The position numbers and the translations under genes were made by a program. Of a DNA stretch of 64,000 bases, positions 1-64,000 are shown in pieces. The stretch lies in the NCBI RefSeq assembly GCF_003666605.1, contig NZ_RCIV01000013.1, forward strand, positions 1 through 64,000, in the 5' to 3' direction. Position 1 is the stretch's first letter. Every line of letters starts with the position of its first letter. Source of the DNA: Propionibacterium australiense. Lineage in GTDB: Bacteria > Actinomycetota > Actinomycetes > Propionibacteriales > Propionibacteriaceae. The notes under the pieces were generated by a model that was not told the origin of the DNA, searched no databases, and was given only the letters and a program-made list of their open reading frames with translations.

Positions 1-1
1 A

Positions 2-178
2 CCAGAAACCCACGAGAACTACAACCGGGCCATCAACAAAATCAGATGGCAGATCGAACAGGCCATCGCCAACCTCAAAACCTGGCACACCCTCAAAATC
101 GGTTACAGACGCCCCGCCGACACCCTCCCAAACACCATCACAGCAATACTCGGAATCATCTTCACCTACACCCCATGA
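2..178 (+). pseudogene. C-terminal end of an IS5-family (DDE_Tnp_4-like) transposase, cut by the window edge
   Basis: An open frame runs from the window edge to a TGA at 176-178 and encodes 58 residues. It has the ending typical of IS5-group DDE transposases: an N-x-x-I-x-K-I-R-W run, then Q-I-E-Q-A-I-A-N-L-K-T-W, where the Glu is the expected third acidic residue of the DDE triad, then an R-R-P-x-D-T-x-x-N-T-I sequence. The rest lies outside the window, so I cannot tell whether the element is intact. The local base composition is lower in GC than the rml genes downstream, as expected of an insertion sequence. No terminal inverted repeat can be assigned with only one end visible. Confidence 0.7.
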
Positions 179-271
179 ATAAGCCTCTGGCATTGGCGTG
201 TCACAATGAAAGGTGAAGACCTGCCGCTGAGTAATTGGATTATCAAATACACCAATTATGACCGCCATGCC

Positions 272-1696
272 CTAAGCCGGCCTGTGGGCGTGCAAGTATT
301 CTGTGATGCGCTGATCCCAAACAGCAGGGGTGAATCCAGTGGCTTCCAGCTTGCTCAGATTAAGACTCGAGTCCGCCGGCCTCGGGGCCGCCTGCTTGCC
401 GGCGAAATACTCCTCGGTCGTCACAGGCTTCACGTCCGCCGGGTCATGGCCGGTGAGTTCGTAGACGCGTTTGGCCACGTGGGCCCAGCTGACCACCTCG
501 CCTTCGCAGGAGAGATTGTAGGTACCGAACTCGGCGCCGGTGCGCAGCAGGTGGATGATGCCCGCCGCCAGGTCGGCGGTGAAAGTCAAGCGTCCAATCT
601 GATCATCCACCACGGATGGTGCGACACCGCGTGCAGCAAGGTCGGCCATGGTACGCACGAAATTCCGGCCATCGCCGACAACCCAACTCGTGCGGACCAG
701 ATAGTGCCGCGGCACAGCGGCCACGGCCGCATCGCCACCGGCCTTCGATTGTCCGTAGACACTCAGCGGGCTGGGTGGCTCGTCCTCGGCGTGGAGGCTC
801 TTCGTGCCATCGAAGATGTACTCGCTGGAGACGTGCACCAGCACGATGCCGTGCGCCGAGGCGGTGCGGGCCAGGTTCGCCGGGCCGATCGCATTCGCGG
901 CCCAGGCTCGGGGACGCCCCTCCGCCGTCTCCGCGCCGTCGACATCTGTCCAGGCCGCCGCGTTGATGATGACATCGATGCCGGACCAGTCGTAGGCGTC
1001 CACAGCGGCCCGATCGCTGATGTTCAGTTCGTCAAGGTCGACTCCGATCGGCTCGAACCCAGACGCCGCCAGTTGCTTCATGAGCGCCCGACCCAACTGC
1101 CCGCGGCAGCCAGTGACGAGCACCCGGGGAATCCTTGGTGGGAAGGGCTTCACCATGGCCAGGCGGGGGTGCGTCTTGTCCTTATCTGACAAGATCGCCT
1201 TGCCCAGGGGGATCGGCCAGTCGATGGCTGCGGTCTCGTCGGCCAGATTCAAGAAGGTGTACTCGGCATCAGGCGACCAGTGGTCGTTAACGAGATAGCT
1301 GTAGGCGGTATCGGGTTCCAGCGTCTGGTAGGCGTTGCCGACCCCGCGTGGCACGAATACGGCTGTGCCCGGGTCGATCTCGCAGGTGAACACGGTACCG
1401 AAGCTGTTGCCGGCACGTAAATCGACCCAGGCTCCGAAGACACGCCCAGTGGCAAGGGAGACGAACTTGTCCCAGGGCTCGGCGTGAATGCCGCGGGTGA
1501 CCCCCACCGCATCGTTGAACGAGATGTTGTTCTGCACTGGGCCGAAATCGGGCAGCCCCAATGCGGACATCTTCGCGCGTTGCCAGTTCTCCTTGAACCA
1601 TCCCCTGCTGTCACCATGAACAGTCAGGTCGATGACGAGGAGATCCGGGATCGGGGTGGATCGCACGTCGAGCTGCTTGGAGTATTCGAGAGTCAT
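272..1696 (-). CDS. rmlCD: Bifunctional dTDP-4-dehydrorhamnose 3,5-epimerase / reductase (RmlC-RmlD fusion)
   Basis: This 474-residue protein should carry out the last two steps of dTDP-L-rhamnose synthesis. Residues about 1-185 are an RmlC cupin, with the catalytic-His motif R-G-I-H (His71). Residues about 190-474 are an RmlD short-chain reductase, with nucleotide motif G-C-R-G-Q-L-G (197-203), the I-N-A-A-A-W-T-D-V-D-x-A-E block and Y-G-Q-S-K (YxxxK). The open frame extends back to 1756 but would overlap rmlB by 55 nt. The ATG at 1696 lies five bases after the rmlB stop and begins at the usual RmlC N-terminus, so I chose it. Such fusions are known in bifidobacteria and propionibacteria. Cotranscribed with rmlB. 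Confidence 0.92.
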   Translation of the reverse strand: MTLEYSKQLDVRSTPIPDLLVIDLTVHGDSRGWFKENWQRAKMSALGLPDFGPVQNNISFNDAVGVTRGIHAEPWDKFVSLATGRVFGAWVDLRAGNSFGTVFTCEIDPGTAVFVPRGVGNAYQTLEPDTAYSYLVNDHWSPDAEYTFLNLADETAAIDWPIPLGKAILSDKDKTHPRLAMVKPFPPRIPRVLVTGCRGQLGRALMKQLAASGFEPIGVDLDELNISDRAAVDAYDWSGIDVIINAAAWTDVDGAETAEGRPRAWAANAIGPANLARTASAHGIVLVHVSSEYIFDGTKSLHAEDEPPSPLSVYGQSKAGGDAAVAAVPRHYLVRTSWVVGDGRNFVRTMADLAARGVAPSVVDDQIGRLTFTADLAAGIIHLLRTGAEFGTYNLSCEGEVVSWAHVAKRVYELTGHDPADVKPVTTEEYFAGKQAAPRPADSSLNLSKLEATGFTPAVWDQRITEYLHAHRPA

Positions 1697-1701
1697 AGTG
1701 G

Positions 1702-2715
<1,014 letters not shown>

Positions 2716-3231
2716 CTATGAGGTTCTGCAATCGTCATCATCCCCGGAGGCTTTCGCCTCATCGGGGAAGACCCAGATGCGGTAGGTGAAGTAGCGAAAG
2801 ACGGTGGCCATGGCCTGTCCGATGAGAGTGCCCGAGATATTGTCCGAGAGCCAGCTGTGCAGGCCGAGCACGTAGCGCGAGAAACCCAGGCAGAGCTCCT
2901 GCAGACCCATGGCGATGACGTTGAGAATGACGAACGCGAGTAGCCGGCCCCCGGTGACCCGAGACTTGCGAGAGTTGAATGTCCAGACCTTGTTGCCGAT
3001 GTAGGTGAAGACCGAGGCCACGGCGATGGCGATGAGCTTAGCGGCCAGCGGCCTGTCGAACATCGGGCCGTGATGCCCCGGCCAGGGCCGGGCGTAGACC
3101 AGCAGATTGAAGGTGAGGTAATCGATGACGAACGCCACGCCGCCGACCGCAAGGAACTGCAGGCCGGCGACGAGATGCTCCTCCAAGAGGCCTCTGGTTC
3201 TGCCAGTGCTGACCTGATCACTCGATGCCAC
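2716..3231 (-). CDS. GtrA-family membrane protein
   Basis: This 171-residue protein has four predicted hydrophobic segments: around residues 20-40 with the F-L-A-V-G-G-V-A-F-V-I-D GtrA signature, then 65-85, 100-120 and 135-155. GtrA proteins are thought to help move polyprenyl-linked sugars across the membrane. The start is a GTG, and the gene is divergent from the GT2 gene that follows. Only 15 nt separate its stop from the rmlB start, so the three genes probably form one operon running leftward. GtrA next to a DPM1-like GT2 (3300-4274) is the classical pairing. Confidence 0.85.
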   Translation of the reverse strand: MASSDQVSTGRTRGLLEEHLVAGLQFLAVGGVAFVIDYLTFNLLVYARPWPGHHGPMFDRPLAAKLIAIAVASVFTYIGNKVWTFNSRKSRVTGGRLLAFVILNVIAMGLQELCLGFSRYVLGLHSWLSDNISGTLIGQAMATVFRYFTYRIWVFPDEAKASGDDDDCRTS

Positions 3232-3299
3232 CCACTTACTCTATGCGGCCCACGGCAGGTCACGGGTTAGGGGAACACCCTTCAGGGTACGATCCTCTC

Positions 3300-4274
3300 G
3301 TGAATGAACCGGTGAAGCGTCCAGGAACGCCCCCTGACCCCGATGCCTACAAAGACCTGCGCATCGTGGCCATCGTCCCCTGCTACAACGAAGAGGCGGC
3401 CATCGCCAAGGTCGTCACCGATCTGCGCGAGGCGGTGCCCCCGATGGAGATCTACGTCTACGACAACAACTCAAGCGACAACACCGCGGCCGTTGCAGAG
3501 GCCGCTGGCGCGATCGTCCGTTTCGAGGAACGCAAGGGCAAGGGCAACGTCGTGCGACGCGCCTTCGCAGACATCGACGCCGACGTCTACGTGATGATCG
3601 ACGGCGATGACACCTATGACACCGCTGATCTGCCGGCCATGATCGATCTTCTGCTGCGCGGCCCCTACGATCATGTGCTTGGCTGTCGGCAGGACGACGC
3701 CGAGGACTCCAAGTACCGTCCCGGCCATGCCGCGGGGAACAGGGCCTTCAACCGTTTCGTCTCGTGGACCTTCGGTGAGCAGGTCACAGACATGCTCTCC
3801 GGCTATCGGGTCTTCTCTAGACGTTTCGTGAAGAGTTTCCCCGCCACCTCTCGTGCGTTCGAGATCGAGACCGAGCTCACCGTGCACAACATGAGCCTGC
3901 GCGTGCCGAACGCCGAACACCCCTGCGGTTTCCGGGACCGAGCCGAGGGCACCGAGTCCAAGCTGAACACCTTCAGCGACGGCTTCAAGATCCTCGGGCT
4001 CATCATCAGCCTCACCCGGCATGAGCGACCGGTGTTCTTCTACGGCATATGGTCTGTGTTGTGCATCCTCGTCGGCCTGCTCGTGGGCATACCTGTCATC
4101 ACCGAGTTCACCCGAACCCACCTCGTGCCGAGGCTCCCCTCGGCCCTGCTCGCCACGGGACTGATCCTCATCGGCGTCGTCATGTGGATGCTCGGACAGA
4201 TCCTCGAGGGCATCAGGCGGAACCGCCGTGAGGAGGCACGGCTGCAGTACCTGCAGTACGCAGCCCCCCGTTGA
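3300..4274 (+). CDS. Polyprenyl-phosphate glycosyltransferase (GT2, DPM1/GtrB-like)
   Basis: A 324-residue family-2 glycosyltransferase. The cytoplasmic domain starts with I-V-A-I-V-P-C-Y-N-E-E. It has the metal-binding I-D-G-D-D-T-Y-D motif and the S-G-Y-R-V-F-S-R-R-F acceptor-side motif typical of dolichol/undecaprenyl-phosphate hexose transferases. Two C-terminal transmembrane helices (about residues 245-270 and 285-310) follow, as in GtrB. The frame is open back to 3225, but that start overlaps the divergent gtrA start. The GTG at 3300 begins near the conserved domain, though its ribosome site is weak. It probably loads a sugar onto undecaprenyl phosphate for the membrane GT-C-type proteins nearby. 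The sugar is unknown. Confidence 0.85.
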   Translation: MNEPVKRPGTPPDPDAYKDLRIVAIVPCYNEEAAIAKVVTDLREAVPPMEIYVYDNNSSDNTAAVAEAAGAIVRFEERKGKGNVVRRAFADIDADVYVMIDGDDTYDTADLPAMIDLLLRGPYDHVLGCRQDDAEDSKYRPGHAAGNRAFNRFVSWTFGEQVTDMLSGYRVFSRRFVKSFPATSRAFEIETELTVHNMSLRVPNAEHPCGFRDRAEGTESKLNTFSDGFKILGLIISLTRHERPVFFYGIWSVLCILVGLLVGIPVITEFTRTHLVPRLPSALLATGLILIGVVMWMLGQILEGIRRNRREEARLQYLQYAAPR

Positions 4275-4355
4275 TCAGTGCGGAGCAGCCCTCCCCCGCG
4301 CGCAACTGGGGCGATGCCCCCCGGCCGACGGTGATCCTCTACCTCGCCCCGACCG

Positions 4356-6377
4356 TCATTGCTGGCAGGCGGTGATCCGGTACAGGGTGTTGCCCTCGTC
4401 GTCGCTCAGGACCGGTTCGAACCCAGGCGTGGACTCGTCGATGTCGTAGCCCTTCCAGTTGGCCGGGTCATAGCCAATGAACACCGGTGTCAGTGGGCCG
4501 CCGTTGATGCCGTTGGACTCCATCGACAGGTAGTACTGCACGTTGTACTTGTCGAGGACCCGGCATACCTGCTCGTTCGTCGCTGCCTCGCTGAGATGGC
4601 CCTGGACGGTCTTGATGTCCTGGGTCGGGTGGCCGATCCAGTTCGCCTCGTAGTCCTTGAAGTAGACGTTCACGTCGAAGAGCGGGTAGGCGTAGGCCGA
4701 GCCGTCGTACGGGAAGTTCGCCACCTCGACCCCCTCGGGGACGATCTCGGCGACCTGTTCGAGAAAGGCGTACTCGTCGTCCTGGAAGGGGGTGTTCTGG
4801 TTGAGCTCCGATTCCTTCTGCAGGATCTCGCGCTGGGAGCTCTGGCCTGCGCCGACGCAGGTCAGAACCACGACGACGAGCAGGGCGATCAGATGGGGCA
4901 CCAGACCCGGTTGTGCATGGCGGAGCCTGCCCCAGCACCACTCGCAGGCCTTGACCAGGCCCAGGGCGGCCAGGGGTATTGCCATCATCGGCCCGGCGGC
5001 GATCAGCCGGTTGCTGTCGTGGTACCAGAAACCGGTGAGGACATTGCGGAAGGTGCTGCGCGAACTCGTGGTCACGACATAGAAGAAGCCCATGAGGACC
5101 CACGAGCCGACAAGCCACACGAGACGGCTGTTGCGCACGGCCGCAACGATGCCGACGAGCACCACGGCGGCGAGCAGATACTGCCCCTGCTGCCCACCGT
5201 CGTTCGGGGCAGAGGTTGCGTAGGCGCGCACGGCCTGTGCGGCCGACTGGAAGGGCGGCCACTCGAAGGTGACCGTGCGCTGAAGGGCCGGGTGCTTGAA
5301 CAGGACGCCCCAGCAGACGCCTACAACTGCGACGAGGAGCGCGCTCAGGCCCGAGGCCATCACGATGCGACGAAGCCCCTGCCACTTGGTGCCGCACCAG
5401 TGGAAGAACTGCTGGACTAGGAACGGCAGCCCGAGCACGACGATTGTGAACGCCGAGTTCGGCTGCGCCAGACCGATGCCGACGAGGCCGACGAGCAGTA
5501 CGACGGCCCGTGTGACGTGCTCGCGTGGCGGGGCGCCCAGGTGCGTCAAGGCGCGAACGAACAGGGCGATGAAGGCCGGCAGCAGCGCGTAGGACAGGAA
5601 ATTCGAGTAGAGCACCCCATAGATGACGAAGCGGTAGGGGAAGGTCGCGAACAGCCCGCTGAAACCGAGGGAGAGCGCGACCCAACGTGGGGTGTGCCCG
5701 AACAACTCACAGGTCAGGCCGAGCACGCCGAGAGGCCAGACCAGGACGAGGATCGCCGTGCTGCTTGCGGCGACGGCCACGGGGATCGACACGCCCGTGC
5801 CCTGGACGACGAGAGCGATCATGTCGTGCCAGGCGGCGGGGTAGAGAGTCGAACCGGCGGTGCGGTCGACCATCGCCGAGGTGAGTGTCGAGCCGTTCTG
5901 GGAGTCGAGGATGTACTTGATCACCGAGAAGTGGAAGGGCACGTCATAGGGCTGGGGGAAGTTCTCCGGGCCGCGCATCGGTCGTGCGAAGTCGAAGACC
6001 CAGATGATGAGGCAGATGACGAAACCCGTCACATAGGCCATGACCAGGGTGCGCAGGGGCGGGTGCCCGTCGCGAGAGTCCTGATCGGGAACAGATCGTC
6101 CCGTACGGCGTGCGGGCAGGTTGATGAGCAGGCGCAGGGCCCAGAACAGACCGATGCACACGAGGACACCGAGAAGGATGCTCGCCGGGCTGAACCCGAT
6201 ACCAGCTTTCCCGTAGACCACCGCCAGGGTGGCGACCAGCGCAGTGGAGATCATGGGGGCCGGGTAGACCGCTCGGACACCGCGGGCCCCGAGCGCCAGC
6301 AGGGCAAGCATGCCCGGCAGCATGTACAGGACGATGGTCAGGAGAAGTGGGAGAACCATCTGGGCCCAAGGCGTCAC
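4356..6377 (-). CDS. Large polytopic membrane protein, DUF6541-like, probable GT-C-type glycosyltransferase
   Basis: A 673-residue protein with at least twelve hydrophobic segments over residues 1-500 and a C-terminal extracytoplasmic domain (about 510-673). After the first helices there is a loop with F-D-x-A-R-P-M-R-G-P-E-N-F-P, followed by a D-V-P-F-H-F-S-V-I-K-Y motif and an H-D-M-I-A-L sequence. This layout resembles the DUF6541 family found in actinobacterial cell-wall polysaccharide loci and GT-C enzymes that use polyprenyl-phosphate sugars. The 5' neighbour, divergent from about 230 nt away, encodes another large membrane protein of the same type. Catalysis is inferred from fold and context. 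Confidence 0.7.
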   Translation of the reverse strand: MTPWAQMVLPLLLTIVLYMLPGMLALLALGARGVRAVYPAPMISTALVATLAVVYGKAGIGFSPASILLGVLVCIGLFWALRLLINLPARRTGRSVPDQDSRDGHPPLRTLVMAYVTGFVICLIIWVFDFARPMRGPENFPQPYDVPFHFSVIKYILDSQNGSTLTSAMVDRTAGSTLYPAAWHDMIALVVQGTGVSIPVAVAASSTAILVLVWPLGVLGLTCELFGHTPRWVALSLGFSGLFATFPYRFVIYGVLYSNFLSYALLPAFIALFVRALTHLGAPPREHVTRAVVLLVGLVGIGLAQPNSAFTIVVLGLPFLVQQFFHWCGTKWQGLRRIVMASGLSALLVAVVGVCWGVLFKHPALQRTVTFEWPPFQSAAQAVRAYATSAPNDGGQQGQYLLAAVVLVGIVAAVRNSRLVWLVGSWVLMGFFYVVTTSSRSTFRNVLTGFWYHDSNRLIAAGPMMAIPLAALGLVKACEWCWGRLRHAQPGLVPHLIALLVVVVLTCVGAGQSSQREILQKESELNQNTPFQDDEYAFLEQVAEIVPEGVEVANFPYDGSAYAYPLFDVNVYFKDYEANWIGHPTQDIKTVQGHLSEAATNEQVCRVLDKYNVQYYLSMESNGINGGPLTPVFIGYDPANWKGYDIDESTPGFEPVLSDDEGNTLYRITACQQ

Positions 6378-6607
6378 GGGTCGTCCTTTCCACGGGTCAT
6401 TGTCGGTGTGCGGTGCAGAACATCATGCGCCACGATTCCAGGGGAATACCGGAGAACATTTGGGCCACAGCATAACAACACATGCTGCGGCGAGCCGCGA
6501 CGAATAACCGTCAGACACTGGCTAACCTCTGCCAGGGCACCACCGGAGCGAATCGAGCCGTAAGAGTCGGCCGGATCCGGGAATGGTAGGGGTTGAGGAG
6601 AACCAGA

Positions 6608-8308
6608 GTGAGGGTCCGACAGTTCGACGTCTGGGCGTGCGTTCCTGCCGTCATCGCGCCGGCTGCGGCCGTGTTCGGCCACAGCTTCGCCACGACCGGC
6701 TCAACCGCCGAGACGAGGCGCCTTCTGAGAGAGGAACCAGTTCTGCTGTTCGGCGGCGCCCTGCTGCTCGCCATCCTCGTCTACTGGGCCGCGCATCTGG
6801 TGTTCGTGTGGTTTGACCGGGCCGTGGCGGGCGCCGCCGGAGCGCCGCACGGACATTATTTCAGCAGAAAGCTGTGGCTGACCGTGGTTGCTCTGCTCAT
6901 CCCCTGGTCCGCATGGTGGGTGATCCACTACCCCGGCGCCCTCGATGACGACACGATCTACCAGTTGCTCCAGAGCAGCGGCTTCCGGCCGTGGAGCAAT
7001 CACCATCCTGTTTTCGACACCTGGTTGTTCGGTCGCTTCTGGGCTCTCGGAGACCTCTTGGGCTCCAAGAGCACGGGCCTAGCCGTTTTCACCGGACTCA
7101 ACATGGTCGCGACCGCCCTGGCGACCGGAGCCGCAATCCACTACACGCGATGGCTGGGCGCACCCCGCGTGATGGTGCGGCTGCTCACCGCATCCCTGGC
7201 GCTCATCCCGATCATCCCCATGTTTGCGATGAGCATGACCAAGGATTATCTGTTCGGGTGGATCTACCTGCTGCTCACCCTCTGCTTCATCGAATGTGTA
7301 CGGACGCGGGGCCATGCTGTGCGGAACAGGGGCTTCGCCCTTCTCATGTTCTCCACGGCCCTGCTCTCGATGCTCACCAAACAAACCGGTCTCTACTGCC
7401 TGCTCGCCGCTGTCGCGGCCCTACTCCCCTGGTGCTGCCACAATCGCCTGCGCGTCACCGGCGTCCTCGTGACACCGCTCATCCTGTTCCTGCTCTTCTC
7501 TCACCTCGCTCTGCCGGCGCTCGGGGTGCAACGGACCAAGACCAGTGAGATGCTATCGATCCCGCTTCAGCAGACGGCGCGCTACGTCGTCATGTATCCG
7601 GACGAGGTCACTGCCGAGGAGAGGGAGGCCATCGAGGCCGTCCTGCCCTACGAACAGCTCGACGAGCTGTACAAGCCACATCGCTCGGACGCCGTCAAGG
7701 ACAACTGGCTCGCGGGCGATGATCTCGCCGCGATGAAGGCGTATTTCAGGGTCTGGTTCGCGATGGGGCTCAAGCATCCATTGGCCTATGCTGTAGCGAC
7801 CTTCAACAACACCTACCCGCTCTTCTATCCGCAGCCAATGGATGACCTCTATGACCAGGTCAGTCCCTCGTTCTTCACGCCCGAGCGAATCGACTACTGG
7901 TACGCGATCAGCGAGCACGACTCGGTGACTCGTCAGGACATCGAACAGGAATTGTCAGGCATCGAGGCAGCGCCCGGCATGACCACTGTGCGCGGCATCG
8001 TGAACAATGCGTACCACGGTGTGCGTCACAGTCTTGTCGGCGTGATCCTCCTGTCCGGCGCGACCTACTGCTTCTGGATTCCACTGCTCGCCGCCTGCTA
8101 TCTGGTCCGTACCCGCCGAACGCATGTTCTGCTCGCTCTGGTGCCATACATGGTCTTCTTCCTGACACTCGTGGCAGGCCCCATCGTCCTTCCGCGCTAC
8201 CTCTCGACGACGGTCTACCTGCTACCGACGATGGTGGCGCTGCCGTTCGCCGCCTACCGAAGGGCAACGCCGCCGGTTGAGGGGTCCGGAGCCCAGGACG
8301 AGGGGTGA
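6608..8308 (+). CDS. DUF6020-like polytopic membrane protein (probable surface-polysaccharide glycosyltransferase)
   Basis: This 566-residue membrane protein has about a dozen hydrophobic segments. An early extracytoplasmic loop carries W-x-I-x-Y-P-G-A-L-D-D-D-T-I-Y-Q-L with a nearby H-H-P-V-F-D-T-W, the signature I associate with the DUF6020 family. Acidic residues in the first loop are typical of GT-C enzymes. The frame opens at a TTG (6593), but the GAGGAG at 6595-6600 sits seven bases before the GTG at 6608, so I take that as the start. It lies between the DUF6541-like gene (divergent) and glf, so a role in assembling the rhamnose/galactose polymer is likely but not shown. Confidence 0.7.
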   Translation: MRVRQFDVWACVPAVIAPAAAVFGHSFATTGSTAETRRLLREEPVLLFGGALLLAILVYWAAHLVFVWFDRAVAGAAGAPHGHYFSRKLWLTVVALLIPWSAWWVIHYPGALDDDTIYQLLQSSGFRPWSNHHPVFDTWLFGRFWALGDLLGSKSTGLAVFTGLNMVATALATGAAIHYTRWLGAPRVMVRLLTASLALIPIIPMFAMSMTKDYLFGWIYLLLTLCFIECVRTRGHAVRNRGFALLMFSTALLSMLTKQTGLYCLLAAVAALLPWCCHNRLRVTGVLVTPLILFLLFSHLALPALGVQRTKTSEMLSIPLQQTARYVVMYPDEVTAEEREAIEAVLPYEQLDELYKPHRSDAVKDNWLAGDDLAAMKAYFRVWFAMGLKHPLAYAVATFNNTYPLFYPQPMDDLYDQVSPSFFTPERIDYWYAISEHDSVTRQDIEQELSGIEAAPGMTTVRGIVNNAYHGVRHSLVGVILLSGATYCFWIPLLAACYLVRTRRTHVLLALVPYMVFFLTLVAGPIVLPRYLSTTVYLLPTMVALPFAAYRRATPPVEGSGAQDEG

Positions 8309-8354
8309 CGACAGCCTCGTGATGCACAGAACCATGCAGTGCCGACCGTGGCGC

Positions 8355-8370
8355 CACCATATATTGTGGG
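8355..8370 (+). promoter_or_regulatory. Palindrome with embedded -10-like element upstream of glf
   Basis: The sequence CCAC-CATATATT-GTGG forms a four-base inverted repeat around an A/T-rich core. TATATT at 8360-8365 is a good -10 match. No convincing -35 lies 17 bases upstream. It is 52 nt before the glf GTG and is the only A/T-rich element between the DUF6020-like gene and glf, so a glf operon promoter here is plausible. Confidence 0.4.
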
Positions 8371-8379
8371 GCGCAGTAA

Positions 8380-11588
<3,209 letters not shown>

Positions 11589-11592
11589 TCTC

Positions 11593-12492
11593 GTGAGTTC
11601 TTCCTCGCAGAGTCCCGTGCCCGCGACACAGCTCGAGTTCCACGCCCCCGGACAGGGGCGTGGGCTCCGTGAGGTCTTCACCAACCGCTTCCTGCTCAAG
11701 CGCATCGTCAACAAGGAGATCCAGGTCCGCTACCGGGCCTCGGTGCTCGGTCTGGTGTGGAGCTACATCAAACCGGCCATCCAGTTCGCTGTCTTCTTCG
11801 TGGCGATGGGTATCTTCCTCGGCCTCAACAGGGGTCTGCCGAACTACGCGATCTACATGTTCAGCGGCATCGTCGTGATGAACCTGTTCACCGAGGTCTT
11901 CGGCAACTCCGCGCGCATCATCGTGGGCAACGGCGATCTCATCAAGAAGATCTACCTGCCGCGTGAGCTGTTCCCGGTCTCGAGCCTGTGGGTGGCGTGG
12001 ATCCACTTCTTCCCGCAGGTGGCGATCCTGCTGGTCGTCGACCTCATCGTCGGCTGGCATCCCACGCTCGTGCAGATCCTGGCGTTCCTCGCCGGTTTCG
12101 TCATCGTCTCGGTGTTCGCGCTGGCCCTCGGCCTGATCTTCGGCACGGCCAACGTCTTCTTCCGCGACTCGGAGAACTTCGTCGACCTCATCAACATGGT
12201 GGTCACCTGGCTGAGCCCGGTGCTCTACATGTGGGTGCTGGTGGCGAACACACTGCCGCACTGGGCGGTGGTGTTGTACAAGTTCAACCCGCTGACGACC
12301 GCCGTCGAACTCTTCCACGACGCCTTCTGGGCGCCCACCGTCACCGGCGAGGTCCCCTACGAGACCTGGCACGTCATGCCCCACCTGTTCTCGTACTGGA
12401 CCCCCATCGCGCTGGTGACCAGCTTCGGTCTGCTGCTCGTGGGCGACCTGCTGTTCCGTCACTTCGAGGGCAAGTTCGCACAGGAGCTGTGA
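11593..12492 (+). CDS. wzm: Galactan/polysaccharide ABC exporter permease (Wzm)
   Basis: A 299-residue ABC-2-type permease. The N-terminal cytoplasmic part carries the R-x-I-x-x-K-E-I-Q-V-R-Y-R-x-S-V-L-G-L-V-W motif of Wzm/TagG/RfbA permeases. Six membrane segments follow (about residues 55-290), with the F-x-D-S-x-N-F-x-D-L motif between them. The frame is open from 11404, but that part lies inside glfT2. The GTG at 11593, 4 nt after the glfT2 stop and with AGGA upstream, is the sensible start. It pairs with Wzt downstream to flip the lipid-linked galactan, as Rv3783/Rv3781 do in mycobacteria. Confidence 0.92.
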   Translation: MSSSSQSPVPATQLEFHAPGQGRGLREVFTNRFLLKRIVNKEIQVRYRASVLGLVWSYIKPAIQFAVFFVAMGIFLGLNRGLPNYAIYMFSGIVVMNLFTEVFGNSARIIVGNGDLIKKIYLPRELFPVSSLWVAWIHFFPQVAILLVVDLIVGWHPTLVQILAFLAGFVIVSVFALALGLIFGTANVFFRDSENFVDLINMVVTWLSPVLYMWVLVANTLPHWAVVLYKFNPLTTAVELFHDAFWAPTVTGEVPYETWHVMPHLFSYWTPIALVTSFGLLLVGDLLFRHFEGKFAQEL

Positions 12493-13397
12493 TGGCCAGG
12501 AAGATCGCACTCGAACCGCGCGACGAACGCGTCGTCGTCACCGCACAGCACGTCACGAAGACCTTCCTGCTGCGTCACACGCGCTCCATCAAGGAGGCCG
12601 TCGTCTGGCTGTTCAAGGGCCGCAAGAAGGACATCACCAACGAGTTCCAGGCCATGAACGACGTCAGTTTCGACATCGCCGACGGCGAGTCGGTCGCACT
12701 CATGGGCTTCAACGGCTCTGGCAAGTCCACGACCCTCAAACTCATCAGCGGCGTCATGCACCCCGACGGCGGCGCCGTCGGCATCAAGGGCAAGGTGGCC
12801 GGCCTCATCGAGGTGGGCGCCGGTTTCCACCCCGACCTCACCGGCCACGACAACGTCTACCTCAACGGCGCGATCCTCGGCATGAGCAAGGAGCAGATCG
12901 ACGCCGCCTATGACGACATCTTGGAGTTCGCCGACATCGGCGACTTCATCAACACCGAGGTGAAGTTCTACTCCTCGGGCATGTACCTGCGGCTGGCCTT
13001 CTCGGTCGCGGTGCACACCGACCCGGACGTCTTCCTCGTCGACGAGATCCTCGCCGTGGGTGACGAGCCGTTCCAGAGGAAGTGCAAGGCCCTCATCCGC
13101 TCCATGGTGCGTGACGGCAAGACGATCGTCATCGTCAGTCACGATCTCGACATGGTCGAGAAGTTCTGCAAGCGGGGTCTTGTCATGGAGCGGGGCAGGC
13201 TGGTCTTCGATGGCCCCTGTGATCAGGCGGTGCGTTTCCTGCGTGGGCGTGCCTTGGATGGCAGTGAGGATCCGGCACGGCCTCCGTTGAGTGAGGAGGA
13301 GAAGGCCGAGCGGTTGTTCACCGACGCCGAGCGTGCGGCGGTTCCGGTTCGGGTGCGTGTCGGTGGCCCGCCACTGACCGCAGCCGAACGGGCCTGA
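12492..13397 (+). CDS. wzt: Galactan/polysaccharide ABC exporter ATPase (Wzt)
   Basis: A 301-residue ABC ATPase. Walker A is G-F-N-G-S-G-K-S-T (72-80), the signature region is Y-S-S-G-M-Y-L-R-L-A-F, and Walker B is D-V-F-L-V-D-E-I-L-A-V-G-D. This D-E-I-L-A-V-G-D form is specific to polysaccharide and teichoic-acid exporters. The protein lacks the long C-terminal carbohydrate-binding domain of E. coli O9a Wzt; it has only about 40 extra residues after the nucleotide-binding domain. That argues for the mycobacterial galactan-type exporter rather than one that reads a chain-end cap. Its ATG overlaps the wzm stop by one base. Confidence 0.93.
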   Translation: MARKIALEPRDERVVVTAQHVTKTFLLRHTRSIKEAVVWLFKGRKKDITNEFQAMNDVSFDIADGESVALMGFNGSGKSTTLKLISGVMHPDGGAVGIKGKVAGLIEVGAGFHPDLTGHDNVYLNGAILGMSKEQIDAAYDDILEFADIGDFINTEVKFYSSGMYLRLAFSVAVHTDPDVFLVDEILAVGDEPFQRKCKALIRSMVRDGKTIVIVSHDLDMVEKFCKRGLVMERGRLVFDGPCDQAVRFLRGRALDGSEDPARPPLSEEEKAERLFTDAERAAVPVRVRVGGPPLTAAERA

Positions 13398-13429
13398 GTC
13401 ACTGCGGCACGTCCCGATGGCCGGGCAGG

Positions 13430-14308
13430 TCAGCTGGACGGAGGCTGTTGGCTGGCCCGCACCTTGCCCTTGCCGTGCCGCACCATGATCCGGTAGGCCG
13501 GTTTGCGGGCCCATGTCGGGACGAGGCGGTAGCCGCCGCGCACGACGATGTTGCGCAGCCCCTGACTCCGGGTGACGAAACCCGATGCCATGAAGGCCCG
13601 CTGCAGCTCGATCTCGCTGCGCAGCATCTCCTCGCCGCCGCGGCGCTGGTAGGCGCCGGCGCCGACCCGGTAGAGCACCAGGGGCTCGGCCAGGTTCGCC
13701 ACCCGGGACCCCGTCTGCAGCATGCGGACGAACAGCCAGTAGTCCTCCATCTTGGCGAGCCTGCGGTAGCCGCCGGCGCGGGCCACCGCGGCCTTGCGGT
13801 AGACGACCGTCGGATGGTTGAACGGGTCCCGGAAACGCGCCATCTCGGTGATCTTCTCCGCCGTGGTGGGCAGCACCCGCACCACGCCCCTCGGGCCCGA
13901 CTCGGTCTCGAACTCCTGGATCGCCGCGCCCAGCAGGTCGAGCGGCTCGCCCCCGTCCCCCACGATGACCGGGATCTGGGTGGCGAAGCGGTGGGGCAGC
14001 GAGATGTCGTCGGCGTCGGCGCGCGCGACGATCTCGTAGCGGCAGGCCTTGAGCCCTTCGACGAGGGCGTCGGCCAGGCCACGGTTGTGACCGATGCGCA
14101 CGACGGTGACCGGCACGCCGCCGACCGCCGAGCCATCGATGGCGGCGTCGAGGACCGTCTCGATCTCGTCACTGACCTCGCCATCGCGGACGATGACGAT
14201 CTCGTCCGGCTTGAGGCTCTGGTCGATGCTCACCGAACGCAGCGCACGGGCGAAGAACGCCGGGTCGTCGCCGGCGTAGACGGGCAGCAGGACGCTGAAG
14301 GCCGTCAT
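13430..14308 (-). CDS. Family-2 glycosyltransferase
   Basis: A 292-residue GT2 enzyme opening with F-S-V-L-L-P-V-Y. It carries the metal motif A-R-A-D-A-D-D-I-S-L-P-x-R-F and a P-F-N-H-P-T-V-V-Y-R motif found in enzymes that add rhamnose or galactose to surface glycans. The frame is open to 14539, but the ATG at 14308 overlaps the upstream glycosyltransferase stop by four bases (ATGA) and begins at the conserved strand, so I chose it. It converges with wzt. The acceptor and donor are unknown; the rml and glf genes make dTDP-rhamnose and UDP-Galf the likely donors available. Confidence 0.82.
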   Translation of the reverse strand: MTAFSVLLPVYAGDDPAFFARALRSVSIDQSLKPDEIVIVRDGEVSDEIETVLDAAIDGSAVGGVPVTVVRIGHNRGLADALVEGLKACRYEIVARADADDISLPHRFATQIPVIVGDGGEPLDLLGAAIQEFETESGPRGVVRVLPTTAEKITEMARFRDPFNHPTVVYRKAAVARAGGYRRLAKMEDYWLFVRMLQTGSRVANLAEPLVLYRVGAGAYQRRGGEEMLRSEIELQRAFMASGFVTRSQGLRNIVVRGGYRLVPTWARKPAYRIMVRHGKGKVRASQQPPSS

Positions 14309-15279
14309 CGGTCCCCCTCGACGGCGAGGACGTCGGCCTCGGCGGGGGTGCCGGCCAGTACCTGGGCGTTGCTGCGCGGCCCGTGGCGCAGCCCGTCGCG
14401 CAGCCCGGCCCGCAGCCCCTTGCGCAGGGTGGCGCGGTCGGGGGAGGCCTTGAAGGTCGAGGCCCAGCGGCGGAGCGTCGAGCCGCCGTAGAGCAGGCGT
14501 TCCCAGCCGGCCAGGGCCGGTGACCGGGTGAACATCCACACCTTGTTCCGCACCTCCTGGTAGAACCGCGGGCCCGGGTCGGCGCTCGTGTCACCGAATC
14601 TCTTCGTCAGGTGCTGGACGCGGCTGGCCGGGACGTACAGGCCCTCGCGGAAGCGCAGCAGGCGCGTCGTGTACTCGAAGTCGTCGTTCCACAGGAAGTA
14701 GTCGCTGATCGGCAGGCCCTCGGCCCGGATCGCCTGGGCGTCGATGAGGATCGAGACGAACGAGGCGGAACGGATCTGGCGGCAACCCGCACGTGCGGCA
14801 TCGCGCCGGTGCTCCCGGCTCGCGCCGAGTCGGCTGCGCGGCGTGTTCATCGGGTGCTCGCGGCCGTCGTGCCAGTCGGCGCGGCTGGCCAGGACCGCCG
14901 GAGGCCGCGGGTAGCGGTCACGGACGTTCAGGAGTGCCTGCAGGGCCCCGGGGCTCGGGACGGTGTCGTCGTCCATGATCCACACCAGGTCTGCGTCGTG
15001 ACGGTTGCAGGCCACGGCGATGCCGGCGGCGAAGCCTCCGGCACCACCGGTGTTCCTCGCCATGGTGACGACCTCGGTGACCGCAGGGTGCTCGGCCGCG
15101 ACGCGTGGCGACTCGTCAGTGGAGGCGTTGTCGACGACGACCAGCGCCTCGGGCGGGCGCGTCTGCATGCCCAGACCGTCGAGACAGTGGCCGAGGAGTT
15201 CGGCGCGGTTCCACGCCACGACGACGGCGACGACCCGGGATGCTCGGGGGCCGCCGTTGGGGGTGTGGAGATCAGCCAT
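14305..15279 (-). CDS. GlfT1-like galactofuranosyl/rhamnosyltransferase (GT2)
   Basis: A 324-residue GT2 enzyme. It contains the N-T-G-G-A-G-G-F-A-A-G motif and the W-I-M-D-D-D-T-V-P metal motif that mark the GlfT1/rhamnosyltransferase branch. F-L-W-N-D-D-F-E-Y-x-x-R provides the catalytic acid/base region. In mycobacteria GlfT1 adds the first galactofuranose residues onto the rhamnosyl-GlcNAc linker before GlfT2 takes over. The presence of glf, glfT2, wzm, wzt and rml genes around it supports that role here, but an ordinary rhamnosyltransferase remains possible. Divergent from the LGFP-repeat gene and coupled to the downstream GT2 by ATGA. Confidence 0.8.
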   Translation of the reverse strand: MADLHTPNGGPRASRVVAVVVAWNRAELLGHCLDGLGMQTRPPEALVVVDNASTDESPRVAAEHPAVTEVVTMARNTGGAGGFAAGIAVACNRHDADLVWIMDDDTVPSPGALQALLNVRDRYPRPPAVLASRADWHDGREHPMNTPRSRLGASREHRRDAARAGCRQIRSASFVSILIDAQAIRAEGLPISDYFLWNDDFEYTTRLLRFREGLYVPASRVQHLTKRFGDTSADPGPRFYQEVRNKVWMFTRSPALAGWERLLYGGSTLRRWASTFKASPDRATLRKGLRAGLRDGLRHGPRSNAQVLAGTPAEADVLAVEGDR

Positions 15280-15589
15280 GGCACAAGGTTATCCGGCCGC
15301 GGTGACTCTGTGCCCAGGGCGTGCCGGGCAACGAAGACTCAGCAGATTCTCAGGATTTCCGCACGTTGCGCGGGGCAATTTCTCAGATGATTCTCAGAAA
15401 AATCCCCTAACCTTTATCAGCCCCCTCCGATGTCGAAAGGCTCCGGCCGGCAGCACGTCACTGAGTGAACAGTTCACGACGTCTGCTTCGCCGGCGCCTC
15501 TCGGATAGCCGCCCCGTCCCGCCGGGCAGTCCACTGGGGACGATCTGGGCGGCCAGCAAGAAAACCCATGAGAGAGGACACGAACCCCG
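15280..15589. other. Intergenic region between the GlfT1-like gene and the LGFP-repeat gene
   Basis: This 310-bp divergent intergenic stretch has no supported gene. It holds three copies of TTCTCAG (listed separately) and an A/T-richer part around 15395-15415 that could contain the promoter. GAGAGAGG, about a dozen bases before the LGFP start, is the likely ribosome site. I see no RNA gene. Confidence 0.6.
15346..15397. promoter_or_regulatory. Three helically phased TTCTCAG repeats (probable regulator site)
   Basis: Identical heptamers TTCTCAG occur at 15347-15353, 15380-15386 and 15391-15397. Start-to-start distances are 33 and 11 bases, i.e. three turns and one turn of the helix. A direct repeat with 11-base spacing is how OmpR/PhoP-type response regulators bind. 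The site lies between two divergent surface genes. Confidence 0.5.
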
Positions 15590-16693
15590 ATGACGAACCA
15601 CCGCGCGCTGTTCCATGCGCCATCACGCTGGCGCCTGGCCGTGCTCGCCTCGGCGCTGCTCATGCTGGTCGGCCTGATCCAGCTGGTCCCCACCAGCCAG
15701 GCGGCTGCTGCCTCCGAGATCAGCGCGAAATACGAGTCCTATGGCGGCGCCTCCAGTCGTCTGGGCAAGCCCACCGGTAAGGAGGTCTGCGGGCTGAGCA
15801 GGGGCGGCTGCTACCAGAACTTCCAGGGCGGGGCCATCATCTGGTCCGAGAAGACCGGAGCCCACATCAGCGTCGGATCGATCCGGGGCAAGTGGGTTGA
15901 GATGAATTCCTACAAGAGTTTCCTCGGTTACCCCACGACCGATGAGATCTGCGGACTCAAGAACGGCGGCTGCTACCAGGGTTTCGAGGGCGGTCAGGTG
16001 CACTGGTCGCCGGCGACCGGCTCCCATGCCACATCGGGGGAGATCGCCGAGAGGTGGACTGCCGGCGGCGCCGAGAACGATGCTCTCGGCTATCCCACCG
16101 GCGACGAGGTGTGCGGGCTCTGGAACAACGCCTGCTCCCAGAGCTTCCAGGGCGGGACCGTCTACTGGTCCGAGCTCACCGGTGCCCATGCGATCTATGA
16201 CGGCGTCATCGGCGACGTGTGGAAGCAGGTCGAGGAGATCACCGGCTACCTCGACTACCCGGTCGGCGAGCAGTTCTGCGGCATGCGCGACGGGGGCTGT
16301 GTCCAGTCCTTCTATTACGGCGTCATCATCGGGACCCCCAGCACCGGGACCCATGCCGTCGGCCGTGAGATCTTCCCGCGCTGGCAAGAACGCGGGGCCG
16401 TTGAGGGCCCCTTCGGCTACCCGGTCTCCGGTATGGAGGCCGTTCCGGGGGCGATCGTCCAGTACTTCGAGGGCGGGGCGATCTACGGCTCCTACCAGCA
16501 CCGCGAGTACTGGGCCATCGTCGAGGGCGCCATCTACCGGACCTGGCGTGACGCCGGCGCCGTGAACGGGGACTACGGCGCACCGCTTCGCGATGCGAAG
16601 TGTGACGCGGAGGACACCTGCACGCAGGCCTTCGAGCACGGGACCATCACCCAGCACGCCGACGGAACGACCGAGGGCACGGTGACCCCCTGA
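15590..16693 (+). CDS. Secreted LGFP-repeat cell-wall protein
   Basis: A 367-residue exported protein. Residues 1-38 form a signal peptide: basic start, hydrophobic core L-A-V-L-A-S-A-L-L-M-L-V-G-L, cleavage near S-Q-A-A-A-A. The rest consists of about six repeats of roughly 53 residues. Each has an L-G-x-P-T-x-x-E-x-C-G-L core, a C-x-Q-x-F-x-G-G-x-I/V-x-W strand and a T-G-A-H-x-x-x-G-x-I end, the LGFP pattern. Most repeats carry a pair of Cys residues about 8 apart, which would form a disulfide. LGFP proteins are thought to anchor to the wall polysaccharide in corynebacteria, which fits the position beside the galactan genes. There is no catalytic domain. Confidence 0.88.
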   Translation: MTNHRALFHAPSRWRLAVLASALLMLVGLIQLVPTSQAAAASEISAKYESYGGASSRLGKPTGKEVCGLSRGGCYQNFQGGAIIWSEKTGAHISVGSIRGKWVEMNSYKSFLGYPTTDEICGLKNGGCYQGFEGGQVHWSPATGSHATSGEIAERWTAGGAENDALGYPTGDEVCGLWNNACSQSFQGGTVYWSELTGAHAIYDGVIGDVWKQVEEITGYLDYPVGEQFCGMRDGGCVQSFYYGVIIGTPSTGTHAVGREIFPRWQERGAVEGPFGYPVSGMEAVPGAIVQYFEGGAIYGSYQHREYWAIVEGAIYRTWRDAGAVNGDYGAPLRDAKCDAEDTCTQAFEHGTITQHADGTTEGTVTP

Positions 16694-16742
16694 CGCCCTA
16701 AGATGCTGAGCCGCTCCGCCGGTGTGAGTGGGGCGGGGACGT

Positions 16743-16796
16743 GACGCCTGGTGCTGTGGGCCCGCGATCATGATCGGGTACACAGCATCAGGCGTC
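16743..16796. terminator. Bidirectional terminator between the LGFP-repeat and PlsC-like genes
   Basis: A long inverted repeat pairs 16743-16758 with 16781-16796 (15 of 16 bases match). The 22-base loop contains a second small hairpin (CCCG...CGGG around GATCATGATC). The right arm includes the last codons and stop of the leftward acyltransferase gene. Two converging genes end here, so one structure probably stops both. Confidence 0.75.
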
Positions 16797-17558
16797 CTTC
16801 TTCTGGTCCTTCTCCTGCGTGGTGCGGGCCCGCTCGATGGCCGCCAGGTGCATCATCTCGGCCTGGGTCGGCATGCCGTAGGCCCTCGCCACCCCGTCGT
16901 GCATCTCGATGATCTTGCGGCGCACCCGCTCGGAGAACTCGTGGGCGATCTCGCCCGGCTCGGCGGTCATCGGGGCGCCGTAGACGACGTGCACGTCGGG
17001 ACGGCCGGGCAGCCAACGTTTCTCGGTGGGTGGCCACGCCGCCCACGATCCCACGAGCGCGACCGGCACGATCGGCACGTTGTGGGCGATCGCCAGGGCC
17101 GCCGTGCCCGGCTTGAAACGCCCCATGCCGCCGGTGCGCGAACGGGTGCCCTCGGGGAAGATGAGCAGTGAGACGCCCGCGTCGAGCAGTTCACCGGCCA
17201 TGCCCCGGTGGTTCTTGCCCTTGCTGCGCGTGCGGTCGACGGGGAACGCGTTCATGAGCAGGTGGGTGCCCATGGCGGTGTACCACTTGTCGAAGAAGTA
17301 GTCCGCCGCCGCCCCGGTGGCCAGCTCCTTGGTGAGCCGGTTCGGCATCGTCAGCATGATGAGCGGGCCGTCCAGGTGGCCGGAGTGGTTGGGTGTGACG
17401 AGAAACGGTGCCCGCAGCCCGTCGAGGTGCTCCTTGCCGTGCACGTGCAGCTTGACGGCGCGGTTGAGCACGGGCTTGATGAGGCCGAAGCGCACCGAGT
17501 CGCGGGCGATGGCCGCCACCGTCGACTTGTACAGGCGCGGGTTGCGTCCGAAATCCAT
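16788..17558 (-). CDS. 1-acyl-sn-glycerol-3-phosphate acyltransferase (PlsC family)
   Basis: A 256-residue membrane-associated acyltransferase. The catalytic HX4D motif is N-H-S-G-H-L-D-G, followed by the substrate motif F-P-E-G-T-R-S-R and later P-I-V-P-V-A-L-V-G. The C-terminus is lysine-rich. It would add the second acyl chain in phosphatidic acid synthesis, though some relatives in actinobacteria acylate glycolipids. It starts one base inside the stop of the upstream SDR gene, so the two are one transcript. Its 3' end forms the arm of the bidirectional terminator. Confidence 0.88.
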   Translation of the reverse strand: MDFGRNPRLYKSTVAAIARDSVRFGLIKPVLNRAVKLHVHGKEHLDGLRAPFLVTPNHSGHLDGPLIMLTMPNRLTKELATGAAADYFFDKWYTAMGTHLLMNAFPVDRTRSKGKNHRGMAGELLDAGVSLLIFPEGTRSRTGGMGRFKPGTAALAIAHNVPIVPVALVGSWAAWPPTEKRWLPGRPDVHVVYGAPMTAEPGEIAHEFSERVRRKIIEMHDGVARAYGMPTQAEMMHLAAIERARTTQEKDQKKDA

Positions 17559-18334
17559 CAGCGAGCCCCCTGCTTGTCATGGCCGCGGCGCACCCCGGCC
17601 GCCACCCGGCGGGGCAGCCAGGCCGGGCCGTGCCGCAGCACCCAGCCGGCCACCTTCCAGATGGCCTTGGGCGTGACCTGGACCCGGCCCGCGGCGACCG
17701 CTGCGAGCGCCTCGGCGGCCACCTGCCCGGGACTGGTCCAGGCCCAGCCCGGCAGGTGTGGGCGGCGCATCCCGGCGGCCGCGTGGTAGTTCGTCCGCAC
17801 CCAGCCGGGCAGGACGACAGTGGCATGCACCCCGGTGCCGGACAGGCGCCCGGCCAGGGCCTCGGTGTAGCCGATCACCCAGCGCTTGGTCGCCGAGTAG
17901 ACGTCGGCGTCGATGAGGGCATTGATCGAGGAGACGTTGACGATCTCGCCTGCCCCGCGGCCGGTCATCTGGCGTCCGGCCGCGCCGGACAGCACGAGCA
18001 CCGCCAGCGCCATCGCGTTGAGCGCGTCCACCTGGCCCGACCAGTCCGCGCCGAGCAGATCGGTGTGCGCCGCGAATCCGGCGTTGTTGACGAGGGTGGC
18101 GATCTCGTGGGATTCGATGAAGGACTCGACCGAACGGATGCCGTCCAGGCTGGTCAGGTCCGCTGAGAGGGTCTCGACGGTCACCCGGTGCCGGCCCCGC
18201 AGCTGCCGTGCCGCCGCCTCGAGCCGCGCGGTGTCGCGGGCCACGAGCACCAGGTCGTCACCGCGGGCGGCCAGGGCGTCGGCGAACGCCAGCCCGATGC
18301 CACTGCTTCCCCCGGTGACGAGTGCGGTAGACAT
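17558..18334 (-). CDS. Short-chain dehydrogenase/reductase
   Basis: A 258-residue classical SDR. The cofactor motif T-G-G-S-S-G-I-G lies at about residues 7-14, N-N-A-G is near residue 86, and the catalytic triad is S-S-I-N-A-L plus Y-S-A-T-K. An ATG at 18334 begins directly at the Rossmann strand; a TTG nine bases further upstream is less likely. The long hydrophobic C-terminal half resembles membrane-associated SDRs acting on lipids. Overlap with the acyltransferase suggests a shared lipid pathway, but the substrate cannot be named from sequence. Confidence 0.85.
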   Translation of the reverse strand: MSTALVTGGSSGIGLAFADALAARGDDLVLVARDTARLEAAARQLRGRHRVTVETLSADLTSLDGIRSVESFIESHEIATLVNNAGFAAHTDLLGADWSGQVDALNAMALAVLVLSGAAGRQMTGRGAGEIVNVSSINALIDADVYSATKRWVIGYTEALAGRLSGTGVHATVVLPGWVRTNYHAAAGMRRPHLPGWAWTSPGQVAAEALAAVAAGRVQVTPKAIWKVAGWVLRHGPAWLPRRVAAGVRRGHDKQGAR

Positions 18335-18461
18335 GGCAGCCAATCTAGTCGGTCCCCGGCATCGGCTCCACCGGTGCGCACCATGCGGTCGGATCCGCGT
18401 GTGGCGCCGTGATGAGCGGTGATGCGTCGCCGAGCCGGGGAAGAGGATCTGAGGGGTGAAC

Positions 18462-18501
18462 GTGCCGGGGCCGGCGGGCAGGCGCCCGCCGGCCCCGGCA
18501 C
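18462..18501 (-). terminator. Strong terminator of the pta-ackA operon
   Basis: A perfect 18-bp inverted repeat pairs 18462-18479 with 18484-18501 across a four-base loop (AGGC). It lies 19 nt after the ackA stop on the minus strand. There is no U tract, as is common for actinobacterial terminators. Confidence 0.85.
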
Positions 18502-18520
18502 ACAGGTGAGGCGGGCCTGC

Positions 18521-19711
18521 TCAGCCGGCCAGCAGGCTCGCGGCCTGTTGTGCCATGGCGAGCTCCTCGTTGGTGCCGATGACGAGCACCTTGACCGCCG
18601 AGTCGGGGGCCGAGATGAGGTGCGGGGCCTTGTCGCGTTCGCTGTTCAGCTTCTCGTCGAGGACGACGCCGAGGCCGGCCAGCTTGTCGCAGACCAGCTT
18701 GCGCACGAACGACGAGTTCTCGCCGATGCCGGCGGTGAAGGTGATCGCGTCGAGACCGCCGAGCAGGGCCGCATAGCCGCCGATGTAGAACGCCAGCCGG
18801 TGGGCGTACACGTTCATGGCATTGATCGTGTCCGCGTCGCCGGCCTCGAACTGGGCCTCGGCGTCACGCATGTCGGTGACGCCCGACATGCCGAGCATGC
18901 CCGAGTTCTTGTTGAGCTCGGCGTCGATCCGGTCGACGTCCCAGCCCTCGGCGCGGTGCAGATAGGCGAAGATGCCCGGGTCGATGTCGCCCGAGCGGGT
19001 GCCCATGACCAGACCGGCCAGCGGCGTCAGGCCCATCGAGGTCTCGATGGCCCGGCCGCCCTTGACGGCCGAGATCGAGGCGCCGTTGCCGAGGTGGCAG
19101 ACGATCTGGCGCAGCGAGCCCGCGTCGGCGTCCAGCACGCCCGGCACCAGGCCGGCGATGTACTGGTGGCTGGTGCCGTGGAAGCCGTACTTGCGGATCG
19201 AGTGCTTCTTCGCCAGCTCGCGGTTGATGGCGTAGGTGTAGGCCTCGTCCGGCAAGTTGACGAAGAACGCGGTGTCGAAGATGCCGACGTGCGGCACGTT
19301 CGGCAGCAACTCGAGGGCGGCCCGGACACCCTTGATACCGGCGGGGTTGTGCAGCGGGGCCAGCGGGACGAGTTCCTCGAGGGTGGCCAGCACCTCGTCG
19401 TCGATGACCGTCGGCGCCGCGAACCGGTCCCCGCCGTGCACCGTGCGGTGGGCGACGGCCGCGACGTCGTCGAGGGACGGGCCGTGCTCGGAGAACATCG
19501 TGAAGACGACCTCGAGGGCCACCGTGTGGTCGGGCAGTTTCGGGGTGACGGAGAACTCCTCGTCGCCGAGCTCGTGGGTGACGATGCCGTCATTCGCGTC
19601 GCCGATGCGCTCCACCAGCCCCTTGGCCAGCACGGCCTCAGACTCGGGGTCGATGAGCTGGTACTTCAGGGAGCTGGAACCGCAGTTCAGCACCAGGATT
19701 GGCTTGGCCAT
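18521..19711 (-). CDS. ackA: Acetate kinase
   Basis: A 396-residue ASKHA kinase converting acetyl phosphate and ADP to acetate and ATP. Motifs include the start I-L-V-L-N-C-G-S-S-S-L-K-Y, V-A-H-R-T-V-H-G-G-D, F-D-T-A-F-F, Y-G-F-H-G-T-S-H with the catalytic region, H-L-G-N-G-A-S-I and F-T-A-G-I-G-E-N. Length is standard. It lies 24 nt after pta, giving the usual Pta-AckA pair for acetate production with substrate-level ATP. A strong hairpin follows the stop. Confidence 0.97.
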   Translation of the reverse strand: MAKPILVLNCGSSSLKYQLIDPESEAVLAKGLVERIGDANDGIVTHELGDEEFSVTPKLPDHTVALEVVFTMFSEHGPSLDDVAAVAHRTVHGGDRFAAPTVIDDEVLATLEELVPLAPLHNPAGIKGVRAALELLPNVPHVGIFDTAFFVNLPDEAYTYAINRELAKKHSIRKYGFHGTSHQYIAGLVPGVLDADAGSLRQIVCHLGNGASISAVKGGRAIETSMGLTPLAGLVMGTRSGDIDPGIFAYLHRAEGWDVDRIDAELNKNSGMLGMSGVTDMRDAEAQFEAGDADTINAMNVYAHRLAFYIGGYAALLGGLDAITFTAGIGENSSFVRKLVCDKLAGLGVVLDEKLNSERDKAPHLISAPDSAVKVLVIGTNEELAMAQQAASLLAG

Positions 19712-19735
19712 TTCTCTCCTTGTCAGGTCCGGGTC

Positions 19736-21298
19736 TCAGGCGAGCGGGCCGCTCGTGCCCTGGGCCTGGATGGCGGTCATGATGATGGTGTTGACGATGT
19801 CGTCGACGAGGGCGCCGCGCGACAGGTCGTTGACGGGGCGGCGCAGGCCCTGCAGCAGCGGGCCGATGGCCACGGCGCCCGCGGTGCGCTGGCAGATCTT
19901 GTAGCCGATGTTGCCGGCCTCGAGGTCGGGGAACACGAACACGGTCGCATGGCCGGCCACCTCGGAGTCGGGCATCTTCTTCTTGCCGACGACCGGGTCG
20001 ATGGCGGCGTCGAACTGGATCGGGCCGGCGATCTTCTCGTCGGGGACGCGCGAGATGGCGTCCTCGTAGCCGGCGCGGACCCGGTCGACGTCCGGGCCGC
20101 TGCCGGAGGTGCCTGTGGAGTAGGTCAGCATGGCGACCTTCGGGTCGATGTTGAACATGCGGGCGGTCTCGGCGCTGGCCACGGCGATGTCGGCGAGCTG
20201 GGCCGGTTCCGGGTTCGGGGTGACGGCGCAGTCGGCGAACAGCAGCACGCGGTCCTTGAGGCTCATGAGGAAGGCGCCCGAGACGGTCTTCATGCCCGGG
20301 TTCGTCTTGATGAGCTGCAGGGCCGGGCGGATCGTGTTGGCCGTGGTGTGGTTGGCGCCCGACACGAGGCCGTCGGCGCCACCCATGTAGACCATCATCG
20401 TGCCGAAGTAGGCGCCGTCGGTCATGGTCTCGCGGGCCTGCTCGATGGTGACGCCCTTCTTGGCGCGCAGCTCGGCGAACTTGGCGGCGTAGGTCTCGAT
20501 CCGCTCCGGGTCGTTCATCGAGACGATCTCGACGCCGTCCAGGTTGAAGCCCAGCCTGGCGGCCTCGGCCCGTACCTCGTCGGCCTCGCCGAGCAGCACG
20601 ACCTTGGCGACGCCGCGGGCCGCGACGATCGAGGCGGCCTCGAGGATGCGGGGGTCCTCGCTCTCGGGCAGCACGATGGTCTTCAGCTCGGACCTGGCCT
20701 GGGCCATGAGCTCGTAGCTGAAGCGGGCCGGGGTGCGGGTGGTGACCGGCGTCGAGGCGGCCGCGAGGACGGCCTGGAGGTCGTCGCCGAGCACGGCGGC
20801 CGGCACGCCGAGCGAGGCCAGCAGGGTGCGGGTGGCGTCGGTGTGCGAGGGGTTGGTGGCGACGATCGCCGCGACGGTGGCGCACTCGCGGGCCAGCCCG
20901 TCGAGGGCGACGCGGGCCACGCCGAGCGTGTGATCGGGACCCTGGGAGGCGTCGACGGCCAGCACGACCGGGGCGGCCAGGTCGGCGGCCAGCCGGCCGT
21001 TGAGGGCCAGCTCGGTGGGGGCGGTGACGCCGGTGTAGTCGGTGCCCACGGCGACGACGGGGCCCTTGGCGGCGAGGGCCTCGAAACGTTCGATGATGCC
21101 GGCCTCGGCCTCATCGGTGTTCGCGGCGAACTCGTCGAAGGAGGCGCCGACGAGGCCATTGGCAGTGGCCTGCGTGGACAGCGGGTGGAAAACTGCGACG
21201 GGATCGGACTGGCGGCCCGCGGCCTCGGCGATGGCCTGAGCAACGGCGCTCAGATCGGCCTGGGCATCGGGGGACGCAACATATACACGTGTGCTCAC
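19736..21298 (-). CDS. pta: Phosphate acetyltransferase with a reduced N-terminal domain
   Basis: A 520-residue enzyme converting acetyl-CoA and phosphate to acetyl phosphate. Residues about 195-515 are a complete PTA domain, with R-S-E-L-K-T-I-V-L-P-E-S-E-D-P-R, Y-S-T-G-T-S-G-S-G and the final D-L-S-R-G-A block. The N-terminal 190 residues resemble the DTB-synthetase-like domain of long Pta (about 700 aa in E. coli). They lack its P-loop, and the middle DRTGG domain is absent. It is thus intermediate between long and short (about 330 aa) forms. The GTG at 21298 has no clear Shine-Dalgarno sequence. Cotranscribed with ackA. Confidence 0.93.
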   Translation of the reverse strand: MSTRVYVASPDAQADLSAVAQAIAEAAGRQSDPVAVFHPLSTQATANGLVGASFDEFAANTDEAEAGIIERFEALAAKGPVVAVGTDYTGVTAPTELALNGRLAADLAAPVVLAVDASQGPDHTLGVARVALDGLARECATVAAIVATNPSHTDATRTLLASLGVPAAVLGDDLQAVLAAASTPVTTRTPARFSYELMAQARSELKTIVLPESEDPRILEAASIVAARGVAKVVLLGEADEVRAEAARLGFNLDGVEIVSMNDPERIETYAAKFAELRAKKGVTIEQARETMTDGAYFGTMMVYMGGADGLVSGANHTTANTIRPALQLIKTNPGMKTVSGAFLMSLKDRVLLFADCAVTPNPEPAQLADIAVASAETARMFNIDPKVAMLTYSTGTSGSGPDVDRVRAGYEDAISRVPDEKIAGPIQFDAAIDPVVGKKKMPDSEVAGHATVFVFPDLEAGNIGYKICQRTAGAVAIGPLLQGLRRPVNDLSRGALVDDIVNTIIMTAIQAQGTSGPLA

Positions 21299-21400
21299 AG
21301 AACAAAGTTACGCCACATGGGCGGCGCTGGCCGAACGGGCGACAACATATTCGGCAGTCAACATGAAACATGTGCCATCCGGTCCTGCTCCACGACGACG

Positions 21401-22042
21401 CTAGCGGGCGGACCCGTCCGGCAGGCCGCTGCCGCGCAGCTGCCCCACGGCGACGGCGACGATCGCGCCCAGCACGACTACCGTTCCGACGGCGATGGCC
21501 GCCGCGGGCAGCGCACCGGCCAGCGCCGCCACGAGCACCCCGCCGGTCACGAGGGCGGCGGTGATCGCCCTGCGGCCTCTCACCCGCTGCACCTGGCAGA
21601 TGACCGCCAGGCCGATGAGCACGGCGGCCATGGCCCAGCCGACCAGCTGGGGCAGCTGCGGGCCACGGCCCGTGAACATGTCGATGATGCCGACGTGCAG
21701 GGCGAGCATGAGCATCGAGAGCATCACCAGGACGACGGTCCAGACCAGCCGTTCGTGTCGCCGGTCAAGGCCGGAGCGCAGCGCAATTGGCCGGGTGAGG
21801 CGGTTCCACAGCGGCACGAGCAGGAGCAGCAGGGCACTGGCCGCCAACACGACGGGCATCGCCGCGGCCGCCGCGGTGCGCGAGACCACCGAGCTGCCGT
21901 GGCGTCCCGCGGCCTGGCGGGTGACGATCCGCGCGGGCATGTCGTCCCAGGACCACAGGCTGTAACAGACCATCGCGGCCAGGCACAGCACGGTGACTGC
22001 GTAGCCGGTGACGGGGTGGACGATGCGGTGCAGGGCAGCCAT
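21401..22042 (-). CDS. Five- to six-helix membrane protein, DUF1648/SdpI-like start
   Basis: A 213-residue membrane protein of unknown function. Hydrophobic segments lie at about residues 10-30, 60-80, 98-120, 130-150 and 165-195. The first loop, W-D-D-M-P-A-R-I-V-T-R-Q-x-x-x-G, resembles the DUF1648 motif (L-P-x-x-I-x-x-H-x-x-x-x-G) that precedes SdpI-type immunity regions. AAGGAG lies seven bases before its ATG. It sits 85 nt from the sensor kinase gene on the same strand, so the two could be co-expressed, and the regulator may respond to the same envelope condition. Confidence 0.6.
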   Translation of the reverse strand: MAALHRIVHPVTGYAVTVLCLAAMVCYSLWSWDDMPARIVTRQAAGRHGSSVVSRTAAAAAMPVVLAASALLLLLVPLWNRLTRPIALRSGLDRRHERLVWTVVLVMLSMLMLALHVGIIDMFTGRGPQLPQLVGWAMAAVLIGLAVICQVQRVRGRRAITAALVTGGVLVAALAGALPAAAIAVGTVVVLGAIVAVAVGQLRGSGLPDGSAR

Positions 22043-22126
22043 GGTGCGCTCCTTCGTGGACTGCTCTCACGATGCCCGGCCGCCCACCAGCGCGTCATCG
22101 GCCATCAGGACACCGAGGCCTCCTCC

Positions 22127-23326
22127 TTAAGTCGCATCACGTCGAGTCGCATCCGGGCGGGCGCCGTCCTGCCCGGCACGCCGCGGCAGCCGGGCCAGGA
22201 TCCGCCAGCCGTCCTCGTGCGGGCCCGCCATCAGCTGCCCGCCGAGCAGCTCGCAGCGCATGCGCATGCCCTCGACGCCCAGCCCCGAGCCGCTGATACC
22301 CGGTGCCGGCCGGGTCGCCCGGGCGTTGGTGACCGACAGCTCCACCCAGCCGTCCGTCTCGGTGAGGGTGACGTCGATCCGTGCCCCTGGGGCGTGGCGG
22401 TGGGCGTTGGTCAGCGATTCCTGGACGATCCGGTACAGGGCCATCTCCACGGCGGGCGAGACGAGCGGCTGGGTCGGCATGTCGAGGACGATGTCCGGGT
22501 TGATGGCCCTGGCCCCGCGCAGCAGATCGGACAGATCGGCGAGTGCCGGCTGGGGAGCGGTGGGCGCCGGTGAGCCGGCCCGGAGGATGCCGACCACCTC
22601 GTGCAGGTTCTCGCTGGCCCTTGAGGCCTCGGAGGTCAACTCGGCGAGCAGTTCACCGGCCCGCCGGGGGTTCCTGGCCAGCATCTGCCGGGCGAGCCGT
22701 GCGTCGAGCAGCACGGCGGTCATGTGGTGGGAGGCCACGTCGTGCAGTTCGCGGGCCATGAGACCACGCTGCTCCTCAAGGGCCCTGGCGATCCGCGCCT
22801 CGCGTTCGGCGCGTTCGGCCCGCAGCAGGGCCTCCGCCCCTGCCGCCCGCTCGTCGGCGGCGCGCAGCCACGCGCCGGTGAGCGTGGGTGCCGCGACGAA
22901 GAGACATCCTGAGGCGAATCCGATCATCGCGCGCAGAGCGACCGGCGTGGGATCATCGCCCGGCAGGGCGAGGACGAAGATGACGACCGTGGTCGCGGTG
23001 AACAGGCCGGCGGCGCCCCAGGCGAGGCGGGCCCGCGTGCGGCGCCCCAGCCAGTAGGCCAGGGGCAGCTGGACGAGGGCCTGCGTCGCGTAGGGATTGT
23101 GCAGCGCGAGAGCCGCCGCCAGGCATGCCACGTGGCAGATCGTGAGCCCCAGCAACGGGCGGGCCGGGAGCACCAGGGCGCAGACGACGCCGAGCAGTAC
23201 CGCTCCGGCACCCATGATGACCTGCTCGGTCGTCCCGCCGATCACGCTGAGCGCGGTGAGGAGGCCGGCCAGCACCGTACCGAACGCGACGTGGCGTGCT
23301 GCCGGGGTGGCGTGCCTTGCCGCCAT
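22127..23326 (-). CDS. NarL-type sensor histidine kinase (HisKA_3)
   Basis: A 399-residue kinase with about six N-terminal membrane segments (residues 10-150), a short coiled-coil, then the phosphoacceptor region L-M-A-R-E-L-H-D-V-A-S-H-H-M. A HATPase domain with the G-S-G-L-G-V-E-G-M-R glycine-rich loop follows. The start could be a GTG at 23335, but GGTGAGG and AGGGGG upstream suit the ATG at 23326. The divergent response regulator (23556) is its evident partner. The stimulus cannot be told from the short extracytoplasmic loops, so sensing is probably within or at the membrane. Confidence 0.88.
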   Translation of the reverse strand: MAARHATPAARHVAFGTVLAGLLTALSVIGGTTEQVIMGAGAVLLGVVCALVLPARPLLGLTICHVACLAAALALHNPYATQALVQLPLAYWLGRRTRARLAWGAAGLFTATTVVIFVLALPGDDPTPVALRAMIGFASGCLFVAAPTLTGAWLRAADERAAGAEALLRAERAEREARIARALEEQRGLMARELHDVASHHMTAVLLDARLARQMLARNPRRAGELLAELTSEASRASENLHEVVGILRAGSPAPTAPQPALADLSDLLRGARAINPDIVLDMPTQPLVSPAVEMALYRIVQESLTNAHRHAPGARIDVTLTETDGWVELSVTNARATRPAPGISGSGLGVEGMRMRCELLGGQLMAGPHEDGWRILARLPRRAGQDGARPDATRRDAT

Positions 23327-23555
23327 GAGCCTCACCCCCTGGTCCTGCGTGCCCGGGCCCGCCGGAGCAGCCGGGCTCCAACCGGAACTGTACGCAGCCC
23401 GGCCCGCCGCCGTGGCCGGTGACGGCGACAGAGGTCAGGGGCTCCCGGCCGGTGAACCCGCTGCACGAACAACCCGGCCGGCCCTATCGTGGAGACGGTC
23501 GACAGCCCCGGCGCCCCGGACCGGTCCGGGGCGTCTCGCAGGGATGGGAGGGCCG

Positions 23556-24248
23556 ATGCAGAACACCCCGACGAGCGGCCGGTCTCACTCCCGCGCGGGG
23601 GAACCGGTCACCGTGCTCATCGCGGACGACCAGGAGATCGTCCGCCGCGGGCTGGGCGATTTCCTGTCCGAGACCCCCGGGCTCAGGGTGGTCGGCCAGG
23701 CCGGTACGGGGCGTGAGGCGGTGCGGCTCGCGGCCCGTGTCCGGCCCGACGTCGTCCTCATGGACCTGAGGATGCCGGACGGCGACGGGCTGTGGGCCAG
23801 CGGGCAGATCCTGGCGGCGCCGGAACCGGCGAGAGTCCTCGTCCTGACGACCTTCGACCTCGACGAGTACCTGTTCGCGGCCATGGACCTGGGCGTGGCC
23901 GGTTTCGCGAACAAGGACCTCGACCTTGACGAGCTGGCCGGGGCGGTCCGCACCGTCGCCGACGGCGGTTGCTGGCTGTCGCCGCGGGCCGCGGCCAGGC
24001 TCGCCGGTGAGTTCGCCCGGCGCGGGCCGGCCGGTGCCCCGGCCGGTGGCGACCCGCAGACCCTCACGGCAAGGGAGCGTCAGGTGGCGGCCCTGGTCGC
24101 CGAGGGCCTCAGCAACCAGCAGATCGCCCGCCGCCTGAACCTCGAGGTGACCACGGTGAAGGCCCACGTCGGCTCGATCCTCACCCGCCTGGACATGACG
24201 AACCGCGTGCAGGTCGCCATCTGGGCCCACGATCACCGGCTCGGCTGA
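23556..24248 (+). CDS. NarL/LuxR-family response regulator
   Basis: A 230-residue two-domain regulator. The receiver domain begins V-T-V-L-I-A-D-D-Q-E-I-V-R, with the phospho-acceptor Asp in V-V-L-M-D-L-R-M-P-D-G-D-G and a K in the A-N-K-D-L-D segment. A LuxR-type HTH follows: L-T-A-R-E-R-Q-V-A-A-L-V-A-E-G-L-S-N-Q-Q-I-A and V-T-T-V-K-A-H-V-G. The frame is open much further upstream, but GGGAGG at 23547-23552 places the start at the ATG 23556. It is divergent from the sensor kinase. Confidence 0.92.
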   Translation: MQNTPTSGRSHSRAGEPVTVLIADDQEIVRRGLGDFLSETPGLRVVGQAGTGREAVRLAARVRPDVVLMDLRMPDGDGLWASGQILAAPEPARVLVLTTFDLDEYLFAAMDLGVAGFANKDLDLDELAGAVRTVADGGCWLSPRAAARLAGEFARRGPAGAPAGGDPQTLTARERQVAALVAEGLSNQQIARRLNLEVTTVKAHVGSILTRLDMTNRVQVAIWAHDHRLG

Positions 24249-24259
24249 AACCCGGACGG

Positions 24260-24279
24260 CTCAGGCCAGCAGGCCGCGG
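24260..24279 (+). repeat. Left 20-bp direct repeat flanking the XRE/ImmA/PIN cassette (att-like)
   Basis: CTCAGGCCAGCAGGCCGCGG matches 26316-26335 at 19 of 20 bases. The copy at 26316 is the 3' end and stop of the SNF2 helicase gene. This copy reads the same five residues R-G-L-L-A plus stop on the minus strand, and the single difference is a synonymous third base. Homology ends on both sides. This is the pattern left when a mobile element inserts at a gene 3' end. Confidence 0.65.
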
Positions 24280-24338
24280 GGCATGCTCGAACCCCATCCT
24301 TGTGGCCACGCCATGCGTCAGTGTAACCGCCACGATAA

Positions 24339-24990
24339 TTACACAGAGGGCCACGGAGGGTGCTTCGTCAGTCCCGTCACCTTCACATCCCTGGGCAATG
24401 CCTCGTCGAGGTTGGCCATCGCCTGGTACTTCGTGAGGAATGTGGCTTGGGAATCGAATGCGCCGGCCTCAATGGCCCAAGACAGGAGTGTCAGCGTGTC
24501 CGCGTGCTGGATCCGACCGCCCGGGACGTGCTGGCCCTGCATGTGCTGCATGGCGAGTGCCCTCGCCTGCTGCCTTGTCTTCCGCGTGCCCGCCTCATCG
24601 TCGCAGACCAGGATCACCTGCTTTCCCGCACGGGCGAGCAGCACGCCGTGCAGAATAGCCATGTTCTCCCCGCGGTCCTTCGGGCGTGCGTACATGTCAT
24701 CGAAAATCCATGCCGAAGACACTGCGGCAACATCTCCGCAATTCATCGGTCGGGTTGTCCGGGAGCACTTGCTTGAAGCGGTCCGGGAGCCGAGGCCAGA
24801 CCTCCGCGGCCCGTTTGAACTGTCGCCGTCTCTTCGGTGTGTCAGTGATTTCGAAGTTCACAGCCTCAGGGACGTTCACAATGCGGTGTCCCAGGGCTGC
24901 CAAGAGCTGGCGCACGCAATCGGTGGTGAGGAATTTGAAAAGGGGGGCCGTGTCGAAGATGAAGAAGGGGTCCGTGTCAGGTTTGTGCAT
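24339..24990 (-). pseudogene. PIN-like domain protein, interrupted by a +1 frameshift
   Basis: Two overlapping frames together make one PIN-like protein of about 216 residues. The first (24990 down to the stop at 24697) has a hydrophobic strand with Asp13 (F-I-F-D-T-A-P-L) and V-P-E-A-V-N-F-E. The second (to 24339) has R-P-K-D-R-G-E-N and V-C-D-D-E-A-G-T-R, the expected later acidic positions of a PIN nuclease. The frames join at a run of four T (AAAA at 24703-24706 on the plus strand). With three T the reading becomes G-M-D-F-D-D-M and continues without a stop. The ATG at 24990 overlaps the protease stop by one base. It is a real decay event, a sequencing error or slippage; I cannot decide. 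Confidence 0.6.
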
Positions 24991-25823
24991 CAATCGGCGC
25001 CGCCCGTGAGTAGTGCCAACTCTTCCGCGGTGAGACCACCACTGGCGTCCGTCGGACGTGCAGGCGCGACGTCATCGGTCTTCATGGGCCGAATGCCCTC
25101 CGCCTCCAACCGTGCTGCCACAATGCGCGGGTCGCGCTCGCCCTCCAGCCGTGCAATGGCCGCGGGCGTGATGAGATCCCAGCGGTACGCATAGGTGGCT
25201 CGTGCCAGGAGTTCCTGCGGTGCCCGAGGTGTCCTGGCTTGGTCAACGAGCGCCTGGTACTCCGCGCGCCACCCGAACTGTGAAGCGAGGCTCCCCGAGG
25301 TCATCGAGTTCCACTCACGGTAGGCGTCCTGGTCGATGGCGCCGATCTCTCGCAGCTGGATCGCCACCATGCCAGGCGAGGCCATGTACCTCTGCACGAG
25401 GTCTGACAGCAGGGCGAGGGTGGCCGCTGCGCTGTTCGCTGCGGCCTTGGCGGCATCGGCGGCATCGAGAGGGACGAGAAGGTGCCGGGCGAAGGCATCC
25501 GCCTGGATCTCCTCCGGCGTGCGCTCCCCCCAGTCGCCGTGGTCGAGATACCGGTCCACGTTACTCAGCCGCAAGTGCCCCAACTCGTGGGCCAGCGTCG
25601 ACCTGAGTCGCATCGGATGGACTGTGCATCCGACCGCCATCATGTACCGATCGCCGAGGCGCATGGTCATGCCATGCCCCGGCGCAGGCGCATCGACGTA
25701 GGCGACGCCGATGCCCATCGTCCGCTCGATGAGCCGCGCCATGTTCACGATCGGTTCGGCACCCAGGTTGAACTCGAGCCGAAACTCCTCAGCCGCTTCC
25801 CGGCCAGCACTCTCGTTGCTCAC
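24990..25823 (-). CDS. ImmA/IrrE-family metallopeptidase (COG2856)
   Basis: A 277-residue protein with a zinc-protease core. The H-E-L-G-H motif lies at residues 79-83 within S-T-L-A-H-E-L-G-H-L-R, and E-E-I-Q-A-D-A-F-A-R-H-L-L-V-P (about 104-118) carries the likely third ligand. This arrangement is typical of ImmA/IrrE proteins, which cleave or inactivate a partner XRE repressor in ICEBs1 and Deinococcus. The C-terminal half (about 150-277) is helical, and I do not recognise it. It overlaps the XRE stop by four bases and the PIN-like start by one, so the three genes are a single translationally coupled unit. Confidence 0.88.
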   Translation of the reverse strand: MSNESAGREAAEEFRLEFNLGAEPIVNMARLIERTMGIGVAYVDAPAPGHGMTMRLGDRYMMAVGCTVHPMRLRSTLAHELGHLRLSNVDRYLDHGDWGERTPEEIQADAFARHLLVPLDAADAAKAAANSAAATLALLSDLVQRYMASPGMVAIQLREIGAIDQDAYREWNSMTSGSLASQFGWRAEYQALVDQARTPRAPQELLARATYAYRWDLITPAAIARLEGERDPRIVAARLEAEGIRPMKTDDVAPARPTDASGGLTAEELALLTGGAD

Positions 25824-26161
25824 GCGACTTCCGGTACGCCGAGCTCGTCGAGGCGTCGGGCCAGCCCGAAGGCATAGATCATGTAGTCGGCGAGGGCCTT
25901 GGAACCAGCATCATCCGTCCGGCCGGCACATAGCACCTGATCGGCCAGGGTGTTGGTGCCCAGCAGATCGGCGACCAGTACGCCGCAGGCGTCAGCCAGA
26001 ACCGACAATTCCGCGATCGATGCCTCTCGGTGCCCGGCCTCGATCCGGTGGATCGTCGACTGCGAGATCCCGGTGTACTGCTCCAGGTCACGCTGAGTCA
26101 GCCCGAGGGTTTCACGTGCTTCGACCAACCGCCTCCCGATCCGAGCATCAACATCAGACAT
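25820..26161 (-). CDS. XRE-family transcriptional regulator
   Basis: A 113-residue protein whose residues about 8-62 form a helix-turn-helix of the lambda-cro/XRE type (L-G-L-T-Q-R-D-L-E-Q-Y-T-G-I-S-Q-S-T-I-H-R). The C-terminal 50 residues are helical. It heads the XRE-protease-PIN operon and would be the repressor of its own promoter and the target of the protease. The 160 bp upstream, up to the helicase stop, contain its promoter, but I could not fix an operator. The gene and the two behind it have visibly more A/T in third positions than the helicase. Confidence 0.87.
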   Translation of the reverse strand: MSDVDARIGRRLVEARETLGLTQRDLEQYTGISQSTIHRIEAGHREASIAELSVLADACGVLVADLLGTNTLADQVLCAGRTDDAGSKALADYMIYAFGLARRLDELGVPEVA

Positions 26162-26315
26162 GGTGAATCACGCTCCTCAGTTTTTGATTCTACTCCACGG
26201 GTGGCCGCCCGTCAGCCCCTTGTTGGCTGAGAAGAGATCGTTCGCGTCACACGCCATCCGGTCGCACCACTGAGGGCACCACCATCCCCGAGTACAGATT
26301 TCCGGCCGGGTCCAT

Positions 26316-26335
26316 CTCAGGCCAGCAGCCCGCGG
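26316..26335 (+). repeat. Right 20-bp direct repeat (att-like), overlapping the helicase stop codon
   Basis: CTCAGGCCAGCAGCCCGCGG is the partner of 24260-24279 (19/20). It contains the stop codon and the last five codons of the SNF2 helicase gene on the minus strand. An element entering here would keep the helicase reading frame intact, which is what is seen. Confidence 0.65.
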
Positions 26336-29300
26336 ATGTCGTCCAGGGTCAGGGCGCCGCTGCTCAGCGCCTCGTCGCCCACCACCTGGTCGAACAGATC
26401 GCGTTTGCGCTGCTGCAGCTCCACGACCTTCTCCTCGACGGTGTCGGCCGACACGAGACGGTAGACCATCACCTGCTTGTCCTGGCCGATGCGGTGGGTG
26501 CGGTCGATGGCCTGGCGCTCGGCGGCCGGGTTCCACCACGGGTCGAGGACGAAGACGTAGTCGGCCTCGGTGAGGGTGAGGCCGAAGCCGCCGGCCTTCA
26601 GCGAGATGAGGAACGCCGTCGCGTCGCCCTCCTTGAAGGCCCGCACCCGCTCCTCGCGGCGGCGGGTGCGCCCGTCCAGGTACTCCCAGCCGATCTGCTC
26701 CTCGCTGAGCCGGTCGCGGACCAGCCGCAGGAAGCTCGTGAACTGGCTGAACACGAGCGCCCGGTGCCCGGCCTGGGCCAGCGAGTGCAGCTGTTCGACG
26801 AGCGAGTCGATCTTCTCCGAGCCGACGGCCAGGTCGCTCTTGTCCAGCAGGCCCGGGTGCAGGCTGAGCTGGCGCAGCCGGGTGAGGGCGGCGAGGATCT
26901 CGATGCGATGCGTGCGCGCATTGTCGTCGAGCAGGCCCAGGACCCGCATCCGGGTGGCGGCCAGCTCGCGGTCGTAGATGCGGCGGTGGGCGCGGCTCAG
27001 CGCGATCGGCACGACGAACTCCTGCTTGGGCGGCAGCTCGGCGGCCACCTGCTCCTTGGTGCGGCGCAGCATGAGCGGGCGGGTGCGCCGGTGCAGCAGC
27101 TCCAGCCGGTCCGGCTGCTCGCCCGACTCGATCGGGCGGGCGAAGGCGGTCTGGAAGTGCTTCGGTTCGGGGAACAGGCCCGGCGCCGCGATCGACAGCA
27201 GGCTCCACAGGTCCATCAGGGAGTTCTCCAGCGGTGTGCCGGTGATGACCAGCCGCATGCGCGCCAGCAGGCGCCGCACGATGGAATAGGTCTTGGCGGT
27301 GTGGTTCTTGACGAACTGCGCCTCGTCGAGCACGAGCAGCCCCCACTCGAGCGAGGTGAAACTCGCCTCGTCCAGCCGCACGAGCGTGTACGAGGCCACG
27401 ACGATGTCGGCGTCCTCGACCGCCCGGGCGAGCGGGACACCGGACTTGCTGGCCGTCTGGTCGATGACGACGACCCGCAGCGAGGGCGCGAACTTGCCGG
27501 TCTCGCCCGTCCACGCGGCCATGACCGAGGTGGGGGCGATGACCAGCGCCGGGTGCGTCAGCTCACCGTCCTGCTTGGCGCGCGCGATGAGTGCCAGGGT
27601 CTGCAGCGTCTTGCCCAGGCCCATGTCGTCGGCGAGGATGCCGCCGAGCCCGGCCGTCCACAGGGCACTCAGCCACTGGTAGCCCTCGACCTGGTAGGGA
27701 CGCAGCTCGGCCCCGATCGTGCCCGGCACGGCGGGCGGCGTGGTCTCGTCGAGGCGCAGGAGCGCGGCGACCGAGCGCTGCCAGCGTGCCGAGGCGGCGG
27801 TGATGACGCCGGATGCCTGCAGGTCCTGCCACATGCCCAGGTCCCAGCGGCTCAGACGCATCCGGCCGGTCTCCGGGTCGGCGAGACGCGACGCCTCGTC
27901 GGCGAGGTGCCGCAGCGGGTCCAGCTCGGGTCGCTCCAGGTCGATCCAGGCCCCGTCGTCGAGCAGGACGTGGTCGTCCCCGGCGGCCATGGCCGTCAGC
28001 AGCAGCGTCACCGGCACCTGCCGGTCGCCGACCTGGACCCCGACCGACAGGCCGAACCAGTCGGTCGAGTGGGCGAGCGTGGCGTCCTCGATGGCCGAGG
28101 TGGCCCCGAGGGGTCCGTCGGGCTCGTCGTCGAAGATCTCGATGCTCAGCCGCGGGGCGGCGGTGAGCTCGGTGTAGCCGGGGCGCACCCCGATGGACTC
28201 GACGAGCACATCGGGGTCGGCCTCCAGCACCGGCAGCCCGTGGGCGACGAAGTCGAGCAGCGCGCGCCCGGACAGCTCGGCCGACAAGCCGCCGACGAGG
28301 GCGTGCACCCGGTCGAGGAGCCGGCGCGTCTGGTCGCTGATGAGGCCGGCAGGGCAGCGCTCGAGTTCGAGCCGGGTGCTGTGGCCGGCCGAGGCGAGGG
28401 TGACGCCGCTGCGCAGCGACGCCCGCCCGAGCTGGCTGAAGTCGATCTGCACCCACACCCCGCTGACCGGCGGCTCGTTGATGTCGACCCTCTCGTCACT
28501 GCTCGTCAACTGCACGTGCCCGCGCAGCTGCGGGGCGTACAGGCTCAGGAAGCGCGGCAGGTCCGCGGCCGGCAGTGCCAGTGCGGGTGCCGCGGCGAGC
28601 AGGGGGCGCACCGCCTGGTCGACGGAGTGGTCGAGCTCGGTGAGGCGCAGTTCACCGCGGGGCTCGGTGCGCAGGATGCCGTGGGCGGGTTCGCCGAGCA
28701 GCGTCCAGCCGGGCCGGAAGGGCTCGATGCGGTCCTCGTGCCGCAGCTGCACCTGCAGCTCGTAGTCGTCGCCGGATGCGGCCAGATCGAGGCAGAGCGA
28801 GGCCTTCGCCGGGTCCAGGTGCACGCGGGCGTGGCGGCGGTCGCCCAGGTCGTGCAGCAGTTCGACGCCCGCGCCGACGGCCCGGCGCAGCTGCGCCCAG
28901 ACCTCGGCCGGCAGTGACTCGAGCGTCGTGCGGTTCATCGCGTAGGTGTCATCGGCGCTCAGCAGCTGCGCCAGCCCCAGGACGGCGGCGCGCTGGTCGG
29001 AGCGGGCCTGCACCATGGCGGGGGAGTCGATGAGGTCGCGCCAGCGCACGCGCTTGCTCACCCAGTCGCCGTCCACGCTCGTGCGCAGCAGGTGCAGGTG
29101 CCAGCGCCCCGACGAGGAGTAGTCGTAGCCGGCCATGCCGGCGCTCTCGAAGACGACGGCGAGTTTGCGGGTGCCGCCCTGTTCGGGGGCCAGCCGGGCC
29201 ATGGCGCGCTCCCACGAGCTGGTCGGTGCCGGTGTCGCGTCCGCGGTCCTGCCCTCGAGGACGAGCTGAGCGGCCGAACGGCTGCTCATGAGCAGCGCGG

Positions 29301-29604
29301 CCGCGTGCTTGCAGTCCTTGCCCTTCGGGCAGGTGCACGAGTCCGACCAGGTGACGACGCGCTGGCCCGCGCAGATGAAACGGATCGAGGTGTCGTACGG
29401 CGACGACAGGGTGCCCTGCACGTGTCCCGACAGCGTCGCGGTGTCCAACCGGACGTCGGTGACGACACCGGCCTGGCCGGCGTAGGCGGCACCCCGCTCG
29501 AACGAACGCTGCGGGTAGTGGTTGAGCAGGATCTCATCGCTCAACCTGGCCAGCCAGCGCAGCTGGACCGAGGCCGCGGGATCGTAGTCGAGGTGCGCGT
29601 TCAT
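26317..29604 (-). CDS. SWIM-zinc-finger SNF2-family helicase
   Basis: A 1095-residue Swi2/Snf2 ATPase. A SWIM zinc finger (C-T-C-P-K-G-K-D-C-K-H) lies at about residues 88-98. A long middle region follows, then the helicase core: motif I D-D-M-G-L-G-K-T (about 656), motif II L-D-E-A-Q (about 756), and motif VI D-R-T-H-R-I-G-Q (about 1030). The frame is open to 29811, but the ATG at 29604 begins the conserved protein. Such single-strand helicases with SWIM domains occur as housekeeping genes in many actinobacteria and also near defence genes. Its 3' end appears to have served as the integration site of the neighbouring cassette. Confidence 0.9.
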   Translation of the reverse strand: MNAHLDYDPAASVQLRWLARLSDEILLNHYPQRSFERGAAYAGQAGVVTDVRLDTATLSGHVQGTLSSPYDTSIRFICAGQRVVTWSDSCTCPKGKDCKHAAALLMSSRSAAQLVLEGRTADATPAPTSSWERAMARLAPEQGGTRKLAVVFESAGMAGYDYSSSGRWHLHLLRTSVDGDWVSKRVRWRDLIDSPAMVQARSDQRAAVLGLAQLLSADDTYAMNRTTLESLPAEVWAQLRRAVGAGVELLHDLGDRRHARVHLDPAKASLCLDLAASGDDYELQVQLRHEDRIEPFRPGWTLLGEPAHGILRTEPRGELRLTELDHSVDQAVRPLLAAAPALALPAADLPRFLSLYAPQLRGHVQLTSSDERVDINEPPVSGVWVQIDFSQLGRASLRSGVTLASAGHSTRLELERCPAGLISDQTRRLLDRVHALVGGLSAELSGRALLDFVAHGLPVLEADPDVLVESIGVRPGYTELTAAPRLSIEIFDDEPDGPLGATSAIEDATLAHSTDWFGLSVGVQVGDRQVPVTLLLTAMAAGDDHVLLDDGAWIDLERPELDPLRHLADEASRLADPETGRMRLSRWDLGMWQDLQASGVITAASARWQRSVAALLRLDETTPPAVPGTIGAELRPYQVEGYQWLSALWTAGLGGILADDMGLGKTLQTLALIARAKQDGELTHPALVIAPTSVMAAWTGETGKFAPSLRVVVIDQTASKSGVPLARAVEDADIVVASYTLVRLDEASFTSLEWGLLVLDEAQFVKNHTAKTYSIVRRLLARMRLVITGTPLENSLMDLWSLLSIAAPGLFPEPKHFQTAFARPIESGEQPDRLELLHRRTRPLMLRRTKEQVAAELPPKQEFVVPIALSRAHRRIYDRELAATRMRVLGLLDDNARTHRIEILAALTRLRQLSLHPGLLDKSDLAVGSEKIDSLVEQLHSLAQAGHRALVFSQFTSFLRLVRDRLSEEQIGWEYLDGRTRRREERVRAFKEGDATAFLISLKAGGFGLTLTEADYVFVLDPWWNPAAERQAIDRTHRIGQDKQVMVYRLVSADTVEEKVVELQQRKRDLFDQVVGDEALSSGALTLDDIRGLLA

Positions 29605-29912
29605 CCGGCCAAGTCTAGGCATGATTGCCGGACGAGGCGAAGTGGGGAACGCCGGGCTGCCGGTGCTGCCGCGGGCAGGCGGCCCAGCCGACGGGCCGCA
29701 CCGCACCGCCCCGGCCAGGGCGCTGATCCGCCGCGGCACGAATCGGGCCGGGGACTCCGCCGAAGCTCTCAGGGTCTCTGCGACGCGGCTCCAGCGCCGA
29801 GCCAGGTGCACCGTGCCCGGCGGGGGACACCGACCCGGGCCGTTCCCCCCTCGTTGCGCGGTTCGGCCTCCCTCACGCTGGGTGTACGCGCCCCGCCCAC
29901 TAGGCTCACGGT
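29605..29912. other. Intergenic region between the helicase and endonuclease IV genes
   Basis: This 308-bp divergent stretch has no supported gene. Short open frames overlapping it are GC-frame artefacts. A CGCCGAAG / CTCTCAGG pair near 29758-29775 recalls glycine-riboswitch words, but the fold is absent. TAGGCT near 29900 could be a -10 for the endonuclease gene. Confidence 0.5.
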
Positions 29913-30707
29913 ATGTCAGTTCGGATCGGTTCTCACGTCGACGAGAAGGACCCCGTTGGTGAGGCTGCCGTGCGCGGCGCCGAGGTCGCCCAGATCAGCC
30001 TGGGCGACCCGCAGAGCTGGAAGGGGCCGGTCCTCGACTACGAGGGCGGTCCGCAGGCGCTGCGTGCCGCCGCCGAGGCGGCGGACCTGATGCTCGTCGT
30101 CCACGCGCCCTTCGTCATCAACGTGGCCAGCACCAACAACCGCATCCGGGTGCCGAGCCGCCGCCTGCTGCAGAAGCACGTCGACATGGCGGCCGAACTC
30201 GGCGCGATCGGGGTCGTCGTCCACGGCGGCCACGTCACGGCGAAGGACGACCCCGAGGCCGGCTACGCGAACTGGGTCAAGGCCGTGGACGGGCTGGACG
30301 CCAAGGTACCGATCCTCATCGAGAACACGGCGGGCGGGCAGCACGCCATGGCCCGCCGCCTGGAGTCCCTCGACAGGCTGTGGACGGCGCTCGGGGCGGT
30401 CGACGGCGGCGACAGGATCGGCTTCTGCCTCGACACCTGCCACGCCCACGGCGCCGGGCTGGGGCTCGACGGCCTCGTCGAGCGGGTCATGGCCGTCACC
30501 GGACGCATCGACCTGGTGCACGCCAACGATTCCCGCGACGAACCGGGCACCGGTGCGGACCGGCACGCCAATCTCGGCCAGGGCCTGGCCGACGCCGAGG
30601 CCATCGCACGCATCGTCGCCACGGCCGGGGCACCCGCCATCGTCGAGACCCCCGGCGGGGCCGAGGCCCAGGCCGCCGACATCGCCTGGCTGCGAGCGAG
30701 GATCTGA
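29913..30707 (+). CDS. nfo: Deoxyribonuclease IV (AP endonuclease)
   Basis: A 264-residue TIM-barrel AP endonuclease of the EndoIV family that would cut 5' to abasic sites in base-excision repair. Zinc-ligand motifs are visible: V-V-H-G-G-H, I-E-N-T-A-G-G, C-L-D-T-C-H-A-H-G-A-G, V-H-A-N-D-S-R-D-E-P-G-T-G-A-D-R-H with N-L-G-Q-G, and P-x-I-V-E-T-P-G-G. Compared with E. coli Nfo (285 aa) it is slightly short. Its stop is one base before the fadD ATG, so the two may be transcribed together even though their functions are unrelated. Confidence 0.93.
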   Translation: MSVRIGSHVDEKDPVGEAAVRGAEVAQISLGDPQSWKGPVLDYEGGPQALRAAAEAADLMLVVHAPFVINVASTNNRIRVPSRRLLQKHVDMAAELGAIGVVVHGGHVTAKDDPEAGYANWVKAVDGLDAKVPILIENTAGGQHAMARRLESLDRLWTALGAVDGGDRIGFCLDTCHAHGAGLGLDGLVERVMAVTGRIDLVHANDSRDEPGTGADRHANLGQGLADAEAIARIVATAGAPAIVETPGGAEAQAADIAWLRARI

Positions 30708-30708
30708 C

Positions 30709-32640
30709 ATGTCACACCACCGCCCGCTGCACTACGCGCAGGACAACGTCGCTCTCATGTTCAAGGCCGCGGCCGCCCGCTACAGCCACCGTCCGGCCAC
30801 CCGGGTGCGCGTCGGAGACGAGGGCGCGGTCTGGGACATCGCCACCTACCGCGAGTTGGACGAACGCGTCACCCAGATCGCCTGCGCACTGCTCCGGCAG
30901 GGCATCACCGCCGGTGACCGTGTCGGTATCTACGCCCGCAACCGTCCCGAGTGGACCCAGGCCGACCTGGCCTGCCAGTACATCGGCGCCGTCCCGGTGC
31001 CGATCTACGCGACGAACACGCCCGAGCAGGCCGCCCACATCGCCGGCGACTGCCAGATGGTCGCCGCCTTCGCCGGTAGCGCCCAGGAGACCGCCACCAT
31101 GATCGAGGCGGCCACCTCGGTACCGAGCCTGCGCCTGGTCGTCTCGATGGACCCGTGCGACGACGACCCCCGGCACGGCACAGCCTGGGACGGCGAGTTC
31201 TGCTGGCTCGCCGATTTCGCGCCCGCCGGTGAACCCGCCGACACCGCCCTTGCGGCCGAGGTCGATGCCCGGCTGGCGTCGGCCACCGGCGACGACCTGT
31301 ACAGCATCATCTACACCTCGGGCACCACCGGCGAACCGAAGGGCGTCATGCTCGCCCACCGCGCGATGATCGCCGAGTTCCGGGCCCTCGACGAGATATT
31401 CGACATCGGTCCCGCCGAGCACTCGCTGTGCTTCCTGCCCCTCTCACACGCCCTCGAACGGGCCTGGACGGCCTATCTGTGGGCGCACGGCTGCATGAAC
31501 ACCTACGTCACCGACACCCGCAGCATCGCCGAACTCATGCCGCTGGCGCGCCCGACCATGGTGGTCGCCGTCCCCAAGCTCTACGAGACGATCATGACGA
31601 TGGCCCGCGAACAGGCCGCCGGATCGCGGCTCCGCAAGCGCCTCTTCGACTGGTCGATCGGTGTCGGCGCCAGGGTGCAGGCCGCGTACAACAACGGCGA
31701 GTACCCGTCGCTGCGCGACCGCGCGAAACTGCTCGCGGCCGACCGGCTCGTCCTGAGCAAGATCCGGGGCGCCATCGGCGGCCCGAAGAAGATGCTCGTC
31801 AGCGGCGGTGCTCCCCTTTCGCGGGAGGCCGCGTTGTTCTTCGGCGCGGCCGGGCTGCAGATCCTCAACGGCTACGGCATGACCGAGGCGGCCCCGCTCA
31901 TCTCCTTCAACTCGCACTCGCACTGGCAGCGCGGCAGCGTCGGACGGGTCATGAGCGGCGGGCGGCTGCGCATCGGCCCCGAGAACGAGATCCTCTACAC
32001 CGGCCCCAACCTCATGGACGGCTACTGGGGCGACGAGGAGGCCACGGACCGGGCCTTCTGGACAGACGAGGACGGCACCCGCTGGCTGCGGACCGGTGAT
32101 GCCGGCAGGATCAACCACAAGGGCTATCTGTTCATCACCGACCGGCTGAAGGACATCATCGTCACCAAGGGAGGCAAGAACATCGCGCCCCAGCCCATCG
32201 AGGCGCTGCTGCAGGCCGACCCCCTGTTCGAGCAGGCGGTCCTGCTCGGCAACGACAGGCCGTTCCTGACGCTCCTGGTGAAACCCTCGCTGCCCACGAT
32301 GGGTGAGATCGCCGAGAAACTGCAGATCCAGTACGGCCACGTCAACGAGCTCTTCACGAACCCGCGCGTCGTCGAGGAGGTCAAGGCCCGTGCGGCCCGG
32401 CTCACCGGCTCGCTGCCCAAGCACGAGCAGTTCAGGGAGCTGCACCTGTCACCCGAGGAGTTCTCCATCGCGAACGGCCTTCTCACCCCGACGTTGAAGG
32501 TGAAGCGACGGGAGGTCGAGCGGCGTTTCGCCGACGTCATCGACCAGATGTACGCCCGCTTCTCCGAGCGGCGCGACAGGAGCCTCGGGGTGGACCAGGG
32601 GCGCGCGGCGGCGGAGACCGGGGTGGGCCCGGCTGCGTAG
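30709..32640 (+). CDS. Long-chain fatty-acid-CoA ligase (FadD15-like)
   Basis: A 643-residue AMP-forming ligase that activates fatty acids to acyl-CoA. The P-loop motif Y-T-S-G-T-T-G-E-P-K-G is at about residues 201-211, Y-G-M-T-E-A-A-P near 388, and the hinge with K-D-I-I-V-T-K-G-G-K-N-I near 481. It has the longer N-terminus and C-terminal tail of the FadD15/long-chain group. The open frame starts earlier inside nfo, but the ATG at 30709 follows the nfo stop directly. A TetR gene follows 9 nt later and may regulate it, as FadR-type TetR proteins often do. Confidence 0.9.
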   Translation: MSHHRPLHYAQDNVALMFKAAAARYSHRPATRVRVGDEGAVWDIATYRELDERVTQIACALLRQGITAGDRVGIYARNRPEWTQADLACQYIGAVPVPIYATNTPEQAAHIAGDCQMVAAFAGSAQETATMIEAATSVPSLRLVVSMDPCDDDPRHGTAWDGEFCWLADFAPAGEPADTALAAEVDARLASATGDDLYSIIYTSGTTGEPKGVMLAHRAMIAEFRALDEIFDIGPAEHSLCFLPLSHALERAWTAYLWAHGCMNTYVTDTRSIAELMPLARPTMVVAVPKLYETIMTMAREQAAGSRLRKRLFDWSIGVGARVQAAYNNGEYPSLRDRAKLLAADRLVLSKIRGAIGGPKKMLVSGGAPLSREAALFFGAAGLQILNGYGMTEAAPLISFNSHSHWQRGSVGRVMSGGRLRIGPENEILYTGPNLMDGYWGDEEATDRAFWTDEDGTRWLRTGDAGRINHKGYLFITDRLKDIIVTKGGKNIAPQPIEALLQADPLFEQAVLLGNDRPFLTLLVKPSLPTMGEIAEKLQIQYGHVNELFTNPRVVEEVKARAARLTGSLPKHEQFRELHLSPEEFSIANGLLTPTLKVKRREVERRFADVIDQMYARFSERRDRSLGVDQGRAAAETGVGPAA

Positions 32641-32649
32641 ACTGGCGGC

Positions 32650-33228
32650 GTGCCCGAACAGCCTCGAAGCATCCGCAGCCGCCAGGCGATCATCGAGGCG
32701 ACTGCCGATCTCATCGGAAGACAGGGCGTCAGCGGCACGTCGGTGGCGGACATCATCAGGGCCTCGGGCACCTCGACGGGGGCGATCTACCACCACTTCG
32801 GCAGTAAGCAGGAGATCATCGTCGAGACCGCCCGGCAGGCGCTCCACTGGCCGATGACCGCCATCACCGAGTACTTCGACAACCCCGCATCCCCGGCAGA
32901 CCTGTTCGGCTACGCGGTCGAGGCGCTGCGCTTCGGCCCCGAACTGGGTGAACTGCTCGTCCAGCTCGGCGCGGGCGGCCTCAGCGACGACGAACTGGGC
33001 CGGGCGCTGCGCGCCGAGTTCAGCCAGCTGCGCGACGGACTCGACCTGACCCTTGGTTCGTGGGCCCGCAACCAGGGCCTGCCGCAGGAGCGGGTACGTG
33101 GCCTGGCCGAGATGCTCGTCGGGCTGATCCTCGGGTTCGCCACCCAGCGCGCCCTCGTCGACGACTTCGACGAGGCAGCCTACGAGGTCCAGGGCCGTGC
33201 GATGCTCGCGGCAGCGGTGGCCGGCTGA
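32650..33228 (+). CDS. TetR-family transcriptional regulator
   Basis: A 192-residue regulator. Residues about 8-55 form the TetR HTH: R-Q-A-I-I-E-A-T-A-D-L-I-G-R-Q-G-V-S-G-T-S-V-A-D-I, then G-A-I-Y-H-H-F-G-S-K. The C-terminal ligand domain shows no family-specific motif. GTG start, 9 nt after the acyl-CoA ligase stop, with no clear ribosome site, so translation is probably coupled. Acyl-CoA sensing is an inference from the position only. Confidence 0.88.
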   Translation: MPEQPRSIRSRQAIIEATADLIGRQGVSGTSVADIIRASGTSTGAIYHHFGSKQEIIVETARQALHWPMTAITEYFDNPASPADLFGYAVEALRFGPELGELLVQLGAGGLSDDELGRALRAEFSQLRDGLDLTLGSWARNQGLPQERVRGLAEMLVGLILGFATQRALVDDFDEAAYEVQGRAMLAAAVAG

Positions 33229-33252
33229 CGGCATCCTCCCCGCCCGGTCCGC

Positions 33253-34044
33253 TCAACCGCGCCCCATCAGCCGGCGGATCCGGGCGCGGGCGTCGACCAT
33301 GGCGGGGCCGTACCAGACCACCGGGCGTTCGGGCAGGATCCGTACGTCGTGGCCGGGGAAGCACTCGGGCCCGTCGTCCGGGGTGAACGGATAGGGCGCG
33401 TCGAGCAGGACGACGGCATCGGCGCCGGCCCGCTGGATCGTCTCGACGGTGACGGCCGGGTAACGCGCGGACCGCCAGCCCGCGACGTCGAGCGGCGCCA
33501 GCGGGAAACCGGAGCGGCGCAGCAGGTCTGCCGCGTAGGTGCGGGGCCCGACGACCATCCACGGGTCGCGCCAGATGCACACGACGACGCGCGCGCCAGG
33601 CTCCTCGTCCGGTGCGCTCCAGGCGCGAGAGGCCGCCGCGAGCCACTTGGGCTCCGGGGTCAGGCCGAGCGCCTCGCCCAGGAGCCGACGCAGGCTCGCC
33701 AGGGCGCCGTCGACGCTGTCCACGTCGGTGACCCACACGGCCACGCCGGCCGCGCGCAGCGCCTCGACGTCGGCGCGGCGGTTCTCCTCCCGCGCTGCGA
33801 CGACCAGATCGGGTGCCAGGGTGGTGATGGCCGCCAGGTCGGGGTTCTTCGGGCCCCGCACCCGGCGGACGGCGTGCCCGGCCCGCTCGGCCAGGTCGGC
33901 CGGGCGGACGCAGAACTCGGTGGCTCCGACGATGCGTTCGGGACAGCTCCAGGCGAGGGCCTCGGTGAGTGAGGGCACCAGGCTGACGACACGTCGGGGC
34001 AGCGCGGCCGGTTCGACGGTGTACCCGAGATCGTCGGTCGCCAT
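33253..34044 (-). CDS. Helical-backbone metal receptor / BtuF-like protein without signal peptide
   Basis: A 263-residue protein with the BtuF/FepB-type binding fold: R-V-V-S-L-V-P-S-L-T-E-A at the start, then G-x-T-E-F-C-V-R-P, and P-N-D-L-type G-P-K-N-P-D-L-A-A-I with L-A-P-D-L-V-V-A. The frame runs back to 34341, but GGGGAGGGG just upstream makes the ATG at 34044 the start. It has no signal peptide or lipobox and no ABC partner nearby. The fold therefore points to a cobalamin/corrinoid or metal-related role, but how it is exported or what it binds is not visible. Confidence 0.72.
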   Translation of the reverse strand: MATDDLGYTVEPAALPRRVVSLVPSLTEALAWSCPERIVGATEFCVRPADLAERAGHAVRRVRGPKNPDLAAITTLAPDLVVAAREENRRADVEALRAAGVAVWVTDVDSVDGALASLRRLLGEALGLTPEPKWLAAASRAWSAPDEEPGARVVVCIWRDPWMVVGPRTYAADLLRRSGFPLAPLDVAGWRSARYPAVTVETIQRAGADAVVLLDAPYPFTPDDGPECFPGHDVRILPERPVVWYGPAMVDARARIRRLMGRG

Positions 34045-34362
34045 GGTCCCCTCCCCGCGCTGCCGGATCCCACTCTGGCACACCGTGTGGCCACGCGCCG
34101 CAGGGTGCCGGACGGCGGCTGTCGGCAGGGCCCGTGCGGGGAAAACGTTCATGGTTTCAGCCGGCGGGCACTTGGCGTGGAGTGCGGCCCCGGTCCGATC
34201 CTCATGAATGAGTTTCATGGGGCACACGCATTGCCGCGCGCGGCTCCCGAGGGACTTCTCGAACCCTGCCGAGCCGTGGGATGAACTCCTGGCCGTGCGG
34301 TGCAGGACCCGGATCAAGAACCCACGCAGGAGCGGGGACACGGAGTTGTTTTCCCAAGCCGG
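34045..34362. other. Intergenic region, no supported gene
   Basis: A 318-bp stretch between the BtuF-like gene and the convergently oriented end of the hydrolase gene. Frames overlapping it are extensions of neighbours. GGTTCGAG on the minus strand near 34256 resembles a tRNA T-loop, but no acceptor or anticodon stem can be built. GC drops slightly toward 34330, where the accessory stretch begins. Confidence 0.5.
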
Positions 34363-35013
34363 TCACTGGCTCGTGCTGGTCCAAGAAGACCCGTCGGCGC
34401 CCCCGAGCGCCCCAGGATCGAGGACGTCAACGATGGCATCTGGCGCAGCCCGGTTGAGCTCATGGCCCGCCCCGGGCACGACATGGAGCGTCGCCTGCGG
34501 CAGAAGCTTCTGCAGCCGCCTCGACGCCTTCAGGTTCGCCCGGTCCCTTCCCCCGCACAGGATCGCCACCGGGCACACGATCTCGCCCAACCGTGGCGTG
34601 AGATCCAGTGACCGCATGGACCGGGCCAGTTCGATCACCTCACTCTTGGAGATGCCCATGCCGCTGAAGGACCTGCCCGGCATGCACCGGAACAGGAGGT
34701 TCTGAAGGCCCATGAGCAGGCGGGGTGTCCTGTACTGCGCCCCGATGAGAACCAGCGAAGCCACTTCGTCGGGGTGCCGGATCGTGTAGTCCATGGCGAG
34801 CATCGCCCCCAGTGAGAGCCCGCAGAGGCGAAGCGACTCCGTCGTGCCCGCATACCGGTGTTCCAGATCGGCCAGCATCCGGGAGTAGCTGACCTCGCCG
34901 GTCGTCTCGGCGAACAATTCCGGGCAGTCCACCTCACCGGCGGGAATCCGGGTGATCACGCCATCCCAGTCCTTGGCCGTCTGGCCCAATCCATGCAGCA
35001 GAACGGTTCTCAT
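34363..35013 (-). CDS. Alpha/beta hydrolase
   Basis: A 216-residue alpha/beta-hydrolase. The oxyanion start is V-L-L-H-G-L-G-Q-T, the nucleophile elbow is C-G-L-S-L-G-A (Ser near residue 67), an Asp lies near C-G-G-R-D-R-A-N, and the catalytic His is in G-A-G-H-E-L-N. Small hydrolases of this kind act on esters or acyl groups; the substrate is unknown. It overlaps the upstream regulator gene by four bases, so the two form a two-gene operon. Confidence 0.85.
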   Translation of the reverse strand: MRTVLLHGLGQTAKDWDGVITRIPAGEVDCPELFAETTGEVSYSRMLADLEHRYAGTTESLRLCGLSLGAMLAMDYTIRHPDEVASLVLIGAQYRTPRLLMGLQNLLFRCMPGRSFSGMGISKSEVIELARSMRSLDLTPRLGEIVCPVAILCGGRDRANLKASRRLQKLLPQATLHVVPGAGHELNRAAPDAIVDVLDPGALGGADGSSWTSTSQ

Positions 35014-35813
35014 CTCTGGTCGGCTTCCTCGTCCATGCGGTGGCGATCGACGAAATCCAATCCGAAGCAGACGAGAGCGAGGACAAGGGTGATGGCGCTG
35101 TTGAAGATCTCCGATGTGAGATCGCGGGTGCCTTGCTGAAGGAACGCGGCCGCCAGGTGAGTGATTGCTATTGGAACGGGGATCATGACGAGGAGGGAGA
35201 AACCGGCCGCCCGGTACCAGTTCGGCCAGAACCTACGGAAGATTCCGTACACCGCCCACAGGGTGGCGACCGCAACCAGCGAGATGCAGGCGCCCAGGGT
35301 GAGGATGACGGATTTCTGCAGCAGCACGGACAGCAGTGCGAGCAGCGGGACGGGAACGATACTCGCCATGAGCAGCGTCCTCAGGACAGGCCTCGTCCTG
35401 GCCGTCAGGCCCGGGATCAGTATGAGCCATCCCGCGACGATGGATGTGGCGGCGATGAGGGACCAGGACAGCTCGTCCGCAGTGAAGTAATCACAGATCA
35501 GGCACACGCAGATCGCGGTCAACGCTGCCGCGGAGAAGCTCACCAGCAGAATGCGCCTGCTGCGCTCGGACAATCTGTAGTTCCGCTTCCTGACGGGCAG
35601 CTCGTCGGGCTCGACCATGTCGTCCTTGATGAGATAATCGGAGGACACGTTGAATATGTCGCTGAGTTGGGCGATGAAGAACAGGTCCGGTGAGGACTGG
35701 TTCAACTCCCATTTCGAAATGGTCTGCCGGGTGACCGTGATCCTTTCCGCCAGGGCCTCCTGGGAGAGCCCCTGCTGCCTTCTCAGCCGCTGTATCTTCT
35801 CACCGGGGGTCAT
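35010..35813 (-). CDS. XRE regulator with membrane-spanning C-terminus
   Basis: A 267-residue protein. Residues 1-65 are an XRE helix-turn-helix (L-R-R-Q-Q-G-L-S-Q-E-A-L-A-E-R-I-T-V-T-R). About five hydrophobic segments follow (residues about 95-260), placing the DNA-binding domain at the cytoplasmic face. The open frame starts at 35879, but the ATG at 35813 starts the HTH. XRE-membrane proteins of this form are common in Firmicutes and actinobacteria, where they control small stress or bacteriocin operons. Here the only gene behind it is the hydrolase. Confidence 0.85.
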   Translation of the reverse strand: MTPGEKIQRLRRQQGLSQEALAERITVTRQTISKWELNQSSPDLFFIAQLSDIFNVSSDYLIKDDMVEPDELPVRKRNYRLSERSRRILLVSFSAAALTAICVCLICDYFTADELSWSLIAATSIVAGWLILIPGLTARTRPVLRTLLMASIVPVPLLALLSVLLQKSVILTLGACISLVAVATLWAVYGIFRRFWPNWYRAAGFSLLVMIPVPIAITHLAAAFLQQGTRDLTSEIFNSAITLVLALVCFGLDFVDRHRMDEEADQR

Positions 35814-36182
35814 GTCACTCGCCTCCTGTTCCTCGGGTCTGGGACAACAGTAGCCAGCGGGCCATCGATCGGCCGCCAATCCTCACTGGAATGGGCGCAA
35901 CGATCCGTTGCGGCACGCCTCGTGTGCACAGCGCCCTCGTTCGGGGCGGGTGGACTCGGCAAATTGTTGATCGCGTTTTCCCTCTTCATATGGGTGTGAT
36001 GGTTCTCAGTCCGGATCGCCGATCGCTACGAGACCCATCGCATCCACAACGTCAATGACGTATTGACGGCCCGAGCCCGATCAGTCCCCTCCGGTTGGAA
36101 TCGTTGTCGCTGCTCTGGCCTCATCATGCCGCGATGAGCACGGATACGAGGCGAGCCCCGGGTGCGTTCTGTCGTCACCCGG
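35814..36182. other. Lower-GC intergenic region, possible gene remnants
   Basis: A 369-bp stretch with more A/T than its surroundings, e.g. AAATTGTTGATCGCG near 35961 and TTCATATGG near 35986. No intact gene is supported. A 19-codon minus-strand tail at 36006-36065 reads like the end of a protein, but a stop precedes it. The stretch separates the XRE-hydrolase operon from the ATPase-DUF4276 pair and could be the scar of an older insertion. Confidence 0.5.
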
Positions 36183-36839
36183 TCAGGATAGGATATCGCG
36201 CCACCACGAGGCGAAAGTGGGGCAGCGTTCAAGGATTGCATCAAGGCCCGCCTCGGCGACGAGATCAGGTCCAGTAACTGTTTTGCTGTAGTTCGGAGCC
36301 GCTTTCTTGAGGCGTTTTGACGGTGCCGTCTCGGTGCCATTGTTGACGAATTCCGGGCCGCCAGCTGCCACGATGGCGCGTCGCAGGGCAGCGAGTTCTC
36401 GACGTGGAATTACTCCATCGCCATGACCGGCATCGATCGCCGCCAGGACCAGTGCTTCGATCTCATGGAGCACGACGAGAGGGCAAAAGCGGTCATCTTG
36501 ATATTGCGCGCGGAGCGCGTTGACGAGTTCGCTTTGACGTGTGATGCCATTCCCTGCTGCATCGCGTCCGGGGGCGCCTCGGGGATACTGGTAATAATCG
36601 ATGAGGAGTCCTATTCGGCGAAGATTTCTGTCTTTGAAGAAACCGGTGAGCGCCTTTTGGTAGTTCGTCCAAGTGCCTCCGCCGCTGTGACTTCCTGAGG
36701 GGGTGCTGGACGTCTTGACGGTCACGGCTTTTAGGAAGATGTCTTGTTTCAAAGCGGCTGGAGTGAGAACCCTATCGGCAAGAGTTCTCTCGGTTGGACC
36801 TTCAACGAGGACAATAACACGACGATCATCCTTGTTCAT
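36183..36839 (-). CDS. DUF4276-family (TOPRIM-like) protein
   Basis: A 218-residue protein that matches the DUF4276 pattern. V-E-G-P-T-E (Glu13, Glu17) lies at the start, I-D-Y-Y near Asp81, and the family-specific H-E-I-E-A-L (His125, Glu126, Glu128) follows. The acidic residues are placed as in TOPRIM-like nucleases. Its ATG overlaps the stop of the AAA ATPase gene by four bases, so the two are made together. Pairs of an AAA_21-type ATPase and a TOPRIM protein are found in antiphage systems such as PARIS and in OLD/Gabija proteins. DUF4276 has no settled function, so nuclease activity is inferred. Confidence 0.82.
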   Translation of the reverse strand: MNKDDRRVIVLVEGPTERTLADRVLTPAALKQDIFLKAVTVKTSSTPSGSHSGGGTWTNYQKALTGFFKDRNLRRIGLLIDYYQYPRGAPGRDAAGNGITRQSELVNALRAQYQDDRFCPLVVLHEIEALVLAAIDAGHGDGVIPRRELAALRRAIVAAGGPEFVNNGTETAPSKRLKKAAPNYSKTVTGPDLVAEAGLDAILERCPTFASWWRDILS

Positions 36840-37999
36840 GAGACTGCTTCCTCGTGCACCGGTTGCCCATCCAGAAGCCCCATTTCCCAGAGATTGCCCG
36901 TCGAGTAGTCGTCGAGGAAGGCCGCGAGGAATTCTTCATCGGGGCGTACTGCCTCGGTGGCGCCATTGACCCGGTTCAGGACGACGATCTCACCCAGCTC
37001 GAAATGGGAGACCAACGGCACGGACTGAGTGGCCAGGATGACCTTGTGGCCATTCTGGCCGGCGATGCGGACCATCTCCGCGAGCAGACTGATCGCTGCC
37101 GGATGAAGCCCGAGCTCCGGCTCGTCCAGAACCACTGTTTCCGGAAGATCGGGTCCCAGTAACAAGGTGGCCAAGCAGATGAAGCGCAGTGTGCCATCGC
37201 TGGCCTCATGGGCTGTGAAAACGCGATCCAGTCCCTGCTGTCTCCATCGCAGTTCGATAAAACCTGAGGTATCGGGCAGGAGAACGAAATCATCGAAGAA
37301 GGGAGTGACATGTCGAATGGCGGAAACAATCCTCAGGTAGTGTTCAGGGTGTTCGGTTTTCACCCGGTAGAGGTAGGCGGCAATGTTCGCGGCGTCCGAG
37401 TGCAGACTCAAGTTGTCGCCAACCCGTGGCTTGCTTTTGACGGGTGCATTGCTGGAGACATCATCGAAATGGAAGACTCGACATCCTTCAAGGATGGGGC
37501 GAACGTAGGCGGCGAAATTATGGAGTCGTTTTCCAGCAGTTTCCGATTCGACGATGTGTCGGACTTTGCTCTGCAGGCTGAGTCCCAAGTCTTCGTCATA
37601 GGGGCGTTGCCACTCGCGGCCGGCTTGGAAGAGCAGCCATTCGTGCAGTTCTGCTACTACTTCTGAGTTGAAAACCTGTATCGGGATGGCAGATATTTCG
37701 ACGCGATAGCCGTTCCGATGGTCCTGTTCGTCGAACTCCGATAGGAGTTCGACGAAGATGTGCTCGGCGGTTTCTTCGTAGTTCTCGAAGAGTAGGTTGC
37801 CGACTCCTCCGCGCTGTTTCAGGTATTCATGGAAACTGCCGTCCCAGATGCGTGAGACCAGTTCCAAGGCGCTCACCAGATTCGATTTCCCTGAGCCGTT
37901 GGCCCCGATGAGCACGGTGACGTCTGAGGTGAGATCCAGCTCAAGCTGGCGGATCGATCTGAACCCCTCCACGACAAGGCGTCCCAATCTTGCACTCAT
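36836..37999 (-). CDS. AAA_21/OLD-like ATPase
   Basis: A 387-residue SMC-related ATPase. It opens R-L-V-V-E-G-F-R-S-I, with Walker A I-G-A-N-G-S-G-K-S-N (31-40), signature S-D-G-T-L-R-F (267-273), Walker B T-V-V-L-D-E-P-E-L-G-L-H-P (288-300) and T-Q-S (324-326). A middle region of about 200 residues takes the place of the SMC coil. It precedes and overlaps the DUF4276 gene. Codons use more A/T than the flanking genes (lacI, helicase), which suggests horizontal transfer. The ATPase probably controls the TOPRIM partner, by analogy with PARIS/OLD-type systems. Confidence 0.85.
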   Translation of the reverse strand: MSARLGRLVVEGFRSIRQLELDLTSDVTVLIGANGSGKSNLVSALELVSRIWDGSFHEYLKQRGGVGNLLFENYEETAEHIFVELLSEFDEQDHRNGYRVEISAIPIQVFNSEVVAELHEWLLFQAGREWQRPYDEDLGLSLQSKVRHIVESETAGKRLHNFAAYVRPILEGCRVFHFDDVSSNAPVKSKPRVGDNLSLHSDAANIAAYLYRVKTEHPEHYLRIVSAIRHVTPFFDDFVLLPDTSGFIELRWRQQGLDRVFTAHEASDGTLRFICLATLLLGPDLPETVVLDEPELGLHPAAISLLAEMVRIAGQNGHKVILATQSVPLVSHFELGEIVVLNRVNGATEAVRPDEEFLAAFLDDYSTGNLWEMGLLDGQPVHEEAVS

Positions 38000-38163
38000 G
38001 TGTCGAGTCTAGTTGCTGGCTTGAGGTGTGGACAGGCGTTGAGCGAAGTGGGCCCGAGCCATAAGCCAGTCGATGGGCTGACAGCTCGGGGCCGGGGGAG
38101 CGGGCCGGTCGGGTCGTGCGCGATGATGGGTTCACCGCATCCCCTGCCCGCGGGAGGTCTGCC

Positions 38164-38601
38164 ATGTCCACGGAGCTGTCACGACTCAGGTCCGGCCCCG
38201 ACGCCGTTGAACAGCCCGGCGGGGTCGGTCTCGGCCGCATCGACGTCGTCGCCCCGGGCCTGGCCAAGGACGTCATCGACGGCGCCCGGCAGGTCTGGTT
38301 GACGGTGGCCGGCCTCGACCACGAGGCCTTCACCGACGGCAGGGCCAGGGCCACCCTGCCGGGCTGGTTCCGCAGGGCCTGCCGGCGTCGCCCGGCCGGC
38401 TCCGACCGGATCTGGGACGTCGACGCCTGGCTGCCCTGGGCCGACCCGGGGGAGCGTCCCTGGCGCTGGTGGGACGCCGACGTCGTGGACGAGGACCGCG
38501 GCTGGGTGAGCATCGTCCTGTTCGAGCGGCCCTGCCCGGTCGGTGTCCTGGAGGCCACCTTCTACGCCCTCGGCGCCATGCGGGTCGACGCCGATTTCTG
38601 A
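38164..38601 (+). CDS. Hypothetical protein rich in Trp near the C-terminus
   Basis: A 145-residue protein with no family I recognise. GGGAGG lies seven bases before the ATG at 38164. It has no signal peptide and no membrane segment. A run of R/G-rich residues (about 63-82) is followed by a Trp- and Asp-rich section (W-D-V-D-A-W-L-P-W, W-R-W-W-D-A-D). The high third-position GC suggests a real gene that belongs to the core genome and not to the neighbouring lower-GC stretch. It converges with the lacI-type gene. Confidence 0.55.
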   Translation: MSTELSRLRSGPDAVEQPGGVGLGRIDVVAPGLAKDVIDGARQVWLTVAGLDHEAFTDGRARATLPGWFRRACRRRPAGSDRIWDVDAWLPWADPGERPWRWWDADVVDEDRGWVSIVLFERPCPVGVLEATFYALGAMRVDADF

Positions 38602-38658
38602 CCGCGGGCCGGCCGCCCGCCGTCATGGTCCCGTCCGGTTCTCAAGAGGGCCGACGCG

Positions 38659-39681
38659 TCACGCCGGGGGCGCCGCGGTGCTGGCCCGCACGACGAGCCT
38701 GGTCGGGATGATGACATGGCTCTCCTCGAGCGGCCGCCCCTGGGCCTGGGCGAGCACGAGCCGGACCATCTCGGCGCCGGCGCGACGGAAGTCCTGCTCG
38801 ACCGTGGTCAGCGGGGGAAAGGCGTACTCGCCCAGCGGCAGTCCGTCGAAGCCCACGACGGAGACGTCCTCGGGCACCCGCCTGCCCGACTCGTGCAGGG
38901 CCCGTATCAGCCCGAGCGCCACCTCGTCGTTGGCGCAGAGGACCGCGGTGACCTCCGGGTCCCCGGCCAGCTCGAGCCCGGCCGCGTAGCCGTCGCTCGC
39001 CTCCCAGCCGCCCGGGACCGGCTCGGGCACGGCGATCCCCGCCTCGGCCAGGCAGTGCGCCCACGCCGCGGACCGGACGTGTGCCGAACGCGAATCCGCC
39101 GGGCCCGCGATGTGATGCACCGTGCGGTGGCCCAGCCCCAGAAGATGACTCATCGCCTCGCGCACCCCCTGCACCTGGTCCGCCGACGCCGATGGATAGC
39201 GTCCGGCGAGCGCCGAATCGGAGGAGGCCACCGGAAGGCCGGCCGGCAGCGCCAGGTGCTCCGCCGTGGCGGTCCCGGCCTGGACGATCACCAGGCCGTC
39301 GATCGACTGCTGGGCGAGCCGGCCCACCGCCCGGCCCATCTCCGCACCATCGGGATGGGCGACCTGCGCCATGACGACCGTGTACCCGGCCTGCGCTGCT
39401 GCCTCCAGGACGCCGCTGGTCGTCCATGCCTCACCGGTGCGCTGGATCTGCTGGGTGAGCACGCCGATCGTGTGGAAGGCGCCGCTGCGCAGTGCCTGGG
39501 CGGCCTTGTTCGGTGTGTAGCCGAGCTTGTCCATCGCCTGCAGGACCAGCTCCCTGGTCCTGTCGCTCACGTTCGGTGCGCCGCGGGAGACCCTCGACAC
39601 CGTCTGCGAGGAGACGCCCGCGAGCCGCGCGACGTCGATGATCGACGGCGCGCCTGCCGCACCAGGACGTGAGCCTCCCAT
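38659..39681 (-). CDS. LacI-family repressor of the lactose operon
   Basis: A 340-residue LacI/GalR regulator. The HTH I-I-D-V-A-R-L-A-G-V-S-S-Q-T-V-S-R-V starts at about residue 13, a hinge helix K-A-A-Q-A-L-R follows, and then a periplasmic-binding-protein-like sugar domain. The open frame extends to 39741; both 39693 and 39681 are ATGs and neither has a good ribosome site, so the start is uncertain by a few residues. It is divergent from lacZ, and the intergenic region carries two LacI-type palindromes, so it most likely represses lacZ and the GPH symporter and itself. Confidence 0.88.
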   Translation of the reverse strand: MGGSRPGAAGAPSIIDVARLAGVSSQTVSRVSRGAPNVSDRTRELVLQAMDKLGYTPNKAAQALRSGAFHTIGVLTQQIQRTGEAWTTSGVLEAAAQAGYTVVMAQVAHPDGAEMGRAVGRLAQQSIDGLVIVQAGTATAEHLALPAGLPVASSDSALAGRYPSASADQVQGVREAMSHLLGLGHRTVHHIAGPADSRSAHVRSAAWAHCLAEAGIAVPEPVPGGWEASDGYAAGLELAGDPEVTAVLCANDEVALGLIRALHESGRRVPEDVSVVGFDGLPLGEYAFPPLTTVEQDFRRAGAEMVRLVLAQAQGRPLEESHVIIPTRLVVRASTAAPPA

Positions 39682-39715
39682 GGACCGGACCATACCAAGG
39701 CGGCGCGAGCGATCC

Positions 39716-39741
39716 GTCAACATGGTTGTTGACGTCGACAA
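39716..39741. promoter_or_regulatory. LacI-type operator near the regulator start
   Basis: TTGTTGACGTCGACAA at 39726-39741 is a palindrome with the central CG that LacI/GalR proteins prefer; 7 of 8 positions in the half-sites match. It overlaps a second, perfect inverted repeat, GTCAACA-TGGT-TGTTGAC (39716-39733). Both lie just ahead of the regulator's own start, fitting autoregulation. Confidence 0.55.
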
Positions 39742-39782
39742 TTCTGTCTAGTTGACCATGAGTTCAGGTCATTTATTCCGCG

Positions 39783-43003
<3,221 letters not shown>

Positions 43004-43043
43004 CCACCCGCCAACCACTCGTTCCCTGGAGAAAGGTGAACTC

Positions 43044-44432
43044 ATGCCAGAGAAGAAGTACCTGAGGTGGTACAACAAGGTCGGCTACGGATCCGGTGAC
43101 GTCGCCGGGAACGTCGTGTACGCCCTCCTGTCGGCGTTCGTCATGATCTACCTGACCGACACGGTCGGTCTCAACGCGGGCGTCGTCGGCACGCTGATGA
43201 TGGTCTCGAAGCTGTTCGACGGCTTCTCGGACTTCGTCTTCGGCACGCTCCTCGACAAGACCCAGACCAGGATGGGCAAGGCCCGCCCGTGGATGCTGTG
43301 GGGCTTCTTCGGCTGTGCCGCGATGATCATCGCCATCTTCGCGATCCCGGTGAGTCTGGGCGACACCGCCAAGTACGCCTGGTTCTTCATCGCCTACACG
43401 CTGCTCAATGCCGTCTTCTACACCGCGAACAACATCGCCTATTCCGCACTGACCGCGCTCATCACCAAGAACAGCTCAGAACGCGTCCAGATGGGCTCGA
43501 TCCGGTTCATGTTCGCCTTCGGCACCAGCCTGACCATCCAGACGATCACCGTCGAGGGTGTCAAGATGCTCGGCGGCGGCGCGGAGGGCTGGCGGACCAT
43601 CGCCATCATCTACGCCCTCGTCGGCCTGGCGGTGAACACGATCTCAGTGCTGTCGGTCAAGGAGCTCTCGCCAGAGGAACTCACCGAGATCGACGACGCC
43701 GAGGCCGCCCGGCAGGCCGAGAAGGTCTCGGTCGCCGAGTCCTTCAAGCTGCTGGCACACAACAAGTACTACCTGGTCATCCTCGTCATCTTCATCATGA
43801 CCCAGATGTTCACCGCGACCCTCAACATGGGCATCTACTTCATGACGTACATCCTGGGCAATGCCAACCTCCTGGGCCCCTTCGCATGGGCCATCAACAT
43901 CCCGCTCATCGTCGGGCTGCTCTTCGCCCCCGCGGTCGTCGCGAAGTTCGGCGGCATGTACAAGGTGAACATCGTCGGCTACATCATCGCCGTCCTCGGG
44001 AGGCTGGGGGTGGCGGGCGCCGCCTACCTGGGCAATGTCCCGCTCATGATGTTCTTCTCGGGCGTCGCCTCGCTCGGCATGAGCCCGCTGCAGGGCACGC
44101 TCAACGCGCTCATCGCCGAGGCCTCCGAGAACACCTTCCTGCGGTTCGGCAAACGCATCGACGGCCTCATGTTCTCGTGCACCTCACTCGGGGTGAAGGT
44201 CGGCGGCGGTCTGGGCACGGCGCTGGCCGGCTGGCTGCTGTCGTCCAGCGGCTACGTCGCCAACGCCGCGGAACAGGCGCACTCGGTGATCGCCATGCTC
44301 TACTTCATGTACCTGTGGATCCCGGCCATCGCCAATGCGATCATCCTGTTCCTGCTGTGGAGGCTCGACGTCGAGAGAGCCAACGAGCGTCTGCGGGCCG
44401 CCGCGGCCGACCCGGAGGTCGCCTCGGCCTGA
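43044..44432 (+). CDS. GPH-family sugar:cation symporter (LacS/MelB type)
   Basis: A 462-residue, 12-helix transporter of the glycoside-pentoside-hexuronide family. The N-terminus K-V-G-Y-G-S-G-D-V-A-G-N is typical, with the cation-site Asp in S-K-L-F-D-G-F-S-D and the loop D-K-T-Q-T-R-M-G-K-A-R-P-W-M-L. There is no C-terminal EIIA-like regulatory domain such as that of streptococcal LacS. It follows lacZ by 40 nt in the same direction with a GGAGAAAGG ribosome site, so it is the probable lactose importer. Confidence 0.92.
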   Translation: MPEKKYLRWYNKVGYGSGDVAGNVVYALLSAFVMIYLTDTVGLNAGVVGTLMMVSKLFDGFSDFVFGTLLDKTQTRMGKARPWMLWGFFGCAAMIIAIFAIPVSLGDTAKYAWFFIAYTLLNAVFYTANNIAYSALTALITKNSSERVQMGSIRFMFAFGTSLTIQTITVEGVKMLGGGAEGWRTIAIIYALVGLAVNTISVLSVKELSPEELTEIDDAEAARQAEKVSVAESFKLLAHNKYYLVILVIFIMTQMFTATLNMGIYFMTYILGNANLLGPFAWAINIPLIVGLLFAPAVVAKFGGMYKVNIVGYIIAVLGRLGVAGAAYLGNVPLMMFFSGVASLGMSPLQGTLNALIAEASENTFLRFGKRIDGLMFSCTSLGVKVGGGLGTALAGWLLSSSGYVANAAEQAHSVIAMLYFMYLWIPAIANAIILFLLWRLDVERANERLRAAAADPEVASA

Positions 44433-44443
44433 GACAAGGACCC

Positions 44444-44486
44444 GTGCGGCCCGGCCCCCTGTGCGATGGGAGGGGCCGGGCCGCAC
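44444..44486 (+). terminator. Terminator of the lactose operon
   Basis: A perfect 15-bp inverted repeat pairs 44444-44458 with 44472-44486 around a 13-base loop. It begins 12 nt after the symporter stop and has no U tract. Confidence 0.85.
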
Positions 44487-44642
44487 GTCATGCGGGTTCT
44501 GGCGGTGCCGGGCCGCGTGCCCGGTCACCTGCCCATCCGGACGGACGTCGAGGGCGCGGCTCCGCCGACGGCCCGTGCGCGGCGATCCGCCCGGTGCGCC
44601 GGTCGCTGCACAGCCGGGGCCGTGGCGGCACGGGCCGGTCGT

Positions 44643-44758
44643 TGACCGGCGCCGGCGAGCAGCTGGCTAGCGCGCCGTCTCGACGACCACGGCCGTGCCC
44701 TGACCGGCGCCGGCGAGCAGCTGGCTAGCGCGCCGTCTCGACGACCACGGCCGTGCCC
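44643..44758. repeat. 58-bp tandem direct duplication at the thiolase 3' end
   Basis: Bases 44643-44700 and 44701-44758 are identical. The right copy holds the last 11 codons and stop of the thiolase gene. The left copy repeats the same codons and stop downstream as a non-coding remnant. Sequence after the second copy matches for only six more bases. This is a recent slippage duplication or an assembly artefact. Confidence 0.85.
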
Positions 44759-45849
44759 TGACCGCCCCCGATCGCGATGGCCGCCAGGCCGTATCGTCCC
44801 CGGCCCTGGCGGACCAGCTGACTGAACAACCGGGTCAGCAGGATCGCTCCGGACGCGGCCCACGGATGCCCCAGTGCGATCGCGCCGCCCTGCGGGCAGT
44901 TGCGCCCCTGATCGATGCCCAGGGCGTCCAGGCAGGCGAGCACCTGCCCGGCGAAGGCCTCGTTGAACTCGACGACGTCGAGCTGGTCGGGGGCGATGCC
45001 GCTGCGCTCGAGGGCCAGCCGGCAGGCCGGGACGATTCCCCAGCCGGGGCGGGCCGGGTCGCAGGTGGCCGAGCAGAGCGCCAGGACGCGCAGCCCCGGG
45101 CTCCGGTGCCGAACCCAGGTGTCCTCGTCGGCCATGAGCACGGCGGCCGCCCCGTCGTTGATGCCGCACGAGTTCGCGGCGGTGACGGTGCCGTCGCCGC
45201 GGAAGATGGGCCGGAAACGGGCCAGCCGCTCGATGCTGAAGCCGGAGCGGGGCCGTTCGTCGCGGTCCCTGCCGCTGATGGGAATGATCTCGGCGGTGAA
45301 CAGCCCGGCCTCCTGTGCCGCAAGGGCCCGCCGGTGGGAGTCCACCGCGTAGGCGTCCTGGCGTCGTCGGCCGATACCGCGCTCGGCGGCCAGCGCATCG
45401 GCCGCCTCACCCATCTCGGGGTCCGGCCGGCCCGGCGGGGAGAAGGGCGCCCGCTCGTAGCGCTGGGCAGGTCCTCCGCCGGTCGGTGGCCAGTAGGTCA
45501 GCGGCTCGGTCGAGACGGCCTGGACGCCTCCGGCGATGACGTATCCGGGCTCGGCCGTCAGCCAGTGGTGGCCCACCTCGACGGCGGCCAGCCCCGAGCC
45601 GCACTGACGGTCGACGCTCAGCGCGGGTATCCCGTCCAGCCCGGCTGCGAGGGCGGCGACCCGGGCGACATTGCCGCCGGGGCCCCGCACAGTGCCCACG
45701 ACGATCTGCCGGATCAGCTCGGGCGCGGGGCAGGATCGCGCCAGCTCGGCGAGCACGGGGGCGGCCAGGTCGGTGGTGCTCATGGTGCGCCACATGCCGC
45801 GGGCCGAGCCGATCGCGGTGCGCCGGGCGTCGACGACGTAGACGCTCAT
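44725..45849 (-). CDS. Thiolase-family protein (acetyl-CoA acetyltransferase-like)
   Basis: A 374-residue thiolase. The nucleophilic Cys lies in V-D-R-Q-C-G-S-G-L-A-A, followed by N-E-A-F-A-G-Q and the G-G-A-I-A-L-G-H-P region that carries the second catalytic His. The final Cys-G-G-G-Q-G motif reads I-G-G-G-Q-G, so the second active-site Cys has become Ile. That would weaken or change the claisen/thiolysis activity. ATG at 45849 overlaps the AMP-ligase stop by four bases. The two may form an acyl-activation and chain-shortening or -extending pair; the true substrate is unclear. Confidence 0.85.
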   Translation of the reverse strand: MSVYVVDARRTAIGSARGMWRTMSTTDLAAPVLAELARSCPAPELIRQIVVGTVRGPGGNVARVAALAAGLDGIPALSVDRQCGSGLAAVEVGHHWLTAEPGYVIAGGVQAVSTEPLTYWPPTGGGPAQRYERAPFSPPGRPDPEMGEAADALAAERGIGRRRQDAYAVDSHRRALAAQEAGLFTAEIIPISGRDRDERPRSGFSIERLARFRPIFRGDGTVTAANSCGINDGAAAVLMADEDTWVRHRSPGLRVLALCSATCDPARPGWGIVPACRLALERSGIAPDQLDVVEFNEAFAGQVLACLDALGIDQGRNCPQGGAIALGHPWAASGAILLTRLFSQLVRQGRGRYGLAAIAIGGGQGTAVVVETAR

Positions 45850-46805
45850 CGCAGCTCCTCGGCCAGCCGGTGCAGGTCGATCTTCCCGGTCGTCGTCCTG
45901 GGCAGGCGGGGGATGACCCGCCAGACGCGGGGCCGCTGCGGGCCGGACAGATTCCGGCGGGCCCAGCCCCTGACGTGGCGCAGGTCGTCGTGGCTGGTCG
46001 TGACCGCGGCCAGTACCTGTCCCAGCTCGGGGTGCGGAAGACCGAGCAGCACCACCTCGCCGTGGGCACGTGCGGCGAGCCTGGCCCGCAGCGGCGCCAG
46101 CTCGACGGTCGCCCCGGCGGTCGTGATCGCCCCGGCCCTGCCCCACACCTGGAGCAGCCCGTTGTCGAGCCGGCCGCGGTCGCCCACGGTGACGAAACCG
46201 TCCGCGCGCCGCCGGAACGCGCCCGGTCCCTCCGGCTCGAGACAGCCGTCGGCCAGCCAGGGAGAACGCACCCAGATGCGGTCGTCGGCGGTGTCGATCT
46301 CCACGGCCTCGAAGGGGCGCAGGTCCTGCGCATGCCGGCCGAGTGCGACGAGCGAGAGCTCCGCGGCGCCGTAATAGTGCACCACGTCCCAGCCAAGACC
46401 GGTGGCCCACTGCCAGAGCGCCCGGGACAACCCGTCCCCGGCGACGAGAGCCTTCATCGGCGCGTGGCTGTCGAGCGCCCTGGCCAGCCCGGACGGGGTC
46501 AGCGTCGCCCAGCTCGCGCCCTCGGGCCGAGAGTCCCAGGCGGCCCCGGCGTACTCGCACAGGCAGGCCGAGAAGAGGTTCATCGTCGAGTCGAGGGGCC
46601 CTGGTATCCACATCCTGTCGCCGGCATGAAGCCCCGTGCGCTCGATCAACGGCGCGAAGGAGCGGGTCCATGAGCACGTGCTGCGCACGATCGTGCGCGC
46701 CGCACCGGTGGTACCGGAGGTGCGCAGTGCGATCGGCGCCCCCTCGCGGTGGGCACGCCAGAATGCGGTGGTCGGCTCGGGGCCGTCGAGTCGTACGGTC
46801 TTCAC
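45846..46805 (-). CDS. AMP-forming acyl-CoA ligase-like protein (short, MenE-like)
   Basis: A 319-residue member of the AMP-binding family, much shorter than typical ligases (about 500). The P-loop R-T-S-G-T-T-G-A-A-R (Lys replaced by Ala-Arg) is near the N-terminus. Y-Y-G-A-A-E-L-S-L matches the A5 motif, and the C-terminus ends T-T-T-G-K-I-D-L with the catalytic Lys. GGGAGA lies about nine bases before the GTG at 46805, which I prefer over the TTG at 46826. The small size and pairing with a thiolase recall the MenE group, but the window has no other menaquinone genes. Confidence 0.75.
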   Translation of the reverse strand: MKTVRLDGPEPTTAFWRAHREGAPIALRTSGTTGAARTIVRSTCSWTRSFAPLIERTGLHAGDRMWIPGPLDSTMNLFSACLCEYAGAAWDSRPEGASWATLTPSGLARALDSHAPMKALVAGDGLSRALWQWATGLGWDVVHYYGAAELSLVALGRHAQDLRPFEAVEIDTADDRIWVRSPWLADGCLEPEGPGAFRRRADGFVTVGDRGRLDNGLLQVWGRAGAITTAGATVELAPLRARLAARAHGEVVLLGLPHPELGQVLAAVTTSHDDLRHVRGWARRNLSGPQRPRVWRVIPRLPRTTTGKIDLHRLAEELR

Positions 46806-46841
46806 GCGATCATCTCTCCCAGACAAGTACCCTCACAGGGC

Positions 46842-46854
46842 TGAACATTGTTCA
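46842..46854. promoter_or_regulatory. Perfect 13-bp palindrome upstream of the ligase-thiolase operon
   Basis: TGAACA-T-TGTTCA lies 37 bases ahead of the ligase start and just downstream of TACACT (minus strand, 46865-46870), a possible -10. The form is that of a TetR-type operator, so the operon is probably repressed. Confidence 0.5.
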
Positions 46855-47013
46855 ATAGCTGTGCAGTGTAGCTTCCTGCGGGTCTCTCGGCCGGGGCGGG
46901 GCGGTTCCGAGTGAGTACGGGGCCGATCGGGTGAGGGACGGCTCCGCGCATCTCGACGCCGCGGTTCGGCATCACCGCGGGGTCGATCGGGCTGGGCCGG
47001 CTTCGTGCTCCGA

Positions 47014-47865
47014 TCAGCTCCGGCGCGGCGCCTGCGGCAGTACGAGGGGCGTGCCGGTGATCGGGTCGGTGAGGACGCTGACCGGCAGCCCATAGGCCTG
47101 CTCCACCAGCTCGGGCGTGACGACATCGGCCGGTGCGCCGCTCGCCAGGATCGTGCCGTCACGCATGGCGATGATCTCGTCGGCGTAGCGGCAGGCCTGG
47201 TTGAGGTCGTGCAGCACGGAGACGATCGTCGTCCCCAGTTCGCGGTTGAGCTCGCGGCACAGGTCGAGGACGTCCACCTGGTGGGCCAGATCGAGGTAGG
47301 TGGTCGGTTCGTCGAGGAGCAGGACGTCGGTCTGCTGGGCGAGGGTCATGGCGATCCACACCCGCTGGCGCTGGCCGCCCGACAGATTCGTCACCGGCCG
47401 CTTCGCCAGCGGGGCCACATGGGTGCGTTCCATCGCGATGCGCACCTGTTTCTCGTCCTCGACCGACCAGGGCCGCAGCAGGCCCTGATGGGGGTAGCGG
47501 CCGCGCGCCACCAGCTCGCGCACGGTGATGCCGTCCGGGGTCAGCGAGGACTGGGCGAGGAAACCGACCCGCCGGGCCAGCGCCTTCGGCGAGTACGAGT
47601 GCACGTCGCGCCCGTCCAATAGCACTTGCCCGCCGGTGGGGGCGAGTACCCGGCTCAGTGCGCGCAGCAGGGTCGACTTGCCGCAGGCGTTGGGTCCGAG
47701 GATGACGGTGAACGCGCCGGGGGTGATGTCCACGTCGAGGTGCTCGATGACCGGGTCGCCGTGCGGATAGCTCATCACCAGCTTCCGCGCACTGAGGCCG
47801 GGAGTCGCCCGTGGTCTGCCCTGCGGGCCCGAACCGGGTGTGCCGTCCCGCAGGACCTGGCTCAT
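47014..47865 (-). CDS. Iron-siderophore ABC transporter ATP-binding protein
   Basis: A 283-residue FecE/FhuC-type ATPase. Walker A is G-P-N-A-C-G-K-S-T, the signature is L-S-G-G-Q-R-Q-R-V-W, and Walker B is V-L-L-L-D-E-P-T-T-Y-L-D. The T-Y-L-D form is typical of the siderophore/haem/B12 class. The ATG at 47865 overlaps the binding-protein stop by four bases. It powers uptake with the two permeases transcribed in the other direction from 48931. Confidence 0.92.
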   Translation of the reverse strand: MSQVLRDGTPGSGPQGRPRATPGLSARKLVMSYPHGDPVIEHLDVDITPGAFTVILGPNACGKSTLLRALSRVLAPTGGQVLLDGRDVHSYSPKALARRVGFLAQSSLTPDGITVRELVARGRYPHQGLLRPWSVEDEKQVRIAMERTHVAPLAKRPVTNLSGGQRQRVWIAMTLAQQTDVLLLDEPTTYLDLAHQVDVLDLCRELNRELGTTIVSVLHDLNQACRYADEIIAMRDGTILASGAPADVVTPELVEQAYGLPVSVLTDPITGTPLVLPQAPRRS

Positions 47866-48893
47866 CCGATGTGTTCCTTCAGCGCGGCCATCGCCGTGGC
47901 GGCAGCGGTGGGGCCGGCGTTCAGGTAGAAGGGGTCGTTGTCGACCTGCACGGCCTGGTCGTTCGACACCGCGCCCAAGGTGCCCCACAGCGGCAGCGAG
48001 GTCACCTCGCTGCCGTCGCCGGACTGGACGCCGTAGAAGATCCAGTCGGCGTCGGCCTGGTCGAGGCTCTCGTCATCGATGTCCTGCGAGGTGTCCTCGA
48101 AGCGCTGGCTGTCGGGGCGACTCAGGCCGGCGTCCTCGGCCAGTGAACCGGGGAACGAGGCGAGGCCGTAGATGCGGGTCCGGTCTGAGGTCTTGTTGAG
48201 GAACGAGACGGTCGGCACGGTCGACAGGCCGGCGCCCCAGCTCGCGGCGTCCTCCTGGTAGCTCGTCAGCCAGTCCTGCGCCTGGCCGAGCTTGCCGAGA
48301 GCATCGGCGATGAGCTGGAAGTCCTGCTTCCAGTACAGCCCGGTGCCCTTCGTGACGACGGTCGGCGCCAGCGCCGTGAGGCTCTCGTAGAGGCTGTCGA
48401 TGTTCTTGCCGGCCGAGTTCACCAGGATGAGGTCGGCGTCGAGGTTCGCGATCGACTCGATGCTCGGCTCGGTGCGGCTGCCGACATAGGTGATGGCGTC
48501 CAGCCCGGCCTTGTCGCCGGGGAAGGCGTCGTAGAGGTACTGCGGAACCATCTTGGAGCCGTCGACCCCGGTGGAGCCGACCGGCACGATGCCCATGGTG
48601 AGGGCGACGTCGAGCTGGCCGGTCGAGATGACGACGAGTCGCTGCGGCTCGTTCTCGATCGTCGTCTCCCCCTTGTGGTGGGTGACGGTGCGCGGCCAGG
48701 CGCCGTCGGCAGCGCCACTGCCCATGCCCTCGGTCATGCTGCGGGGCACGAGGTAGCTGGCCGGCGCGGAGGCCGAGGAGGCGGATGATCCGGAGCCGGA
48801 TGAGCCTGAGTTGTCGGAGGAGCAGCCGGCGAGGGCGGCGGCTACGGCGAGGGCGCCGAGGCTGAACGTGCGGCGCTGAATACGTACAGTCAT
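47862..48893 (-). CDS. Siderophore-binding lipoprotein
   Basis: A 343-residue substrate-binding protein. The N-terminus has R-R-T-F-S and a hydrophobic core, then the lipobox A-L-A-G-C (Cys near residue 24), so it is a lipoprotein possibly exported by Tat. A Ser/Gly-rich linker follows (about 25-45), then a periplasmic-binding fold with R-L-V-V-I-S-T-G-Q-L-D and D-A-D-L-I-L-V-N. It should deliver ferric siderophore to the FecCD-type permeases. Its start codon overlaps the iron box. Confidence 0.9.
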   Translation of the reverse strand: MTVRIQRRTFSLGALAVAAALAGCSSDNSGSSGSGSSASSASAPASYLVPRSMTEGMGSGAADGAWPRTVTHHKGETTIENEPQRLVVISTGQLDVALTMGIVPVGSTGVDGSKMVPQYLYDAFPGDKAGLDAITYVGSRTEPSIESIANLDADLILVNSAGKNIDSLYESLTALAPTVVTKGTGLYWKQDFQLIADALGKLGQAQDWLTSYQEDAASWGAGLSTVPTVSFLNKTSDRTRIYGLASFPGSLAEDAGLSRPDSQRFEDTSQDIDDESLDQADADWIFYGVQSGDGSEVTSLPLWGTLGAVSNDQAVQVDNDPFYLNAGPTAAATAMAALKEHIG

Positions 48894-48911
48894 GAGGTAA
48901 GCCTAAACTTT
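48893..48911. promoter_or_regulatory. DtxR/IdeR-type iron box
   Basis: TGAGGTAAGCCTAAACT matches the classic 19-bp DtxR/IdeR consensus (TTAGGTTAGCCTAACCTAA) at 14 of the first 17 positions. It begins at the start codon of the binding-protein gene and lies 20 bases before the divergent permease start, so it can control both directions. Repression when iron is high is the known behaviour of this motif. Confidence 0.75.
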
Positions 48912-48930
48912 TCAATAGTACTCTCTCAGT

Positions 48931-49947
48931 GTGTCTCATATTCCTGCGCTGTCAGCTGAAAGGCGTTGCCGGACCGTCGCGGGCGTCCTGTTCGGAGTCG
49001 CCGTCATCGTGCTGCTGGCGTTCGTCAGCATGTCGATCGGCTCACGTCAGCTCACGCTCGCCCAGGTATGGGAGGGGCTCGCCGCGCACGACCGCAGCGC
49101 CGCCTCGATCATCGTCTGGCAGCTGCGGCTGCCCCGTACCGTGGTGGCCGTCGTTGTGGGCGCCGCCCTCGGCGCGGCCGGAGTCGTCATGCAGGCCCTC
49201 ACCCGCAACCCGCTCGCCGAGCCCGGTGTCCTGGGCGTCAACGCGGGAGCCTCCTTCGCCGTCGTCCTGGCCATCGCCGTCGGGGGTGTGAGCGCGGTCT
49301 CCGGCTACGTCTGGTTCTCGTTCATCGGCTCCGCGGCGGCCGCCCTCCTCGTCCAGACGATGGCCAGGCGCCGACCCGGCGCAGGACACGCGCGCCTGGT
49401 CCTCGCCGGTGTCGCGCTCGCCGCGGCGCTCAACGCGGTGACCGGCACCGTCACCATGTACGACACCGCGGCCTTCGACTCCTACCGGTTCTGGACTCTC
49501 GGGTCCTTCGCCGACCGCGACCTGGCCACGTTCGCCTGGACCACCCCGTTCGTCGCGGCCGGCCTGCTCATCGCGCTGGCCTGCGGACGCAGTCTCAACG
49601 TCCTGGCCCTCGGCGACGAGCAGGCCACCGCCCTCGGCGCCCGGCTCGGCCTCGTGCGGGCCGCCTCACTGACGGCCATCACCCTGCTGTGTGGGGCGGC
49701 GACCGCCGCGGCCGGGCCGATCGGTTTCGTCGGGCTGGTCGTCCCCCACGTCCTGAGGCTCGTTGTCGGTCCCGACCAGCGCCGCCTGCTGCCGCTGTCG
49801 ATCGTCGGCGGCCCGATTCTGGTGCTCGCCGCCGACATCGCAGGCCGCGTCATCACCCGGCCGGATGAGATCGAGGCGGGCGTCGTCACGGCCTTCGTCG
49901 GCGCGCCAGTGCTGCTCTCCCTGGTCGTGTACAGGAGGGGACGATGA
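48931..49947 (+). CDS. FecCD-family siderophore permease (first subunit)
   Basis: A 338-residue permease with nine to ten helices. L-R-L-P-R-T-V-V-A and the N-P-L-A-E-P-G-V-L-G-V-N motif that contacts the ATPase are present. The GTG at 48931 has no Shine-Dalgarno sequence; only 37 bp separate it from the divergent start. TAGTAC near 48916 could be a -10, so the transcript may be leaderless. It overlaps the second permease by four bases. Confidence 0.92.
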   Translation: MSHIPALSAERRCRTVAGVLFGVAVIVLLAFVSMSIGSRQLTLAQVWEGLAAHDRSAASIIVWQLRLPRTVVAVVVGAALGAAGVVMQALTRNPLAEPGVLGVNAGASFAVVLAIAVGGVSAVSGYVWFSFIGSAAAALLVQTMARRRPGAGHARLVLAGVALAAALNAVTGTVTMYDTAAFDSYRFWTLGSFADRDLATFAWTTPFVAAGLLIALACGRSLNVLALGDEQATALGARLGLVRAASLTAITLLCGAATAAAGPIGFVGLVVPHVLRLVVGPDQRRLLPLSIVGGPILVLAADIAGRVITRPDEIEAGVVTAFVGAPVLLSLVVYRRGR

Positions 49948-51008
49948 GCGCCCGGTCGGATCTCTGGCACGACGGAGCCGCGGCCCCGTCGCTGCCCCTG
50001 CCCGCCGGTGCCCGCCTGCCGGTGCGCCCGCGCGCCGTGGCCGTCACCGCGGCCCTCGTTCTCGTCGCGGGTCTCGTCGCCGTGCTCGCCGTCGCGACCG
50101 GCTCCTACGAGCTCGACCTCGCCGGTGTCCTCCAGGTCCTACAGGGCGGCGGTTCCGAGACGGACCGGTTCATCGTCCTCGACCAGCGACTCCCGCGCGC
50201 CATCGCGGCCTGGCTCGCCGGCGCCGGCCTGGGGCTGTCGGGCGCCGTCTTCCAGTCGCTCTCCCGCAACCCGCTGGGCAGCCCCGACATCGTCGGGTTC
50301 ACCACCGGCGCCAGCGCGGGCGGCCTCATCGTCATCATTCTCATGGGCGCCCCCGGTGTCGCCACACTGGCCCTCGGTACCGTGGCCGGTGGTCTCCTCA
50401 CCGCGGCACTCGTCATCGTGGCGACGGTCCGCCGTGGCATGGCAGGCGAGAACCTCGTCCTGGCCGGCATCGCCATCGCCGCCATGATCTCGGCGGTCAA
50501 CGAGTACCTCGTCAGCCGCGCCCCGCTCGAGTCCGCCGAGGCGGCGAAGGCCTGGCAGTTCGGCAGCCTCAACACGATCGGCTGGTCCCAGACCAGGGTG
50601 CTGGTGGCCGGGCTGGTCGTCCTGCTGCCGCAGCTGGCCTGGCTGGCCCGCCCCTCACGCATCCTCGAACTCGGCGACGACACGGCCGCCGGGCTGGGGG
50701 TGCGCCCGGGGCGTCAGCGCCTCGCCATGCTCGTCTACGGCGTCCTGCTCGTCGCGGCCGTCGTGTCGGTCACCGGGCCGATCGGCTTCCTCGCCCTGGC
50801 CGCCCCTCAGCTGGCCCGCCGCCTGGCCGGTACGCCCGGGATCGCCTTCTGGCCGGCCGTCGCGATGGGCGGGGCGCTGCTCGGCGCCGCCGATCTGCTG
50901 GCCCAGCGGCTGCTCGCCCCCTTCCAGATCCCCGTCGGGCTGGTCAGCTCGGCGATCGGTGGTCTCTACCTACTGTGGCTACTCGGCTTCAGCAGGCGCG
51001 AGGGCTGA
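49944..51008 (+). CDS. FecCD-family siderophore permease (second subunit)
   Basis: A 354-residue permease with an N-terminal cytoplasmic extension (about 30 residues), then nine to ten helices. The coupling motif is N-P-L-G-S-P-D-I-V-G-F-T. The ATG overlaps the first permease stop by four bases. Together with the ATPase and binding protein it makes a complete four-gene siderophore importer under the iron box. Confidence 0.92.
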   Translation: MSARSDLWHDGAAAPSLPLPAGARLPVRPRAVAVTAALVLVAGLVAVLAVATGSYELDLAGVLQVLQGGGSETDRFIVLDQRLPRAIAAWLAGAGLGLSGAVFQSLSRNPLGSPDIVGFTTGASAGGLIVIILMGAPGVATLALGTVAGGLLTAALVIVATVRRGMAGENLVLAGIAIAAMISAVNEYLVSRAPLESAEAAKAWQFGSLNTIGWSQTRVLVAGLVVLLPQLAWLARPSRILELGDDTAAGLGVRPGRQRLAMLVYGVLLVAAVVSVTGPIGFLALAAPQLARRLAGTPGIAFWPAVAMGGALLGAADLLAQRLLAPFQIPVGLVSSAIGGLYLLWLLGFSRREG

Positions 51009-51107
51009 TCGCCGCGAGCCGTGTGCCGCACCCCCCAACGGGGCTCGCCGGCCCCGCATGCTCCGGCGCGGCCGCACCCCAGCGGGGCCGTCGGGGCGGG
51101 AACGGCG

Positions 51108-51955
51108 TCACTGTCCGTCGGCGCCGCACTCGACGACGGGCAGCTCGCCGGCGTGCCCGGCCAGCCAGTCGGCCAGCACGTCGATCTCCTCGGTGACGTC
51201 CTCAAGCTCGCCCCCGGTGATGACGATGCTCATCGCGGCCAGACCCGAGCCGGTGTCGATGGTGCCCATCTGACGCATCGTCGAGACGCCGGTGTGCTCG
51301 TTGGTGCCCCAGCCCGACTTGGCGTGCCCGCCCTCGACGGTCTCGACGCCGACCGCCTGCGAGTCGACCAGATCGGCCATGAGCCGGTAGACGTGCTGCA
51401 CGGCGTCCTCGTCCGAGCAGGCCATCCAGGCGGCGAACCGCGCCTGGTCGGCACTCGACCACTGGGTCATGCCGAAACCGATGTCGCCGCCGAGCGCGGC
51501 ATTGGGCAGGGTCAGCGTCGACGTGTCGTCTGCCTCGCGCAGCAGGTTGTCGACCTTGGTGCTGGCCTGGTAGCCGTCGCCGAGCGTCTCGAACAGTGCA
51601 CTCGCCGCGTCGTTGTCGGACTCGGTGATCGCCAGCTTCGCCTGCTCGTCGAGTTCGTCCCCGCTTTCGCGCAGGGCCTCGATGGCGATCGGCACCTTGA
51701 TCGTCGACCACGCGGTGCTCTCGGGCACCTCGCCGGCCGTGACGACGTCGCCGTCGGCGGTCACGACCGACACCTGGGCGTCGTCGGGAAAGGCCGCGAC
51801 GAGGCCCTCGAGGACGACCTGCACCGAGGCTGCGGGGGCTCGACTGAGGAGCCGCCCGCAACGCAGCCGCTCAGTGCGAACGAACCGGTGAGGACGCACA
51901 CGAGCGAGAGGACGGCGAGGACGAGGTGGATGCGGCTGGGCGGACGAGAGGACAT
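51108..51955 (-). pseudogene. Class A beta-lactamase-fold lipoprotein, frameshifted in a C tract
   Basis: The first frame (from ATG 51955, GGAGGAA upstream) gives a lipoprotein signal: hydrophobic core, then lipobox A-L-S-G-C. It runs out of frame near residue 40. A second frame continues the mature protein with S-T-I-K (SxxK), E-S-D-N (SDN) and A-K-S-G-W (KSG), the three catalytic motifs of class A beta-lactamases and DD-peptidases. The two join at five C on the coding strand (51834-51838). One extra C would restore a single 282-residue frame. It may be a decayed gene, a sequencing error, or slippage control. Whether it hydrolyses beta-lactams cannot be inferred. Confidence 0.75.
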
Positions 51956-52161
51956 GGTGAGTCTTCCTCCGAAGAGGTCTGCACGGGGACAATGCCCCTC
52001 ATTATTCACCGGGCTCCTCTGCGGATCGCGGCACCGTGTCGGGGGATGGTCCCGAGCTGAATCCCCGGGGGTCTCCGCACGGCCTTCACCCAGACCCGTA
52101 GGGGTCCGGCCCTTAGGGATCCGGGCAGAAATCGGGACGTGCCGAGGGCAGGAATCTGGCC

Positions 52162-52190
52162 TACTATGAAACAGAGCAAGCGTTCTGTTT
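52162..52190 (+). promoter_or_regulatory. TetR-like operator behind a -10 element, upstream of the giant activase
   Basis: TACTAT at 52162-52167 is a plausible -10. AAACAGA (52169-52175) and TCTGTTT (52184-52190) form a seven-base inverted repeat directly downstream, over the likely start of transcription. No TetR gene is adjacent, so the regulator is unknown. Confidence 0.5.
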
Positions 52191-52228
52191 TCGGACGGTG
52201 CTCACCGGATCTCGAAGGAGAACAACGG

Positions 52229-55200
52229 ATGACTGACGAAGCCCTGCGCCTTGGCCTCGACGTCGGCTCGACGACGGTGAAGGCCGTCGTCATGCGCGGT
52301 CACGAGATGCTCTTCAGCGATTACCGGCGTCACAACGCCGACGTTCGCGGCGAGATGAAGCGGCTCCTGCTTGACATCGGTGAGCAGTTCCCCGACGACA
52401 CCCTCAAGGTCGCCATGACCGGTTCGGGTGGTCTCGGTATCGCCCGCATGATGAACGTCAGCTTCATCCAGGAGGTCATCGCCGCGACCGAGGCGATCGA
52501 GGAGCTCGACCCGGACGTCGACGTCGTCATCGAGCTCGGCGGCGAGGACGCCAAGATCACCTATCTGCACCCGACTCCCGAGCAGCGCATGAACGGCACC
52601 TGCGCCGGCGGTACCGGCGCCTTCATCGACCAGATGGCCTCGCTGCTGCGCACCGACGCCGGCGGCCTCGACGAGCTCGCCGGCCGCTACGAGAACATCT
52701 ACCCGATCGCCTCGCGCTGCGGCGTGTTCGCCAAGACCGACGTGCAGCCGCTCATCAACCAGGGCGCCCGCCACGAGGACATCGCCGCCTCGGTTTTCCA
52801 GGCCGTCGCCACCCAGACCGTCGCCGGCCTGGCCTGCGGCCGCCCGATCCGCGGCAAGGTCATCTTCCTCGGCGGGCCGCTGCACTTCCTGCCCGAGCTG
52901 CGTGAGGCGTTCCGGCGGGTCCTCGGCGAGCACGTCCAGGACTACGTCACCCCCGCCGACGGCCAGCTGTACGTCGCGGTCGGCGCCGCCTTCCTCGCCG
53001 ACGGCCCGGCGCTCTCGCTGCGTCACCTCGCCGAGATGCTCGACGGGGCCGGCGAGTCGACGGTGGCGTCCAAGACGATGCGTCCGCTGTTCCTCGACGA
53101 GGCCGAGCGCGTCGAGTTCAACGAACGCCACTCGGTGATCGACATCGAGCAGGCCGACATGAGCCAGGCCGTCGGCGACCTCTACCTGGGTATCGACGCC
53201 GGCTCGACGACCATCAAGTCGGTCCTCATCGACGACGACGGCAAGATCGTCCACTCCAGCTACGACTCCAACCAGGGCGACCCGGTCAAGGCGGCCGTCG
53301 CCATCGCAAGGGACGTCATCGCGGCCCTGCCCGAGGGCTCCACGATCGCCCGCTCCTGCGTCACCGGCTACGGCGAGGACCTCGTCAGGACCGCCCTGCA
53401 CGCCGACGAGGGCGAGATCGAGACGATGGCCCACTTCCGTGCCGCCCAGGTCGTCTGCCCCGGCGTGACGAGCGTCATCGACATCGGCGGTCAGGACATG
53501 AAGTTCGTCCGGATCCGCGAGGGCGTCGTCGACTCCATCGCGGTCAACGAGGCCTGCTCGGCCGGCTGCGGTTCCTTCCTGCAGACCTTCGCCGAGACGA
53601 TGGGCACCGACGTACGCGACTTCGCCACGGTCGGCATGCAGGCCCAGGCCCCCGTCGACCTCGGCAGCCGCTGCACCGTGTTCATGAACTCCTCGGTCAA
53701 GCAGGCCCAGAAGGAGGGCGCCGGCATGGCCGACATCTCCGCCGGCCTGTCCTACTCGGTCGTGCGCAACGCCCTCTACAAGGTGATGAAGCTGCGCGAC
53801 ACGGGTGAGCTCGGCGACAAGGTCGTGGCCCAGGGCGGCACCTTCCTCAACAACGCCGTGCTGCGCGCCTTCGAGCTGCTGACCGGCGTCAAGGTCAAGC
53901 GCCCCAACATCTCCGGCCACATGGGCGCCTACGGGGCCGCGCTCATCGCCAAGGCCCACGCCGCGCCGGGCGACGTCTCGGCCATGATGAGCCGTGACCT
54001 CGAGGGTTTCTCGGTGGAGTCCAGCCAGCGCATCTGCAAGCTGTGCCAGAACCACTGCAAGCTCACCATCACGACCTTCGACGACGGCTCCCGCCAGGTC
54101 TCCGGCAACCGCTGCGAGCGCGGCGCCAGCCTCGACGCCAAGCCGAGGAAGAGCGAGATCCCCAATCTGTACGACTACAAGTACAAGCGGATGTTCGCCT
54201 ACCGCCGGCTCACCGACAAGAAGGTCACCCGCGGCGAGATCGGCATGCCCCGCGCGCTGGGCATGTACGAGGACTACCCGCTGTGGTTCACGATCTTCAC
54301 CCAGCTCGGCTTCAAGGTGCTCATCTCGGGGCGCTCCAACCACGACCTGTTCGAGTCGGGCATGGAGTCGATCGCCTCCGAGAACGTCTGCTACCCGGCG
54401 AAACTGGCGCACGGCCACATCGAGTGGCTGCTCGACCACGGCGTCAAGAACATCTGGATGCCCTGCGTCAGCTTCGAGCGCAAGGAGATCGCCGAGGCGG
54501 ACAACAGCTTCAACTGCCCGATCGTGGCCTTCTACCCGCAGGTCATTGAGAAGAACGTCGAGCGGCTGCGCGAGCCCGGCATCACCTTCATGGCCCCGTT
54601 CCTCAACCTGAACGACCCCGACAAGCTGGCGGAACGCCTGGTCGACGTCCTGTCCGGCTGGGACATCGGGCTGCCCGAGATGAGGGCCGCCGTCGCGGCC
54701 GGGTTCGAGGAACTCGACAAGGCGAAGGCCGACATCCGGGCCGAGGGCGACCGCGCCATGCAGTACATGATCGAGCACGACATGCGCGGCATCGTGCTGG
54801 CCGGCCGCCCCTACCACGTCGATCCCGAGATCAACCATGGCATCCCCGACCAGATCACGCAGCTGGGCATGGTCGTCCTCTCCGAGGACGCGCTGACCAA
54901 CGGCATGCGCAGCACCGGTTTCAACCGGCCCCTGCGCGTACGGGACCAGTGGGTGTACCACACCCGCCTCTACGAGGCCGCCGCCCAGGTGCGCGCCAAC
55001 CCGAGGCTCAACCTGGTGCAGCTGAACTCCTTCGGCTGCGGCGTCGACGCCGTCACCACCGACCAGGTCCAGGACATCCTCGAACAGGCCGGTGACATTT
55101 ACACCGTCCTCAAGATCGACGAGGTCTCCAACCTCGGTGCCGCCCGGATCCGGCTGCGCTCGCTGCGCGCCGCGTCCGCCGAACGCGAGGAGGTCTCGCG

Positions 55201-56635
55201 TGAGGTCGACACGACGATCCGGCCCGAGCAGCCGGACGAGCTCATCACGGTGCCGGCGAGCGCGACCCCGCCCTACACCAAGCAGATGCGCAAGACCCAC
55301 ACGGTCTACCTGCCGCAGATGTCCCCGATCCACTTCCAGGCCATCGAGCCGCTGTTCCGGCGCGCCGGCTACACGATGGAGCTGCTCGAGCACGCTACCC
55401 GCGAGGACATGGAGTGCGGCCTGAAGTACGTCAACAACGACGCCTGCTTCCCTGCGATCATGGTCATCGGCCAGCTCATCAACAAGTTCATCACCGGCGG
55501 CGCCGACCCCGACGCCTCCGTCGTGGCGATCTCCCAGACCGGCGGCATGTGCCGCGCGACGAACTACGTCGGCATGCTCCGCCGCGGGCTGAAGGCCGCC
55601 GGCTACGAGCAGGTGCCGGTGCTGGCCGTCTCGGCCCAGGGCCTGGAGTCCAACCCGGGCTTCAAACTGACCCCGACCCTCATCCACTCGGCGATCCAGG
55701 GCCTGGTCCTCATGGACCTGCTCCAGGAGGTGCTGCTGCGCGTCCGCCCCTACGAGCGCGAGGAGGGCTCGGCGATGCGGCTCTACGGGCGCTGGAACAC
55801 CCTGGTGCGCGAGTTCATGGCCGACCCGTCGTTCTCGCCCACCGAGGGCCGCAAGCTCGGGTTCAAGTGGCTGTGCCGCCAGATGGTCAGGGAGTTCGAT
55901 GAGCTGCCGCTGCTCGACATCCCCCGCAAGCCGCGCGTGGGCGTCGTCGGCGAGATCCTCGTGAAGTTCCAGCCGGACGCCAACAACAACGTCATCGGCG
56001 TCATCGAGGACGAGGGCTGCGAGGCCGTCATGCCGGGCCTCATGGGCTTCTTCCTGCAGTCGCTGGAGACCGGGCAGTGGCGCTACGAGAACTTCGGTCT
56101 CGACAAGACCGGACGCCACGTCAAGAAGATGCTGCTGTGGTACATCGAGCAGCTCCAGAAGACCGCCCACAAGGCCCTGGCCGGCGCGAACGGCAAGTTC
56201 GAGGTGCCCGAGCGGATCCACGACATGGCCACGCGCGCCCAGCGGGTCATCTCGCTCGGCACCCAGGCCGGTGAGGGCTGGCTGCTCGTCGCCGAGATGA
56301 TGCACCTCATCGAGCACGGCACGCCGAACATCATCTGCGCCCAGCCGTTCGCCTGCCTGCCCAACCACGTGGTCGGGCGCGGCATGTTCAAGACGCTGCG
56401 CGAACTGTACCCGCAGGCCAACATCACCTCGATCGACTACGATCCCGGCGCCTCCGAGGTCAACCAGCTCAACCGCATCAAGCTGATGATCGCCACCGCC
56501 TTCAAGAACGAGAAGACCGTCGGCCTGAGGCAGTGGCAGTCGGACTTCGACACGGCCTCCCCGCTCGACGCCGCCTCCCCGGCGAGCCCGGACATCCGCG
56601 TCGACGACGGCAGCTCCGTGGGTTCGCGGGTCTGA
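52229..56635 (+). CDS. Giant 2-hydroxyacyl-CoA dehydratase activase-like protein
   Basis: A 1468-residue fusion. Residues about 8-290 and 320-585 are two BadF/HgdC-type ASKHA ATPase domains. Each has a D-x-G-S-T-T-x-K nucleotide loop and the two Cys motifs (C-A-G-G-T-G and S-R-C-G-V-F; C-S-A-G-C-G and S-R-C-T-V-F) that in HgdC hold a shared [4Fe-4S] cluster. A C-x-x-C-x-x-x-C motif follows near 602-608. Then come a DUF2229 domain (from about 670) and a dehydratase-subunit-like C-terminus (from about 1020). HgdC needs a dimer to make one cluster, so the two domains could form it within one chain. GAAGGAG precedes the ATG. Substrate unknown. Confidence 0.88.
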   Translation: MTDEALRLGLDVGSTTVKAVVMRGHEMLFSDYRRHNADVRGEMKRLLLDIGEQFPDDTLKVAMTGSGGLGIARMMNVSFIQEVIAATEAIEELDPDVDVVIELGGEDAKITYLHPTPEQRMNGTCAGGTGAFIDQMASLLRTDAGGLDELAGRYENIYPIASRCGVFAKTDVQPLINQGARHEDIAASVFQAVATQTVAGLACGRPIRGKVIFLGGPLHFLPELREAFRRVLGEHVQDYVTPADGQLYVAVGAAFLADGPALSLRHLAEMLDGAGESTVASKTMRPLFLDEAERVEFNERHSVIDIEQADMSQAVGDLYLGIDAGSTTIKSVLIDDDGKIVHSSYDSNQGDPVKAAVAIARDVIAALPEGSTIARSCVTGYGEDLVRTALHADEGEIETMAHFRAAQVVCPGVTSVIDIGGQDMKFVRIREGVVDSIAVNEACSAGCGSFLQTFAETMGTDVRDFATVGMQAQAPVDLGSRCTVFMNSSVKQAQKEGAGMADISAGLSYSVVRNALYKVMKLRDTGELGDKVVAQGGTFLNNAVLRAFELLTGVKVKRPNISGHMGAYGAALIAKAHAAPGDVSAMMSRDLEGFSVESSQRICKLCQNHCKLTITTFDDGSRQVSGNRCERGASLDAKPRKSEIPNLYDYKYKRMFAYRRLTDKKVTRGEIGMPRALGMYEDYPLWFTIFTQLGFKVLISGRSNHDLFESGMESIASENVCYPAKLAHGHIEWLLDHGVKNIWMPCVSFERKEIAEADNSFNCPIVAFYPQVIEKNVERLREPGITFMAPFLNLNDPDKLAERLVDVLSGWDIGLPEMRAAVAAGFEELDKAKADIRAEGDRAMQYMIEHDMRGIVLAGRPYHVDPEINHGIPDQITQLGMVVLSEDALTNGMRSTGFNRPLRVRDQWVYHTRLYEAAAQVRANPRLNLVQLNSFGCGVDAVTTDQVQDILEQAGDIYTVLKIDEVSNLGAARIRLRSLRAASAEREEVSREVDTTIRPEQPDELITVPASATPPYTKQMRKTHTVYLPQMSPIHFQAIEPLFRRAGYTMELLEHATREDMECGLKYVNNDACFPAIMVIGQLINKFITGGADPDASVVAISQTGGMCRATNYVGMLRRGLKAAGYEQVPVLAVSAQGLESNPGFKLTPTLIHSAIQGLVLMDLLQEVLLRVRPYEREEGSAMRLYGRWNTLVREFMADPSFSPTEGRKLGFKWLCRQMVREFDELPLLDIPRKPRVGVVGEILVKFQPDANNNVIGVIEDEGCEAVMPGLMGFFLQSLETGQWRYENFGLDKTGRHVKKMLLWYIEQLQKTAHKALAGANGKFEVPERIHDMATRAQRVISLGTQAGEGWLLVAEMMHLIEHGTPNIICAQPFACLPNHVVGRGMFKTLRELYPQANITSIDYDPGASEVNQLNRIKLMIATAFKNEKTVGLRQWQSDFDTASPLDAASPASPDIRVDDGSSVGSRV

Positions 56636-56663
56636 GCGCAGGCCGTTCGGTGCCCCGGCACCG

Positions 56664-56733
56664 CCGGGCGGCTGCCGCGGGGCAGCCCGGGGACGTCCTG
56701 TCACCCGTCCCGGCCCCGGGAAACGCCCGGGGC
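56664..56733 (+). terminator. Double hairpin after the giant activase gene
   Basis: A first hairpin pairs 56664-56676 with 56681-56690 (with a two-base bulge). A second pairs 56713-56720 with 56726-56733 (8 bp). Both lie between the activase stop and the converging NadB-like gene and could stop transcription from both sides. Confidence 0.65.
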
Positions 56734-56739
56734 GGTGGC

Positions 56740-58332
56740 TCAGTGCTGGTCCGACGGTTTCTCGACGGCGCTGCTGCGCACGCGCAGGCGGCCGTCCTCG
56801 TCCAGCCTGATGCGGATGGTCCGCACCCACTTCTCGCTGCTGCCCGGGTGATCGGCGCGACGGTGCCAGCCGCGTGACTCGGGGCGGGCCTTGGCGGCGG
56901 CGAGGACGGCGGAACCGGTCAGCCGCAGGTTCGTCGCCGACAGCGCCGGGCCGCTGAACGGTGCTCCGGTCGGCATCGTGACGAGCCCGTCTGCGGCGCG
57001 CGCCAGCTCGGTGTGCTCGCGCAGGAGGCCGGCGGCCTGCCCGGCCCGGGTGATGCGCTGCCGGGCGGCGGCGGGCACGCAGCCACCCGGTTCCCGACCG
57101 ACGGGTTCGCCCGGCTCGTCGAACGAGCCGGCCGTGCGGGCCAGGTGGGCTCCGACGGTGAAGCCGCCGACGAGGGCCTCGATGAGTCCCGCGTCCGGCG
57201 GACCGGCCGCGCCGCGGGCCCCGGTGCAGGCGGCCTCGCCGGCCGCGTACAGGCCGGGGACGCTGCTCGCGCCGTCAAGGTCGACGCTGATGCCGCCGAT
57301 CATCGTCTGCACGGCGGGGCGGACCGGTATCGGCGTGCGCGTCGGATCGATCCCGCGGGCACGGCAGGCTGCCAGCGTGGCGGACAGGGGAGGGGAGTCC
57401 CAGGTCAGCGCGCCGAGGCGGGTGCCGTCCAGGAAGAGCCGCTGACCGGTGCGGCTGGCCAACCAGTCGTGGATCGCCATCGCCAGTTCCTCGGCGGGCG
57501 TCTCGTCCCCGCCGAACTCGGTCAGCGCGGGGCGGCCCTGCGCGTCGACGAGCCGGGCGCCGGCCAAGCGCAGCTCGCGTCCCAGAGGAATCGCCGGGTC
57601 GAGGGGGATGGCCAGCCCGGCGGGCAGGTCGACAGCGGTCGGGACGTAGGCGGTGAACTCCATGTCGCGCAGCTCGGCGCCGGCGCGCAGCGCCATCGCG
57701 GCGGCATCGCCGGTGGCGGTCGGCGGGGCGGCCGTGCGGGCCCAGAACTGCTGGGCGCCGCCGCCGGCCAGCAGGAGGACGGGCGCCAGATAGTCCCCGA
57801 TCGTCCCATCGGTCCCCATCGCGCGCAGCCCCGCGACGGCGCCGCGGTCATCGGTGAGGATGTCGATGCCGCGGGTACCGGTCTCGATCAGCAGGCTCGA
57901 ACCCAGGCGCCCGGCCATGGCGCGCACCAACGCCGTGAGGCTGCGCTGCACCCGGTAGCCGTTCGTCTCGTAGCGACCGGTCCGCAGGGCGTCGGCGCGC
58001 TCGATGAACTCCATGACCTTGGCGTGGACCAGTGGCGCGGTCACCAGCAGCTGCCGCAGCGCCTTCCTGTCTGCGAGGCCGAACCCCCTTGCCGGCGCGT
58101 TCTCGTCGTCCTCCTGCCCGAAGCCGGCCGCGAGGTGCCCGGTGGAGATCGCGGTGGCCGAGTCGAGCAGTGTCCCGCCGGTCAGCAGGATCGTGTCGAC
58201 GCCCGCATCGGCCAGCTGCATGGCGGCGGTCAGCCCCGCGGCGCCTGCGCCGAGGACCACGACACGGGCCCGCCGCACCCAACCGGGCGAGTCCGTGCCG
58301 AGCTGCCGCGCTGATCGCATCGTCGCCGCCAT
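56740..58332 (-). CDS. NadB-like FAD-dependent oxidoreductase (L-aspartate oxidase/fumarate reductase family)
   Basis: A 530-residue flavoprotein. The FAD loop V-V-V-L-G-A-G-A-A-G-L-T-A-A lies near residue 25. The C-terminal FAD motif G-G-I-S-V-D-L-D-G-A, V-P-G-L-Y-A-A-G-E is present. However, the catalytic His/Arg segment that follows in NadB (T-G-x-H-G-A-N-R-x-x-x-N-S-L-L-E) reads T-G-A-R-G-A-A-G-P-P-D-A-G-L-I-E. Both the His and the Arg are missing. It is thus unlikely to be an ordinary L-aspartate oxidase or fumarate reductase. AGGAGG precedes the ATG at 58332. No nadA or nadC lies nearby, which also argues against NAD synthesis. Confidence 0.8.
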   Translation of the reverse strand: MAATMRSARQLGTDSPGWVRRARVVVLGAGAAGLTAAMQLADAGVDTILLTGGTLLDSATAISTGHLAAGFGQEDDENAPARGFGLADRKALRQLLVTAPLVHAKVMEFIERADALRTGRYETNGYRVQRSLTALVRAMAGRLGSSLLIETGTRGIDILTDDRGAVAGLRAMGTDGTIGDYLAPVLLLAGGGAQQFWARTAAPPTATGDAAAMALRAGAELRDMEFTAYVPTAVDLPAGLAIPLDPAIPLGRELRLAGARLVDAQGRPALTEFGGDETPAEELAMAIHDWLASRTGQRLFLDGTRLGALTWDSPPLSATLAACRARGIDPTRTPIPVRPAVQTMIGGISVDLDGASSVPGLYAAGEAACTGARGAAGPPDAGLIEALVGGFTVGAHLARTAGSFDEPGEPVGREPGGCVPAAARQRITRAGQAAGLLREHTELARAADGLVTMPTGAPFSGPALSATNLRLTGSAVLAAAKARPESRGWHRRADHPGSSEKWVRTIRIRLDEDGRLRVRSSAVEKPSDQH

Positions 58333-58461
58333 TGGCCCACCTCCTGGAGAAGTGCCGTCGCAGTTCAGCATGCCACGGGGAACCCCTTGCCCAGGAAGCG
58401 ACACCGGCAGTGACACAATGGGCCCACACCGTTGAGTCGTCGACGACCACCAGGAGTTCTC

Positions 58462-58905
58462 ATGCGCATCGCCTTCGGCGCGGATCATGCCGGCTACGAA
58501 CTGAAGGGGCGTCTCGTCGAGTACGTCCGCTCCAAGGGCCACGAGGTCATCGACGTGGGTACCCACGGCCCGGACAGCGTCGACTATCCCTCGTTCGGCA
58601 GGGCCGCGGCGCAGCAGGTCCTCGACGGCGCGGCAGAGCTCGCCGTCCTCGTGTGCGGCACCGGTGTCGGCATCGGGATGAGTGCCGGCAAGATGCCCGG
58701 CATCCGCTGCGCGATGGTCTCCGAGCCCTACTCGGCACGCCTGGCCCGTCAGCACAACGACGCCAATGTGCTGGCGATCGGTTCGCGCGTCCTCGGCCCC
58801 GGCCTGGCCGAGATGATCGTCGACGAGTTCCTCCAGACCGCGTTCGAGGGCGGGCGCCACGCCCGGCGGGTCGGCATGATCGAGCAGTCCGGCGGGGAGA
58901 ACTGA
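58462..58905 (+). CDS. rpiB: Ribose-5-phosphate isomerase B
   Basis: A 147-residue RpiB/LacAB-fold isomerase that interconverts ribose 5-phosphate and ribulose 5-phosphate in the pentose phosphate pathway. It has F-G-A-D-H-A-G-Y-E-L-K, V-D-Y-P and the catalytic-Cys motif V-C-G-T-G-V-G-I-G-M-S-A-G-K, with H-N-D-A-N-V-L downstream. AGGAG lies six bases before the ATG at 58462. It is divergent from the NadB-like gene. Confidence 0.93.
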   Translation: MRIAFGADHAGYELKGRLVEYVRSKGHEVIDVGTHGPDSVDYPSFGRAAAQQVLDGAAELAVLVCGTGVGIGMSAGKMPGIRCAMVSEPYSARLARQHNDANVLAIGSRVLGPGLAEMIVDEFLQTAFEGGRHARRVGMIEQSGGEN

Positions 58906-58998
58906 CCGGCGGGAGTGGTTGCCGGTGGGCGAAACCGCTGACCGCCCGGACGCAACCCACTGGCCCGAAAACGGTGCGAAGCGACTATGGTCAGGGCT

Positions 58999-60552
58999 AT
59001 GAGAATTGGTATACCAAGGGAGTCGTTGCCCGGTGAACAACGGGTCGCGGCAACACCCAAGACGGTTCCACAGCTCATCAAGCTGGGTTACAGCGTCGTA
59101 GTCGAGCAGGGCGCGGGTGAACGCGCCTCCTACCTGGACGATGAATACGAGGCGGCGGGCGCCGGGCTGGTCGACACGGAGACGGTGTGGGCCAGCGATG
59201 TCGTCATGGCCGTCAACGAGCCGAGCGTCGAGGAACTGGGCATGATGCGGCCCGGCGCGACGCTCATCACCTTCCTCCACCCACGAGCCAATCCGGACCT
59301 GGTCGAGGCCCTCCAGAAGGCCGGCGTCACCGGCCTGAGCATGGACATGGTGCCCCGCATCTCCCGAGCTCAGGCCATGGATGCCCTGAGCTCAACCGCC
59401 AGCATCGCCGGCTACCGCGCCGTTGTCGAGTCCGCCTACGCGTACGGCAAGACCTTCGCCGGCCAGGTCACCGCGGCAGGCAAGACGGCCCCGGCGAAGG
59501 TCCTCGTCGTCGGCACCGGTGTCGCGGGCCTGGCGGCGGTCGGTGCCGCCAAGTCCATGGGCGCCGAGGTCTTCGCCACCGACGTCCGGCCCGAGACGGC
59601 CGAGCAGGTCGAGTCGATGGGCGGCACCTTCCTGCACGTCCGCGCCGCGGCCGACGATCAGGGCGTCAGCGCCGACGGCTACGCCAAGGAGACCTCCGAG
59701 GATTACAACAAGCGGGCCGCCGAGCTCTACGCCGAGCAGTGCGAGAAGGTCGACATCATCATCCTCACGGCCGCCATCCCCGGCAAGCCCAGCCCGAAGC
59801 TCATCACGGCCGACATGGTCGCCTCGATGAAGTCCGGCTCGGTCATCGTCGACATGGCCGCCCTCGGCGGCGGCAACTGCGTGCTCACCCGCCCGGGCGA
59901 GGAGTACACGACCGACAACGGCATCCACATCATCGGCTACACCGACATGGCCAGCCGGCTGCCCGCCCAGGCCAGCCAGATGTACGCCATGAACATGGTG
60001 AACCTGGCCAGGCTGGCCACCCCGGGCAAGGACGGCCTGCTCGTCATCGACTTCGACGACGAGGTGCTGCGCAATATGACGGTGACCCGCGACGGCGAGA
60101 TCACCTTCCCGCCGCCGCCGATCCAGGTCTCGGCGGCTCCGGCCGCCTCGGCCGGCCAGGCCGGGCCGGAGCCGGAACCGGAGAAGCCCAAGAAGGAACG
60201 GCCCTGGTGGTTCCTGCTGCTCGTCGTCGGCCTGCTGTCCGTGGTGCTCATCGCCCTGCTGACCTTCGCGCCGGGCAGCTTCGTCAGCCTGTTCGGCACC
60301 TTCGCCCTGGCCTGCGTCGTGGGCTACTACGTGGTGTGGAACGTCTCGCACGCACTGCACACCCCCCTGATGAGCGTCACCAACGCCATCAGCGGCATCA
60401 TCATCGTCGGCGCGCTGATGCAGCTGCCCAAGGACAACATGGCGATCACGATCATCGCGGCCCTGGGCGTGCTCGTCGCGTCGATCAACATCTTCGGCGG
60501 CTTCTCGGTCACACGCCGGATGCTCAACATGTTCAGGAAGGGTGATCGCTGA
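58999..60552 (+). CDS. pntA: NAD(P) transhydrogenase subunit alpha
   Basis: A 517-residue subunit. It includes the full NAD(H)-binding domain (I-G-I-P-R-E-S start, then [11 protein letters not shown]). A linker rich in Pro and Glu (about 375-400) leads to the four membrane helices at the C-terminus. This is the fused form seen in E. coli (510 aa), not the split form. The ATG at 58999 begins the canonical sequence; an upstream ATG at 58987 is less likely. It overlaps pntB by one base. The complex moves hydride from NADH to NADP, driven by the proton gradient. Confidence 0.95.
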
Positions 60553-61940
60553 TGGCTCTCCTTCAAGCGAGCATCGCCAACTTCACGCAGGCCACCTACA
60601 TCATCTCGGGCCTGCTGTTCATCCTCGCCCTCGTCGGGCTGAGCAGGCACGAGACGGCCAAGCGGGGCAATGTCTTCGGCATCCTCGGCATGACCCTGGC
60701 ACTCATCGCCTCGATCGTCGCGGTGGCCAGCGGCGAGACGAAGGCCATCGCCTGGGTGCTCCTCATCATCGCCATGGTCATCGGCGCCGCGATCGGGCTG
60801 TGGAAGGCCGCCAAGGTCGAGATGACCGGCATGCCCGAGCTGGTCGCCCAGCTGCACAGCTTCGTCGGCCTGGCCGCCGTCCTGGTGGGCATCAACGCGT
60901 TCATCGAGGAGCCGGACGCCCCCGCCTTCCAGATGTACGAGATGTGGATCGGCGTCTTCATCGGTGCCGTCACCTTCACCGGGTCGATCGTCGCCTGGGG
61001 CAAGCTCGCCGGCAGGATCAAGTCGGCGCCGCTGACCCTGCCCGGGCGCAACTGGCTCAACCTGGGCGGCCTCATCGCGATCATCGCCTTCGGCGTCTGG
61101 TTCGCCAACGGGGGCGGCTGGTTCCCGCTCATCATGCTGACGATCCTGTCGCTGCTGCTCGGCGTCCACCTGGTCGCGGCGATCGGCGGCGCCGACATGC
61201 CGGTCGTCATCTCGATGCTGAACAGCTACTCCGGCTGGGCGGCCGCCTTCAGCGGCTTCAGCCTCCAGCTGCCGGTCCTCATCGTCACCGGTGCCCTGGT
61301 CGGCGCGTCCGGCGCCATCCTGTCGTACATCATGTGCAAGGCGATGAACCGGAACTTCGTCTCGGTCATCCTGGGCGGCTTCGGTCAGGACAGCGCCGGG
61401 CCGGGCGAGGGTCCCGAGGGCGAGATCACCGAGCTCGACACGGCCGGAGTCGCCGATCTGCTCAGGGCCTCCACCTCGGTCATCATCACGCCCGGCTACG
61501 GCATGGCGGTCTCGCAGGCCCAGGCCCCGGTCGCCGAGCTCGTCCGCAAGCTGAAGAACCATGACGTCGAGGTGCGGTTCGGCATCCACCCGGTGGCGGG
61601 CCGCCTGCCCGGGCACATGAACGTGCTGCTGGCCGAGGCCCACGTTCCGTATGACATCGTCCTGGAGATGGACGAGATCAACGACGACTTCGACACGACC
61701 GACGTCGTACTCGTCATCGGCGCCAATGACACCGTCAACCCCGCAGCCATGGAGAAGGGCACCCCGATCTCTGGCATGCCGGTCCTGCACGTGTGGGAGG
61801 CCGGCCGGGTCGTCGTCTTCAAACGCGGCATGAGCGCCGGCTACGCCGGTGTCCAGAACCCGCTGTTCTTCAACGAGAACACGGTGATGTGCTTCGGTGA
61901 CGCGAAGGAGTCGATCAACGCCATCAACGCCGCCCTGTGA
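60552..61940 (+). CDS. pntB: NAD(P) transhydrogenase subunit beta
   Basis: A 462-residue subunit with nine membrane helices (residues about 10-270) and a C-terminal NADP(H)-binding domain (about 290-462). The latter carries the [10 protein letters not shown] and G-A-N-D-T-V-N-P motifs and the [10 protein letters not shown] region. Length equals E. coli PntB (462). Its ATG overlaps the pntA stop. Confidence 0.96.
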
Positions 61941-61961
61941 CGAACGTCCGGCGCTGGGTGA

Positions 61962-61992
61962 GGGGCCGGTCACCCCGGTGGTGACCGGCCCC
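61962..61992 (+). terminator. Terminator of pntAB
   Basis: A perfect 13-bp inverted repeat pairs 61962-61974 with 61980-61992 across a five-base loop (CCGGT). It starts 22 nt after the pntB stop. Confidence 0.85.
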
Positions 61993-62292
61993 GTCCGTGC
62001 CAGAGGCGCAACCGGAGCTTCGTCTTGGCATCGACGAGAACCCGGACCGGAGTAGTCGACAGGCACCGGGATACCGGCGCCGTCAGGGTGCGTACCGTAC
62101 CGGCGCGGTTCATGCGTCCGGTGCGCATGGGTGACCGGCCGAGGCGTCATGGGTGGGGCCGGGTTGCCGCGCAGCGGCCCAGGAGATCTGGGCCAAGCCG
62201 ACCAGTTCTCACGACTGAAGTGGGACAATTTCGAGGTGAGCAACCCCAAGAAGACCAGGACAACAGGCGTGCGGGGCCACCGTTCGGACCGT

Positions 62293-63312
62293 ATGAGCAT
62301 CAAAGACGTTGCCCGCCTGGCAGATGTGTCGTACCAGACCGTCTCGCGCGTGATCAATGATGACCCACGGGTGAGCGATCGTACCCGCGATCACGTGTGG
62401 AAGATCATCCAGTCCACGGGTTTCGTTCCGAACCCCGCAGCCCGGGCGCTGGTGATGCAGAGGTCGAGCCTCATCGGGATTCTCACCGATGGCTCGACAC
62501 GCTATGGGCCGGCCGGCATTCTCGCGGCGGTCGAGAACGCGGCCAGGGACGAGGGCTACGCCGCGAATGTCCTCGTGCTTGCCGAGGCCGGCTCGCGTGG
62601 CACGGTTCGCGCGTACCAGCACTTCATCGATCAGGGCGTTGCGGGCATCGTGGTCATCGCCCCCAAGCTGCCTCTGGCAGAGGCAGTCCGTGAGACGAAG
62701 TTCTCAGTGCCGGTCGTGATGGTCGCTGCCGGGGAGTCAAGCGTCCCAGGGGTCGCCGTCGTCTCGGAGGACCAGGAATACGGTGCGCGGCTCGCGACAC
62801 GTCACCTGCTTGACAAGGGGCATCGTGAAGTGGCTCACCTTGCGGGAGAACTCAGCTGGCTGGATGGCCGGGTGCGGTTGCGCGGATGGCAGTCCGAGCT
62901 GTGCGCAGCGGGCATCGAGCCACCACCCCACATCCAGGGCGACTGGACCGGTGAGAGCGGCTATGCCGCGGGCAGGCGCATGCTTGACGAGGGCTTGCCC
63001 TCCTCGATCTTCGTTGCGAGTGATCTCATGTGCCTGGGGATGCTGAGGGCCTTCTACGAGGCCGGGGTGCGTGTGCCGGAGGACATCAGTGTGGTCTCCT
63101 TCGACGACAGCGAGTTCGCTGCTCAGTTCCATCCCCCGCTCGACACCGTCCGGCAGGACTTCAACCGTCTGGGACAGGAAGCCGTGCACATGCTCCTGCG
63201 TCTCATCCAGGGCGAACCTGCCGGCACGGTCGTCATACCGCCGGTGCTGACGGTGAGAAGTTCTGTCGCACGGCCCCGCGCCGCTGTCGCAGGATCCCGC
63301 ACCACCGGGTGA
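62293..63312 (+). CDS. LacI-family transcriptional regulator
   Basis: A 339-residue LacI/GalR regulator. The HTH S-I-K-D-V-A-R-L-A-D-V-S-Y-Q-T-V-S-R-V-I-N lies at residues 2-22, a hinge P-A-A-R-A-L-V follows, and then a sugar-binding-protein-like domain. I start at the ATG 62293, the usual LacI N-terminus. A GTG at 62236 (adding 19 residues) is possible because GACAAT sits at 62224-62229, close enough for a leaderless message. It is followed by a sugar-binding lipoprotein gene with two operator-like repeats, so it probably regulates a sugar ABC importer. Confidence 0.87.
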   Translation: MSIKDVARLADVSYQTVSRVINDDPRVSDRTRDHVWKIIQSTGFVPNPAARALVMQRSSLIGILTDGSTRYGPAGILAAVENAARDEGYAANVLVLAEAGSRGTVRAYQHFIDQGVAGIVVIAPKLPLAEAVRETKFSVPVVMVAAGESSVPGVAVVSEDQEYGARLATRHLLDKGHREVAHLAGELSWLDGRVRLRGWQSELCAAGIEPPPHIQGDWTGESGYAAGRRMLDEGLPSSIFVASDLMCLGMLRAFYEAGVRVPEDISVVSFDDSEFAAQFHPPLDTVRQDFNRLGQEAVHMLLRLIQGEPAGTVVIPPVLTVRSSVARPRAAVAGSRTTG

Positions 63313-63746
63313 GTTCCCGGCCGGTGACCTGTGGGGGCCGCGGTCCGGCTCGCCGGTGTGCCGCGGCTCCCGGTCACGTCTCCTGTGGCGCGGCGAGACG
63401 TTCCTGAGTGAGCCGGGCCGACGAGACTGGCGTGGTGGTGTCCGCCGGCTCGCCGGCCATCAGATGTCACGTCACCGCGCGGGATGCCGCGTGAGCGGAT
63501 CGACGGGGTTCACCTCGCATCCGCACGGCCTTCCAGCCCGGTCCCGTTGCCCGCCGTGGGACGAGGATGCGATGCCTCGTCCCGGGGGTGGATCCGAACC
63601 CGCGCCAGCGCCGCTGATCCGGGCGGGAGCAGTACTTGACACGACCATGCGAAACGTTCACACTATGTGGTGACGAAACGTTCACAATCAAGGGATTGCG
63701 GCGCATACGTCAACCGTGAGTCAACGTGGATCGAAGGAGATTGACG
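63313..63746. other. Intergenic region before the sugar-binding lipoprotein
   Basis: A 434-bp stretch. Its first 300 bases show no gene, RNA or clear hairpin. The last part (63636-63740) holds a promoter, two operator repeats and GAAGGAGA, the ribosome site of the next gene. Confidence 0.6.
63636..63686 (+). promoter_or_regulatory. Promoter with two identical operator repeats
   Basis: TTGACA at 63636-63641 is a perfect -35. CACTAT at 63661-63666 is a weak -10 with a 19-base gap. CGAAACGTTCACA occurs at 63650-63662 and at 63674-63686, 24 bases apart, each with the central ACGT that LacI-type operators share. They cover the promoter, so a repressor, likely the upstream LacI protein, would shut it. 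Confidence 0.55.
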
Positions 63747-64000
63747 ATGCAACGACGAACTGTCTTGCTTGCTGCGGCTGGTATTCCGATCAGCGCGTTG
63801 TTCCTACAGGGGTGTACGGCCTCCGGTGAGAGCGCGGCAACGGCAACGAATGCGGAGATCAATGCGAAGGCCGATGAGGCGATCCGTCAGCTGGAGTCGG
63901 CAGTGAGCGCCACCGGGCCGCATGGCGAGAGTGCCGCCGCCGCCTCGGAGGTTGACCTCACCGACGCCGACATCGACAACGTGAAGGCGATGGGGGCGAC
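63747..64000 (+). CDS. Sugar ABC transporter substrate-binding lipoprotein (start only)
   Basis: The first 84 residues of a lipoprotein cut by the window edge. It starts M-Q-R-R-T-V, has a short hydrophobic core and a lipobox L-Q-G-C with Cys23. A Ser/Ala/Glu-rich linker follows, leading into E-V-D-L-T-D-A-D-I-D-N-V-K-A-M. That opening is seen in ribose/xylose-type sugar-binding proteins. GAAGGAGA lies seven bases before the ATG. The sugar cannot be told from this fragment; the LacI gene and operator pair upstream support a sugar role. Confidence 0.65.
   Translation, partial: MQRRTVLLAAAGIPISALFLQGCTASGESAATATNAEINAKADEAIRQLESAVSATGPHGESAAAASEVDLTDADIDNVKAMGA

Follow-up and report, generated by a model that had tools for sequence, protein, structure and literature searches.

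Two adjoining genes lie on the minus strand of the window, the whole 64,000-nucleotide stretch of Propionibacterium australiense DNA analyzed here. The upstream gene (36836..37999) encodes HEC-01A, a 387-aa AAA_21 ABC/OLD-type ATPase assigned by Pfam, PADLOC, and fold matches. The downstream gene (36183..36839) encodes HEC-01B, a 218-aa DUF4276 protein with a predicted OLD-like TOPRIM nuclease domain, assigned by Pfam, PADLOC, and AlphaFold. Both Pfam matches are far past the curated cutoffs (AAA_21, 9.1e-34; DUF4276, 8.8e-33). The minus-strand genes share four bases, ATGA (36836..36839), in which the DUF4276 start codon overlaps the ATPase stop codon. An earlier, sequence-only reading had described an AAA_21 ATPase and a DUF4276 protein at 36183-37999, overlapping by four bases and lower in GC than their neighbors. 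Both open reading frames were found at exactly these coordinates, and third-position GC (GC3) is 0.67 for the ATPase and 0.56 for DUF4276, compared with about 0.8 to 0.95 for flanking genes. Homologous pairs in relatives have an overall GC of 0.62 to 0.71, versus 0.57 for the window pair, and low GC is therefore a trait of the window lineage's copy and not of the family.

Purifying selection acts on both genes (dN/dS, 0.13 to 0.30), and the ATGA overlap recurs in most homologs, with one-base variants in two, which together argue that the pair is not a chance arrangement. The conserved overlap suggests translational coupling of the ATPase and DUF4276. An alignment of five upstream regions revealed a -10-like box, TAGACT, six bases before the ATPase ATG (38006..38011, minus strand); its TAG and the six-base spacing are kept in four homologous loci (five with the window) that have otherwise diverged. 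A -10-like box just before the ATG is the layout of leaderless actinobacterial genes. This arrangement suggests that the transcript is leaderless, in which case DUF4276 would depend on coupled translation. Scans for consensus promoters and terminators found nothing useful, and a hairpin after DUF4276 folded no better than shuffled sequences. In a comparison of 37360-37999 with the sister species (L024, 10578-11220), the ATPase gene is near-identical over its first ~550 bp, after which divergence rises several-fold, a pattern that suggests a recombination tract.

The ATPase carries a Walker A motif (GANGSGKS, residues 32 to 39), a signature-like motif (SDGTLRF, 267 to 273), and a Walker B motif (VVLDEPELGLHP, 289 to 300). 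All three are conserved, bearing out the OLD/SMC-type motifs that had been recognized in the letters. The predicted structure has a pLDDT of 64.8 and is low across much of residues 54 to 201; in fold, its core comes closest to PtuA (Septu and retron Ec78), then to RecN and SMC heads.

The AlphaFold model of the DUF4276 protein, made from four sequences only, has a pLDDT of 85.8 and a pTM of 0.83. Its best four matches among 350,542 PDB chains are the C-terminal TOPRIM regions of OLD proteins (6njv, 6nk8, 6njw, and 6njx), with probabilities of 0.97 to 0.99 and E values of 1.6e-3 to 4e-3; unrelated hydrolases follow with lower probabilities. The match is modest, with TM scores of 0.38 to 0.49 and no E value below 0.001. 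Only fold comparison gave a relative in the PDB, as a sequence-profile search of its sequences returned none, and the only viral protein to rise above noise in a fold search was an RloB-like one at rank 34. The sequence-only reading had named a non-nuclease fold as the outcome that would count against it; the model instead resembles TOPRIM nucleases.

The predicted active site points in the same direction. In Bp OLD, metal A is bound by E400, D455, and D457 and metal B by E404, T506, and E508, with K562 also contributing to the site (PMC7049728). Matching residues by spacing and order, without coordinate superposition, we found that the invariant E13 and E17 of DUF4276 have the same spacing of four as E400 and E404, the invariant D81 is the counterpart of D455, and the invariant E126 and E128 are spaced as T506 and E508. 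A PSKR motif (173 to 176) and K186 are also present, making K175, R176, and K186 candidates for the OLD K/R position. The sequence-only reading had noted acidic TOPRIM-like positions; the residues matched here line up with OLD metal ligands, except at Tyr83, which sits where OLD has the metal ligand D457. The model supports a TOPRIM fold with an OLD-like active-site layout.

Tyr83 could be read as the mark of a catalytically dead TOPRIM domain that binds nucleic acid or protein instead of cutting. The tyrosine is present in 18 of the 18 clade sequences compared, but DxD or DxE stands in place of the clade's D-x-Y in distant DUF4276 proteins. However, the remaining predicted metal ligands are all invariant, which would be unexpected in a dead active site, and we consider loss of catalysis quite unlikely. 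We tentatively suggest that DUF4276 proteins of the HEC-01 clade are working TOPRIM nucleases in which tyrosine occupies the second Asp position of DxD (E-x3-E / D-x-Y / E-x-E / PSKR / K), restrained by the ATPase and so costly that lineages have repeatedly disabled them alone and retained the ATPase, although we give this less than an even chance.

Both proteins match a family already catalogued in PADLOC. The ATPase matches HEC-01A (PDLC04175) at 1.5e-118 over residues 3 to 380 of 387, and the DUF4276 protein matches HEC-01B (PDLC04188) at 5.3e-58 over residues 6 to 216 of 218. HEC-01 stands for Hma-embedded candidate 01, which is in PADLOC-DB v2 and comes from a 2024 preprint by Payne et al. 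(doi 10.1101/2024.01.29.577857). The window pair is a newly found copy within this known, poorly understood candidate family, and its anti-phage role is putative. The sequence-only proposal of a candidate defense module is supported by the predicted fold and the patchy spread, but the pair was already on record as HEC-01A/HEC-01B. A paper citing the HEC preprint credits several HECs with antiviral activity (PMC12988326). In the literature searched, which did not include the defining preprint, we found no account of HEC-01 function or of a phage assay, and the term DUF4276 appears in none of 5.39 million papers.

The two genes are tightly linked. An ATPase gene lies upstream of, adjacent to, and on the same strand as DUF4276 in all 40 chromosomal loci inspected (5 of them below the Pfam cutoff), and one also adjoins DUF4276 in the six plasmid loci opened and in a prophage locus. 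The pair is patchy, in roughly 1 to 6% of genomes: DUF4276 of the window clade occurs in 8 of 199 genomes of the family, and any DUF4276 in 25 of 393 genomes at order level and 10 of 396 at phylum level. At class level, 4 of 395 genomes carry the close HEC-01A clade. None of 14 control genomes had DUF4276. These counts describe an accessory pair and not the core, vertically inherited one that had been named as a contrary outcome.

This distribution bears on whether the pair has a housekeeping role, in which an SMC/RecF-like ATPase of DNA-repair or nucleoid type would work with an accessory protein. The ATPase core resembles RecF, RecN, and SMC, and one study reports a cell-cycle, not antiviral, role for an archaeal OLD-class ATPase (PMC12796447). 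Within the same genus, however, the pair is absent from two of three genomes and broken in the third; it is missing in most of the family, and copies sit on plasmids and within a prophage. We rejected a housekeeping role because of this patchy distribution and regard it as very improbable.

Some plasmid copies lie in helicase-methylase operons. An Ideonella plasmid operon encodes a helicase, a methylase, the ATPase, DUF4276, and Mrr; an Aeromonas veronii plasmid operon encodes a methylase, the ATPase, DUF4276, and a helicase; and on an A. media plasmid the pair has SNF2 and a short methyltransferase ORF as neighbors. The profiles PDLC04175 and PDLC04188 also match the Ideonella and Aeromonas pairs inside these helicase-methylase operons. 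The pair also occurs alone on small plasmids, such as an 11-kb mobilizable Acinetobacter plasmid, and as apparent cargo in a Mu-like prophage, with a repressor-like gene on one side and phage genes on the other (L081, 3340-12418; transposase and terminase), the phage genes being recognized by eye. No DUF4276 relatives were found among 50,697 phage records. The window copy has ordinary neighbors (an XRE regulator, a hydrolase, LacI, and beta-galactosidase), and no other defense genes were recognized next to it. Elsewhere in the window, at 24339-26161, an XRE-type HTH gene overlaps an ImmA/IrrE-like (Peptidase_M78) gene with GC3 below that of its neighbors, possibly a separate mobile or regulatory module.

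Relatives of the pair have decayed repeatedly. The locus in the sister species (G119) is syntenic, with flanks ~96 to 98% identical, but a 1-bp frameshift interrupts its ATPase, and a ~990-bp deletion takes the ATPase 3' end and all of DUF4276. Both genes are likewise broken in G1048 and G594. The G1048 copy (L094) has a frameshifted, decayed HEC-01A with a GD-containing repeat run near its C-terminal part, and DUF4276 was not found at that locus. Four genomes have lost DUF4276 and kept the ATPase. In the single-contig genome G023, an in-frame deletion leaves just the last 23 residues of DUF4276 beside a complete ATPase; in G026, DUF4276 has two frameshifts, and the ATPase is complete; in G011, its 5' part is missing, and the ATPase is nearly complete; and in G034, another single-contig genome, TAA directly follows the presumed GTG start of DUF4276, with the ATPase intact. 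Since G034 and G023 share a locus, there may have been three or four independent losses, and sequencing errors may account for some of the frameshifts in draft genomes. No intact DUF4276 with a broken ATPase was seen among the decayed copies examined. Had breaks fallen by gene length alone, four of four single-gene breaks in DUF4276 would have a probability of ~0.02 (0.36^4), a figure drawn from four genomes of one family, the one broken copy in a second genus having both genes broken. These losses suggest the cost of an effector that would be toxic to its host.

Two further observations concern these genomes. In G034, the HEC-01 pair has a second, different HEC-01A ATPase (L025, 2174-3325; PDLC04180, 5.6e-156) ~3 kb away, and no DUF4276 was detected next to this second ATPase. 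Near the effector-deleted G023 copy (L032, 951-1865 and 11616-11981), we noted a WD40-like ORF and a TIR-like ORF, by eye only.

If the ATPase were an antitoxin and DUF4276 a toxin, in a toxin-antitoxin-like addiction or plasmid-maintenance pair with no dedicated phage sensing, loss of the putative toxin alone would also be expected. A two-gene operon with an overlap fits such a system, as does the position of the pair beside vapBC on small plasmids. Its embedding in helicase-methylase operons and its membership in a defense family defined through guilt by embedding argue against that reading, which we consider fairly unlikely. The similarly built PARIS is a toxin-antitoxin pair and a defense system simultaneously (PMC11455837), and the two readings therefore overlap.

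We postulate that the window pair is an HEC-01-type anti-phage module of two genes that has spread horizontally, with an ATPase sensor and a putative DUF4276 nuclease effector, and judge this probable. The ABC-type ATPase would serve as sensor and scaffold and keep the DUF4276 protein bound or inactive. A phage-derived trigger would then release or activate its OLD-like TOPRIM domain, which may cut DNA or RNA and so halt phage growth, probably harming the host as well. Pfam assigns no function to the DUF4276 family, and the predicted TOPRIM fold, the invariant altered motif, and the repeated loss of the effector make it testable as a nuclease under ATPase control. Genomes in which the ATPase alone survives lend themselves to natural comparisons of which protein is the toxic one and which does the restraining.

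The working model, an ATPase sensor that would control a TOPRIM effector, is proposed by analogy with PARIS. Like the window pair, PARIS consists of two genes, an ABC ATPase (AriA) and a TOPRIM-type partner (AriB); there, the ATPase holds the nuclease back, a phage protein sets it free, and host tRNA is then cut (PMC12409363, PMC11455837). The sequence-only reading had seen a layout parallel to PARIS with a second protein of a different family, and this was confirmed: the sole match of the window partner is DUF4276 in Pfam and HEC-01B in PADLOC, with none to AriB, and its TOPRIM motif is D-x-Y. The ATPase match to AriA (PDLC02980, 8.6e-32) is far weaker than that to HEC-01A and is probably generic, since it shares its length and matched range with Pfam AAA_21. 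Membership in PARIS was rejected because the DUF4276 partner is not of the AriB type; the window pair also gave no sign of tRNA cleavage or Ocr sensing.

OLD nucleases (P2 Old, Ts OLD, Bp OLD, and Gabija GajA) also combine an ABC ATPase with TOPRIM, and it is their C-terminal regions that the DUF4276 model resembles, with metal-ligand spacing in common. They differ in joining both parts in one polypeptide, whereas the window has two separate ORFs, and in having the second Asp of DxD where the window protein has Tyr; no helicase partner adjoins the window pair. Septu and retron Ec78 (PtuA and PtuB) supply the nearest solved fold to the window ATPase, PtuA, and pair an ATPase with a small nuclease effector, as we propose here. 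PtuB, however, is an HNH nuclease, whereas the window partner is DUF4276/TOPRIM and matched no HNH model in Pfam or PADLOC, and no reverse transcriptase is present. Within the HEC set, IbfA/HEC-04 follows a similar ATPase-plus-TOPRIM logic, with phage interference reported, but as one fused protein of 518 aa instead of two (PMC12111858). The HEC-01A and HEC-01B profiles cover almost the whole of the window proteins, whose genes adjoin in the HEC-01 order. HEC-01 was found embedded in Hma operons, whereas the window copy stands alone, outside any Hma or restriction-modification operon; this embedding was the route of discovery and not a protein-profile criterion, and membership thus rests on the two protein profiles. 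The pair belongs by membership to HEC-01, and we propose that it may resemble PARIS, Septu, and OLD in its mode of working.
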